Source: Cylindrobasidium torrendii FP15055 ss-10 (taxonomy: Eukaryota; Basidiomycota; Agaricomycetes; Agaricales; Physalacriaceae). From it: 64,000 bases of DNA. The notes beneath the pieces were generated by a model. It searched no databases. It saw nothing but the letters and a program-made list of their open reading frames with translations, and was not told the origin of the DNA. Positions 1 to 64,000 of the stretch are shown here, piece by piece. Position 1 is the first letter of the stretch. The number at the start of each line of letters is the position of its first letter. The DNA lies in NCBI GenBank assembly GCA_000934385.1, contig KN880457.1:1-64000 (forward strand). Reading direction: 5' to 3'. The position numbers were made by a program, and so were the translations under genes.

Positions 1-275
1 AGGTAAATAACCATAAGTAGAACACAATGAAATAGAACCATAAACAATGGAATAAGTACTAGAACAATCAGGGAGGATGACGAGGGATAATGGTACGGTG
101 AAATAAGGGTATAGGGTAAGTAGAGGACAATGGGGAGAGGACGAGAGATGGATGAGAGGAACAATGAGAACGTACGCTCGAGTCGAACTCGAGTCGTACT
201 CGTGACCTACGAGAGTCGAGGCGCCAGTCGATGGCGCGTTGGACTCGACGAGGTTTGCCCGATGATGATCCGGCA
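1..275. other. AT/purine-rich left edge, no complete gene
   Basis: The first ~130 bases are A-rich with loosely repeated 'aacaatgg/ataag' words, followed by a purine-rich stretch and a small cluster of CTCGAGTCG-type repeats near 178-200. No open frame here resembles a known protein. The stretch lies 3' of the TNT-domain gene on the minus strand and could hold its 3' end or a further intron, but I could not find the expected C-terminal motifs of that family in it. Confidence 0.4.
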
Positions 276-785
276 TCATCGAGCTAACACACTGATGGGT
301 ACACCAGACGTCGAGAGTTGGAAGCCATCCTGTGGTGGGTATATGTATGAGCCCGCGGTCTCGTTGTACCACATTTTCCTGCAAGCAAGGTTATCAAAGT
401 TCCTCTGTACAGTCGATTGACTGCAGAACGTACAGAAAGCTCGCAGGGCACAGACCGCCAAAACGGTCGTAGGTCTCAACGAGGTTGTCGAGTGGAACCA
501 TCGCCGGTAGGTCCTTTGGTCCTAGGCGTGCGTCTCCACAGAGGAACTTTTCGTCGGTGTTGTTGGTGCCGGCGCAGTACGGCTCACCACCGCACGTCGC
601 AGAGGGTTCCTCGCGCGGCATGATGCCGTTGGTCCGCGCCTGCAACGCGTCGGACGTGTCAGAAATGCGAATTGCCTGGGCGGACACGTAATGCCTACCT
701 CGAGCGAAGCGGGTAGCGCGACGACCAGAGGGAGGAGGGCAGACGCGATGGCTACGGCCTTGGCAATGGACGTCGTTGCGCGCAT
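276..785 (-). CDS. Secreted TNT-domain (fungal NADase-like) protein, C-terminus missing or beyond the edge
   Basis: Seen: three exons on the minus strand, 785-699, 639-434 and 378-276, with 59- and 55-nt introns and matching phases. They encode 131 aa. The protein starts with a clear signal peptide ([23 protein letters not shown]) and has several cysteines. A short block contains CGDARLGP, then YDRFGGLCP, then YPPQDGF. Family knowledge: these motifs match the N-terminal half of the TNT/NADase domain of secreted fungal proteins, which hydrolyse NAD+ outside the cell. Odd: the family normally continues with a second conserved half, including a DRFG-type segment. Here a stop at 276 ends the frame just after the YPPQDGF block, and I see no continuation up to base 1. 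The copy is therefore truncated, or its last exon lies outside the window. Activity is doubtful as it stands. Confidence 0.6.
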
Positions 786-2185
786 GACGGACGAAAGGAA
801 GACGACACGGACAGTGACGAGAAGGAAAGGGAGACCGAAGGCCCAGGAAGAAAAGGAATACGGTTTCTAACATGATGAAGTGCTTTTAAAGGACGGATAT
901 CACACGTGGTGATCATCGGGAGCAGCGCCTTCTTGACGGCGGTGCACTTGGGCGGGAATTCTTGACTGAATGGACAGGCCATCTTGACAGCGTTTCATTC
1001 TCCTTGCAGTGCGAATCTCGAATTTCTCCAAACATGTAGGGCCGCCTTGCATATACGCTCAGACCGGAGAGTTGTCATTGGGTAGGAAGCCAGCCACCAA
1101 CCATGGCAGAAAATGGACAGCGACAGAGTAGTAAAGATAAAGAAAAGGTGCTCAGAGAGATACCTGTTCAAAGCATCGTGGAGAGCAGGCCATACTTAGT
1201 CCGGACCAAGGCTAAAGTATCGATCAAGTCCCAAAATGAGACGAACAATGAGGACGGGCCATTGACATCCAGAGGCTCAGCCAAAATCTTTGACACTGCA
1301 CGAGAAAGCGAAAAGGATGATAACCAACCGAGAACCAAAATGGGCTAGTAGAGCTTGTGGTCGGTGCGGGACCATGGATTGGGCGACGCGATGTCAATAA
1401 ATCCGATATGAAAAGTCCAATGCCAGCGCACCTACAAGATGATGAGACCAGTTCGCATTATCGCATACAACCAAATTAGGCGTGTTACTGGTCACCGCCT
1501 ATTGTTCTTGCTCGAAGCCTTGAAGAAGCGAGCACCGGGAACCGGGAACCAGGATGGACCAATCCAGCCCGCTGAAATCCTGAACATGCCAGTGTCCTCT
1601 ATTTCTGCTTGAGTGCACCCATGCGCCAACCAAGTTCTTGCTGCAGATTGGGGGGGAAATCACTTGCTGTTACCCTGGGACGCTATGCAGTGGCTTGGGG
1701 CATTGTTGGGGCAGTACTTACACTGCAGGGTGACAAATTCGTCTCAGCGCGCGAGATGGTTCGCATTCAATCCCGGGGATCAAACAAAGAAAAGGGTGGG
1801 GACAGATCGGCCGTGACGTCCAGCTGGAATGTTCGAGATAATTCGGCGGCGCTGTTGAGGGCGGGGAGCGGGCTGAGGCTCGCTGGGGGTCGGGACGCAG
1901 CGATGATAGAGCGCTCAATGAGATCGAGGGCGGTCGAATGCCGGATTACGTGACGTCATGGACGCACTTGACCGCGATGTGGACCTCGGAGTGCGCACTG
2001 AAGAACGGCAAAGCACATAGAGATGAACCAAAAAGAGAAAAGCGCCCGTTTGGCTGGTCTTGACAGCGCTCGCGATGTTGTTACAGGCGAAAGTCTTGAA
2101 TACAGATTGCCAAGGGGAGCGTGACATCACGGCTGCATGCTCTGTTGATTCGGACTTTTTTGAAACCTTGCTCAAATCCCACACC
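786..2185. other. Intergenic stretch, no gene recognised
   Basis: About 1.4 kb between the TNT gene and the Myb gene. It contains short open frames (for example 1103-1348 + and 1609-1953 +), but none shows a recognisable domain, signal peptide or convincing splice partner. It probably holds the promoters of both flanking divergent genes. Confidence 0.4.
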
Positions 2186-3313
2186 ATGTCTGACCCATTG
2201 AGCGCGATGAGCATGCAAGGCAGTCGAGAAAGGCGCGCATGGACTATTGCAGAGGACGAAGCACTGAGGCAAGCCGTTGAGTTGGGTGAGTTGGATAGTC
2301 GAACATTGTTAGGAGCACCAATCCGCCAAAGTACCCGCGGTTCCCCCTACTCGGCGCACGCCTCGTCCATCTTGTCTTTCTGCTGTCATCGTCACCGCTA
2401 ACGCTTCCGCCAGAGGACGGCGATAATCCTGCACCGTCAAAATGGTTCGCCATCTCCAAACATGTTCCCGGACGCACAAACAAGGACTGCCGAAAACGCT
2501 GGTTCGCGAAAATGGCGAGCGACGTGACCAAGGGTGGCTGGGCGCCAGATGAGGACGACCGACTACGCTCTGCCATCGACCAGTACGGCCCTCGGTGCGT
2601 CTGCTACTTGTCTTGCTGTCGCTCAACGCTGATGCCGCCCAGCTGGTCAATGATTGCGTCGTGTGTGGGCACAAGGAACAGCGATCGTGCGTGCTGTCCA
2701 TCCCGTCCCTGTCATAACTAACGTCGCTTCAGAATGCGCCAAACGTTGGACTGATACGCTAAATCCAGCCATCGACCGCACAAGCTGGACCCCCGAAGCC
2801 GTACGCCACGTCGCCTAGCCTGCCACTTCCGCTGACACCTTCCAGGACGCAGCGCTTATCAAGGCTGTCGAGGACCACGGGAAAGTATGGACGAAGATTG
2901 TGAAGCAATACTTTCCTGGGCGTACAGGTCTCTCTGCAAAGAACAGGTATGTTGCCGATCCCCCCATCTATCTCCGCCCCGAGGACGATCTGCGATTTGA
3001 GCTCTCTGACCTTGCCCCGGATAGATACAACAGCATCACCCGCGTAAACGGTGAAGCATCGCGCAGCATCCGCGGCGTATCCAGCCCTCGCGCCAGCCAC
3101 CATGTCAAGGTCGAGCGCCTCGAGCCTCCGCCAGCGCCACCGACCTCCTCATACAGAGTCCAGCCGCAAATGCAGCCTGTGCCCCCTCTCCTCTCATACG
3201 CACCGCCAGAGCATGGTCGCACGATGGAGGCTTATCCGGGCAGCGCCATGTACACTCTCCGGCATATCCCCGCCCTCTCTGTACCCCACCAGGTCCAATC
3301 TCACTCTCCATGA
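2186..3313 (+). CDS. Three-repeat Myb-like DNA-binding protein
   Basis: Seen: six exons 2186-2285, 2414-2594, 2643-2686, 2733-2800, 2846-2946 and 3025-3313, all in phase, 260 aa. Exon 3 is only 44 nt but supplies the helix WSMIASCVGTRNSDQ of repeat 2. Three Myb/SANT-type repeats follow each other: RAWTIAEDEAL...GRTNKDCRKRW, GGWAPDEDDRL...RNSDQCAKRW and TSWTPEADAAL...GLSAKNRYNS. The C-terminal ~90 aa are proline-rich and probably disordered. Family knowledge: tandem Myb repeats bind DNA in the nucleus. The target genes cannot be read from the sequence. The start has an ACACC context before ATG. The first intron is unusually long for this window (128 nt). c-Myb-like R1R2R3 organisation is the best description; Bas1-like is possible. 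Confidence 0.8.
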
Positions 3314-3775
3314 TAGTCGAGACCTTGGTTGTATATTAATGCTGGCTTCTCACCATGAACAGTTTAGTTTTCTCTGTGTGTTTTCCTATGTCCGTCTACT
3401 TTGTAGGCTCCAAGAATTAAATTGAGTTGTTGTACAGTACCGAGGGTGAAGCTATCCAAACTTGTTGCGACTTGATATGTAAAGGGGCTAACCGGCGCAG
3501 GCAAGACAAGATCGACAACTGAAAACGGAGGCTTGGGAACGTGATCTGTAAGGCCAAATTTTCCTGTTAGCTCCTCGGAGCCTCCTCCAGATTCGAGGGC
3601 ATACAGTGCCTGTAAAAGTCGGCAAGCTGCTCCGGATGCTTCTGTGCCATTACTGTGGATTCTAAGTGGCTTCAATTTACCTTCCTTGTCGAGGATCAGT
3701 ATGTATGTCTCAGAATCCTCGATCCAGACACGCTTTCCTTTTGACCACCACCATCTCTTGTCTCCCAGTCCCATC
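3314..3775. other. Intergenic, 5' region of the XPA-like gene
   Basis: The 462 bases between the Myb stop and the next start contain a long minus-strand open frame (3792-3364) with no recognisable family that overlaps the first exon of the next gene. I treat it as a chance frame. A cluster of CA/CT-rich sequence before 3776 fits a 5' leader. Confidence 0.35.
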
Positions 3776-4839
3776 ATGAAAACCGAGGTCATTGTTCCAA
3801 AACTCGAAAATGAGGATCAGTTTGCTTGTACTCCCTCGACGGTGCCCAACGCGGCGCCGTCTGGGGCTGCCCTAGCTGTAGGAGGCAACAGAGACATCAA
3901 GGATGAACCCACTGCTTCCAGCATCTCGCTTCCTGGCAAGCGGGCGTCTCAGGGCTCAAAACGAAAAGCAAAGGTCCAGAAACATGAGGACGAAGACTAC
4001 GAGGAAGGTACAGCTAAGAAGAGGAGGAAGTCCACTAAGACTCAGAAAAAAGAAGTGGGTTCCATCGTATCCCTTGTTCCTACGCTTGCTTACGAATAAA
4101 TCTTCAGAAGGGCGCCGCAAAGTCTCCCTCTGAGAAAAAGAAACCAGAAAGCTCGTCGACCCGGAGGACGTGGAAAAATAAAGAGGACTTGACACGGTGG
4201 CATGAGTGGTGCACGACAAACCAGAACCAGCGGTTGAAAACCTTCAAACAGCCCGTAAACAGATACCTCATCCATGGAGCAAAAGGTGCGTACCACATGA
4301 GGACGGATTTATCCACTCCCTCACATTTCCAGCAGCCAACGCACACTTTCTCTTCAAATGCGAGCCGAGGAACTTCGAACTCGGCGTCCTTCCCTATGAG
4401 GAATTCACGAATACTCACCATGCAAATGCCCCGCCCGGACGTTCGTACTGCTTTGAAAGTGTGAAGCGCCTTGCGTATCGTCGGGAGGCTGCCATGTCCG
4501 GCGATCAGCGCGCTTTCGAGCCCCAAGGAAGATCCTCTGAATCGGTCATGCTAAATGATGGCAAGACGCTTTGGGAAAACTTGTGCGTATCATGGTTACA
4601 TTGCTCCCAGCTTGTGGCTGACGAGTTGAGTTAGCAATCGTGTTAGGAAAGGCGAGAAAATACCCCAAACGCTTCGATTCTACTGGCCCAAGTACACGCT
4701 CATTGGGATCGATGTTTACACCCTTCATGAATGTCCCTGCTGTGCATACCTCGGGATTCCTCAGTCCACTGACATAGACGAGTCCACTGACACAGACGAG
4801 TACGCTGGCGTAGTCGATGCAGACGATTGGTACTACTAG
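3776..4839 (+). CDS. XPA-like C-terminal-domain protein (DNA-repair-fold candidate)
   Basis: Seen: four exons 3776-4054, 4108-4285, 4333-4582 and 4647-4839, in phase, 299 aa. The N-terminal ~100 aa are lysine-rich and low complexity with likely nuclear signals (KRKAKVQKHEDEDYEEGTAK). The middle has a block ending LPYEEFTNTHHANAPPG and then SVKRLAYRREA. In fungal proteins the order 'LPY...NPHY...APM.LY...DVE..A' is typical of an XPA-fold C-terminal domain. This match is by pattern only and the copy is divergent. The C-terminal tail carries a near-exact 18-nt tandem duplication (STDIDE STDTDE) and a small HECPCC cysteine cluster. A role in nuclear DNA binding or repair is inference. It could also be a member of an expanded agaric family with no repair role. 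Confidence 0.55.
4762..4797 (+). repeat. 18-nt tandem repeat, two copies, inside a coding exon
   Basis: Two adjacent 18-nt units beginning TCCACTGACA differ at one base and encode STDIDE and STDTDE near the C-terminus of the XPA-like protein. This is a recent in-frame slippage duplication that adds acidic residues. Confidence 0.85.
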
Positions 4840-5271
4840 TGTTTCTTTATGGGTTTTCTTCTTTGCCTTCTTGTGTACTAGTATCGACATGCGGTATTTG
4901 ACTTCTGTATATTTCCTTGTTATATGATCTACGCCTGTTTCCGAATATTTTGCCAACCAAAACTAAATCCAAACATCTCTCGCAGGACATCGAAGGTCGA
5001 CAAACGTGATTTCGGCTCGCCGGCACAGCGATCACACAATGAGTTAACGCTGATGGCGAACCACAGCATTGCACGCGCGTCGCGCTCGCATCGGAGTCGA
5101 TGGCTGCGACGCAGTTATGATCCATGTAGACGGCTCACTCCATTGAACTTGTGGTGCGCAAGGCTGCGACCTCTGCTACGGAATCGAAGGACACCGTGAG
5201 TCGGCTCCGGGAGCGGCGCCGCACTCTGCTTTGATGGTAAAGCACAGTGTATGCACTTCCTCTTAAGAGAG
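4840..5271. other. Intergenic, upstream of the actin pseudogene
   Basis: No gene recognised. Short frames on both strands lack family motifs. The right end leads into a TATA box that sits where an actin promoter would be expected. Confidence 0.4.
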
Positions 5272-5279
5272 TATAAAAG
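5272..5279 (+). promoter_or_regulatory. TATA box of the actin-like pseudogene
   Basis: TATAAAAG lies 75 nt upstream of the ATG that still reads MEDEVAG, the canonical fungal actin start. It looks like a surviving core promoter, so the locus may still be transcribed even though the reading frame is broken. Confidence 0.5.
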
Positions 5280-5346
5280 GACACTAAGTGTTCTCAAACA
5301 CAGATAGCAAATAAAACACGACCATCTCTTCAGGCGCGTTCGCAAA

Positions 5347-6056
5347 ATGGAAGACGAAGTTGCTGGCATTGCAAGTGTATTCCAATCCATTCAAGTTCAA
5401 GTGTCATTTTTAAATGCTCATGCACCCACTGCACAAAAGCGCGGAGCGCAAAATCGTCAGAGATATTAAGGAGCGTCTTTGCTATGTGGCCCTGGATTGA
5501 GCTATGAGCTACCGGATGGGCAAGTCATCACCATCGAGAGGTTAGTACTGAATGATAGAAGTTGTTGGTCAGAGTCTCATATCTTTTGCTAGGTTCCACG
5601 CGCCAGAGGCGCTCTTTCGTCCTGAGATACTGGGAAAAGAGTCGGCTGGTATCCACTCGAAGCGATGTAAGCGTATCGCTCATCTGCTTTACTGACAGTG
5701 GCTTCAGCTTCAATTCCATCACGCGGTGCGATGTTGATGTTCGACGCGACTTGTACGGAAGCGTTGTCCTCTCCGGAGGGACATCCATGCTCTCTGGTCT
5801 TCCGGATCGTCTTGCGAGGGAGGTCACTGCCCTTGCGCCTACATCTATGAAGGTTGGTTTATTGTTTTTTTTGCCTCGTATCAGTTACTCAAGAATGAAC
5901 AGCCTCGCGTCGTTGCGCCACCGGAAAGGATGTTTTCTTTGCGGATTGGCGGGTCCATTCTGGCGTCGCTGGGCACTTTCCTAGGACCTGTGGATATCCA
6001 ACTTGGAGGAGTACGACGAATCGGGCCCTGCCATTGTGCACAGGAAGTGCTTCTAG
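5347..6056 (+). pseudogene. Decayed actin gene with introns retained
   Basis: Seen: the locus starts with MEDEVAG, then unrelated sequence with stops. It resumes with actin-like [61 protein letters not shown], a piece ending [19 protein letters not shown] and finally LWISNLEEYDESGPAIVHR followed by KCF and a stop. Breaks: most of the N-terminal half (about residues 10-200 of the ~375 in actin) is missing. A deletion with frameshift follows YVALD. A single-base insertion in TTCCTAGGAC shifts frame before DLWIS. Three intron-like gaps with GT...AG ends remain (around 5542, 5668 and 5851). It therefore arose from a genomic duplication, not a retrocopy. It cannot encode actin; a functional copy must exist elsewhere. 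Confidence 0.88.
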
Positions 6057-6534
6057 TTAGGTTTGACGTGGTCTGTAAAATGGAGAAGAAATGAAGCTTG
6101 CGATAACCTACGTACAATAATGGATGGCCAAACGCAGTGAACAATCTTACCCGTCTTAGACACATGGACTTTAACATATGGTCCGATCCAGGCACAACAG
6201 CCATTTCGATCGCCAACACTTCTGTCTTATTGTCTTTCGGGACACGAAGGATATGCTCCCATCGGCAAGGCGGCGATGGACAAGACAATAAGAATATTTT
6301 TCTTGCCTCCGTACCATCATTTGCATCTTTCCCGCCTTTTTCTCCGCCCTTTTCGACGACGAACACTTATCTCTCTGTCGCCGTGTGCTTCTGCTATTCG
6401 AAGTCCCTCAGAGTGATAAGGCGTGCTCCTTGCGGTACACACCATACGGAAACGATTATACTCAGCGGCAAGACGGTCCGAACTTAGGACAAGATGTGGA
6501 GTTCAGACTTTGTTGCTGTGAGTTCTCCATCACG
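6057..6534. other. Intergenic before the PX-PB1 gene
   Basis: 478 bases with only chance open frames on both strands (for example minus 6366-5881). No motif recognised. It likely contains the promoter of the PX-PB1 gene; I see no clear TATA box. Confidence 0.35.
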
Positions 6535-9017
6535 ATGTCCGTCAAGCTAGACTCAACTATCCTGCAGGATGAAAGTGGAAACTTGTTCGATTATCAAGTT
6601 GGTTTGCCACTCATCGCCTCTGCAAAGTGCTGATCCTCCCTAGAACCAATGGAAGCGTGCCGTGAAGAGCCAGCCACCCCCGCAGTTCAGTCTTTCCTTG
6701 CTGCCCCCCAATAAGCTTGGTTCGTGAAGCTATCAAGGTCTATGTCCGCCCACTAACCCGGGCACAGGCTCCAGCACCCATTACTATGGTGTGCGCATTA
6801 CCGCACTTGATGATTACAACCCTCGGGAGTCGGTGTCCACTCGCTCTGCCGCAGCTCCCAAGGAATATGATATATGGCGCCGCTGGGAGGATTGGATAGG
6901 CCTTCAGGAAACTCTCGCCGTCGAATATGACCAGCGCGCACGGCAAAAACGCCAGGATCTTCAGGCCGGCAAAGGCCTGATGAATGCCAAGGATGGGCTC
7001 TACAAGAACGCTGATTCCGCGTCCTCTTGGGAGTCTCTACCCTTTGGGCCTGATCCAAAGTCTGTCGCCAAAGACTTCTTCAAACTTGTTCCAATGATGC
7101 CTACTCGCGGCGTGTTCCGTATCACCCAAGCAGTGCTAGACACGCGCATTGCCGCTCTCAAAGCATTCATCGAGGCGCTCTTTGGCGAGGACCAGCCTAC
7201 ACTCATCCAGGATTTGCGTGGCGACAGAATGGTCACGGACTTCTTTGGAGTATGGCGTCGTGACCTTGACCTGCAGAGGAAAGAGGCGAAGCGTGTCTCT
7301 AACGAGTATCGTACGCCGCCTACCAAGTCACCCAGGTCGTCTAGGTCATCCATGGCTAGTAGCCTATTCGGGACGTATTTCGCAAATGCGACGACGCCTA
7401 GCATCGACAGTCAACCCACTTCGCCCAAGAAGTCTGAAGCCTTCTCTGCGCCCATACCCGAGCACCTCTCAGCCAGCAGGCTTTCCATGATGTCCTCCAT
7501 GCACGCCAAATCGCATCTTCCGTCTCTGCCTCTCGATGTCCCAATAATTATTACAACAGAAAGACATCATGAGAGAAAAAGGCGCTCGTCGGTCTCCTCG
7601 GATTCGGAGTCGTCTTCGTCAGCTTCACCACGTAGCTCAACAAGTTCGACCGGTCAAGATCGTCCAAAGATAGCATTCGCCCATCTACCCATGAACGAAC
7701 CTAGAGGAAAGCCGACCACCCTGATGGCGCTACCAGAGGACGAGGAGATAAAGGATCGCGGTACCGGTGCGCTGTCGCAATCACTGGGTCATGCACAGCG
7801 CTTCGCTGCTCCCGGAAGCAGGCGCGCGCGCCTCAGTGCTCAGTTAATATCGTCTCAGAGCTTGGATTTAACCCAGGCCATGAGGGGCCTCCAGGTTAAC
7901 GAACTACGTGAGTACCACAGCTATCATGTTTCCGCCCATTTGACCCAACTCCCAGCCAATCGTGAATCATGGCAATCCGGAATGTCTGCAATTGATGACA
8001 TGGGTATTTTGCTGCCGCCAGAAAAGAGATTTTCGACCAGCAGCTATGCATCCTTCATGACGCAGGATTCGGCGGAGGGAGTTCTACCATTCGACGATCG
8101 TGAAGGTCCTGGCTCGACTCATCCGCGAAAGGACGACCGCACCCACTCAGTTTGGACCGCAGGTTCTGACCCTCTAGAAAACTATTATTTCTCAGGTGAG
8201 TCTCTTATTGTCCTCTTCCGTAAGTCGCTCACCAGTTTGGACAGACATCGCGCCGCGGAGAGATTCCACGCAGACAACCTTTGATGGGCATGCAGAAGAC
8301 TATACCCGACCGGGCAGCTCCCAGACAATGAGATTGAGCAACCTCGACTTCATACTCCCAGACTTGGTCGACGATACAGAACATGAACAATCGATAGACT
8401 ATAGTCCTCCGGCATGCGATGGGTCAGAGCTGCCGATGACTGCGCGACCCATGTCCCTCCCCCTTTCTCCTGCTGCGCCCGACGGGTTTGAACAATCCAT
8501 TGAATATACCCAGCCCACGTTTGGCGGACTTGAGGTCCCAATGACTGCTCGACCTCACGCATTCCCCCCATCTCCCACCGCATCGACGTTCTCAACCGCC
8601 ACGAATCTGACTGGCACCACACTCGCTCCAACACTTCCCAGTGTATCCACCCTCTTTGGCACCAATAACCTGGAGAAGACACTTTCACCAACCGCGCCTG
8701 TGACCGTTAAGGCTGCACTGGGCAAGACCATTATCGTGTTCCGTGCAACAAGAGATATACCACTCAACGACGCGCGCCAAAAACTGCGCGACAAATTCCG
8801 CATGCAGGAGAAGATTGTTCTATCGCGCGACTTCGTTTTGGCGCTCGCCACGCAGGAGTCCAACCGCTCAAGGTTCTCTGTGCTCTCCATCAAGAGCGAG
8901 CCGGAGCTGCGGGTCATCAACACCGTGGAGGAATGGCGCTGGGTGATGGGTCATATAGACCACAGCAAAATCACGATACACATACTTGACGACGACGCCA
9001 GCACTACTGCTGCATGA
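6535..9017 (+). CDS. PX and PB1 domain protein (Bem1/Scd2-like scaffold without SH3)
   Basis: Seen: four exons 6535-6597, 6644-6719, 6768-8195 and 8245-9017, in phase, 779 aa. The N-terminal ~160 aa hold a PX-like region with HYYGVRITALDDYNP, then YDIWRRWEDWIGLQETLA, the phosphoinositide-binding segment of PX folds. A ~450-aa middle is Ser/Thr/Pro-rich and probably disordered. The last ~100 aa form a PB1-like ubiquitin fold: VKAALGKTIIVFRATRDIPL ... SRDFVLALATQE ... ITIHILDDDAS. Family knowledge: PX plus PB1 occurs in polarity scaffolds such as Bem1/Scd2, which bind membrane lipid and pair with a PB1 of Cdc24. No SH3 domain is visible here, so a direct Bem1 equivalence is uncertain. The acidic DDD near the C-terminus suggests an OPCA-type PB1. 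Confidence 0.75.
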
Positions 9018-9954
9018 CCGTAGGACTTCCTACATCAACTGTGAAATACCCAATCGACAATCTGTACTTTTTATACTCTTCGTTCTTCGTCCATCCTTTA
9101 CACAGTTTCTTTTTCCCGGTTGGTTAATAGATAATACGCTCCCTTGTATCTGTGCGTCCTACATACATACCACTTTGAATGCCCTCACATGCAATGTAAC
9201 CTTGTTATGTAACAGAATCATGATGTATGCATAGTGACCTACAAGTAACTCGGCAATTGAAGTGGGCACCAGGATGGCTGTCGACTGCCAATTCAACCTG
9301 CAGAGCAAATAATCATCGTGCTTGGTATGTGACCAATGCAACGGGATGCAGGAGTAGATAAGACATGTTGTGTGCGGCTGAAGGACCCCACTGCGGGGCC
9401 ATCCCTAAGTTCAGTTGGTTGTGCGAAGGTTGGCCGACAACCTCTGAACTCGCGCACGAGTAGATGGGCATCTGCTGATTATTCTCATTCAATTGAAGCT
9501 TGTATTTCTCGAGAGGGTTTACAGGAACTATTTGCCAATTAAACAGCTTTGATCGAGCAAACGACATCTCTTGTTTGAAGTTGTCCCCCTTGTCCGGATC
9601 GAAGAGACGACTTGAAGGCTGCGCCCTGATCGCGCCAACGAACTACTTATGGGAGTCACTGGGCCGTTTCTCTGCCATAAACGCTGGCGAAACTTTGGCG
9701 AAACCGGGCCATATTCGCGATGGGAATAATTCAACCGACCATCGCTCGTTTGCTACCTGCTTGATCTTGGGAAAACGAGATGACATCGTCCCCGCTGGGC
9801 ATGCTGCAGTATAGTATATACACCTCGCCCCTCATAATACATCGAGCCGTGAAACTTCCATCTTGCCGGCGCAAGGTGCCTATAATAGCTTGTCAGCGAG
9901 CGCTCGAGGTTAAGTACCTTTCGGCCAGCCTTGTCCTCCTACTATCATCGCCAA
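9018..9954. other. Intergenic, nothing recognised
   Basis: 937 bases between two plus-strand genes. T/A-rich sequence after 9050 fits a 3' UTR and terminator region. Remaining short frames have no recognisable motif. Confidence 0.4.
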
Positions 9955-11049
9955 ATGCTCACGCCATCAGCGAGCCTTGTCGTTCTCAACGCTAACAACG
10001 AAGTACTCTTAGTACAACGCCATTCGAAAGCGAGTGCTTTCGCGGACGTCCATGTTTGTGTGGCTCAACATGAGTCTGGTGCTCAGGCTGAACGCTTCAT
10101 CTCAGGTCTTCCCTGGCGGCATCTACGATGGCGAGCAGGACAACGACAGTCTTCGCATGACCGCCCTCCGGGAAACGTTCGAAGAGACTGGCCTCCTGCT
10201 TGCTGCACCGCCGGGCGCCCTCGACACAAACACGCTACTCAACGCGCGCGAACTCATTCATAGTCGCAAAATCACATTCCCTGAGATGCTTGCCACTCAT
10301 CACCTTGAGCCCGACGTCGAGGCCCTCCTTCCCTTCACCGATTGGATAACGCCTGTCGAATACAAACGGTACTTGGCGCCCAGTCTTTCCTTTTCGCCTC
10401 ACTTTGTGTGCTTAACAAAGACAGACGGTTCCAAACGCGTTTCTTCGTGACATTCCTGGCTCCCGACTCCAACGTTGTGGCAACCTCAGGTGCGGGCACC
10501 ACTGCCTCACACTAGTACACAGTGGCTAACTCAGCCCGCGTCGCACATAGACGGCGGTATCGAGACCGTTTCGGCACAATTCCTACCTGCAGCAACATGG
10601 CTATCTCTCTTTAACGCTCGCAAAATTGTTCTTATGTCCCCACAAGTCTACATACTACAAACCCTCGCCGAGCTACAGCGCACGTCGCCTGCGGGACGTC
10701 AATCTCTGCGAGCTAATGTCGTGCGGCTTTCGCGAGGCGCATTCAGTCGCATGGTCATTACCCCCACAAGGTTATCTGGTCTTGCGGGGAAACCAGGCCA
10801 GACAGCCGTGATGGTGTACGAGGGTGATGAGGAAAGAGGGGGGAGTCCTGGACGGAGACATCGCGAACACACGGTGTTCGGCAAGAGTGGGGTGGGTGTT
10901 CTTGTTCTCACGCTAACAGAGTCCATGGAACCTGACAATATCTTTGATAGGTGACAGTCCAGGTGCGAATTGAACGCAACTTTGATATCTTCACCGGGGT
11001 CGAGCTCGCATCTGCGAAAATGCCGCAACTCCAAATGGCGAAGCTTTAG
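9955..11049 (+). CDS. Nudix hydrolase, NUDT19-like
   Basis: Seen: five exons 9955-10053, 10106-10368, 10425-10489, 10551-10891 and 10951-11049, in phase, 288 aa. The Nudix box spans residues ~36-58: GGIYDGEQDNDSLRMTALRE followed by TFEETGLL, fitting Gx5Ex7REUXEEXGU. Before it, SLVVLNANNEVLLVQRHSKA forms the usual first strands. After it, KRRFQTRFFVTFLAP and the ending RNFDIFTGVE resemble the NUDT19/NUDT7 branch that acts on CoA or other nucleoside-diphosphate derivatives. The substrate cannot be decided from sequence. The last intron (10892-10950) is chosen because retaining it ends the protein without RNFDIFTGVE. Confidence 0.82.
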
Positions 11050-11413
11050 GATGAAATAATGGGCGTGGATAATTTGGTTAGCGTCTCTTTTCTTGGTGGC
11101 TAGTACAATTGGTTGTACATGGACATTTTCAGTTATAATGTATCGTCTAGATTAAAGAACGACATGTTTCCCGTATGTTATGAGCGTACGACCCACACTA
11201 TACGCCCAGCTACTATCATGATGCATGGCTATTCATCGAAGTTAGGTTTGTAGCTTGGCCGGGGGCGCTACTGGTTCGAAGGCTGCTGGGCACGAGTTGC
11301 TGAGCAACTTGGTTTTTGCCACCTGTGTTCTCACACCTAAGTAGCTTTCCCATGGTCAGCTAATGCTGACGAGTGAGAAATTCTCGATACAGTACAGTTA
11401 CTGAGTACTGAGT
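11050..11413. other. Intergenic, nothing recognised
   Basis: 364 bases; no open frame of note. The sequence before 11414 should hold the promoter of the FRA10AC1 homolog. Confidence 0.35.
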
Positions 11414-12192
11414 ATGTATACTACTGTACAAAGAATTCAGATGATGGATCGTGTGAACACGCCGGGCCGGTACTCCGAGGCTTCACTTCATAACATCATC
11501 ACCCCCATGTCGCTGTATCCTACCAAGAAAATACCGTCTCCGCCGAGAGGTCCGAGCGAGTTTGAACTGCTGCGCGCGTCGCATAAGTGCGTCTATCGAA
11601 CTAAATCACATGGTTGATCATTTGTTCATTGAAAGCAGATTTCTACGAGAGGAAACTACAGCGAGCAAGGACCAAACGTGGGAGGACAAACTTGCAGAGA
11701 AATACTATTCCAGCCTATATCGAGAGTTCGCGTTATGCGATCTCAAGCACTACAAGTCCGGGAATGTTCGTCGCATCACTTCACAATTGCTAAACGTGCT
11801 CAACCCTCACATAGTTCTCCCTACGCTGGCGAACAGAGAATGAGGTTGTTTCTGGCGCTGGAGAGACATCGTGTGCAAACACGCGTTGTCCACAACATGA
11901 TGTGTCCAATGTCGTTTCTGCTCTTGCAACTGTAGAACTGCCCTTTTCGTATGAAGAGGACGGGGAAGTCAAGTCTGCTCTTGTCAAGGCGGTTCTCTGT
12001 CCAAAGTGTTTGGACAAACTCATGTATAAGAGGCGAAAGGACAAGGAATCGGCTGCTGCGAGAAGTCATACCGAGTCGGAGCGCGGAGAGGCGCGAAGAA
12101 GGCGGAGTGCATCGCCAGGGCCGCGAGACGACCATTCGTCCCGCCGACGCCGACGGCACTCATCTCCTTCTGGGCATAGAAAAGAGAAATGA
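11414..12192 (+). CDS. FRA10AC1: FRA10AC1-family protein (spliceosome-associated)
   Basis: Seen: three exons 11414-11586, 11639-11765 and 11815-12192, in phase, 225 aa. Conserved core: KLAEKYYSSLYREFALCDLK, then FSLRWRTENEVVSGAGETSC, a C-x4-C pair (CANTRC), PFSYEEDGEVKSALVKAVLC and PKCLDK, giving a four-cysteine zinc-binding pattern. The last ~55 residues are an Arg/Ser-rich tail (RRRRSASPGPRDDHSSRRRR). Family knowledge: FRA10AC1 proteins are nuclear and associate with the late spliceosome. The RS-like tail agrees with a splicing role. The start could also be the MM pair 9 codons further in. The gene sits in a window with notable microexons, which is only coincidence as far as sequence shows. 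Confidence 0.82.
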
Positions 12193-13110
12193 AGGTGCGT
12201 ATCCAGTCATGACCGGAGAACATGAATTGAACAGAATAGTAGACATCTTCAACTTCCATAACGGCCTTTGCATCGCATCGCATATAACTTCCATGGAAAC
12301 CCCCAAATCGACGCAAGGCATTGATCGCACTTGTTCTGCTGATAGTGCCGAAATCAGCCAAACTGTCCAAAGCGGCACGCAGGCGGGAATGGCAAACTCA
12401 GGTGGTTCGATGGCATCCCGCGCAGAGCTCAGATACATCTCTGTTCCTGCGAAATGAACGTCTACTTTTGATGGCCCCTACCCTGCGGTAACCAGCACCA
12501 TCCGAATGCGCTCTCGAGGCCTCCGGTGGCCATCGCTCAGATATCTCTATCTCTATACGGCGCTTTGTTCCGTGGTGGATGTATTCTTCAATCCAGAGAA
12601 GTCCCTGAATTCGAGTCTCTTTGAGAGAGAAGTGTGACAAGAGAGGATGGAACATGGTGTGATCAATGCAGAGAGGTTGCTGAATATTCAACAATGGTGA
12701 ACGTTTGGACAGTCAGCTTGTCGTTTTTGGCACTGATCAGAGCTATGCCGGATAGTTCTCCGGTAAGTCGGTTGTAGGGTCGGGCCTTGCCATAGCTCAC
12801 AGTTCTCCAGGCTTTTATTAAACTTTCATCGTGTGCTAGTATCTGAATCTCGCGACTTTGTCAATGTCCGCTTTTATCTATCCAATGCGCGCCCTGGTAC
12901 GGAAGCGCAAGATGACTCCATCCAAGCATTTTGAGGATGTTGTGCCAGGGGGCTACGTATTGTACGATGCCGAACATTTAGCCTTCGACTCAATGTTTGG
13001 TCAATCTCACTCGTAACTCGAAGCCGATGCTACACGTACCTCCAAATCAATAGTCACGCGCTTGCAAGGGAACAACACAAATTGCTTCTTCTCTGTGATG
13101 CGTTTGCCGG
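12193..13110. other. Unresolved stretch, possible decayed or unknown minus-strand gene
   Basis: About 0.9 kb. Minus-strand frames at 12694-12398, 12438-12160 and 12370-12020 are open but I could not join them with good splice sites, and none shows a known domain. They also run into the FRA10AC1 gene. Nothing firm can be called. Confidence 0.3.
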
Positions 13111-13118
13111 TATAAAGG
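13111..13118 (+). promoter_or_regulatory. TATA box of the NAD(P)-binding protein gene
   Basis: TATAAAGG stands 46 nt before the start codon of the next gene, implying a very short 5' UTR. Confidence 0.5.
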
Positions 13119-13156
13119 GTTGGGATATACAACTTTGTGTTCTCATAGCTGTTGCC

Positions 13157-14481
13157 ATGTCCCACTCGAAGATATTCCTTTTGGGAGCTACGGGTATGCT
13201 CACACCTTCGTCCATTGCCTTTATTCACGGTTAAGCCAGGATACATCGGGGGAATCGTTCTTTTGGAGTTAATCAAGCGCAAGGATTGTCACATCACTGC
13301 CCTTGTCCGTAGCGAAGACAAGGCCCGCAAGCTTCAGGCGCTTAATTTGGGCCCAGTGAAGGTAGTACTGGGTTCGGCGGATGATGCAGCTGCCATCGAT
13401 GCGTGTCTCGAGAATGCCGACGTTGTTATCGATACAGTGAGCACGAACTGACTCGCCAAAGGTTGCAAGCTAACGAAGCCTCAAGTTCAACTGTGATGAT
13501 GTCAAGGGAACCACGACGCTTCTCACTGCCTGCAAGAAGCTTAATGCCACTACGAAGAGGAAAATCCCTTTAATCCATGTTGTGAGTAAAACACTACGTT
13601 TTATGGCGAATCACGACGTGATTTTTAGTCGGGAGGAGGCGTTCTCATAGATATCACTGGAAAGCACACATCTGAAGAGGTCTGGGACGATGCAGACGCC
13701 GAACAAATGGCCAGGATACCTCCCGGAAACCCTCATCGCGCTGTGGACCTTGAAATCTTGAAAGCCGATGCTGAAGGTATGTCTGGGCATATTCCATGGG
13801 TATGTGGGAACTGAGAATTCACAACGAAGGCTACATCAACTCTTATATCGTGATCCCAAGTGTTGTTTATGGCGCTTTAGACAACGTTCTTAGTAGAGCT
13901 GGATTGCAGAGGGCCAATAACATGTGTGCTCATGCGATCGTTGGCCCCGTCGTCAGTCTTGGTGGGTCTGCAGCAAGTGTTGGAGGAGGTCGCAACAAGT
14001 GGCTTTGTATCCATGTCGAAGATGGTTGGTTACCCTGTTCTCATAGGGAATACGTGCCACACTGACCATCGTTCAGTGGCTAGTCTTATTCTGACTGTGC
14101 TCGACAATGTAGAGAAGGAACCACATGGGCGGGAGGCGTACTACTTCGGGGAAAGCTTCGGCATTGAGCCGCGATGGATAGCTGCGACGGCTTCCAAGGT
14201 CGTCACTGGCAAGGTGACGGACGAACGGGCATTGACGGAAGAAGAGCTGAGAACCTTCTTTCCGGGGCGTTTCGTATGCCTTTCCCCACCCATGACAATG
14301 GATCTGAGAGTACTAACCCCAAGCGCAGTACAACTTTATTCCGCTGCTTGCAGGAGACTATCGATGCAAAGGGACACGGGGAAGGCGCCTGGGATGGTTG
14401 CCTAAGTATGGACTTGCCGAGTTGGAAAGCGATGTGGTTGGAATCACCGAAGATACAAGAAGAAAACATGAGACGACGTAG
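13157..14481 (+). CDS. NAD(P)-binding Rossmann-fold (extended SDR/NmrA-like) protein
   Basis: Seen: seven exons 13157-13193, 13240-13436, 13486-13581, 13629-13776, 13830-14024, 14077-14273 and 14329-14481, all in phase, 340 aa. The N-terminus carries the dinucleotide motif GATGYIGG (residues ~10-17), followed by LVRSEDKARKLQ. Further on come IPLIHVSGGGVL, YIVIPSVVYG and YYFGESFG, the order seen in fungal NAD-dependent epimerase/dehydratase-like proteins. The tail LGWLPKYGLAELESDV is typical of that group. No classical Tyr-x3-Lys catalytic pair is evident (I see VDLEILK where YxxxK is usual), so it may be a sensor- or NmrA-like member or use another acid/base. Substrate unknown. Confidence 0.75.
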
Positions 14482-14674
14482 AGTGAAGTTTCCATGGGGA
14501 ACTCATTGAGAGGCTTTGGTCATACAGATAGACGTAGTTGGCAAATAGCTAAAATTCAAGGGAACCACCTTTCTTCTCCTTGCAGGCGAGGTTGAGTAGC
14601 TGCATCGGACTTTGCCGAAATGCAACTTGAGATGATCGAACGGAGTTGAACTGACGCTGTTGCTCTTGACTGTC

Positions 14675-18934
<4,260 letters not shown>

Positions 18935-19325
18935 ATATGTAGATACGCGTTCATTTTCTCAAGACTCGATGTTGCGCTGTGATTCTAATAATCAGTAATA
19001 TATTTTCTTTACGCCTGCTATGTATCTGTCTGCTTATTGTGCGATTTTGGTGTTTTGTGTGTCCAAGCTACAATTGATTATTGATTGAACCTTGCAGCGG
19101 ATCAGACGCGATCGACGCCGGCCAACTTTGTGCACAATTCCCGGTCTCTTTATTTATTGACCACGACCATCAACTGCCTCTGGATATTTGAACAATTATC
19201 AGGATGGCCTTTCGCATGTCTCAGTGCGGTCCACTGCACGTTGTAGTGTCGACAACACGTGTTGATGACACACGGGCATCTGGCAATAAATGAACCCAAA
19301 CGAGCCTTCTTTACCTACCTCCATC
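18935..19325. other. Intergenic, nothing recognised
   Basis: 391 bases with T-rich sequence after the ISWI stop (likely 3' UTR) and no coding signal. It also contains the promoter of the next gene, without a clear TATA box. Confidence 0.4.
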
Positions 19326-20929
19326 ATGACTCAAACACCGACTCCACGCCCCCGGCGCGGATATGCAAAAGTTCGTTATGATCCCTGTTTGCAAGATAAT
19401 CTACTGATTTGCTCCAGCCAATTGTTGAAGACGACCGACGCGCATCTACCATGACTTCAGAGTGGGAAGATGAAGTAGTCCAGGTGAAGGAGGAATCAGA
19501 ATCGGAGCTCTCAGATGCAGGCAGCCGCACATCCTCGAGACGACCGAAATCTCCGCGCAGGCATCGCCGCCGAGCCGGTGTCGCACAATCGTCGGCAACG
19601 CCGCGTCGCGCCCGAGTTGCCAAGGTCTCACGCAGAGAAGCAACCCCAGCTATCCCTCCCCCCAACCACACGATCCCAGCACCACTTATCGCTGCATCCG
19701 GTCGTGCAACCCCAGCCCCACGCCACCAAAAAGAGGACGACCTCACGCCACGGGTGCTCAACAGTGCAGCAAACGGCACCTGGTTCCTCACTACCTACGT
19801 TTTCTCTGCTCTCGGCACCGCCTTGCGCCTCGCAAAACCCCTTGTTGTTCTGGCTATCGTCTACCTCCTCGTATCTACATTCGTGGGACACCTCATTGGC
19901 CAAATCGGCTCGCAGCTACGCGTTGTACTCGAGCCATTCTGCACTATCCCAATCGTTTCCTCATCCCCACTATGCGTCGCATTGGGCTCCCTCGTACCTG
20001 GACGACCAGTCGCAAATTTCCCTGCACTTGTCGAGATAGAAAGCACCTCCCTCGAACGGGTTTTGGATCAACTGACTGGTGGCTCGGCATTGGCACTGGA
20101 TGTGAAGAAATCGGAAATTGCCACCAAAGATCTCATCCTTGTCGTCGGTACAAGTAATCTGAGGTCCAAATCCGAAATCGAATACACCCTCCAGAATTTT
20201 GTCCGGTCGGCCAGGAGGACCTCAGAAGGGCTTCAGAAGCTCACGTCGCATATTCAATTTGCTGTCGATGGGTGAGTCCCTCACTGGAATTTCAATGCAA
20301 CCTAACAATATTTTAGTATCGTCGCGGTCAACAACTTTGCTCTTGGGACCATCGAAAGTGCGCGAGTGCGGCAAGAAGATGCTTCTGTGATTGCGCGTTT
20401 GAATCCCTTTGCCACATCCATCGATGATGTCGTGTCCTTCAAATTTCACGAAGTCATGGACTACATCTCTGTCCGAACAGACAAAATCCTGGCTGAGGGC
20501 GCTCAGCAGATCAACAACCTCGACCAACTTGAGCAGTACCTCGACCAACTGGCTGAACTCGTTGCGCGGGAGGACGACAGCGTTAAGGTCGAACGGGACG
20601 ATGTGCTACCGACCCTTTGGGCGCGAGTTATCAATCCGAAGACGGTTCGCAAATACGAGCGCGATCTCGACCTCCTCAAGGATCTCTCGACGTACAGGAA
20701 ACAGGCGTTGATTCATGTTGTAACAGCAATGCAGACCCTGGGGAAGATGAACAGTGATATTGAAGCGATACGAGACGGTGTTGCGCTACCAGCGTTGACG
20801 CCTGGCTCTGGTATTCCGGTGGAGGTGCATATGCGCAGCATACAGTCGGGCATGGAGCACCTCAGGCAGGTCACGCGAAGAGCGAGGGATAGGGAGATCT
20901 CTCTCGAAGACACCCGAATCGAGAATTGA
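19326..20929 (+). CDS. Conserved-looking single-pass membrane protein of unknown function
   Basis: Seen: three exons 19326-19370, 19418-20271 and 20317-20929, in phase, 503 aa. The first ~130 residues are charged and rich in Arg/Ser/Pro, as in a cytosolic or nucleoplasmic tail. A long hydrophobic stretch follows around residue 150-175 (LAKPLVVLAIVYLLVSTFVG), then a second weaker one (EPFCTIPIVSSSPLC). The C-terminal ~300 aa are helical with coiled-coil potential (AQQINNLDQLEQYLDQLAEL). I do not recognise a named domain. The layout of a basic N-terminus, membrane anchor and long coiled-coil luminal part resembles nuclear-envelope or ER membrane proteins, but that is inference only. Confidence 0.7.
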
Positions 20930-21236
20930 TGATATGTATCATACACTGACGAAACGGAACTGTAGAATATGTCGACCCCATTCAGCTATTTATCTTTACA
21001 TCATCGAAATCCGAATGCCACCGGTGGCACAACTCGAAACAATTGCAAGATCATTGAGCGTGCTCAGATTCGAGCGGCAATTGTGCAGACTGCATGTACA
21101 TCATATCGCCCCATTGAGAGCCGTGCATTACGTAATAACAATGGCAGGTTTGTCCCTTTTAGTAATCATTTCGATCGTGTGTTCCTAGCAATACCCAAGA
21201 GTCTCCAAAGATATTCGAAGCTCGATATTGTGCGCT
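20930..21236. other. Short intergenic region between convergent genes
   Basis: 307 bases between two gene 3' ends. No coding or structural signal noted. Confidence 0.4.
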
Positions 21237-22497
21237 TTAGCCGCGCGTGTTCGCCACCCCGTTCAGGCTGATTCGAGAGCTAGGTGCCGAAGCAATACGG
21301 AAAGACAAAGTTGTATCCATGACCTCCGTTATGGAAGAGTGTCTGTTCACAATCAGAACGATGATGGTTGGATATAGGCCCTATAAAATTGTAAGCGAGT
21401 GTCAATATCCATCTTCGAAACCCTTAGCCTGGCAGTACTGACGATAAGTTGGTACCCAATGGCGGCCACCGTTTGAGTTACAATGTAAACGGTAGGGTTT
21501 GCCATATCGAGATGTGCCTTTACAAACGGGAATTGAAAAATTTGTGCGATCTGTTTTTCGGGGTTAGTTTTGATGAGTAATTTTTGGCAACTAGGTTTGG
21601 TGTAACGCACCCAAACAAGGTTATACAATGCACCAGACTCGACAAGAAGAAGCATGACCTTTTCCGCCAAAGACCTCTGGCGTCGACCGACAGTTGTCTT
21701 GATAAAGTTGCGGTGTCGCCTGATAGACAGTCATGAGCACTGCAGATGAGGCTTAAGGGCACCACACGGACCATGCTTTTAAGGCAATGAGAAACGTCGT
21801 TATAATGTTCGCTAGGAATGAGAATGCCCATCCAGCTGGGAAGGCCTCGGAGGCGCAGACAGCGTCCTTAACACGAATGTTCGAACCGAAGGCATCTGGC
21901 GACCAGCATGCCACAGTGACCATACCAAATGCTGGTTAACCAATGATCAGAAATTAAAAAGCGCTTTCCGTGTGTGTACGCACCAAAGGATACCACGAGG
22001 AGAAAGACAGGAAGATACATGATCTTTACAATATCGCTATTCAGTGGACACAACCCTCACGTTTATGAAATAAACCAAGCCAATTCCGAACTGATATTCG
22101 GCGTGCACTTTGACGTCTACGTACTCAACTCTTGCAGCCCATGTCATTTCTCTACTGCCTAGGGCACCACGAATGGCCATGATGGCTTCCATGCTGACAA
22201 GTACGCGAAGTACAGTCGAACATACGAACAAAAAGATGGTGCTTCCACACACGATCTTTTGACCTCTTGTACGAACTCCCTTCTTCCTGAGGCAAAGGTG
22301 AGCGTCCAAACATATCCAGATGGGCGCGCTCACAGTAATATTCTCAGCGTGTACGCAAAGATGACCAGATAGATAGCCCACAGAACCGAACCGAAGATTT
22401 GCAAGGTTATTATGGCTGTGAATGAGTCTTTGAACGCCGACAGGACCAATTGGGTATTCGCATCGGGAAAGGTGTTTGCTGGCACTACAGTGGTCAT
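21237..22497 (-). CDS. Seven-transmembrane-like basidiomycete membrane protein, possibly degenerate
   Basis: Seen: coding blocks on the minus strand at 22497-22334, 22286-22125, 22036-21984, 21931-21772, 21719-21611, 21550-~21456 and 21380-21237. Blocks include QLVLSAFKDSFTAIITLQIF, FLFVCSTVLRVLVSMEAI, FLANIITTFLIALKAW, HRNFIKTTVGRRQRSLAEKV, LLLVESGALYNLVW and LYPTIIVLIVNRHSS. Hydrophobic segments and the ESGALY...LYPTIIV pattern match an expanded agaric family of orphan multi-pass membrane proteins. Odd: the third intron would be 88 nt and could be placed differently. The last junction does not splice in frame with the expected IG-LYP join; a canonical join needs a longer intron from 21467. 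These oddities suggest either unusual splicing or early decay. Function unknown. Confidence 0.5.
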
Positions 22498-22982
22498 GCG
22501 GGGGTGGGAAATGTGCTGGGAGCCAGGGTTTGTACCATAGCCTTAAGTACTTCGATATGCACCACGTTGAATTCGATAATCAGCGCCCAACAAGAGTATT
22601 GTGCATATCCAACTAAATAGAACGACTCGTGCTGTGCACTTTCTTCTCGAAGTCGGCAAGTTCCAATTTCCAAATGAATGGAGAATGCGCAGAAGGAGTC
22701 ACGGGTAGTCACGGACACTGCCAGTCTGCGATGCTCAGCACAATTGCCCAAATCGTCATTGCGGCGCCTAACTGGTGTTTGTTGCACTTTAGTGATTGCA
22801 CAGAACAAATGAGATTGCATAGAGCATATCACACCCAACATGCACCCGTAAAAAGCAGCCTCCTTGTGATTACTATCATTAGGCTGCGCGCCATTGTCCA
22901 GAATCCACTGAATACGACCATGCTAATCCATCTACAGCAAAATTGACATGTTGACGACTCATTCGGTAGATGAATATGAAGT
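22498..22982. other. Intergenic, nothing recognised
   Basis: 485 bases between two minus-strand genes. A minus frame (22841-22494) is open but shows no domain and overlaps the start of the 7-TM-like gene; treated as chance. Confidence 0.35.
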
Positions 22983-24109
22983 TCACGTACATAGTTCAAC
23001 GTCTTGTAAGCCATTTGAAGAAGAGGCCTTCAACCGCTCCTCAAGTAGACCCGGAATTTGGGGATTGTAGCACAACCAGGCCGCGCTCGCACAGAGCACA
23101 AGCTTCTTGAGAGTCCTGCTATTTATTCCAGAACACAGAACATCCCACAAATCTTCGAGTGAAATGACCGCTCGATGACAGAGGGCGTACTCTGTGAGTG
23201 ATGCTGGTGCGTTCTGCACCCTGAACTCCTTGGTCAATAAATTTGAAGGACTGCCAATACATCTCAAGGTTCGGAGTGACGGCACGCGGGAAAGAATCCT
23301 TTCTTCTGCGTAGACAACGCCCTGATAATTCATATCAATTTCAGCACTCTCGAGCATCGGGGGTTGTGTGAATGCCACTGCTGCGAAATAGTTCCAGGGC
23401 GCAGAGAGATAGACAAGAGATGGAAAATCGATGCCTTGAAGGGGGGCTTCATCCTTTGGGGTATGGATGGGTTCATCACACTGTATTGATAGTGTGCGAA
23501 GGGTAGTCGAGTGCGCACTTAAGATGGCTTTTAAGTCGGCGTGGACAATATTGCTTTTACGCCAACTTAGGACCAGGTGGCGAAGGTTGGGGAAGCTAGC
23601 GGTTCGAAGATAGGTCTGCTCCCCCTTTATGTCATCTATATGGATGTACAAGGAGGTGAGATTAGGCATCGATGAGGTCGTGGTCGTGAGAGGTTCAAGA
23701 ATAGGCGATAGAAAGTCATCTCCGTAGAGGACTTCGAACCAAATGGCACTGTTCTCATCCATTCCTGGGGATTTTTTTTGAGAGGCCGATAGTCAGTGGG
23801 GATGGACGCACCAGCCCTGTCAATTACGAGCCGCAGTGAGCGCACACAACGCTCGAAGTTCAATCCCTCGAGTGCGTCACAAAAGTTTCGGAATATTTTT
23901 TCGTCGGCGCTCGAAATGCAAACATGCTGGTAGAGGACAGGTAGCACGACCGCGTATACTGCCTTTGAGACGCGTAGCAAAATGGTTCGTGTGTGTGCTG
24001 AAGCAGCTTCCGCAATTTGAACGACAATTTCGTTGGGAATGATAGCAAAATATCGTGTCCCTCTTCTTCTATTGGAAAGAAGCTTGGCCATGCGAGTTGA
24101 GTCCTTCAT
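22983..24109 (-). CDS. F-box-like / leucine-rich protein
   Basis: Seen: two exons 24109-23812 and 23764-22983 joined by a 47-nt intron (GTGCGT...CCCCAG), 359 aa. The intron removes an A8 run, so the apparent frame change there is not an indel. Residues ~20-60 read FAIIPNEIVVQIAEAASAHT ... LRVSKAVYAVVLPVLYQHV, a typical basidiomycete F-box-like start. The remainder has irregular leucine-rich units (PNLTSLYIHIDD, FPNLRHLVLSW, PSLRTLRCIGSP). Family knowledge: such proteins act as substrate receptors of SCF ubiquitin ligases and are strongly expanded in mushrooms. The target is unknown. An alternative start is the Met seven codons downstream. Confidence 0.7.
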
Positions 24110-24410
24110 GGTGGTGGAACAAAGGCAAGACTATCGATCATGACCAATGATCGCGAAACGAATTCAAACGATGTCTACTGCACGGTTCCAAGCACATGAG
24201 TTCCTCTAATCTCATTCTCATATTCTTCTGCGCAGTTCATAAAAACGGTTTCATTATGTTGAGGTGTTGTCGCTGGACAGCCTTGGTTACATGTCCATCG
24301 TCAGATCTTGCCTATGGTGGTACTTAGTACTAATAGTTGCGACCGTGCCCTTGAGAGCAATCAATGGCTATACATTCATAATCGTACGAGTAAATACGAG
24401 TCCACTAGCA
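24110..24410. other. Intergenic, nothing recognised
   Basis: 301 bases between the F-box-like gene start and the GH30 stop. No feature noted. Confidence 0.35.
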
Positions 24411-26186
24411 CTAGGTCTTCTTGAAGACAAATGTCGTTAGACTCAACGCTGGGAGGTTCATTGACCAAGCTCCATTGGATTCCGTTGCTAATGCTACTTC
24501 AGAGAAGTCCTCGGTCTCAGAGGTGCGGAACGCTGAGGTTGCCTCAACGTTATCAGGAAACGTCAACGAGACCGTGGTCGCGCCAGACTGGTTTGTGTTC
24601 ATGGCAAGAATATAGTATGTCGAACCATCCTGGGAGCGCACGGCCATGTTTGACGCCGTGCTCAAGCCATCGATAGGTAGGCGCACACTTCCGGCTGCGG
24701 TTCAAGTTAGCCACTGACATGACATACTTACACTCAACTCACGTCGAACGAAATTGCCGAGATGCTTGTACGTCCAGAAGTGTTTGGTGAGGTAGAGTTC
24801 GTAATTTCCATTCGAAGCATAATCATCGTCGTAGAAAATCACACCGTCCTACACCGACGAGTTTAGTAATGCGCAATATCAGCGCAAATTTAGCAGATAG
24901 ACTCACATTCCAACCATTTGTGTTCGTCGTTGTTGCGCAAGACGGGTTATTCAGAGGGTCACACCCAAGGCCATTTGACACTAGGGTCCAGAACTGTCAA
25001 GAATAACATCAGTATGTTCGCGCCATCCCGGACTGTTGACCGACATCGTAATGTGCTTCATTGGCGACGTTGAAACTCTGGAATGCCATTCCCACCCACA
25101 TAAGGCCACCCACTATAGTTGGGTCGTATCCACCAGACCAACCACGGCCAGTACCATCCGCAGATCCCATAGAGCAGCAGACTTCCTATGCACCGTTTAG
25201 TCGCTGAACGGTGGTACCGCTGGAAGGCTGAAGGACTGACCGACATCCAAGTGGCCTTGCCATAGGTATTCTTGGTGGTGTTAACGTATGATACGTAGCT
25301 TGCGTCGCTCGGGAAATCGTATGTGTGATGCACAAGAGCCGCAACCTTGTCCACGACATCGGGGAGCCAGTCCGCATACTCACTTGATGCACGGCTCAGA
25401 GACGACGATTCATCAGCCAGAATGCCAACGGTCTGCTCCAGTCCGTGATTTTCCAGAGCCGCGTATAGGGTAGAAACGACCTCTGAACGTCTGGAGGCAG
25501 GTCAGCAGGAAGGACATGGAAGAGTAAAAGGGAAGCGCACTGGTAGGGCTGTACCAGCATGCCTTCCTGACCGCATGGTGAGGGCCCAAAATCGCTGTCT
25601 GGTTCATTGATGGGAGAGACGTAGTTCAGTGGAATGCCCTCGTCGATCCAGTGCTGGGCGACGTCTGCAAGGAATTCTCCAAATTGTGCACCGCTCCCTA
25701 GAGAAAGAAGGCATCTTCTGTAGTTCCGTGTCTTGCGAGATTGAGCTACCACCCACCATCGACAAAATGGCTAGCACAGCTTGTCTTGTCAGCAGTCATT
25801 GGCGCAGGAGCACTGTTCGCAAACATCGTCAAGTAGGGTACATCGCGCTCCGCCGCCGCCTTTAGAAAGTAGATCCCCGATGCATCTTTCGACCAGTCGT
25901 ATTGGCCGTCGGAGACATAGAAGGTTTCTATGGCGCGAACGGGGTTCGACACATTCACGCCGCCTGCGCCGACATTCCAGCGGTAGCTCGATAGTTGCAT
26001 GCCAGAAGGCGAAAAGAGGAGGTCGGAGAGGTTCTGGCGAACGGACTCGGGAAAGTTGTATATATCCGTAGGCCACCATGCTCCAGAGCCACCAATGGCA
26101 TGGAAAGTTTGAGCTGGGGTTGAGGATACGCTTGCTGCATGAGCAGCAGATGTCGCTAGCAATGTCTGAAAAAGGACGAGAAACAT
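24411..26186 (-). CDS. Secreted GH30 glycoside hydrolase (endo-beta-1,6-galactanase-like)
   Basis: Seen: seven exons 26186-25757, 25697-25541, 25490-25241, 25185-25045, 24993-24907, 24848-24743 and 24694-24411, in phase, 484 aa. Signal peptide at residues 1-18 (MFLVLFQTLLATSAAHAA). Mature start FHAIGGSGAWWPTDIYNFP is typical of GH30. Acid/base Glu in SPINEPDSDFGPS. Nucleophile Glu in ATWMSEVCCS, two strands later. The C-terminal ~100 aa form the beta-sandwich side domain (TYYILAMNTNQSGATTVSLT). Family knowledge: GH30 retaining enzymes cut beta-1,6-galactan, beta-1,6-glucan or xylan. The INEPxxD...QEG arrangement is closest to subfamily 5 galactanases acting on arabinogalactan, but beta-1,6-glucanase activity cannot be excluded. 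It acts outside the cell on plant or fungal wall material. Confidence 0.88.
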
Positions 26187-26737
26187 CGTAGCGAGATGTG
26201 GTCGTTAGGTTCTGGTACATTAGCATTCTTATATACAAGTGCGGTTGAAGAAGCGTCGCATCATGAGGCTGAGAAGCAGATAAAGTCTAAGGGCGGCTCA
26301 GCAGATAGAGGCACGGGGATGTAGGTGACGATATTATTTTGCAGACATTGGCCGGGTGCTTGCAACGATAGGTCGATGACCTAGTTATCGAGGAACCTGG
26401 TGTAACATAAGCATATGGAAACAGAGGTAGGAACTCGTGTGAATAAGGAGATAGGCTCAGCAACGTACCAGATAATCATAGCTAATTTGCTCCAATTGCT
26501 CCGGAGACTCGCCGCCCTTGGTTTTACGTCCATGGAAATGTTCTCACCAACTCAGAATAGATGTCGAAGATCCCGTTCCACTCGCCCCGACACCGGCCCG
26601 TAATCCTCGCTCCGAAGTAAGTACATACAGAGCATTGAGTGTTCCGACGTAGGTCGAGGTCAGTAGCGGAATAACGAAAAGGTGCAGATGCATCCATAGT
26701 TCACGCAACCATAGTCTATTGTCTTGATTCATATGGT
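26187..26737. other. Intergenic, nothing recognised
   Basis: 551 bases between the GH30 start and the NDUFAF7 stop. No domain-bearing frame. The left part is the GH30 promoter. Confidence 0.35.
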
Positions 26738-28118
26738 CTACACGTCTTTTGTCTGCTGCGGCTGGTACGAAAACGGCCAAACTTCTTGGGTTTTCCCAGC
26801 TGTTATTCCCATAACTTGATACTCTTTCCCCATCGCCGCAGGGTCCATGATCCTGTTCCCTGCATCCACGATTGCTTGCCGCCTTTCGTCGGAGGGTGCT
26901 GCTTCAAGAAGCTTCTTCATCCGGGCACCAATGCCCATGAGTCCAAGGAAATGGCCCTGGGGCATCGGGCCATGAGCCATTACGCCGCCGTCCAATGCCT
27001 CCTTGAGGAAACCAAAGTCAACATCTGCCGTCACGTCACACTGTCCAGGTGCCTCCAACGCGTCGACGTTCTTGTGATCCTTGAATGCGCGGAATGAATC
27101 CTCAGCAGGTTTCTCGGAACCATAGTCAATGAAGAGAGCGCTACCGCCAGCCGGGGAGTCCGCCAGGAGACCTGCTACTTGGTTGGCTACACGGAAGCCA
27201 ACTTGTGATATCTCGACGTGGGCGCCGTCGGGAATGGTTTTGAAGCGTTCGGACGAGTTGCCTAAAAGGGTGGATGCTGGAGTGGGCTCGGGGGTCAAGA
27301 CGCGTCGGAGTCGCGGGTATGCATCTGGCTCTGGCTGCGCGTCTATTCGCACTTCATGCCATCCTGTGGCTCGTTTCTGCAGCCATTGAGTTTGATGTCA
27401 AACGTGGTAACAAACACGCACCTCGAGAATATTGATGGGTAGCGCATCGAAGAATTCATGCGCAATGACCATCGTGTATGCGTCCGTCGGTTTGATCTCT
27501 TCGAGTCCGTCGTTCCAGACAACATCCCAGCCGCCATGGGCGAGGGTCTTTTTCTGCAATTCGCGCATGGTGGGACTACTGTCGATAAGATGAACGCGTT
27601 CTATTTTTGCTTGCTTGACAGCGGAAAATTGGCCCACAGCCTGAAGTTCGTTGAGCGGGATTCTTGCAATGGACGCGCTGCTTACCCTCAAGATGTCGTT
27701 CATGAGAGTCCCTCGGCCTGGGCCGAGTTCGACCAGCCTTATGTTGGATGGTGCACCTGCGTTTTGCCACTGGAGCACAAACCACACGGCGAGCAGCTAG
27801 CCTATGGCTCGTTACTTCCCAAACGCTCGAGCTTTAAGCACGACGTACCTCGCCGAATACTTGAGTGATTTCGGGGCTCGTGATGAAGTCTCCGTGTTGA
27901 CCAAAGACTGCGTTATTGGGGTCCATGTAATATCCATGTGTTGGATGCGAGAGGCAAAGCTGCATATAGTACGAGAAAGAGACCGGCCCGACTGCTTTGA
28001 TGGTGTCCAGCACTAGTTTCTCAACAGGCGTGATTGGCGGTCGAGTCACTGTGGCTACAGTCGACATGCGCCGCCATGATTTGTGAGTTTGGCGCGTCCG
28101 GGCAGCAAGGCGAAGCAT
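26738..28118 (-). CDS. NDUFAF7: NDUFAF7/MidA mitochondrial protein arginine methyltransferase
   Basis: Seen: three exons 28118-27849, 27796-27422 and 27376-26738, in phase, 427 aa. An Arg-rich, acid-free N-terminus (MLRLAARTRQTHKSWRRMST) suits mitochondrial import. Then come FSYYMQLCLSHPTHGYYMD, GDFITSPEITQVFGE, the SAM-binding loop RLVELGPGRGTLMNDILR, and AHEFFDALPINILE, all hallmarks of the family. The C-terminus holds GSALFIDYGSE and MGITAGKTQEVWPF-like segments. Family knowledge: NDUFAF7 symmetrically dimethylates an arginine of the complex I subunit NDUFS2 early in assembly, in the matrix. It is divergent from eIF6 with 125 bp between start codons. Confidence 0.92.
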
Positions 28119-28243
28119 CGGGAGTCAGGCTGAGTGGTGGTGAAGCCCAAAGTGCCGGAGCCGAGCCGGGTCATATACCCTGATCGCATCACGAATTTTG
28201 TAAAGTAAACTCCCTTCCCATCCACCAACCCAGCTTGTAAATC
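28119..28243. promoter_or_regulatory. Bidirectional promoter between NDUFAF7 and eIF6
   Basis: Only 125 bp separate the two divergent ATGs, so both core promoters and both 5' leaders must share this stretch. It is GC-rich on the NDUFAF7 side and has no TATA box, as is usual for housekeeping genes. Confidence 0.6.
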
Positions 28244-29190
28244 ATGGCTACGCGTAGGCAAACCGTTCAAACACTAGGATCAAGTTACCAATTGGTTTTT
28301 AGGCATTCAATTCGAGGGAAACAGCGATATTGGCGTTTTCTCAAAGCTTACCAACACATACTGTCTTGCTGCCGTCCAAGGCAGTACCAACTTTTACTCC
28401 GCATTCGAGAGTGAACTCGGCGATGTTATTCCCATTGTGCACACCACAATCGGTGGAACTCGCATTATTGGCCGGCTAACAGCTGGTGCGTGACAATACT
28501 TTATTCTCTTCGCAATCTCCTCACCGATCTCTGCTTTTCAGGCAACCGCCACGGTCTTCTCGTGCCCTCTTCGACCACGGACCAGGAATTACAACATCTG
28601 CGAAACTCTCTTCCGGACGCTGTTGCCATCCAACGCGTTGAAGAGCGCCTTTCCGCCCTCGGCAATGTCATCGCCTGCAACGACTATGTTGCCCTTGTGC
28701 ACCCAGACGTCGACCGAGAAACAGAGGAGATCATCGCGGACGTCCTTAAGGTCGAAGTCTTCCGTCAAACCGTCGCCGACAATGTGCTCGTGGGCAGTTA
28801 TTGCGCGATCACCAACCAAGGTGGCCTTGTCCACCCAAGGACAAGTATACAGGACCAAGACGAACTGAGCAGCTTGCTTCAAGTGCCGCTAGTTGTGCGT
28901 TACAATACCCTACGTCAAGTTTTTCTTTCTGATTTCTTTCCTAGGCGGGCACCGTCAACCGCGGTTCAGATGTCATTGGCGCAGGGCTCGTCGTGAACGA
29001 CTGGTGTGCATTCACCGGTCTTGAGACAACAGCTATGGAAATCAGTGTAATAGAAGCTACCTTCAGTGCGCATCTTCCCGCCCCATATCCTCTCAACCCC
29101 TTGCTAACACCGATTCTAGAGTTGCAAGGAAACGATTCTACCGCCGTCATCGGCGAGATGCGCGATTCCCTTGTCGACAACTGGGCATAA
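28244..29190 (+). CDS. TIF6: Translation initiation factor 6 (eIF6/Tif6)
   Basis: Seen: five exons 28244-28253, 28303-28485, 28542-28894, 28945-29065 and 29120-29190, in phase, 245 aa, the exact family length. The first coding exon is just 10 nt (ATGGCTACGC). Motifs include [61 protein letters not shown]...[29 protein letters not shown] and [18 protein letters not shown]. Family knowledge: eIF6 binds the 60S subunit in the nucleolus and cytoplasm, helps its maturation and blocks premature joining with 40S. It is normally essential. Nothing unusual apart from the short first exon. Confidence 0.97.
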
Positions 29191-29923
29191 TCTATGTAAC
29201 TGTATTCATATAAAAGTGTATCATCGCGCACCCCGTCTCTTGTCCTCTTTTTTGTCATGCTCCTACTACTTCACACCTGCTATGGGCAGTTTGTTTTCTT
29301 GGATGCTCTGATACATCTGCGATACACCCGATATCATTGTATTCTTGTCTTCTCACGATTATAGAGTGTCGCCTGCATGTACGGCTTGTATCAAAAGACC
29401 CATCTTAGCCCGGTGAATCACTCTGCGTATTGCAAATCACCAGCAAATCACGCAAAAGTATACCTTGGTTTGGACGACTTGCACGTGATGGCCATTGTTC
29501 TGGTGTAAAACACTAAATCATCGACACCCGTATTGGGGTTCATGATAAACTGATACTACTCCGCGAGCAAGCTATTGTCGTTGTGTTGTTGCCGCTTTCC
29601 AAGAGCCAAACATGGCTAATAGATGGATTCTCTTGCAGTACCGACTTCCGAGCCAAGGATCATCCGAATTCATGCAATTCATGGTGTACTTCAAACTCCA
29701 TGCACATGTACAGACGGTGTACAGAAGAGGCGGCATGCGAGGCAAGCATATGCAGGTTTGTGCTGCTTTGACAATAATTCTGATCACGCTCGGCAAACAC
29801 CGTTCGTACGCTCTTTCTTACCAGCATGAGCTTAGGAAGCGACCGATTCCCCTGGCTTGAATCTACCTGTGGGACTTCAGACAAACCAAGATATCTAATA
29901 TTCAAGGAGGTCCAATATTGCAA
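29191..29923. other. Intergenic between convergent genes, nothing recognised
   Basis: 733 bases between the eIF6 and P450 stop codons. Several short frames overlap each other on both strands (29572-29860), but none has a recognisable motif. Confidence 0.4.
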
Positions 29924-31952
29924 TCATGCTCGTGGGCGAAGTATCACTGGTAGAGGAGGCCGTGTTGCGATATAAAAGTCCTGAAACGAGTCCTTCCAGG
30001 CATCGAGGTCGAATCCCTTGGGCAACTCCATTTCGAACTCGCGCATCAAAGCGACGGTGACCACCAGCATCTCACGCCATGCCAGATTTCTACCGACACA
30101 GTTTGCAGGACCATAAGAAAAGGGCATGAACGCATCCTTTGTTAGGTCGAGACTGCCGTCTAACCATCGCTCTGGGACGAAATCGTTTGGTCGAGGCGAG
30201 AAGTACTCTGGACGGCGGTGCATTGCGTACAACGGTACTTGCACCTGTGTGCCCTCTGGGAGAAACCTGGACGACATCAGCCTCTGAATTTGCACACCCC
30301 ATGATGTTTCTCACTGTCCACAGATTGTCTGCCCACCACTGCCCTTCGGAACTTCATGCTGACCACTTGTTGGTGTCGGAGGGTACAGCCGCAAGGCTTC
30401 GTTTCTGCAAAGATCAACATCGAATACTTGTTTCGCGGACATCAAGACGTACATGCAAGCAACTGTGAATGGATAATTCGCTGCCACCACCGCTGTCAGT
30501 GTTTCGTCCCGTGCATCAACCTCAGCCTTCACGGCCTCATAATGCTGCTTCTGCGCCAACATGGAGTAGAACAGACACGAAAGCACAGACGGTGTGGTCA
30601 ATGACACAGAGACCAGCAGGCCGCAATCCGCAATCACTTCGCGCATTGGGGGCTTCGCTTCTGGTACTTCCTCGTCGATCTGCACAATGATGTCTGTCAA
30701 ACACTATCCAGAACGCCAGATGCTTCCCGCGTACCAAGTGGTAGAACAAATCCCTCTTGGTCGTGCCTCTCGCTATCCGGCGCTGTGCAAGCTCGCTGCC
30801 GAACATAGGATGCTTCCGAGGAGCGAATTTGTTGGCAAAGGCAAATAGCCACGGCGTTTGGCCCAGGACGGACATATTCCTTCCATCTTTCTAGCAGGAA
30901 CAGGATACGAGGGTGTTAAACACGTACTTGAAGCCATTTTCAATCGAATGGAAAAATTGCGCTGTCCGGGATTTGTCTTCTTTCAAGGTCTCCATTGGTT
31001 CTCCGAACCTTAACACAATCAGGATGGATTGGTATACTCAAAGGGTGGAGTGGGTGCTCACGCAATGTCCACAGAAAAGTCGTAGCTGAGGTTGCAAGGT
31101 CAGTCCGGGATAGTCTGCACGATGCGTAGACATACATGAAGGAATTCAGCCACTCGCACAAGTCGACAGCCTCGCCACTGGACTTGTTCAAGTACCCAAG
31201 AAGCTTCTGGGTCGTCACCATGAGGCTCTCATCGTATTCTGCAAGTGATTCTGCATTCATGCCGCGTTCCCAACGTCGACGGCGAGGAGTGTGAGCGGAG
31301 CCAGCCAGATTGACAAGGCCGTGTACGCTGCGTTGTGTATAGACTAGGTAAATGTCAAACCAATATCACGCTGCCCCGGAGTGTCTGTAATGCTCACATC
31401 GACTACGAGGGAGTCTGAGTGCCTCTTTCGCACCAGCGACGTCCAAGACAGAGACCTCGTTTGGTCCTACAATGTCAAAACATAGATTTGAGTGTCTATA
31501 CATGATACACACCTGTACGGACGATGCTTCCATACTGCTCATGCAATGCCGTCTGCAAAATGTGACGCTTTCCACTCGCGCTCACCCATGAACCGTAGAA
31601 CTTGCTGATTTTGTTGATATAAGGTCCAGGGACAGAGGAAAGTGGGTGTGCTGATGAAAGACGATACAGCACAATGGAGAGGCCGAGGGTTCCGAAGAAC
31701 AGGAAGTAGATTTGCACGAGTGCCATTACTGTCTTAGCGCCGAAAACAGTCCACAAAGCGAATGGTTCGAGGACGAGTAAATGCGCTGTCCAGTTCAGCT
31801 CGTATGGCTCGAAATTCTTGAGAATTACATGGTTGACCTAGTGACCTAGTCAAAGTTGATAGTTAAAACTGGAGGAAAACGCGTACTACAGCGGCCGCGA
31901 CCGTCAGCGTGGTGCTCGAAGTCCCTCTGAGTTTGGGTGCGAGTAAGTCCAT
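29924..31952 (-). CDS. Cytochrome P450 monooxygenase with atypical I-helix
   Basis: Ten exons on the minus strand: 31952-31887, 31837-31513, 31466-31398, 31343-31136, 31085-31062 (24 nt), 31008-30928, 30879-30735, 30679-30453, 30404-30315 and 30266-29924; 525 aa, a usual fungal P450 length. Seen: a membrane anchor around residues 55-85 (ALVQIYFLFFGTLGLSIVLY), SSVPGPYINKISKFYGSW, the ExxR of the K-helix in NEALRLYPP, FVPERW, and the haem-binding loop FSYGPANCVGRNLAW with its cysteine ligand. Family knowledge: ER-anchored monooxygenases in secondary metabolism or detoxification. Odd: the I-helix reads GLLVSVSLTTPSV where relatives carry a GxD/E-TT pattern, so the acidic residue that helps oxygen activation is replaced by Leu. 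Substrate unknown, and no cluster partners are nearby. Confidence 0.88.
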
Positions 31953-32974
31953 TGGCGTCAAAGGCAAAGGTACATGCCTCTGGAGTATTTAAGTCCTTTC
32001 TAGCATGTTGTCATCAATCATCCGCAAACAAATCGACTTTGCGGCTGCGACGTACTAGTCACGAACGCCAGCAGGAGAACTTCTTGTGAGCGATAACCAT
32101 GCTACCTGTATCTACCATACTAATGCGCATTATTCAGATTGGCGGATACTCGGTGTAGTTGGACAGAGGTGAGAATGCATGGATGTGTGCACTGATGGTA
32201 TCCGTTGAGGTTGAAGACACTGACTTAGCGCCCTACATAGGTCGGCCCGCCACAGAATGCACATTGACAGTATCCGATGGGCCCAAGCACCGTGTCGACA
32301 TTACCGAGAATTTCGTGGCATAGCCTGCGCCCCGAGTCGGTGCAACTGCTTCCTTGGGCTTGCTTCGAACCAGCGGTCCAGCCGTATGTCAGCTTCAAGT
32401 TGAAGGCCGTTTGAAATTGGGGCTGAGTAGTCGAAGGAAATTGGCCTTTAGCGAGCAACATGACTTCTCTTGCCGCTGGAGTGCCCGCAATCGTTGTACT
32501 TGGCGTCTTTCACCCCGCGGAGTTGGAGAGCGTCCGGTATGTACACGATGTAGGGAGACCTCCCGTCATTGTTGCGGAGCGGCGAGTGCGGGACGCTGGG
32601 ATCGATGGCTGGAGCTCTCAAGCGTGGCACTTATTCCCTTGCTCAAATTCCACAGGCCGTCTTCTGATGTGGTCCAACATTTCCTGAAGTGCTTAGTTCC
32701 CATACTTAGTCTTGAAGGACCAGGACCAGCGATCTTGGTGACGATCGCCAGTGGCACAAGTCACGGTAGGTAAGAAGTGGCGTTGTTGTTACATATACCC
32801 ATACGCACGGTCAAGATTCAAGGTCATTAGTATAGTACATTTACACGTCGTTCTTGAGATTCATTGCGGGAATTACAGTGTACATTATCGCCCTAGGCCC
32901 TGGTCATGCTGGGATGGCCTCCCTTGAAATTTTGGTCAGCGACGCGCCACTACACTCCACCCTAACCAAGAGAT
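31953..32974. other. Intergenic, P450 promoter and unassigned sequence
   Basis: About 1.0 kb upstream of the P450. A minus frame at 32461-32225 (78 codons) ends with a small cysteine cluster, CQCAFCGG, but I could not link it to other exons or a family. Other frames look like chance. Confidence 0.35.
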
Positions 32975-33492
32975 TCACCTTTGATTTCCTACCGATAATC
33001 TATGCTCCTTTGTCGTGGGGCCAGTGCTCTCCAGAGGCGTGAGGGGCCCAAAGCCGCTCTCAACAGCGTCCAAGTCGAAGTCCACGACGCGCACGTTGAC
33101 AATCGACTCGTCGACGATTGGAAAGTCTTCGAAGGAATTCAAGTCTTCCTCGGAAACATTTGAGTCTGTAGACAGCTCCAAGGATGAAGCAGAGTGGTGT
33201 ACGTAGAGGCCGTAGAAAGATGTCGCCTCGTCGTCGCTAGACTCAAATTCCTCCGACCTGGGATTGTCAGTAACCATTTCTCTTTATAAAATATTACGCA
33301 CTCGAAACCATTATCCTGCCAGTCTCCATCCACATAATTATCATCCACAGCCCCTTCGCTTTCGCCATCTTCCGACCGGTAGTAGAACGCATCCAAAATG
33401 TCCTCGACCAAGTCTTCGTTTAGAGGCCACACCGCCGACTCCTCGTTGGCGTCGTTGGAAATGGGGCTCGCCGCTTCTGTGTTGCTGGACAT
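32975..33492 (-). CDS. Small acidic protein of unknown function
   Basis: Seen: two exons 33492-33302 and 33257-32975 with a 44-nt intron, in phase, 157 aa. The sequence is very rich in Asp, Glu and Ser (for example EDGESEGAVDDNYVDGDWQD and EEFESSDDEATSFYG) with no hydrophobic core repeats and no signal peptide. I do not recognise a family. The clean splice junction and absence of stops support a real gene, but a low-complexity chance frame cannot be excluded. Its strand matches PGS1 upstream. Confidence 0.5.
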
Positions 33493-33974
33493 GGTGATAA
33501 TTCGCGGACAAGGGGGTTCTCCCGGACTCTCATCCTATTTATCTGGCCGTCCACCCTCGGCATCATTACCCTACCACATGCCCATGACCTCCCCATTATA
33601 GGTAATGGCACACCCATAAGGTTCATTTCCGTCTGTCAGTGCACAGGGCCATCCAATTGCAAGCCCCCAGCCATCTGAGAACAAGAGCGTGAGAATGACG
33701 CCCCGTTTATTGTCCCTTGTTCCAGCTTGGGAATACTGAGAGTCGCTGGGCAAGCATATCCATCCTCAACTTGCTTCTCGAGTGGCAGAAAGTCTGTACG
33801 CATGTCTTCCCTTGCGCATAATTGCTCAACCATTTCCCTTTCACCAAAACCCAAATTGAAAGAATTCAACCAAGCCTGAAAGGTGGTTCGTATATTGTGA
33901 GTGGCACAACAGAGATACTGTAGAGATATTAGATGAGAAGGTATGTACCATGGGTCCGGCGATCCATATCGCAT
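33493..33974. other. Unassigned stretch between PGS1 and the acidic protein gene
   Basis: 482 bases. Minus frames (33974-33636 and 33753-33571) are open and read protein-like segments, but the only way to give them a start overlaps the PGS1 tail out of frame. They may be PGS1 3' UTR or an unresolved exon. Confidence 0.3.
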
Positions 33975-35635
33975 CTATAACTTGTCCTTCACAAGCGCTA
34001 ACATGAACGGCGTGAGCGGTCTGACTGTCCTTTCTTCTCCCCTCCATTCCCGAGCATGAGCCCGGATGGATGCAACTTCCTCGGCCAGGCGTCGTCGAAG
34101 AACCATATTTGCATCACTGTCCTTCTCTTCTGCTTCCTTGCCTGGCGGCACGACCATCATGAACGATAATTCCGTGTCGATGTCTGCCGATCGCGCATTC
34201 AGGTTAGTCGATCCAAATAATGTGAGCACTGGGTCCTGCGAGCCGTTCGGCGTCAGCCATAATCCTGCGAGAGCGTCAGTTGCAAAGCGAAAGTAGATTT
34301 TTCGAATAGGACCCACCCTTAGCATGGTAAGTCCAGCCCTCCTGTTCCCACTCATTGAGCTCGACGGAACTTCCTCGCCGCCGGACCTCTTTCATGAACC
34401 TCCGCTCTAATATAGTGTATCCCTCCGGAATGCGATTCGAGATGCCTCGCGAGCCATAAAATCCATTAGCAAGGGGACTGGCAGCGACAATCCGTGTATT
34501 GATATTTTTGGCATCGAGAACAAGCTTCTGGTACGGCTTGTACAAGTTGAAATATCCACTGGTGAGGTCAAGCAAAGGCCGTGTCTCGTCGGTTTTCAGA
34601 TAGTCGAAGAGCGAATGCAAGGTTTCTTCCTCCTCGCGGACGTTGAACTGACCTCCTTGGATTAAGGGATGGAGATGGACGTCGTTCGATTCTGAAGGTG
34701 TTGCCGACAGATGGCTAGCCTGGAATGTCTTAAAAGCGGACTCGACTTTGGTGTGTATTTGATGTGGGTGGGTCTGGCTGTCCGGCCAGTCAACAAGGTA
34801 ATCCTCTTGGGGATACGAGTATTGACTGCTGGGTTGAGCATCGTTTGAAGGGAGCAAACGGAATGAGAACGTCGAGACTGTCTTCAGGAAATCCAAACAG
34901 TAGTCGGCCAGTCTGGAGTTTTGCTGCAAGTGTATGTAGCGGTCACGTCTATTTGTGAAATAAACTTTGCTGAGATTGGCACTGTTGAATGTGAGTGCAG
35001 CTGAATTGGGAGGAGGTTTGCCACGAACCCGCCGATGATTATGTCGTCGTCCGCTCCGTATATTTTTGCGTGCCATGTCCCCCAGCCTTCATTGAAACGT
35101 GGAGGAACCAACTTGGCCATGATACCGTTCAGATGCGGGCTCCGAAATAGGTTGACGTGAACGCGTCCAGGGTACGCTTGAAGCAGGGGAAGCAACAGAC
35201 GCGCCGATGATTTTCCAGGACGCGTCGAGCGGTTCAAATCAAGTTGAATGGTCACTTCGAGACCTGGCTTCCTTTCAAGTGCATTTTGTAGTGCTTGCAG
35301 CTGTCCCACTGTTATGGAAATATACAAGACGGAAGTGGCCTTGTTACGCACCAGCTCAGTCTCGGAGGATCCAATGTATAGAGAAGAGAGAAATATCCGT
35401 CGTTGAGCGCGGCCAATTATGTCCTTGAAAGCGTTGGTCACAGTTTAACGGAAGAAGTAGCGTATATATACACCAGAATGGATGTGTAGAATTCACGGGG
35501 TTCTGCCAGGATACGGATATTGTTCGCGGGGACAGGAAATGTCGGTTGTCGGCGCGCGAGCGCTTGAGAAAAGTCGGAGACCGCTGCTTTCGTGGACAGG
35601 GCGCGCCGGCCCGCCCGTCTGAGTGTCGTGAGCAT
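33975..35635 (-). CDS. PGS1: CDP-diacylglycerol-glycerol-3-phosphate 3-phosphatidyltransferase
   Basis: Seen: five exons 35635-35474, 35423-35352, 35300-35029, 34981-34317 and 34264-33975, in phase, 486 aa. The Arg-rich N-terminus (MLTTLRRAGRRALSTKAAV) suits mitochondrial import. NIRILAEPREFY and RAQRRIFLSSLYIGSSETE open the catalytic fold. The first phospholipase-D-type HKD motif is in GTWHAKIYGADDDIIIGGAN; the second is in EGWTYHAKGLWLTPNG followed by FGSTNLNARSADIDTE. Family knowledge: Pgs1 makes phosphatidylglycerol-phosphate, the committed step to cardiolipin, in the inner mitochondrial membrane. Both HxK motifs are intact, so activity is expected. The second intron's acceptor (CAG at 35301-35303) was chosen to keep frame; a nearer AG would break it. 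Confidence 0.92.
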
Positions 35636-36214
35636 CGCCGTTCAGTGGTAAGAATGTGTGATGCCGATTCCGCGTTCGTGATCGCCGAAGCGCGTCGGCC
35701 ACAGTGCCACACAACTTGAACTTTCAAATTTGAAAACTCACTGGCTGCATACCGTCATAATAAAGAATCGAGCCCATAACACGCTAAGTTACGGTATCCA
35801 AGCCGTACAAGCTGAATTAGACGCGAGAACAATCACTGCTTCGACGAGGTCCGCGTGTCGACCACAGTAATACTGCTCTTCTGGTGAACCATCGAGCTCG
35901 TCGAGAAGGAAACTCAGGGAGTGGTCATATGTGTAACTTAGAAGTTAAATTGTGCTTTTCGTGCTTCATTAGCCTCTAAGCCTCACAGATGTCTATGTGC
36001 TGATCACTCAGCCTCTCTCTCAGTCTCGGAACGTAGATGCATGATCCAAAGCCGTTGTATTATATTTCAGAAACTCTAAGATGGCCATGAACGTCTTGGG
36101 CCACCGTACCGCTGATTGTGGCGGATCAGATCACGTGAGAGATGTATTGTTTGCCTCACAGCTCTACAAGGATACCATGACTACCGTGAGGCCCTTTGTT
36201 CTCGACTGAGCTGT
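35636..36214. other. Intergenic, divergent promoters
   Basis: Between the PGS1 start and the TATA box of the next gene. No protein-like frame with a motif. Nothing else seen. Confidence 0.4.
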
Positions 36215-36222
36215 TATAAAAG
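36215..36222 (+). promoter_or_regulatory. TATA box
   Basis: TATAAAAG, 71 nt before the preferred ATG of the 221-aa unknown protein. A T-to-C pyrimidine stretch lies between them, fitting a transcription start near 36245. Confidence 0.5.
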
Positions 36223-36285
36223 ACACTGAGGGACCTTACTGTGATTCAATATACTATCCTCCCTTCCCACCCTACCACTGCCATC

Positions 36286-36951
36286 ATGATGTCCTATGCT
36301 CCCTGGCCTGCGCGCCCCATCGCCCCCTCACACGTCTATACCATAAATGGTGTATACACTCCAAGCGCACAAATCGTGGACGCAGGTGCTATTGCAACCC
36401 GCAAATCCGCGTCTCTTGCCAAACGTAAAACGTCGTCGGTGCCCTTTGGTAAAGGCTACAGCCCAATACTTCTTGAGTGCATCGCAGGCTTTGAGCAACA
36501 TCTCAAGGAGAACGGCAAGCTGAACCCCGCCCCAGAGGAGATAGACTACATCGGTCCGGTCTGGTTCGACGACCTCATCCGTGCGCCAGTCTGGGCAAAA
36601 CAAACCTGGAGACAGATGAACGCAGAGGCAGATCACATGAAAGCCTGGCGAATTGCGAAACTCACCCGACAACGTGCAGCACGAAGGAAGGCAGCCCAAG
36701 CTGAGAAAGACTGCAGTACTAGTAGAGCAGAATCACCCGATTCTCTATTTTCCGGCGACGAGTCGGAGACAGAGTCACACGAAGAGGAATATTCAGAGGA
36801 AGACGACATTTTGCCAGAAGCACTATCTCATCATGCAGAAGAATTGTGGTCTAAACCGCAGCTCTCCAGTTCAGAGTTACACGCAAAATACGTACAGCCA
36901 ATTCCAGACCCAACAGAAAGCGTTGCACAGGATACCGAGCATGTAGGTTGA
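36286..36951 (+). CDS. Unknown intronless protein with acidic C-terminal region
   Basis: Seen: one uninterrupted frame, 221 aa from ATG at 36286 (a second Met follows at once). The N-terminal half reads PWPARPIAPSHVYTINGVYT and later PEEIDYIGPVWFDDLIRAPV, followed by a basic helical piece (KLTRQRAARRKAAQAEK) and a Ser/Glu/Asp-rich segment (SGDESETESHEEEYSEEDD). No signal peptide or membrane segment. I do not recognise a family. A TATA box and a pyrimidine-rich leader upstream, and a 45-codon longer in-frame extension avoided by the TATA position, support this start. It may be a lineage-specific mushroom protein. Confidence 0.6.
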   Translation: MMSYAPWPARPIAPSHVYTINGVYTPSAQIVDAGAIATRKSASLAKRKTSSVPFGKGYSPILLECIAGFEQHLKENGKLNPAPEEIDYIGPVWFDDLIRAPVWAKQTWRQMNAEADHMKAWRIAKLTRQRAARRKAAQAEKDCSTSRAESPDSLFSGDESETESHEEEYSEEDDILPEALSHHAEELWSKPQLSSSELHAKYVQPIPDPTESVAQDTEHVG

Positions 36952-37066
36952 ACGTTGAAGTGCGATATCGATAGCGTAACTAGAAATACATACAGGGTTG
37001 GACTATGTTGAATTGTCCATCACACAAACCTCGAACCAAATTATCCCAAATCCAAAATAGCACCGT

Positions 37067-38801
37067 TTAGTGGTCCTCAACACCGGCGGGCTTCTTGAAT
37101 GTCGAGAGGTCAACACCGGGGAGAGGCCACTGGCTGGCAAACGCCTGCACCTCCTTCTTGAGCTCCTGCACCTGAGTGTAGCCGACCTTGCCCTCCTCCT
37201 GATTTGTTGCAACACGGACAAAGTCCTTGAGCAGCTTGCTACCAGCCTCCTTCTGGAGGAGGAGAGAGATCTCAACGGCGCGGTGCAAGAAGTCGGCAAC
37301 GATCTCAACATCGGCCTCGCGCATGTTGCGCGAGGTGAGTGCAGAGGTACCAATACGAATACCACCAGGTGCAAGTGCCGATGCATCACCAGAGACAGCG
37401 TTCTCTGTGGTTATGTTAGACATACATAGAGAAGTTATGGGTAGAACATATAGAACATACTGTTGATGGTGATGCCCATCAAGTCGCAGACCTTCTCAAC
37501 CTTGGAACCGGTGAGGCCAACGGGGCGGAGATCCCAGAGAACAAGGTGGTTGTCAGAGCCTCCAGTCTGGAGCTTGTGGCCGTGGGCAACGAGCTTGGCC
37601 GCGAGCGCGCGCGCGTTGGAGATAACCTGTTTGGCATACTCCTTGAACGCAGGTTGCGCAACCTGAAGGAGAGCGGTCGCAACACCAGCGATGGTGTTGT
37701 TGTGGGGGCCACCCTGGCATGCAGGGAAAACGGCCTCGTTGACACGCTTTTCGAGGTCCTTTGCGTGCTCAAGATCCTTGCGGAAGAAAATGAGACCAGC
37801 ACGGGGGCCACGGAGGGTCTTGTGAGTGGTGGTGGTGACAACATCGCAGTACTCGAAGGGGCTGTTGAGCTCCTGTGCAGCGACGAGACCAGAAGTGTGA
37901 GCCATGTCGCAGAGGAGCCATGCGCCTTCACGGTCGGCGACAGCCCTCAACTTGGAGTAATCCCAGTCACGGGGGTAGGCGGAGGCACCGCAGACAACCA
38001 TACGGGGCTTGAAGATCTTGGCCTGCGACGAAAGGGCGTCGTAGTCAATGAGCTGAGTTGCGGGGTCGATGCCGTAAGGGAATGACTGGAAGTAGATGGA
38101 GGAAGCCGTCATTTTCTTCTTCGCAGTCTGTGAGGCAGTTTAGAAATCGAAATGGACGCAGAAAAATAGACACACGTAGTAGCCGTGGGTGAGATGGCCA
38201 CCATCTGGCAATCCGAGACCCATGAGACGATCCTGGGGTTGGAGCAGCGCAGTGAAGGCAGCAAAGCTAACGAAGGTGAGCGGATGGCTATGAGACAGTG
38301 TGCGCGACCTACTTAGCAGTCTAGCGGACTGTTAGTATGAGATTATGGAGGACGTAAAAAGCACGCACGCTACCAGAGTACGGCTGGACGTTGACACCCC
38401 ACTTGGCGGGATCGAGGTTGAATGCCTTGAGGGCGCGAGCACGGCAGAGTTGCTCAAGCTCGTCGATGTACTCGTTTCCACCGTAGTAACGCTGGCCAGG
38501 GAGACCCTCCGAGTACTTGTTGGTGAGGATGGAGCCATTGGCCTCCATAACCGATGCACTGGTCAAGTTCTGGACACGGTGAGCAAAAGTCCTGAGTAAG
38601 CTGAATGTTGCGCACCTCGGATGCGATGAGCTCAAGACCATTGAGCTGACGCCAGGTCTCCTTGTCAATGATGTTCTTGACCTCGGGGTCAATCTCCGCA
38701 AGCGGAGTGTAGAGCATCTTGTTCTGCAGCTCTCGTTAGTCCAACAACACTACCAGGCTTCAAAAAGGACTCACAAACTCGGGGATGGACGAGGATGCCA
38801 T
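37067..38801 (-). CDS. SHMT: Serine hydroxymethyltransferase (with 8-nt exon)
   Basis: Seven exons: 38801-38775, 38723-38616, 38569-38369, 38320-38313 (8 nt), 38266-38176, 38127-37461 and 37404-37067; 479 aa, the cytosolic-type length. Seen: [54 protein letters not shown] (rebuilt across the microexon), [13 protein letters not shown], the PLP-lysine motif [16 protein letters not shown] and [11 protein letters not shown]. Family knowledge: SHMT interconverts serine and glycine with tetrahydrofolate, feeding one-carbon metabolism. All key residues are present. The N-terminus has no targeting peptide (MASSSIPEF), so cytosolic. Without the 8-nt exon ACTGCTAA the conserved GSTANFAA cannot be made in frame. 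Confidence 0.95.
38313..38320 (-). other. SHMT: 8-nt microexon of the SHMT gene
   Basis: ACTGCTAA on the minus strand, flanked by CTAG upstream and GTAGGT downstream. The neighbouring introns are 48 and 46 nt, normal here, with CTAAC- and CTCAC-like branch sites. It supplies Thr-Ala and two bases of Asn in the invariant GSTANFAA block. Confidence 0.85.
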
Positions 38802-39278
38802 TTTTCTGGAGAGGAGGCGGGAGGAGATGGAGGGAGATGGGCGGAAAAGAAGAGGACGAGTCAAGATCCTGATCATGGCAGTTTTTCTGAAATGCGGCCG
38901 GCTAAATCCGAAAGCGAACGTGCAAATGTCGACACCGTTTCGTCAGGGAAAGTTGTTGGATTTGGCGGCGACGGCGGCGGGCAGCGCAACGAAAGACGAC
39001 CAACCGACGTGGTACGCGGTTAAGAAAGCACAGGGGTGCTATTCATTTACGCTGCCGCCTGATGGATAACGTTGCAACGGAGCCCCGTGAGTGGTTCCGA
39101 TCATGCGCCTTGCGTCTTTCACGCGTCGCGCATCCAGTAATCCTCTATCTAATCTATAGCACCTCCGCCGCGCCCTTGACGAGCAGGATAGACGGGAGAA
39201 CATTTACCACACAAACAAGTTCAAAAGCATCTCATTTTGCGTGTGAAATAAGTTGTACATTTCCCAAAATTTAGCTAT
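38802..39278. other. Intergenic, SHMT promoter
   Basis: 477 bases upstream of SHMT and downstream of the peptidase gene, GC-rich near 38820-38900. No coding signal recognised. Confidence 0.4.
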
Positions 39279-41998
39279 TCACTGCTTCTGTCCGACGTAC
39301 TTGTCGAACCACCTGAAGATTTCATAGTGCCATTTCAAGCTGTAAAGCTCGTCAGCAAGCAACAGTCATGAAGGAAGACCGGAACACACCTATTTCCCTG
39401 GTTCTGTACCCAGTGGTTCTCGTCAGGGAAAATGACCAGTCGGCTCGGAATACCCAGTCTGAAGGCCGAGTGAGTGAGGTGAAGGAAATGAAAGTATACA
39501 CGTACTGCTGCAAGACATGGAATGCACCAATACCCTCGGTCTCGGGGAGTCGGAAGTCCTTGCTGCCATGGAAGATCAACTGTGGTGTGCCCCACTTGTC
39601 CACGAAGTTCGACGGGTCGAACCTATGGGCTCGTTAGACGATTTCCAGCGGCTCGAAGAGGAATAGTCACTTAGCCAAATCTTCCTTTGCAGCAGGATCC
39701 CAAGGACGTCCACCATGGTCATGGTTAAACTAAGCGGTAGGATAAGTTGACGGAACAAGAAATAGAGACATGTACGCGTACGAAGAACAATTCGTCCGTC
39801 GAGAAGCCATTGTACCGCGCATCGAACACACCGTCGTGGCATACCAACGCTTTGAAGTTGAAGCCCAACTCAGGGTGACCCTGGATCCAGCTGGAGATAG
39901 ATCAGCGCTCTCCGCCACCCAGTAGTCATGAAAAGTACGCACTTGATAGCATAACCTCCCCAGCTTGCACCTGCCGCGACCGCGCGGTCCGCATCCACCT
40001 CCGGATACGAATCCAGGACATACTTCCATCCAGCCTGCAGGTCAACGAAGGGCTTTCCTCCCCAGTCCTGAGTTATTCCGTCGACAAAGTCTTGTCCGAA
40101 AGTCGTGCTTCCGGTCGGGTTGATTGCTACGACGAAGTAGCCTTGCTGAGCAAACACTGTTGCGATGTTAGATTATTCTTCGGAGAGGAGCAGAAGCTAC
40201 GGACCATTGGGATTCCAGCGCGTCGACCATTGGTCCTCCCAAGCACCCTGCGGTCCACCGTGAATCAGCAACACAATAGGCCACTTCTTTTCTTCGCCAC
40301 TCTTGAATCCAGGCGGTTTGACAATCCATCCTTGCACGTCACGGTCATTTGCACCCTTGAACCAGATGTTTTCGCCAGGGCTGAGGTTCTTCCCAGCGAG
40401 TTGATCTTTCGTCAACTGGGTGAATTGGGTTGCGTTGCCGTTGAAGGTGACAGGGTCATTGTTCTGTTGAATTGTCTTCTCCAAGCCTTTGAGGCCGGAA
40501 ATGAGATAGATATCGTTTGGCGATGTGAGGGAGGACTGGGAAACAAGGATACGACCATTGGACAGAGTCTGCAGACCACCAGCAGCAGGGCCAGAAGTTA
40601 GAGTAACGGGCGTAGTATACTTTGCCGCCAAGTCCGGGGTGGTTGTCGAGCTCTCAGGGGTAGGTGGGATCGGAAGAACGAAGGTCTTGATGCGGGCCTC
40701 ATCACCAGCTGTGAAGTACAAGAAATCACTACCAGACTTTCCAAATGCGAGAGTATCGGGGGAGCGGTCCCAGGCCTGTGTGAGGGTATAGCGAATGTCT
40801 TTCTCCAGGTCGTAAATAACGATCTTGGCGCGGTCCGACTCGTAGCCGTCGAGGTCAAGCTGCAGCCATGCAGCTTTCTTGCCGTCCGGGCTGAGCACCG
40901 GGCTGTGAACAGCGCCGTGCTCGCCTCCCGTGAGTTCCTTACGGTTTCCACCATCCACATTAACGATGTAAACATCCTGTTTGGTGTGCCAGGCAAGCGG
41001 CAATTCCGCGTCCTTGGTCGTGTAGATAACCTTGCCATGAGCGACGCCAAAGTCGTCCGTCCCACCGAAAGGTTCGACGGGGCTTGCCTGAGAGCCATGA
41101 GCAAGGTACAATAACGGTGAGGGTATGACCAAGACCCACATGCTTCGTTCCCTCGAGCAGGTTGACGAATTTATCACCGAAATGCCATTGGTGGTCGGGA
41201 TCTTGTACAAGACTGACGCTGAAAAGCTTGGTAGTCTTCGGGCCCGCCCAGGTGTCCCAGTGACGCTCGTAAGTCTCGTCGTACACCAAAGCAGTTGTCC
41301 CGCGGTTCTCCCACGCTTCGTCCTGGGATTTGATCGTCTCCAGCTTCCCGTCTTCGTAGACGTTGTCCGAGAAAACGAGTTGGCCATCCTGGGCCGAAAA
41401 CACGAAATTGGTCGCTGTGGTTGTGGGGAATGATCCTAGACGGAGCGGTTCCTTCGACCCCGATGTCACCGCTGCCTGGGTTGCGTTTCCGTTGAACTGG
41501 ACTTCTACAGCAAGCAGGTCGAGTTTGCCATCGTTCTCCACGACGTGGCCGAGTGTGCGTCCATCTAGCCAGAAGGCTTCGCCACCGTTCGGAAGCTATA
41601 GTAATACGCGTTCAGTGCGCGTCTCATTGATGGAGGAGGAGGGATACGCACAGAAATCTTCAAGGGCGTAATTCCTGGCTGCGTCAAAGGTACAACATAC
41701 AAAGCCTTTGAGTTTCTAGAGGCTGGTCAATAGGTAGTAATCCTTGGATTGGCTTTGCAACGCACTTCTTCTCTTCAAACGAGTACTGCGAGTACGAGAC
41801 GAACGCAAGGTCGCCGGCAGAGTTGGCGACACCGGCACCCGGGCGGCCAAGCTGGATGAGGTCCTTGGGGGAGAAGATGTCGGCGCCAGCCTTGAAGTCG
41901 AAAGTATCGTTCGTAGCCATCGATATCGCAGAAGAGATCAGAGGAACCTGGGCCGATAGCCCCAGTCCCAACAGCGAGGCAAACCCAATGAGTCGCAT
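39279..41998 (-). CDS. DPP5: Secreted dipeptidyl-peptidase 5-like S9C serine peptidase
   Basis: Ten exons: 41998-41766, 41715-41652, 41595-41140, 41087-40205, 40156-39943, 39890-39782, 39729-39671, 39622-39506, 39458-39390 and 39339-39279; 754 aa. Seen: signal peptide MRLIGFASLLGLGLSAQ, a ~430-aa beta-propeller-like region (SPVLSPDGKKAAWLQ, RILVSQSSLTSPNDIY) and an alpha/beta-hydrolase part with LLIHGGPQGAWEDQWS. The catalytic Ser is in AAGASWGGYA, the Asp lies in FHGSKDFRLPETEG and the His in FPDENHWV. Family knowledge: S9C enzymes remove X-Ala, His-Ser and Ser-Tyr dipeptides from N-termini; the fungal enzyme is extracellular. The triad is complete and the length is typical (~720-750 aa). 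It is divergent from the Cdh1 gene. Confidence 0.92.
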
Positions 41999-42625
41999 GA
42001 TCGTGTGAAGCAAGTTCAGACTGACGCCTTCTCACACCATATTGTTCTGATGTAAATGTAAAGAATTTCGATTTGACTTTGTTCGAATAGGAAGGATATC
42101 TTCAGTCACAATACTGTACATAATGTCCATCCAGAGTAGGCTGACTGTACCGTATACTTAGAATGGAATCATGACGGAGCACAATGGAGGCCAAGAGGTG
42201 TCCCTGGGAGGGCTCATGCTGGTTTCACACTCTTCGAATAAAGTCTCTTTGTGAGGGTACACGTATGTAATCCAGGTCAACAGTACCGTTTTTCACGCAG
42301 AGACAATGCAGGATAATGTAAGCAGCCCAAAATCACGCGTAGCAGCTCAAGGAAGCAATTGCGAACAGTATAAAGACCAGAATGGACCACGCGAGGCGTG
42401 TTTACTGCCGGTACCGCGATCGAAGGGGCGTGATCAGACAATTTCCTAATCCGGACAAATGTCAACAAGTGGAGGTCCGGACCAAATACGCGTCGCAGCT
42501 CTGCTTCCTACTCCCACTTCGTCGGCGTAATCGCTCTACTCTTTCCAATTTTCTACGCAGCGCTTCAAATCACGCAACTTCGCATAGTTCTGCACATTTC
42601 TCGCGAAAATACCCCCACTGCTACC
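41999..42625. other. Divergent promoter region between DPP5 and CDH1
   Basis: 627 bases between two divergent starts. A plus-strand frame open from 42382 runs into the Cdh1 gene out of frame and is not taken as coding. No TATA box recognised. Confidence 0.4.
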
Positions 42626-44401
42626 ATGTCCGCTCTCAAAAACTCGCCATTCGGCAAGCGAATGCGGAAGGACCAAGAGCAGGATGCAACCAGAAGAAAT
42701 CGACCAGGTTCAACTACTGCGTTTCCAGCTACGGAATACCCTGCTACACCGTCATTGGAATCGTCAGCGTCGACGAGCGAGAGTGCGGGACCAGAATCAC
42801 CATCGCGTCAAAGACCAGACTACGGCGACCGCTTCGTACCATCGCGCAGTGGAGATATGCGTACCACATTCAATTTGAAGGAGCCAGAGTCCCCCTCGAA
42901 GAAGCGTCCTGTAATATCATCAGAGACCGACGCTGTCAAAGGTGCGTCAGTGGCGAACCTGTCCATCTCAATGCTAACGTTCGTTTCTTGCCAGAACAAG
43001 CAAACAATCTTTTCACATCCATCCTACACACGGAGGTTGCCCCATCCTCGCCGTCGCGCCCCGGCTCCCCCGTACGCCAACCAACCGCGTCTACATCAAC
43101 CCTACCATCCACGCCTTCGCGGAAGCGGCTATTCACATACAGCACACCCTCGAACCCATCAACACCGTCTCGAACGCTGGACAGCCCCCATAATGAAGCT
43201 TATCAATCAAGTCCTGTCCGCGGAGAGAGTCGATTGCTATTGGAGAGCCCCCGGCGGAGTCTGCGCAGTGTCTGCAAGACACCCTATCGGGTTCTGGACG
43301 CTCCAGAGCTCGCCGAAGACTTCTATCTCAACCTTGTAGACTGGTCCAGCACAAACGTTCTTGGCGTCGGATTGGGCCCCTGTGTCTACCTTTGGACGGC
43401 GTACAACGCAACGGTCAATAAACTATGCGACCTCAGCGATAGCTCGGACGTCGTCAGTTCGCTTTCTTGGGTCAAGCAGGTGCGCAATTTGAAGCATCTA
43501 CAGATCATAGCTAACCTTCACAGGGTTCCATCCTTGCTGTGGGTACACTTTCGGGACGGTTGCACATCTACGATGCCATCGCCCTCAAACGGCTCCGCAC
43601 CTATCCAAAAGCTCATACCCAACGCATCGGCTGTATGGCATGGAACAACTATACACTATCCTCTGGTTCCCGCGACCGCATCATCCACCACCGCGACGTC
43701 CGCGACCCGTCGCCGAACCCGTATCAGAAGAGCGCAGGGCATCGCCAAGAGGTTTGCGGTCTCAAATACAGCACCCAGGCAGACCCTCTTCTTGCAAGTG
43801 GTGGAAACGACAATAAAGTCTGCATCTGGGACCTTCGCTCTTCACAACGTGACCCTGGCTCTGTGACTCCGGAAATGAGCACTCAGCCGCCCCTCTGGAA
43901 GTTCCACGAACACACTGCTGCGGTCAAGGCGCTGGCTTGGGACCCACATATGCCTGGTCTTCTCGCTACCGGTGGAGGTACCCAAGACAAGCACATCCGG
44001 TTCTGGAATACTCAGTCAGGGAAGATGCTGAACCAGTTGGACACTGGCAGTCAGGTATGTAAATCAAGGCTCAAGTACAAGGCACAGGCTAATCACAATC
44101 GTAACAGGTCTGCAATCTGGTCTGGAGCATTACTTCGCACGAGCTGGTCTCTACTCATGGTTTTTCGTCAACGACGGCACAAAACCAGATCTGCATTTGG
44201 AAATACCCGTCGCTGAACATGGTTGCATCCTTGACGGGACATACGAACCGTGTCTTGTACCTCGCGATGAGTCCAGAGGGAGAGACCATTGTCACGGGCG
44301 CGGGAGACGAGACATTGAGATTTTGGAACGCATTCCCAAAGGCGACCACGCCCAAGCCTGCAGTAGACAGTGCGTTGCGGTACGACAAAATGATGCGGTG
44401 A
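42626..44401 (+). CDS. CDH1: Cdh1/Fizzy-related activator of the anaphase-promoting complex
   Basis: Seen: four exons 42626-42941, 42995-43479, 43524-44054 and 44108-44401, in phase, 541 aa. The N-terminus contains a C-box DRFVPSR (canonical DRYIPSR) and many Ser-Pro/Thr-Pro sites typical of CDK control. KTPYRVLDAPELAEDFYLNL marks the start of the seven-blade WD40 propeller, with VYLWTAYNATVNKL, GSRDRIIHHRDVR, VCGLKYS, KVCIWDLR, HIRFWNTQSG, ICIWKYPSL and LRFWNAF. Family knowledge: Cdh1 brings D-box and KEN-box substrates to the APC/C in late mitosis and G1. Odd: it ends ...DKMMR, whereas most members end in Ile-Arg, the tail that docks on the APC/C. The Ile-to-Met change may be tolerated. Confidence 0.95.
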
Positions 44402-44896
44402 TTCCGAGTGCAACTGCTTTATTTACTGACCCTATACACCCTTCTACCTCCTCGTATTTGTTATACACCTATTACATTGCCTTGATGTGCATATTCCCTT
44501 CCTTTTCTCCTCCGGAACGCTGTTTTCCCCGCTCGCTCCTTGTCTCCCTTTTGTTTTGTGACAGCCCATACTTGTAGGAATAGTCCTCCTTGCATTATAT
44601 ATTATTGACCTGTTTATTTTGGAACGCTCTTGCCAAATATCTTATGCCGCTCTTTTACACCACCTTCTATGCCGCGAACTATTGACTAGTTGAGTATGGA
44701 TTTCTTATGAGTTGCAGCTGGTTAGATGGTGGGCCGGACCTACAAAAGGGTTGGTATTCAAGTTCGTTTTTCATAAGTACATTATATAGATGCCCCCAAC
44801 ATGAATCACAAAGGTAATGAAGCAGAAAATGGATGAGATGTATCTGTAGCAACGAAAACATAACTTAAACATAGCATATAACGAAGTTCTCAGGAT
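44402..44896. other. Intergenic between convergent genes, nothing recognised
   Basis: 495 bases, T-rich after the Cdh1 stop, then AT-rich toward the GST stop. Probably two 3' UTRs. No coding signal. Confidence 0.4.
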
Positions 44897-45904
44897 TTAC
44901 ACCCTGTACGACTCAATTCTGGACGCGACGTTCTTCCAGGATTTTCGCACCAATAGTTCCTTCCACCATCTAGACAACTAGTCAGCAGACAAATTGATAG
45001 AGAGGCTGAGATATGCGGCACCTATTTACGTTGGGTCGGTGGTGCAAAACATCGCACCCTGCTTCCTCGAGTTCGACGGCATTCGGGATATGGAAAAGGT
45101 CCACCAAGCTGATTTCCTATCACATTTTGGGTCAGAACAGTGCACGGAAGAGGGATATTTGTACGTACATTACCGCAGAGATATCGTTGTCGAGACAGAA
45201 TCTCATCGTATACTTCTAACCGAGCGTTCAGACGCTGTACTGCGTGCATATAATTTGTCTTGTTCATGGGCTTTCCTAGTGCTCTGGAAATCCTTTTGAG
45301 ATACTAATCAGGCACTGTGAAAGAGCAGGGACGTACGGTTTGATGACGGATTCCAGAACGGCTACACTGACATGCACATCGAAGTTCCAGCATTCCATTG
45401 AGGCCGCCTGTTCGAAAAGGGCGTAGTCCTTCAGTGCGGTTGGAACGAGAGAAGTCCCCCGGTTTGGGTATTTTTTGCAGATGTATCGACAGATGGCGCG
45501 GCTTTCGTAGAGAATGAACCCGTCGTCGTCCTAAACGCGCGCCTCAATATTAGCGCCACCGTGGTTAGAGCAAGGGCGTCTGGCATACAATATATGGAAC
45601 CTCTCCGAATGGCTGGTGTTTGAGGTACTCTTCTGATTTGTGCTACAAGATAGTGTGAGATCAGTATCGGGTTCGCGAGCTTTGACGACGATGGACCTGC
45701 CTCCGAATGGAGCATGTCAACCTCTATCGCCTCAAAGGGCACCTGCAATAGATATTGAGCTTTTCAGAACATTTTCCAGGATAACGGAATGGAACCGGGA
45801 ACCGGTTGTTAGACGAAATGGCTACACACCTCCTTCTCTCGAAGGACCATGGCTACTCTCTTTGCGTTGGGAGACCAGCGACTACCGTAGAGCTTCAAAA
45901 CCAT
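44897..45904 (-). CDS. Glutathione S-transferase, phi-like
   Basis: Seen: seven exons 45904-45830, 45742-45697, 45632-45589, 45530-45337, 45292-45169, 45116-45030 and 44977-44897, in phase, 216 aa. Thioredoxin-fold N-terminus MVLKLYGSRWSPNAKRVAMV with Ser/Asn at the catalytic position, cis-Pro in FGEVPYIDDDGF, and ESRAICRYICKKYP binding the glutathione gamma-glutamyl group. The C-terminal helical domain has FEQAASMECWNFD and YLCGNEISLVDLFHIP (N-capping box). Family knowledge: cytosolic detoxification of electrophiles; phi-type GSTs of fungi often prefer isothiocyanates and aromatic compounds. The class call rests on this pattern. The third exon's acceptor was picked to keep EEYLKHQPFG. Confidence 0.88.
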
Positions 45905-47153
45905 AGTGGGATCTTTGTACCGAGGGGTATAGTGGGAGTAGGGTACTACAGCAAATGAAAGCGAGAAGGAGGGGTAAGGAATCGTGAACATCCATCCATC
46001 GATGGATACACAATATAAGGAGAGGACATATGCCGCCCGAGCCCGCACTCATACCAACACGCGTTGGTCCACTTCTGGAAAGTGGCATCGTCCTCGGGGC
46101 CGGAGTAATGCACCTCCCGCGCAAACACCTTCCTGCTCAGGCTGTTGAGTGGGAATCGAACTGTCACCGGGCACCTGCCGGTCGCGCGCATGTTGTTCAT
46201 TAAACCACGAGCGTCGCGACGTTCATAATAGTGTCGTCCCAAGTCCGTTCTGATAGTGTCAATGTTGCACGCCTCACCTACTAGTACAGCTGGTAAGGAG
46301 CTCAGACCGACCAGAATCAGCTCAGAACCCACTTAAACCCACCAAAGGTATCATTATCACTGTGTAGTCATCAACGACAAACGCTCCGACACTGAAGGAG
46401 CGACGATGGAACTGTAGCTGCAGTATTGAGGCGCTGATGTACCGCGCTCTAGCTGACGGGAGAGACCAGGTAGTCAGAGGGGACGGCAGTTCGGAATATG
46501 GCCGCAGATTGCAGCTCTGGGAGACGTCCAGACAAGAGAGCGCCTGCCGCAGTGCCCTGCGACGGAGTGGTAGCCGCTTGGGCCCGACTCGCGGCCATGC
46601 CCCGCCCGAATCCTCCTCAATGCTGGACGGAGGGTAATGGACAAGGGAGAGCACCCGATTTCATTGCATATTTCCCGTCAAAGATCATCGACAAATACCA
46701 CGACTTGAAGCTTGAAGCATGGATGTCGAGCTGTAGTTCGGTTGTAGTTGCAAAATTGGTCCAAGATTCGCATAAGACCCATGATTTGACAGATGTCAGC
46801 CCGAGAAAAGGATTTTTGTGGACAGTTATGGATCTGGGAGTTAAGGACAAGGAACAACTGGGTCATATCAACAGGTAAATCTATCCGCGTGGATTTATTC
46901 CACGCCACAGTTAATTGACGAGGCCGCCGCGGTTAAAAACACCGCGGCATACCGATCCAGTTCATTGATGCTGAATAACGGCTTGTGCGGTCATGCCAGC
47001 CACGGTGTCGACGACATAGAACTTGCGCTATATCGATGTGTCTGCTGGCAAGAGATGTCAGAATTACTTATGTGACTTTACCAAGTTGACACCCCGGTCG
47101 CAAATACCTGCCGGTTACAATCTAAGTCGGCCACAGCTTGCTTTCAAACCACC
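45905..47153. other. 1.25-kb intergenic region with two inverted repeats
   Basis: No gene recognised. Short open frames on both strands near 46322-46878 overlap one another and lack motifs. Two strong inverted repeats lie side by side at 46887-46905 and 46926-46948, 205-270 bp before the FMP52-like start. A stretch at 46145-46215 faintly resembles a tRNA T-arm but does not fold into a cloverleaf. Confidence 0.45.
46887..46948. repeat. Pair of adjacent perfect inverted repeats
   Basis: First: GCGTGGA-5 nt-TCCACGC (46887-46905). Second: GCCGCGGT-7 nt-ACCGCGGC (46926-46948). Both are perfect with short loops and could form hairpins in DNA or RNA, or serve as paired binding sites for dimeric transcription factors upstream of the FMP52-like gene. 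Confidence 0.6.
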
Positions 47154-48135
47154 ATGTCCAAGTCTGCACTTATCATTGGAGCTACTGGTCAAGTCGGCCG
47201 TCATGCTCTCACCGAGCTTCTGGCATCGTCACATTTCTCGACAGTCGGCGAATTCGGCAGGAGAGTAACGGACCCCGCCAGCTTAAAGACCGGGAAGGAG
47301 AAACTGCAGCAAAAGGCAATCGACTTTGACAACCTGGACGAACCGGCTCTCAAGGAAGGAAAATGGGATATTGTTTTTGTCACGTGAATAATCCTCACAG
47401 TATGCCGAATTGCTGCAGTGTGTTGACCACCGCAATCTTAGACTCGGTACGACGAGAAAGGCCGCTGGGAGCGCAGAGGCCTTTGAGAAGATTGATAGAG
47501 AGTATGTGATATTCATCCAATTGTACGAGAAAGATTGCTGACCTTCTCAAGGTATGTCGTCAAGGCAGCCAAGGCCGCGCGCGTTGAGGGTGCCAGCCAG
47601 CGCCTTGTGTATTGTTCCGTATGCGCATTCCCTCTTCCCCCCTGGTCGTCAACTGACTGATAAATCTGCAGTCGGGCGGCGCGAACCCAAACTCTCCCTT
47701 CCTGTATACAAAGTCCAAAGGCCTAACAGAACTCGAGTTGGCAGGGCTCGGGTACGATGAGACCATTGTCTTCCGTCCTGGCATGCTCCTTGGAACCGAC
47801 CGTAGTGACTCTCGCCCTGCAGAATCCATTCTCGGGTACGCTATCCTTGTTCTAAACTGTACACTATGTGCTCACCTCGCAATCCAAGTCCCATCTTTGG
47901 CGCATTATCCCACGTTACCTCCGCCCTCGCTAGTTCTGTACGTGCTTTCCATTTCTTTCCACGCCTTGCTCATATGCGATAGGTCGACCAAGTTGGCAAA
48001 GCGATGGTTATGGCAGGGTTCAGCGGTACTACCAACCTCCCGGCGGAAGCTCAGGCGTCAAAGGCGGGCACGGAAGGACATGCTTTCACCCTGATTGGCA
48101 ACAGTGGTATCCTTTCCCTCGTCAAGACTAACTAG
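47154..48135 (+). CDS. FMP52: FMP52-like NAD(P)-binding mitochondrial protein
   Basis: Seen: six exons 47154-47383, 47442-47501, 47552-47618, 47672-47835, 47889-47937 and 47983-48135, in phase, 240 aa. The Rossmann motif GATGQVGRHAL is at residues 9-19. Typical blocks follow: GTTRKAAGSAEAFEKIDREY, YCSSGGANPNSPFLYTKSKG and FRPGMLLGTDRSDSRPAES. Family knowledge: Fmp52 is an atypical short-chain dehydrogenase-like protein found at the mitochondrial outer membrane; its reaction is not known. The YTKSKG piece contains the YxxxK spacing expected for an SDR catalytic pair. Length fits the family (~230-250 aa). Confidence 0.85.
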
Positions 48136-48690
48136 GAGTAATTTCTGTAGCCTTCATGTCTCTTTTGCTTGACTGGATAAATGTATAGTATGTGATCATC
48201 GTGTTTTGTTCATATTTGACTTCCCGCGCTCGAGTGGCACTCGATTGTAAGAATGGTATCATTGATCAGGTTACGAACAACCCAAAAGCAGTTTGTTCAA
48301 GCCAAGCATCCCGCCATCACGAGGGTCGCAACAAAGACCGCACATCATGCCTGTTCGCGTCACTTTGTTTACTCGTCCCATAGGGTCATTCGCGCCTTGC
48401 TCGATAATCCTTTTGTCTGGCCTGAATGGAGGTCGAAATCGCATTCAGAAGCTGGGTATGACCCATTGAGCCCAAGGACCGTACAGATGGGTTCATTGTG
48501 TTCGTCTATGGCCAAACAATGAGGCGTCGAGGTCGTTCCCTATAAGAACTCACGCGTGGGGCACTCAAGGACACAACTCACCCTTGCTCTGAGTATCCCA
48601 CAACCTTCAACAGAGCGTCGCAGGACCTAGTGCTGTATTTTTTACATCTCATCCCTCAACGACACTCACTTTCAACCCTTCTAACTAACG
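48136..48690. other. Intergenic, nothing recognised
   Basis: 555 bases downstream of the FMP52-like gene. Short overlapping frames only; no motif, TATA box or repeat noted. Confidence 0.35.
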
Positions 48691-49259
48691 ATGGATGTTA
48701 TCAACAAGATGTTCAAACGGTATGTGATATTGACTTCAGCTTGTCAACGGTTAACTTACCCTCACTCGATAGACACGACAAGAAGCGCGCGCGCAGGTCG
48801 CGCTCCTTCCCTGAGCTTCGCAACAAGCAAGGACTGTCCGCACCATCCCCCGGCGGCCCTGCTTTCCTCATCGACGGGCCTAGCGCAAGCCACAAAGCAG
48901 CACCGACTCGCCAATTCGAGCCCAATCGCTATCAGTCCCCCAAGACCGCGGAGCCACGTCGTGCTGTTGCCCATACACCGGCAGACCACCGCTACAGAGA
49001 ACACGAAACGAACCCAGTGACTGCGTACCACCGTGAGGCAGCACTGAACAAGCTTTCGGGGCAGGCTCCTCCGCCGAAGACGAAGGCGCGCAGCACGCAG
49101 AAACATGTTCCATCTCCCATCAAGGTCCCCCAGGATGTCCCGCGGGACGTCTATGTGAGGGAGCCCGTCGTCTTCCGCCCTGTGGAATGGAACAAGTCGG
49201 TGCCATATAACAGGATTAACAAGTATGAGGGTGTGTCGCCGAAGACACTTGAGTGGTAA
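48691..49259 (+). CDS. Small basic protein of unknown function
   Basis: Seen: two exons 48691-48719 and 48773-49259 with a 53-nt intron, in phase, 171 aa. After a short MDVINKMFKR start, the protein is rich in Arg, Lys, Pro and Ser (KKRARRSRSFPELRNKQG; PPPKTKARSTQKHVPSPIKV) and looks disordered. A conserved-looking end reads RPVEWNKSVPYNRINKYEGV. No signal peptide or membrane helix. I do not recognise a family. The in-phase junction and absence of stops favour a real gene; a nuclear or RNA-binding role would be a guess from charge alone. Confidence 0.55.
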
Positions 49260-49463
49260 TTGATGCATGATGCACGAAGGATGCATGTATGATGGACTGG
49301 CGGAAAGACGCAGAGTTACGATTTGCTTTTGAGGGCGCAGGTCGCCCGAGCGTTAAACATTCCTTTGATATGACCAGGCCTTGTCTTGGTGTTTGTTTGT
49401 ATACTTTAGCAGAACTGTACTTAGTACATGAAATAATGCGTTTCACGGCGAGCCATAGCCGTC

Positions 49464-49981
49464 TCAATGGACCCCTTGAGATAGAGATAAGAGAGCCAGA
49501 GAGAGCAGCGGTGTGATTATGGACAGCGTGCGGCCCCGGACATGGGCGTGCTGAGCGGCATCTGGGGCGTCGTCCTCGCTGTGGACCTCGAATTCGCTTG
49601 ACTTGGCTAGTTCCCTCTCCGTGTTGGTCTCATAAAAGACAAGCTGATACGTGCTAAAGGTTTAGTGTAAGGACATTATTAAACACAGCTGCTACAGGGA
49701 AAGACAGACTCTGGGGAGAAGTTGTTCATGGTAATCGTCATGCTGCCCCATTGGCCTGCGTCGGTTGTCGTGTTCGTGCCAACGGTGTAGTTCCTTTTGG
49801 TGCCCTCCATGTTGTAATTAATGTGAGATGGGTCGCTGTCGCCCATAAGCCACTGGAACTCGACTAGAGATGCGGTGGTGATGAAGTCGGAATTCGAACC
49901 GCCGTTGACAAGTCGTGGCTTTTCGACGCTCAATGCGCCAGCGCCGGATGCTGCAATCAAGAGAGCGTGGAGTGCTCTCAT
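49464..49981 (-). CDS. Small secreted GPI-type protein (copy A)
   Basis: Seen: two exons 49981-49710 and 49653-49464 with a 56-nt intron, in phase, 153 aa. Signal peptide MRALHALLIAASGAGALS, a Ser/Thr-rich Ig-like body (TTASLVEFQWLMGDSD, YTVGTNTTT), then DTYQLVFYETNTERELAKSS. It ends in a hydrophobic tail (IITPLLSLALLSLS) that suits GPI attachment. The N-x-S/T sites suggest glycosylation. It is related to copy B about 0.8 kb away: both have a phase-2 intron just before DTYQL, and both have signal peptide, body and tail in the same order. The fold is reminiscent of Kre9/KNH-like cell-wall proteins, but that is tentative. Likely at the cell surface. Confidence 0.72.
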
Positions 49982-50743
49982 GGTGGTTACAGATAAAGAA
50001 AAGGCAAACATAGGTACGTATTTTACTCCGATGTAAAACATGATGCATGATGTATCAGACGACATGGCGTGGTTCATGCTAGTAAAACAGTAATGCTAAT
50101 CATTTGGGTGGATTGAGCCTTGAACTTGAGCAGAGCCTATGGGCGCGCAAGTCAACCTCAGCGCAGTTCCATGATTTATTCCCATTGTGCTGACAAATGA
50201 CTGGCCGGCAAAGACAGATTTGGGAAAGTGTTCACTCCGTGTACGACCGAGAGACAAAGAAGACTCGTCGTTCTCACTAGTAGAGAACATGGGTCCAGAG
50301 TGGGTTTCCCAGCAGTCAGTCATAATGTTCATTGCTCGTTACTGACTGAAGAAAGTACTTAGCATGTGTATTATAGTTCAACGGGACTTGCGAACGCCTG
50401 AGCAAACAAGTCACGCACATTCACTTCATTCCATCGCGAAGTCGTGGCTTACAGGAAGGACACCGGCCGGATGTGCAGGCTACATTGGTGATGTCGCGAT
50501 GAGTTGCGATCCCAATGGTAGAAGATCATTCAGAGTGCCATTTGCGCGGCAAGGCCGGTAGAATTTCGGTGTCGTCTCAGAGCCACCATCGTCGACTGAG
50601 CGATGTCAGTGGGCTAGATGCGGCAAGGAAGTGGAAGATATCAGAGGCGCCCATGATATGTGACAACGTATATTAGTGATTACATAGAGAAGCTAGCTCC
50701 AATTTCAGAGCGAAGGATAGAAGGTGAAGAGAAGGTGACAACA
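49982..50743. other. Spacer between duplicated GPI-protein genes, nothing recognised
   Basis: 762 bases between copy A and copy B. A minus frame at 50332-50096 has no motif. It holds the promoter of copy A. Confidence 0.35.
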
Positions 50744-51260
50744 TCAAGCCCAAACGAGAAGAGAGAGAAGGAGGGGAATGGTCATGGGAATGGTGCTGCC
50801 GATCGCAGCGCGCTGTGCGCCGTCGGGTGTAGTGGTGCGAGCCTCGCCCTCTGCATGGACCTCGAACGCGTCCGACTTGGCCACCTCTGTGTCCGTGCCA
50901 GTCTCGAATACGAGGAGCTGATAGGTGCTATGAAGATTGCAGGATGAGAATTCGAGTGCCCAAGAAAGAAGTAGTAGTCAGGAATACGCACTCGGCGGAG
51001 AAAGAGACCATATTTTTCGACACACTCCCCGACCCCGGCGCGGTGGTCACATTCGTCCCCAGAGAGTAGCTCACAGAGGAACCCTTGAGTTTGAGATCGA
51101 CGAAAGGCGGGTCAGAATTGGTATCGGCGGTCCAGGAGAATTGGACGACGGATGTAGTGGTGATTTGAGAGGAACTGCCGCTGACGACAGTTGGCCCAGT
51201 GACGGTGAACGCGGCGGCGCTGGCGGCGACGGCAGCTAGAAAGGTGGCGAGCGAGTACAT
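50744..51260 (-). CDS. Small secreted GPI-type protein (copy B)
   Basis: Seen: two exons 51260-50992 and 50927-50744 with a 64-nt intron, in phase, 150 aa. Signal peptide MYSLATFLAAVAASAAAF, body with TTTSVVQFSWTADTNSDPP and SYSLGTNVTTAPG, then ADTYQLLVFETGTDTEVAKS and SDAFEVHAEGEA. The hydrophobic C-terminus (MTIPLLLSLLVWA) suits a GPI signal. The shared intron position, the shared xDTYQLxxxETxTxxExAKSxxFEVH block and overall plan show it is a tandem duplicate of copy A on the same strand. Divergence between the copies is large, so the duplication is old. Function not known beyond cell-surface placement. Confidence 0.74.
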
Positions 51261-51706
51261 GATGTGTTCATGGAAAGAAAGGGAGGAAACAAAAAAGAAG
51301 CATCAATCAAATTATAATATAGTACCAAGGTCAGGGCCTGGTCCAGATGGTCGGGATGGTCTTGCCAGTCCTTGGCGGTATAAGACCACGCGGAACGCCT
51401 AAATTCCTTGACAAGAAGAATTTCTTTTAGCAGCTTTTAGCTGACTCGCCGCAATGAGGAGGGGGGTGGGATTCACACACGTGACGGCGTCGTCGGCTGA
51501 CTTTGGTCACTGGGTGAGCCAATCTCTGGGCCAAATTTGCCTCCAACGGTGTCAGCCCTCGCAATTAGTTTTCATGTCGCCCATGGCCCGCTAAATGACC
51601 CAGAACGGTCAATAAATTATCAGCTTATTGTCTATAGGTGGCGCAATGCTCATCATCGTCAGAGGTAGTGATCGGGCCATCAAATTTCTCTTTTATCAGC
51701 GCCACA
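51261..51706. other. Divergent promoter region, nothing recognised
   Basis: 446 bases between copy B and the next gene start. A CTTTTAGCAGCTTTTAG near-repeat at 51426 is the only pattern noticed. Confidence 0.35.
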
Positions 51707-52559
51707 ATGTTGACCGATCAGCTCAACCAGCTCCTCGATGCCCTGGGCATATCGCTCCCCGGAGGTATTCAACACCCAACAGACTTGACTCCCTCGCTCT
51801 TGCTGGCCATTCTCGAAAGCCTACTGCAGGCCAGGCTCCCGATTTCGCGCGAACTCCGCCGCAGCAAAGACCACGATGCGAAAATGAAGATTTTCCTCGG
51901 CGTCCTCCAGCACGACGTCCTACAGGGCTCCCTGGAGCTGACCTCCATAGACCCCCGGCGACTCGCGCGTGGAGACTGGGACGCTGTTGTCAAGATTGCC
52001 GAGGTGCTGTGTTGGCTGGGTCGCAACATGGACCTGATACAGGAAAACACCACCTCGAGCCCGACGACGTCCACGACGATGACGCGCACGCTCACACACT
52101 CCGCGAGTGTCTCGATGGAGACACCGCCGACCACTCCGAACGAAGAAGACAGCGAGGACGAGGAGGAAACACGCATGCCGAGGTGTATCCACGAAATTCC
52201 GTCGCCTATTGTCGTTCCACTGTCGCCAGGAGCACGATGGCAAAGCCATTCCTCAAGCATGGACTCACGGTTACTCTCACTTGAGAGGAAAATATCACCG
52301 CCTGTGCGGCATTCTGGTCTCATTAGCGTTGCAGACGACGACATGGAAATAGCGTCGTTTGAATCGAGTTTGAACTCGAGTACAATGCTGAGAAGGCCTC
52401 GGAGGGTGTGTTCTTATCTCTTCCCTTCTGTATGCAGGACTCATACACCGACAGAGACTATTTGACTCTGCGTACGAATCACAACAACGAGAAACTGTTG
52501 TTCTTTTGAAGGAGCGTGCGCGCCTTCTCACTGAGATTGCGCGTCTCCAACATGCATGA
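51707..52559 (+). CDS. Calponin-homology-like (DUF5745-type) N-terminal protein, tentative
   Basis: Seen: two exons 51707-52405 and 52455-52559, in phase, 267 aa. The second exon ends the protein with a coiled-coil-like helix (RQLFDSAYESQQRE-like, then VVLLKERARLLTEIARLQHA). Residues 1-115 are helical: MLTDQLNQLLDALGISLPGG, SLLLAILESLLQARLPISRE, MKIFLGVLQHDVLQ, then GDWDAVVKIAEVLCWLGRN. The order of short helices ending in a W..VV.IAEVLCWLG helix resembles calponin-like N-domains in centrosome/spindle-pole proteins. I call this on pattern only. The middle is Ser/Thr/Glu-rich. The intron acceptor at 52454 gives the coiled-coil end; a nearer acceptor (52422) gives another short end. Possible microtubule or spindle-pole role. 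Confidence 0.55.
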
Positions 52560-53111
52560 TGGCTTCTTCGTGAAGCCATCTCCATGAATCATTGCCATTG
52601 CGCGACTCTGTTAATTGGTGATGAATTTGGTCCTGTTTGTTGTAGCTCTCTTGTTTTGTGTAACTCTCCGCATATACCCTGTGTTCCATATTTCGAATTT
52701 ATTCATTCTGATGCTCTCTGAAGGAACGCGTTTGTCTTTTCGGCAGTGGACACACAAGAGTACAATGACGAGTTGACGTGCCTAACTAGGATGAAGGTCC
52801 TTGATCGGGGTGACGCAGCGCTGCCAGCGCATATATGTTTGCGATATTTTATTGCAAAAAAATCACTGTAAATTTGGAGGAAATGCTGGTGGCCATTCTT
52901 TGCGATGGTCGACGCGTCCGAATGGCTGGGACCTTGCAGGCTACGACGCATTCTGATGCCCGGGCACGTCGGCCTTCGATCCATTGACGGGGATCGCTGA
53001 TCGTCGTATCCTCTGCTGCGTCATGAGCACTACAAGCCTCGGACTATTCTCTGGCAGACAGCATTCAAAACGCCAGCCGTTGGAAATATTATTCCTTTCT
53101 TCCCCCCCACC
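52560..53111. other. Intergenic, CFAS promoter
   Basis: 552 bases; pyrimidine-rich just before the CFAS start (TTTCTTCCCCCCCACC). No coding signal. Confidence 0.4.
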
Positions 53112-55063
53112 ATGTCCAAGCAACTCCTCGACACACCGTCCAAACACAGCTCTTCTCTAGCCAGCTTAGTGGACACCACCTGGAATTGGGCATCCGAACT
53201 TGCCTTTCGCGCTGGATGGACGCCGCTCACTAGCCTTGCCGAGTCCGCTGTGGTCAGCCTGATGCGCAACACGACCAAAGGCAGTTTCCGCGTTCTAACG
53301 ACGCGCACCATCTACAACTTTCCGTCCGGTGGCCCAGCAGATCCCAATGCGCGCACCGCAGAGCTACGCGTCGTCAACGACGCGTTTTGGATTAGACTCT
53401 GCATGATGGGTGACCTTGGCTTTGCGGAGGCCTATATGTACGGCGACGTCGAGTGTGATGATTTAGTCTCCCTCTTCAATGTGCGTATGCCAATGATAGT
53501 TGCCAAGGCGCGCGTCTAATGGCCAATAGATATTCCTGGACAACCGCGAGAACCTCACCAAGCTCGAATCCAAGGTGTCCTATCTTTACACACTGCCTCA
53601 GAAGATCACATCCTACCGCTTCCTCAACACCATTGGCAACTCCCGGTCCAATATTTCGGCTCATTATGATATTTCAAATGATATGTTTGCTGGTACATCC
53701 ACTTGCCATGCCAGTCTAGGAATAATACTCACTGTGAATTAGCATTCTTGTCCAAGGATATGACTTACTCTTGCGCCATCTTCGAAGACCTTGACGGCGA
53801 CCTCGAGCGCGAAAAGGACAGGGTCAAATACAACGGCGGACGCCGCCTTATCCGCCTCAACTCTGACGTTCCGTGCCCTGGTAATCCCGATGGCGACGAA
53901 GCTTTCCAAAGTGCAGAGGAAGAAGAAGAACTATACGAGGGTCAGATGCGCAAACTACACCATATCATGCAAAAGGCGCGCATCCTGCCTGGCCACCGTA
54001 TACTCGAAATCGGATCCGGCTGGGGTTCCATGGCTATGCTCATCGCAAAGACCGTTCCCGATACGACCATAGACACCCTGACGCTCTCCGTCGAGCAGCA
54101 AGTTCTCGCACAACAAAGGATCAAGGCAGCCGGCATGCAGGATAGGATAACGGTGCATCTCATGGACTACCGCAACATGCCAACAGAGTGGAAAGGCGCC
54201 TTCGACAGGCTCATTAGCATCGAGATGATTGAGGCCGTGGGCCAGGAGTTTATACCGACATACTGGAAACAAGTGGACTGGGCACTCAAAAGCCAGAATG
54301 CCATCGGCGTCGTTCAAGTCATCACAATTCCAGAAGCACGTGCGTGCCACTCGCTACTTGCCGTGTTGCATCGTCTCAATTGTTCCTAGGGTTTGAGCGA
54401 TACATTGAGGAGATTGATTTCATTCAGAAATGGGTGCGTAAGGACTACAAGGCAACGCAGGGCGCGCACTGACATTCATCGTAGAGTATGGTCAACCTCT
54501 GATGTTCGCACTCTCGTTCTGACAAACACATCAGTTTTCCCTGGTGGATTCCTCCCGACCCTCACTTTCCTCATCGAGACGCTGCAAGCCGGGACGAAGG
54601 GTAAACTTACTGTGGACTCCGTCAGTAACATCGGACCACACTATGCACGCACGCTGCGCGAGTGGCGGAGACGATTCCTCCGCGTCTTTGACGCAAAGAT
54701 CGTACCAGCGTTGCAGAGGCAATACCCGGATGTGATGTCGGGACCGAATGGAAAGAGAGAAATCGAAGTGTTCAAGAGGAAGTGGTTATGTGCGTCTTTC
54801 GAAGTGTTCTTTCCGCACCAGTCATTAACCAATTTATGACAGATTATTAGTACGCGTTCTGCATGCTCGGAGCAGGAAGATTCGATTCTGACTCACCATT
54901 TTCCATAGCTGCTATTGTGAAGTCGGATTCTCGACGAGAACCCTTGGTGGTAAGTCACCTAACATTCCAGTGTACGGGTTCTTGCTGACTCGCGCATGCA
55001 GACCACATCATCACATTTGCTCGTGAAGGAGCTACGGAATATGGATGCGAAGTATACCATTGA
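53112..55063 (+). CDS. Cyclopropane-fatty-acyl-phospholipid synthase with 1-nt and 7-nt exons
   Basis: Nine exons: 53112-53480, 53530-53692, 53743-54339, 54390-54433, 54485 (1 nt), 54535-54789, 54843-54849 (7 nt), 54909-54949 and 55002-55063; 512 aa. Seen: ISAHYDISNDMFAAFLSKDM, TYSCAIFED (catalytic-site Cys region), the SAM loop RILEIGSGWGSMAMLIA, TLTLSVEQQ, ISIEMIEAVGQEF, then FIQKW-I-FPGGFLP and RKWLYYYCYCEVGFSTRTLG. Family knowledge: CFAS enzymes use S-adenosylmethionine to add a methylene across double bonds of membrane lipid acyl chains. Family order is complete, so the enzyme is probably functional provided the tiny exons are spliced in. Alternative: one 97-nt intron (donor 54438) in place of the 1-nt exon gives KWVLFPGG. 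Confidence 0.9.
54485..54485 (+). other. Candidate single-nucleotide exon
   Basis: An A lies between ...CACTGACATTCATCGTAG and GTATGGTC. It would be flanked by introns of 51 and 49 nt, both with a CTGAC branch site 11-19 nt before their AG. Including it makes TGG-ATT-TTC, giving KWIFPGG, the family consensus. Confidence 0.65.
54843..54849 (+). other. 7-nt microexon
   Basis: ATTATTA between a GACAG acceptor and a GTACGC donor. Its flanking introns are 53 and 59 nt. With it the frame reads W-L-Y-Y-Y-C-Y-C-E; without it an in-frame stop or frameshift results. Confidence 0.85.
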
Positions 55064-55389
55064 GATGGCTTGACCCACGATCTGTACTATAATGCAAACG
55101 GTTGAGTATCTTGACATGCGCAATATCTAGGATGTACATTACTATCATAGGAGTATGACAAGTGCAGAGGTCTCTCAATAGAGGTTCAACCGATGAGAGT
55201 AGCCTAAGAACTCCCCAAGGCTGGCGCTTGCGACACTCGTTGTTGCAACGTTGCCGAGGAGTCGAAGACCAAACGTCAAAACGTCTGAAAAAGATATGTA
55301 TACAACTCTATGATACAAAACAAGACCTGGATTATCCTAAAAGGTAAACTATCGTCGATTCCTCAATAATGGAGGCTAAATTCTGGAAC
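55064..55389. other. Intergenic between convergent genes, nothing recognised
   Basis: 326 bases between the CFAS stop and the stop of a small minus-strand gene. No feature noted. Confidence 0.35.
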
Positions 55390-55672
55390 CTAGTGCGTGA
55401 GCGTCTTCTGCGCGGCCATGGCTTGCTGAAGATATGTGAATTGGGACCAGTTTGGCAAGAAGGTGAGATGCAATCTGCAGCAACTTAGTAATCTATTCTA
55501 GATGCAGTGAAGGAAACATACTTGGGGTTGTGTGTCATGACGAAGGTGGCAAAGCCAGCCTGAACAGAGCACCAGAGGAGGATGGTCTACAAGCCGCAAA
55601 ATCAGCTCCGCAATGTGTTGTAGCCCAAGTCAGAAGACGTACGTTGCGACGAGCCAGCCAAGTGTAGTACAT
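55390..55672 (-). CDS. 59-aa single-helix membrane protein
   Basis: Seen: three exons 55672-55643, 55586-55522 and 55474-55390, in phase, 59 aa. Sequence begins MYYTWLARRNTILLWCSVQA, continues with GFATFVMTHNPKLHL and ends in QQAMAAQKTLTH. One hydrophobic helix (about residues 11-27) follows a short basic N-terminus, as in small subunits of mitochondrial inner-membrane complexes, but I cannot place it in a named family. Start choice: an in-frame ATG at 55768 sits directly against the TATA box, so transcription should begin after it; the Met at 55672 fits. Three in-phase exons for so short a product argue against chance. Confidence 0.6.
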
Positions 55673-56248
55673 ATTGGGAAGTAGTGAGAGTTGTGTTGGT
55701 AGTGTTGTTGGCGGGGGTGTATGTTCGAATGGAAACAAGATGAAGAGTCCTTCATGGACCCACGACATCTTATATACAAATCCAGGCGGAAATGCTTAAA
55801 TCCTGTATAGAATTTAGTCCCGTTCGTGTACACTCGAACGTCTGGATGGACGCTGAATGTGAGTCCAGCGGGATCGAGACCAAATGGGCCGGCATGCCGA
55901 ACGATCCTTTCCATTGTATTACGCAAATCACGCGGTCTAGACATCAAAATATACCCCATGCGGGGCAAGTGACAGTGTCCCGATGCTGCTAGTGAGTTTG
56001 ATGAAGTTTCAAAGCCTTCTCGGACTCTCTTGTATAGTTCTGGCTTTGGTCTGGTTCTGTGGGGTCACTTAGTCAGCCAACGCCCGAATACTATTCGGAC
56101 TCGAAACATCGGATGTAACGAACATGCATTGTGAAAGTAACCAAAGCCTATGTAAGAGCAAATTGATGAAGCATGCAAATGGGTGTGTAAGTAAACAGAC
56201 ATAAGTGTAAAGTACCAAACGCGAGAGCCAAACAACGACGAATACAGC
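55673..56248. other. Intergenic, nothing recognised besides a TATA box
   Basis: 576 bases between two minus-strand genes. Contains the TATA box at 55769-55776. No other coding or structural signal. Confidence 0.35.
55769..55776 (-). promoter_or_regulatory. TATA box of the 59-aa protein gene
   Basis: TATATAAG on the minus strand, 97 nt upstream of the chosen ATG at 55672. It excludes the upstream in-frame ATG at 55768 as translation start. Confidence 0.5.
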
Positions 56249-59200
56249 TTAAGCTGTAGGAGGACGACGATCCATAAAGTGGTTCATGAAATCCCATGCA
56301 ACGCCGCGCCCCTTCTCCCTATGCGCGTCATCGAGTTGAAAGGCAGTGAAATGGCCTATCGCCCGTTGAACAGCTTCCCAGGCCTCGTCGATAGTCGCAG
56401 GTGCCGTCTGAGTGCGTCGAAGGTCAGGAGCACGTTCGCTCGCAATAACAGGCAACGAGTTTGCCCGTGCGGGGGAGGACGGCTGTTGGGGTGACTCCTG
56501 CCTCTCAGGCATCGCATCGGGGATGACAAACGACAACTGTGCACTCTTGGCCTCATCGTCTTCCTCCTCCTTTTCAAAGTCATCCCTCGCTTGGGACTGC
56601 ATTTCCATCATGTCCACTTCCGGCTGCTCATCTTCCTCCTCTGACGGTGGATAGTCTCGAGACTGGCTCATCGCCATTTGTGCGACCTCCTCTTCGTCGT
56701 TGCCCTCCGAGGACGGATAGAGGCAATCTCTAGATTGGCTCATCTCCATTCCCTGCAGTACATCATCGTCTTCCTCATCCTCTGGAGGTGGATAAAAGCA
56801 ATCCCGGGACTGGCTCATCTCCATTTCCTCTACCACCTCTTCCTCCTCGTCCTGTTCCTCTTCCACTGGTGGCGGCGAAGGGAACCGGACCCTTGACTTG
56901 CGCAAAGGCATCTTGACCCCGCTTCCAGACTCGTCAAATTCGTCCACACCCTGAGAAAGATCCCCATCTGATGGACATGGTGTCAACAACTGACTGGGCT
57001 TGCCCGACGCGCCAGAATCAAACGCCGGGATAACAACACCCTTCGAGATGAGTTTCCTACGTTTCTGAGGGGACGCCGCGAACTCCAGCTTCTTCACCAC
57101 AGCGTGTTCTTTCTCTTCCTCTGCATCGAGCTCGAGCGTGCGTTTTTTGGACTTAGGCCCCGGTGTGGGCGTTGCCTCGCGCTGTCGCTTCTGGGATGTT
57201 TGCTTAGGTGTAGCGGACGCGGATGGTGTTCCTCTGCCAGAGACGTTAACGCGCTGGCGAACGCGCTGGTGCGGGGTCGATGGCTCGGCACACGAGTCCG
57301 GTACAATAGTTAAGGGCTGTAACACCGTCAGAACACAAATCCATACCTGAAGCTAGACAGTGAACATACAGTGAATTGCGACTCGGGGACGTCGTCTTCG
57401 ACGAAATGACGACCCATGTCGTGTAAGATCCTCAGACAGATAACGATGCTGTCTGGATACTGACGAAATTCCTGGCGATGATGGTATGTCTCCTTCCAGA
57501 ACGCCTCGAATACATCGCTGGCACGAGTCTTCTCATCGCCGCGCTTCGAAAGGCCCGATACACACCATTCGCCCATCGTGTTGAGGAATTCCATGGAGGG
57601 CTCGTGCTTCGGGCGGATGGCATCAAGTGGAACACAATAGAGTTGTTCAACCTGTACAAGGTATGAGTGTGCTGAACGTCTAGACAGATCAACGAACATA
57701 CCAATTCTGCGTGCTCGCCAATCTCAATGATACCACTATCGTCCATCAGCCAGGCAGATAGTCCGTCGCGCATACGATGTAGGACCCGTAGCATTTCGTC
57801 AAGTGGAAGGTCACCAAGCTGCTTGCCCAGAATGTGCAACAACCTCAGCGCTGCCCGGACATGGCTTTCACTGGGCTTGACTTTCTCCGGAGGGTAGCAC
57901 TGGCAAAGGGCATCGTCGACGGCATCCAGAGCAGGATTCTTCAGTTTCCTGAACGATAAACCCTTAACCATAGCAACAAGGAGTACACGCTGGACATGCG
58001 CAGTTGAAACTTTCCTGTTGACCTGTCAGCAAGAACGCACAAGCTAATACGAGCAATACGCACTCGGTCGGCTCAGTCACCAGTATCTCCAAGGCCCATG
58101 CTTCGCCAGCACGGCCTAGGACATCTTCCGCACAGTGTCGCCAAAGCCCAAGTTCATAATCTTCCATCGGCCAGCGACTAGTGAAAAAAGTCAGTCATTG
58201 ACAAGAAACGTGACCTGGTACATGTACTCACCCATACGCGAGCTGAATGAACTCTGCAGGCACTCGGTCCTTCTCGTCAGGGTCACGATTTGCCTTGTAT
58301 ATCTCCGCTAGAGTTGCCCACATCGCACGAGCCAAGGCGACATGCTTGTTGAATACACGTTCGAAGAGCCTCGTGAGTTGTATGGTCCCAGTCGACGCCG
58401 CTGGAGCGAGCAAGTCGTTAGCTAAAATTGCCCATTGCGCTTGTACAGCCTCCTCGCAGTACGCCCACTCCGCTGCAACCACCACCTTCAATAGTTTGGC
58501 AGCCAATCGCCTGGTCGTAGAACTTGGGAGAACAGCGTTCGCTTTCATCCAACGGGACAGGAAGCTCAATGTAGTGCACTGATGCTCAGCAGGCATATGG
58601 AAGAGTGATGTGACGGCCTCGCTGTAGTCCTGAACAATCTCTTCGGCTTGATAAGGACGCAGAGGGTTGAATCGCACTCGCGCAATTATTTCCCAGGTGG
58701 AGAGAAGGCACTGCTCAAAATGAGTCTCTGAAAAAGTGATGCAGATCGTGGACCTACTTCGGGGACTTGCTCTCCACACATCAAGCAAGATTTAACACAA
58801 ACGGCCCAAGTCTTTACCAACTCCAACCAATGCATAACAATCTTGTCGCTAGGTACTTGCCAGGAAATCTTGATGGGGAGACTGCATGCACGCTCGACGA
58901 TGTTCTCGATGGTCGTTTTCGAAGCATTAGCGAGTTCGTCGGAAAGTATGAGCGGGGAAATAAAACTCTCTGGTGTCGGTAGTTCACTGAGATTTTCCGT
59001 GCGCCCCGAGAGCGCGCTACAGAAGATATCCACTGCTGACTTCCGTGTATCCTTGTCGCCGTTCTCCGCCATCTTGCACAGGGCACATAGCATTTCCTCC
59101 ATCTGCGTCTCTTCCTTGACCCTCCGAAGAATGACTGAGAGCACCGCTTCCCCCACACCACCGCTAGGATGGTCCAAGAGAATCGACGCAGCGGATTTTG

Positions 59201-60448
59201 CCTTATCCGCTAGGCCTGCCTCCCGCCTGTGGTCAAAAGTGTCATCGTACGCAAACACGATACAACGGAGGAGTTGTGTGTGCAGGAGCGATGCTCGCTT
59301 TGTGTCGGCAACGGCTTGGGTAAGCTGGAAGAAGACTGTGGCGGAAATGTCGTGGGCGATAGCGGTCCAGCCAGAAATAACAATCAGCGCAGAGATGAAG
59401 GGGATCGTCCAATATGGGCGTGCAGTTTTGCGAAAGTTCTCGGGTCTGAGGGCCATCTTGAGCCTAGCATTGCGGTCTTGAGAAGTGGACGTCGACGAAG
59501 TCGTGTTGACGAAGGTAGCGATAGCTCTGGCCAGCGTGAAAGAGCCCTGTCGCTCCGTCCTAGGCGTCCTGAGCTTGATTTGTGCAGTACTCAGAATGGC
59601 TTGTAGAGCGACGGGATGGACGGTGGAATCGGCGTCAAGTGCCATTTCCAGGATTCTTGGGTAGGTATTTTTGCCAAAGGAACGGAGGAGTTTGAGATGT
59701 TTGGCACAGATAATGTGAACAGTCTTTAGCAAAATTAGCAGAGTGAGATCAGATGCGGGTGAATACATACTCTGAGGCATTCCGAACGAACCTTGTCATC
59801 CTTGCTCGACTTCAGAATGGATGACATGTTCGAGGACAATTTCTCTGCAGCTGCAAGGAAGGCTTCCTCTTTAAATCCGTTCTGACGAAGGAAGAAGAGA
59901 AGAGCAATCTGGCCCTTGGACTTGAGATCGGGGGGTGGTGCTGTGGTGACCAGTACCGCTGCAACGGCCTTGGCTAGCAAGTGATCGGTGTGGGCTAGGA
60001 ATGTGGTGAGACAACATTATTGGGACGTATCGAAACACATACTTATGAAACCAGCCAGGGCGGGAATACGCGATATGCAGGTGACAACGTGAATGGCGAG
60101 AAGGGAAATCTCGAAGTGATCCTTCATGACCTTCGCCGCATCTTCCAAGCTCAAGCCTGCTGAGTCGACATCAACTGGGTGACCAAGTCGCTTCACACCA
60201 TCGATGAGTGCCTGTGCAATCGACCCTTTGCATAGCTCGGTTGCAGCCTCGATATGTTTGACCTTGTCCTGGAAGTCGGGGTGGTCGCTCGCTAGGCTTC
60301 GGGAGAGCTGGCGGTAGGCCTTGAGCAGTTGTGATGTGGAGATATTGTTGGACTTGATTAAGGCGTCGCAGATGACTTTGAGGGGTTGGATGAGCGAAGT
60401 GGACGTGGTGTTCTTAACGGTGGGGATGTTTCGCGGTTTGGATGTCAT
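56249..60448 (-). CDS. Large HEAT-like protein with acidic repeated tail (Rif1-like hypothesis)
   Basis: Eight exons: 60448-60043, 59994-59771, 59723-58758, 58713-58232, 58177-58064, 58014-57702, 57651-57370 and 57316-56249; 1284 aa, all in phase. Seen: the first ~930 residues are alpha-helical with irregular HEAT-like units (for example KHLKLLRSFGKNTYPRILEM; SGGVGEAVLSVILRRVKEE; STWEIIARVRFNPLRPYQ). The last ~350 residues are disordered with many basic stretches (KRQREATPTPGPKSKKR). A KSRVRFPSPP segment fits the RVxF docking motif for protein phosphatase 1. Four acidic units follow, three with M(E/A)MSQSRD. No named domain is certain. A helical array plus a PP1-docking tail recalls telomere/replication factor Rif1, but the order differs from the usual fungal Rif1 N-terminus. 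Nuclear location is likely from the basic clusters. Confidence 0.75.
56565..56845 (-). repeat. Four imperfect acidic protein repeats (MSQSRD units)
   Basis: Within the tail of the HEAT-like protein, units of about 22-29 codons begin MEMSQSRDC, MEMSQSRDC, MAMSQSRDY and a degenerate MEMQSQARDD, each followed by an acidic run. The nucleotide similarity shows local tandem duplication. Confidence 0.8.
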
Positions 60449-61020
60449 TGCAGAATAATATATGTGCAGAGCACTGTAGGTTGTGGTATTGAGCTGGCAG
60501 AGTTAACTAGGGATCATTGTGAGCGTGGCCAATATTATTCGGAATACAATCACGCACGCAATGCCTTGAAGGATGTGGAGGGTGGATACAGTGGTCTTAA
60601 TTCCAGATATAAAACAGAAGCATGCGAAGAATATGATACGAGGAAGTGGTTGAGGCGACGTCGGGCCTCGATACGCGTTAAGCGCGTGTCCAGGTGGTGG
60701 TTAAGAAGAGACCAGGGAGATTGATCGGCGCCGGACAATATTCGGGCCAAACAGATCGTTTCTCTGTGCACGTGAGTAAACGCCAATAGAATCTCGGTGG
60801 TATTAGATCTTGCTGCAATACAGTTGCGGTACAGGCGTATTATATAATATGTACGTCCACCGCCGTTAAGACCGACTCTGAATATGGCAGCAGTGCTCGA
60901 GCGTTTGTGTTTGTGTCTATTTAGTATAAACTATATAGGACATCAGCTACGATTGCTCCTTTACGCTTTCTTCCCTTCTACCACCACATCCTACCCAATT
61001 CTTCTGAAATCTTGCTGGTC
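60449..61020. other. Divergent promoter region, nothing else recognised
   Basis: 572 bases between the HEAT-like gene and the first Kre9-like gene. Contains an AT-rich 'tagtataaactatatagg' stretch near 60919 that may be the TATA region of the plus-strand gene. Confidence 0.4.
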
Positions 61021-61571
61021 ATGATGTTCGCCTTTATTGCTATCGTGTCTTCTTCGCTTGTTACGGCTGCAACTCTTCCCACGACCCAACTCGCCCTTCG
61101 TGATGTCTATAGCCCAAGAATCACATATCCAATCGCTGGTTCGACCTGGATTTCCGGAGAAATGACTACAGTGACTTGGTAACTCATTCTTCGTTTTCCC
61201 CTTAGGCGATGTGCTTACCGCGGTGATGTAGGGACACGACCGACGCGCCGGTGAACATCACCAACCCGAACGGCCGTGTTGTCCTCGGCCAAAAGACAAC
61301 TGGAGACGACAGCGAGCACCTCGGTAATCAATATTCCATTCCTTCTACAGAATCGCCCACTGAGATCCCCAGGCGAGGTCCTAGCAGAAAACTTCAGCAT
61401 TCTGGACGGTAACATTTCGTTCACTATCCCCAACGTTCCTGAGAGCGACGACTATATCATCGTCCGTGAGTACACCCTTCGACTGATCCAATGACTGCTG
61501 ATTGACGAACTTTCAAAGTCTTTGGTGACTCCGGGAACGCTAGTCCCAAGTTCAACATCGTCCACGCCTAG
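61021..61571 (+). CDS. Secreted Kre9/KNH1-like cell-wall protein, copy 1
   Basis: Seen: four exons 61021-61178, 61232-61323, 61373-61465 and 61519-61571, in phase, 131 aa. Signal peptide MMFAFIAIVSSSLVTAA, then RITYPIAGSTWISGEMTTVT, NITNPNGRVVLGQK, ENFSILDGNISFTIPNV and DDYIIVLFGDSGNASPKFNI. The 'P.aG..W..G....W' start and 'VP.V...DDY.VVLFGDSGN.S..F' end are the pattern of small secreted Ser/Thr-rich Kre9/KNH-like proteins in mushrooms. It ends soon after this block without a GPI tail, so it is probably secreted. Next to it lies copy 2 in the same orientation with the same exon plan. Role in wall beta-glucan assembly is family-based and unproven. Confidence 0.82.
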
Positions 61572-61890
61572 GTTTGAGTTGCTCCTCGTAGGATGGCTTC
61601 GACACGGGGGACACTGCTCTCATACTTAGCTTTCGGATTGCTATTTTGATATGTCGTCGTCGCCGATTTACATCTTGTATGAAATAGAAACTAGAGTGAA
61701 CTCATGAATCAAATCAGCCATTGAGCGCTGGGCGCTGGGCGGCCACAAAGGAACAAAAAAACAGCGACTTTTCGCTTGAGCTACGCTGTTGGCCGTATAA
61801 AGGGCGTTAAGGGGAAGGAGCGAGATCGCCCACTACAATTCTTCCCTCTCACCACCGATACACTCTTTTGCACAACGCTCATTTCCCGCC
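61572..61890. other. Spacer between the two Kre9-like genes
   Basis: 319 bases. Contains a TATA box at 61796-61803 and a 'gagcgctgggcgctgggcgg' near-repeat at 61725. Nothing else seen. Confidence 0.4.
61796..61803 (+). promoter_or_regulatory. TATA box of Kre9-like copy 2
   Basis: TATAAAGG, 95 nt before the ATG at 61891, followed by a pyrimidine-rich leader (CTTCCCTCTCACC). Confidence 0.55.
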
Positions 61891-62473
61891 ATGCTGTCCG
61901 TCCTCTGCACGCTGTCCTCCCTCCTCAGTCTTGTTGCCGCCTACCCCACAGCGAACAAACCACAAACGTTCATCGTGTGGAACCCCAGAATAAGCTCGCC
62001 CAGTGATGCAGAAGAGCCTTGGAATTGGGCGATGGGAGAACGCCGCAACATAACATGGCGTACGTTCTGCCGACTTCTCGCTGTTCTCTGGAATAATCTC
62101 GTTATGAAGTGACCGACGACATTCCCGACCAGTTCAGGAGCACGAATAGCAAGGCCATCCTTGGGTACTGGGACGACCAGAGTCCGGGCGAGAATTTGAA
62201 CTTTGGTGCGTTGCATCTCGCCGGTGCATCTCGCTGTCTCTGTATTGACGCTCATCGACAGACCAACCACTCGCTCAGGATTTCCCGCTCGTCGACGGTT
62301 GGGTCGAAGCTGAGATGCCATGGGAAATTGAAGCCAGAGAGTACTTCTTCGTTCGTGCGTGATGGTCATGTTTCTTCCTGGTCTTTGCTGAACTCCAAAT
62401 GCCCATCGTAGTCTTCGGCGATTCTGGAAACAGGTCTCCGTCTTTCAGCGTATACGAACCCGAGGAAGAATAA
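61891..62473 (+). CDS. Secreted Kre9/KNH1-like cell-wall protein, copy 2
   Basis: Seen: four exons 61891-62059, 62110-62205, 62262-62354 and 62412-62473, in phase, 139 aa. Signal peptide MLSVLCTLSSLLSLVAAYPT, then WNPRISSPSDAEEPWNWAMG, RNITWLTDDIPDQF, ENLNFDQPLAQDFPLVDGWV and EYFFVLFGDSGNRSPSFSVY. Exon number and the phases of introns 2 and 3 match copy 1, including a 93-nt third exon in both and the last intron before LFGDSGN, so the two arose by tandem duplication. The rest of the protein has diverged strongly. No GPI tail, so probably released or wall-bound. Function as for copy 1, by family only. Confidence 0.82.
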
Positions 62474-62673
62474 TCCCTTGGTCAAGCCACCCCTCTCTTG
62501 TGCACACGGACGCTACATTCACTCATCGTTATACCCATCCTCGTTATACCTGTATCATCGTCAAACTAGACATCAAATAGACACACTGATAAACACGGAC
62601 TACTCCCCGGGGGCATGTAAAGATGTTGCTAGATATGCACGCGAAATATGATAGCTGCCTATATATGCCATAT

Positions 62674-63556
<883 letters not shown>

Positions 63557-64000
63557 GGTCGTAAGAGGGCTTTTAGTGAGGGTAGGTGACAAGGCGGAAA
63601 GAGCGAAGTCCACGCGTGGAGAAAACGCGATCGGGCCTCACGCGTTTGGACATTGACAACGAGGTATGTACTCAGACTCTGATTTCGAGTACAAAATTCT
63701 AACCCTAAGAATTCTAATGAAGTTTGATGATAAAGATATGATAGCAGAGCGTATGGATGAAGATGGTTAAGAGTACAGTGCAAAGAGTTCACAAGGGTAT
63801 CGAGATGTCCAAACGAGAAAGTCGAAAGTGCGCTAGCAAACAACTAGCCAAATCACTTTCGCTGCCCCTTGACTATCTCACTGAATATCCTGTGGAATGA
63901 GGATGTGGGCTGCGCGCCAGTCAGCGCATATTTCTTGTTGATCAACGTATACGGTCTGCCTGACGGTCAGTTAAATCTTGGAACGAATGGAAACGACGTA
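63557..64000. other. Right edge, no complete gene
   Basis: 444 bases upstream of the EXPERA gene. A minus frame (63843-63349) reads through its first exon in another frame and is not taken as coding. No TATA box recognised. Confidence 0.35.

Follow-up and report, generated by a model that had tools for sequence, protein, structure and literature searches.

A predicted single-nucleotide coding exon in a CFS1-like gene of Cylindrobasidium torrendii, with signs of the same structure across the Agaricomycetes

Introduction

How are 101 bases removed from a coding sequence when excising them as one intron destroys the reading frame? The question is raised by a CFS1-like gene in the first 64,000 nucleotides of contig KN880457.1 (assembly GCA_000934385.1) of Cylindrobasidium torrendii FP15055 ss-10, the stretch of DNA analysed here and called the window below. 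In this gene, bases 54434-54534 begin with the donor GTGCGT and end with the acceptor CATCAG, between the residues K-W and the motif F-P-G-G. We asked which introns can join the two flanking exons, whether the introns proposed are of the kind that this genome uses, and how the same junction is written in the gene models of homologues.

The CFS1-like gene and its public model

The spliced gene encodes a predicted enzyme of the CFAS/CMAS family. Its product scores 191.4 bits against the Pfam CMAS profile (PF02353; cut-off 27) when translated with the one-base exon, and its FPGG region aligns to the bacterial CFAS structures 6bqc, 5z9o, and 7qos. The family is named after cfs1, which is described as restoring a Coprinopsis cinerea mutant defective in fruiting-body initiation (PMC8805025); the C. 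cinerea cfs1 protein is absent among the matches listed in our three protein searches. The features discussed below are as follows.

53112..55063, + strand: CFS1-like cyclopropane-fatty-acyl-phospholipid synthase gene (CMAS family), spliced, 9 exons, 512 amino acids, stop included
54390..54433, + strand: exon upstream of the junction, 44 nt, ending FIQKW (TGG); the next intron is in phase 0
54434..54484, + strand: predicted intron 4, 51 nt, GTGCGT...CTGAC (54469-54473)...CGTAG; length and donor typical of the genome
54485..54485, + strand: putative one-base exon, an A that opens the Ile codon A/TT in KW-I-FPGG; the sole motif-keeping GT-AG solution, also favoured by family comparison
54486..54534, + strand: predicted intron 5, 49 nt, GTATGG...CTGAC (54519-54523)...CATCAG; modal length, donor GTATGG not enriched
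54535..54789, + strand: exon downstream of the junction, 255 nt, starting TT-TTC-CCT-GGT-GGA (FPGG); the preceding intron is in phase 1
54438..54534, + strand: alternative intron, 97 nt, GTAAGG...CATCAG, giving KWVLFPGG; used in the public model P0001
54843..54849, + strand: predicted second micro-exon, 7 nt, ATTATTA, completing WLYYYCYCE; absent from the public model (WLCACYCE)

The best protein match is P0001, the public CFS1-like model from C. torrendii FP15055 (identity 99%, query coverage 90%). It departs from the spliced gene at two places. At the junction it reads K-W-V-L-F-P-G-G, the outcome of the 97-nt intron; further on, it has WLCACYCE in place of WLYYYCYCE because the 7-nt exon is skipped. 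Four bases of a GTGCGT donor are kept at both places (GTGC/GT), saving the frame, and the residues VL can be traced at the DNA level to this GTGC/GT. The double donor shift of P0001 is a DNA-level key to like errors in the models of its relatives. P0001 also begins at the Met of MRNTTKG, so that the first 50 residues (53112-53261) are missing; the in-frame residues upstream of this start resemble the N-termini of homologues from Mycena and other fungi.

Anatomy of the junction

The preliminary description of this DNA had proposed that the 101 bases are split into introns of 51 and 49 nt that leave the single base A54485, and its anatomy holds base for base. Taken out whole, the 101 bases cost the frame. 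Taken out as two introns, they leave one base between AG and GT, with a complete GT-AG intron on either side; each half has its own CTGAC, whose branch A (54472, 54522) lies 12 nt before the last base of the intron, and its own AG. Retaining A54485 gives TGG-ATT-TTC, that is W-I-F-P-G-G, which matches the family motif in length and in its Ile; both the frame and the conserved motif require this base. The competing 97-nt intron from the GTAAGG donor at 54438 was likewise confirmed on splicing to give W-V-L-F in frame.

We enumerated every way of joining TGG (ending at 54433) to TTTTC (starting at 54535) with no more than two introns, none shorter than 35 nt, in frame and free of stops. Five GT-AG solutions exist, and only 54434-54484 / A54485 / 54486-54534 yields K-W-I-F-P-G-G at the family length. 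Admitting GC donors adds 15 solutions, none of which keeps the motif length. The interval was then compared with 20,000 shuffles of its middle, in which the first 6 and last 20 of the 101 bases were held fixed: an AG-N-GT split with fitting halves arose in 5.8%, and one whose first half also carried CTRAC and YAG in 0.26%. If the 97-nt intron were the one removed, the series CTGAC...TAG/A/GT inside it would be there by chance.

The protein family also speaks for the length of the shorter product. The three bacterial structures have K-Y-I-F-P aligned here with no gap at the junction, and the 97-nt intron, which makes the enzyme one residue longer, lowers the Pfam CMAS score by 7 bits, to 184.4. 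In the paralogue L009 the corresponding region, DFMRKYMWPNS, has the same length as that around KW-I-FPGG. L009 (about 2239-3411 of contig C7) runs in one frame through 2782-3411, with no intron there, and has the Tyr of bacterial CFAS where the CFS1-like gene has Trp. The paralogues say nothing on intron position, because the two whose matches cross the junction (L009 and L010) are intronless there and the other three matches within this genome stop short of it.

We also considered whether the two introns form a stwintron. We discarded this, since the frame is lost once the 101 bases are excised together; both introns are complete, each with its own donor, CTGAC, and AG.

Intron lengths and donors in the C. 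torrendii genome

The other introns predicted in the CFS1-like gene measure 49, 50, 50, 53, 59, and 52 nt, so that the full series of eight reads 49, 50, 50, 51, 49, 53, 59, and 52 nt. For the genome at large we used a sample of 264 kb, the window plus 200 kb. Ab initio intron finding by codon scores gave mostly noise, and we instead counted the lengths from donors GT[AG][ACT]GT through CTRAC...YAG, considering all acceptors and taking as control the mean of ten first-order Markov sequences. The sample holds 837 strong donors (651 in the control). Lengths of 45-54 nt are strongly in excess (62 versus 5.4), whereas those of 90-104 nt show no excess (9 versus 9.8) and the broader class of 70-159 nt stands at 41 versus 55.6. 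A simpler count, which used a single control and stopped at the first acceptor to fit each donor, had the same outcome (61 versus 3 and 33 versus 62); counting first acceptors only could underestimate long introns, hence the use of all acceptors and ten controls.

Because the 90-104 nt class shows no excess, the 97-nt intron would be atypical of this genome. Its donor, GTAAGG, is also unenriched among introns of 44-66 nt (1 versus 3), while GTGCGT, the donor of predicted intron 4, is the commonest in that class (28 versus 2 in the control). GTATGT is enriched as well (19 versus 2). The donor of predicted intron 5, GTATGG, is not (2 versus 3), which counts against the one-base exon.

The junction in homologous gene models

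Three protein searches, with the best 120 matches of each, gave 158 distinct homologues including P0001, some species being repeated: 147 annotated proteins and 11 ORFs known only from contigs (10 tagged lgn, 1 jgi). When the best 120 of the first search were aligned, 66 carried an insertion after the junction Trp; no other position among residues 325-458 reached three insertions, and positions 76, 203, and 230, which have as many as the junction or more, lie in stretches of variable length.

The two groups of homologues differ at this point. All 11 contig-only ORFs among the matches listed read KW-I-FPGG; they are probably cDNA, because of their uninterrupted length and their source tags. They are scattered over a quick tree of 121 rows that included 10 of them. 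The 147 annotated homologues listed comprise 14 with I, 31 with V, 56 reading W-(V/A)-(I/L/V/F)-F, and 46 irregular models, the last being 29 with other insertions and 17 without a recognisable KW...FPGG. In total, 102 of the 147 have extra residues or are disrupted at the junction or close to it. Irregular models cluster at this point, and many of them can be decoded as the lack of one base. Ganoderma offers an example: the contig ORF P0135 reads KWIFPGG, while the three Ganoderma models nearest to it (two sharing 89% identity with it, the third 87%) fail in three different ways (KWLNFAVFPGG, KWLIFPGG, and one without KW).

The 56 two-residue readings are of the same kind as that of P0001, and might be counted in favour of the 97-nt intron, which is moreover canonical and in frame. 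Their composition points the other way. Among 59 two-residue insertions, 56 begin with V or A, that is with GT or GC, and so betray a donor (the others are QV, SL, and LI); W-(V/A)-(I/L/V/F)-F is what would be expected if four bases of a donor (GTNN or GCNN) stayed in after TGG and the phase-1 acceptor AG/TT-TTC was used. The reading is found in none of the 11 contig-only ORFs. We consider removal of the 97-nt intron, with W-V-L-F-P-G-G as its product, very improbable. The one-base exon, the candidate of the preliminary description, is to be preferred on the uniqueness of the solution, the Pfam gain, the typical first donor, the modal lengths, and the homologues. On this evidence A54485 is very probably a coding exon of one nucleotide, flanked by two small introns of the usual kind, 51 and 49 nt long.

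Seven models with W-A-I-F were seen in Mycena, Favolaschia, and Agaricus (P0013, P0023, P0034, P0039, P0045, P0053, and P0082). Their reading suggests a first intron that starts with GC (GCNA/GT), that is, a GC-AG intron beside the one-base exon.

Of the 46 irregular models, 41 retain FPG[GS]. In 17 the residue before FPGG is V, itself preceded in 16 by A, P, T, L, or V, as is predicted for retention of [CT]AG/TT at a phase-1 acceptor; the exception has Q (P0058). A one-base G exon in Lentinula was considered from this QV and rejected, as CAA-G/TT of a retained intron end explains it equally. Ten models end in I, with Q before it in 4 and K in 1, fitting [CA]AG/A plus TT; the remaining 5, with F, L, P, S, or V, do not fit. 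Of the 11 that end in L, four read E-A-L-F from a skipped upstream exon and a phase-1 acceptor, and three models end in F. In Desarmillaria P0015 the first intron of such a structure seems to be retained, and in Armillaria P0026 the second, each of 54 nt. For the insertions in P0123, P0136, P0148, P0155, and P0157, among others, decoding was attempted and none was found.

The 31 models with V at the exact length could be taken for another base in the exon or for a plain single intron. In C. torrendii this would mean one non-canonical intron of 100 nt, ending in CA or starting with TG, that leaves a G and gives W-V-F-P-G-G. All 31 are full length in the region of the 7-nt exon, versus 28 of the 56 donor-shift models, which suggests that they were built on transcripts (the 7-nt exon, too, looks common to the homologues and often missed). 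We infer that the exact-V models follow transcripts and that the A, having no place in a model, may have been written onto the adjacent intron G. The simplest reading would be a cDNA base A forced onto the G beside the intron. For a one-base exon of Fusarium, a gene model is described that disagrees with its transcript record, the latter being correct (PMC12940212). The contig-only ORFs speak against the 100-nt intron, with I in 11 and V in none, versus 14 I and 31 V among the annotated proteins (Fisher p = 3e-5, which is only indicative because related sequences are counted as independent). A non-canonical 100-nt intron in C. torrendii, needing a splice site of a kind that the one-base exon does without, is in our view scarcely credible.

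Scarcely more can be said for a missing base, whether through faulty assembly or sequencing or in a frame-shifted pseudogene, together with a single 101-nt intron: a one-base indel would equally explain the lost frame, but every other exon is intact and in frame over 512 amino acids, irregular readings recur at the same junction in many independently annotated species, and a 101-nt intron would itself be atypical of the genome, so that we give this explanation next to no weight.

Probable conservation and age of the exon

The donor-shift signature occurs in nine orders: Agaricales, Boletales, Atheliales, Amylocorticiales, Corticiales, Hymenochaetales, Cantharellales, Russulales, and Polyporales. 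Because these readings span nine orders and all 11 contig-only ORFs read KWIFPGG, the single-A exon is probably old in the Agaricomycetes. A layout of a phase-0 donor after Trp, one base (usually A), and a phase-1 acceptor before TT-TTC is probably common to the orthologues in at least nine orders. We think it likely that the single-A exon dates back to an early Agaricomycete, or further, and that most lineages have retained it. Searches of viral_contigs and genome_contigs yielded no orthologous fungal DNA locus; a second scan of genome_contigs gave three loci from bacterial MAGs, one of them (L034) with one bacterial motif.

A possible route of splicing and origin

Splicing can join no exon smaller than one base, and such an exon is too short to be recognised across its length. 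Introns 4 and 5 would each be recognised by intron definition, through the donor, CTGAC branch site, and AG that each of them has. Only five bases hold acceptor 1 and donor 2 (AG/A/GT), which could hardly be occupied simultaneously, so that the two introns would most likely be removed stepwise. Our guess is that intron 4 goes first, because its donor is the commonest in the genome, leaving TGGA/GTATGG; removal of intron 5 would then join the A to TT and so form the Ile codon of K-W-I-F-P-G-G. As to origin, a second intron may have been gained beside a phase-1 intron, or a lost base may have been rescued by a cryptic AG-N-GT, as is proposed for Fusarium (PMC12940212).

If the single-A exon is as old and as widely retained as we think likely, no other one-base exon known from fungal protein genes would be as widespread, and most public models of the CFS1-like gene would be wrong at the junction, including many that look right with Val in place of Ile. 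For annotation, this bears on a family named after cfs1 in which the 102 annotated homologues listed as irregular at the junction outnumber the rest.

Comparison with known one-base exons

The preliminary description had mentioned a single reported plant case; this falls short of the record, as APC11 and VPS55 are both in print and fungal nuclear cases have been published too. One-base exons are already known from APC11, VPS55, CYP621A, and the snoRNA hosts of Candida, none of which is from a basidiomycete, and the literature searched, with subscription journals mostly outside its coverage, showed no nuclear one-base exon in a basidiomycete.

The single-nucleotide exon of APC11 is described from Arabidopsis (PMC4674806) and from most land plants (PMC8831610), and is merely cited as a one-base exon in several further papers (PMC9702816, PMC8208691, PMC8056616, PMC7392893). 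As here, one A lies between two GT-AG introns, is essential to the frame, and was surrounded by wrong annotation; unlike here, the gene is a plant gene, the A lies within a 422-nt interval, and it was proven by cDNA and reporter constructs. The C. torrendii case is from a fungus, has two introns of about 50 nt, and is predicted from DNA. The 1-nt exon of VPS55 (PMC8831610) resembles it in being missing from reference annotations and in being deeply conserved, as is probable here, and differs in belonging to land plants and in undergoing alternative splicing in some lineages.

One-base exons are also reported from mitochondria, between group II introns in Ophiostoma (PMC12308204) and in placozoan cox1 (PMC5436844). 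In the snoRNA host clusters of the Candida parapsilosis group (PMC5033589), fungal nuclear introns likewise lie one base apart, in a non-coding transcript in which no protein frame is at stake; nested and recursive splicing are discussed there for the single-base exons. Stwintrons (PMC5639578; see also PMC6616335) are similar in that adjoining introns of a fungal transcript are likely removed in sequence, and different in that one intron splits the other's splice signal, whereas here each intron is whole and a single base would remain between them.

A further parallel is CYP621A of Fusarium (PMC12940212), also a fungal nuclear protein gene, in which the base falls in the codon of a conserved motif and gene models are wrong. 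That exon is described from one ascomycete genus (20 orthologues, with 24 genes also stated), is a G (AG/G/GT), and is supported by reads. The exon described here is from a basidiomycete, is an A, has an apparent spread of at least nine orders, and is predicted from the DNA.
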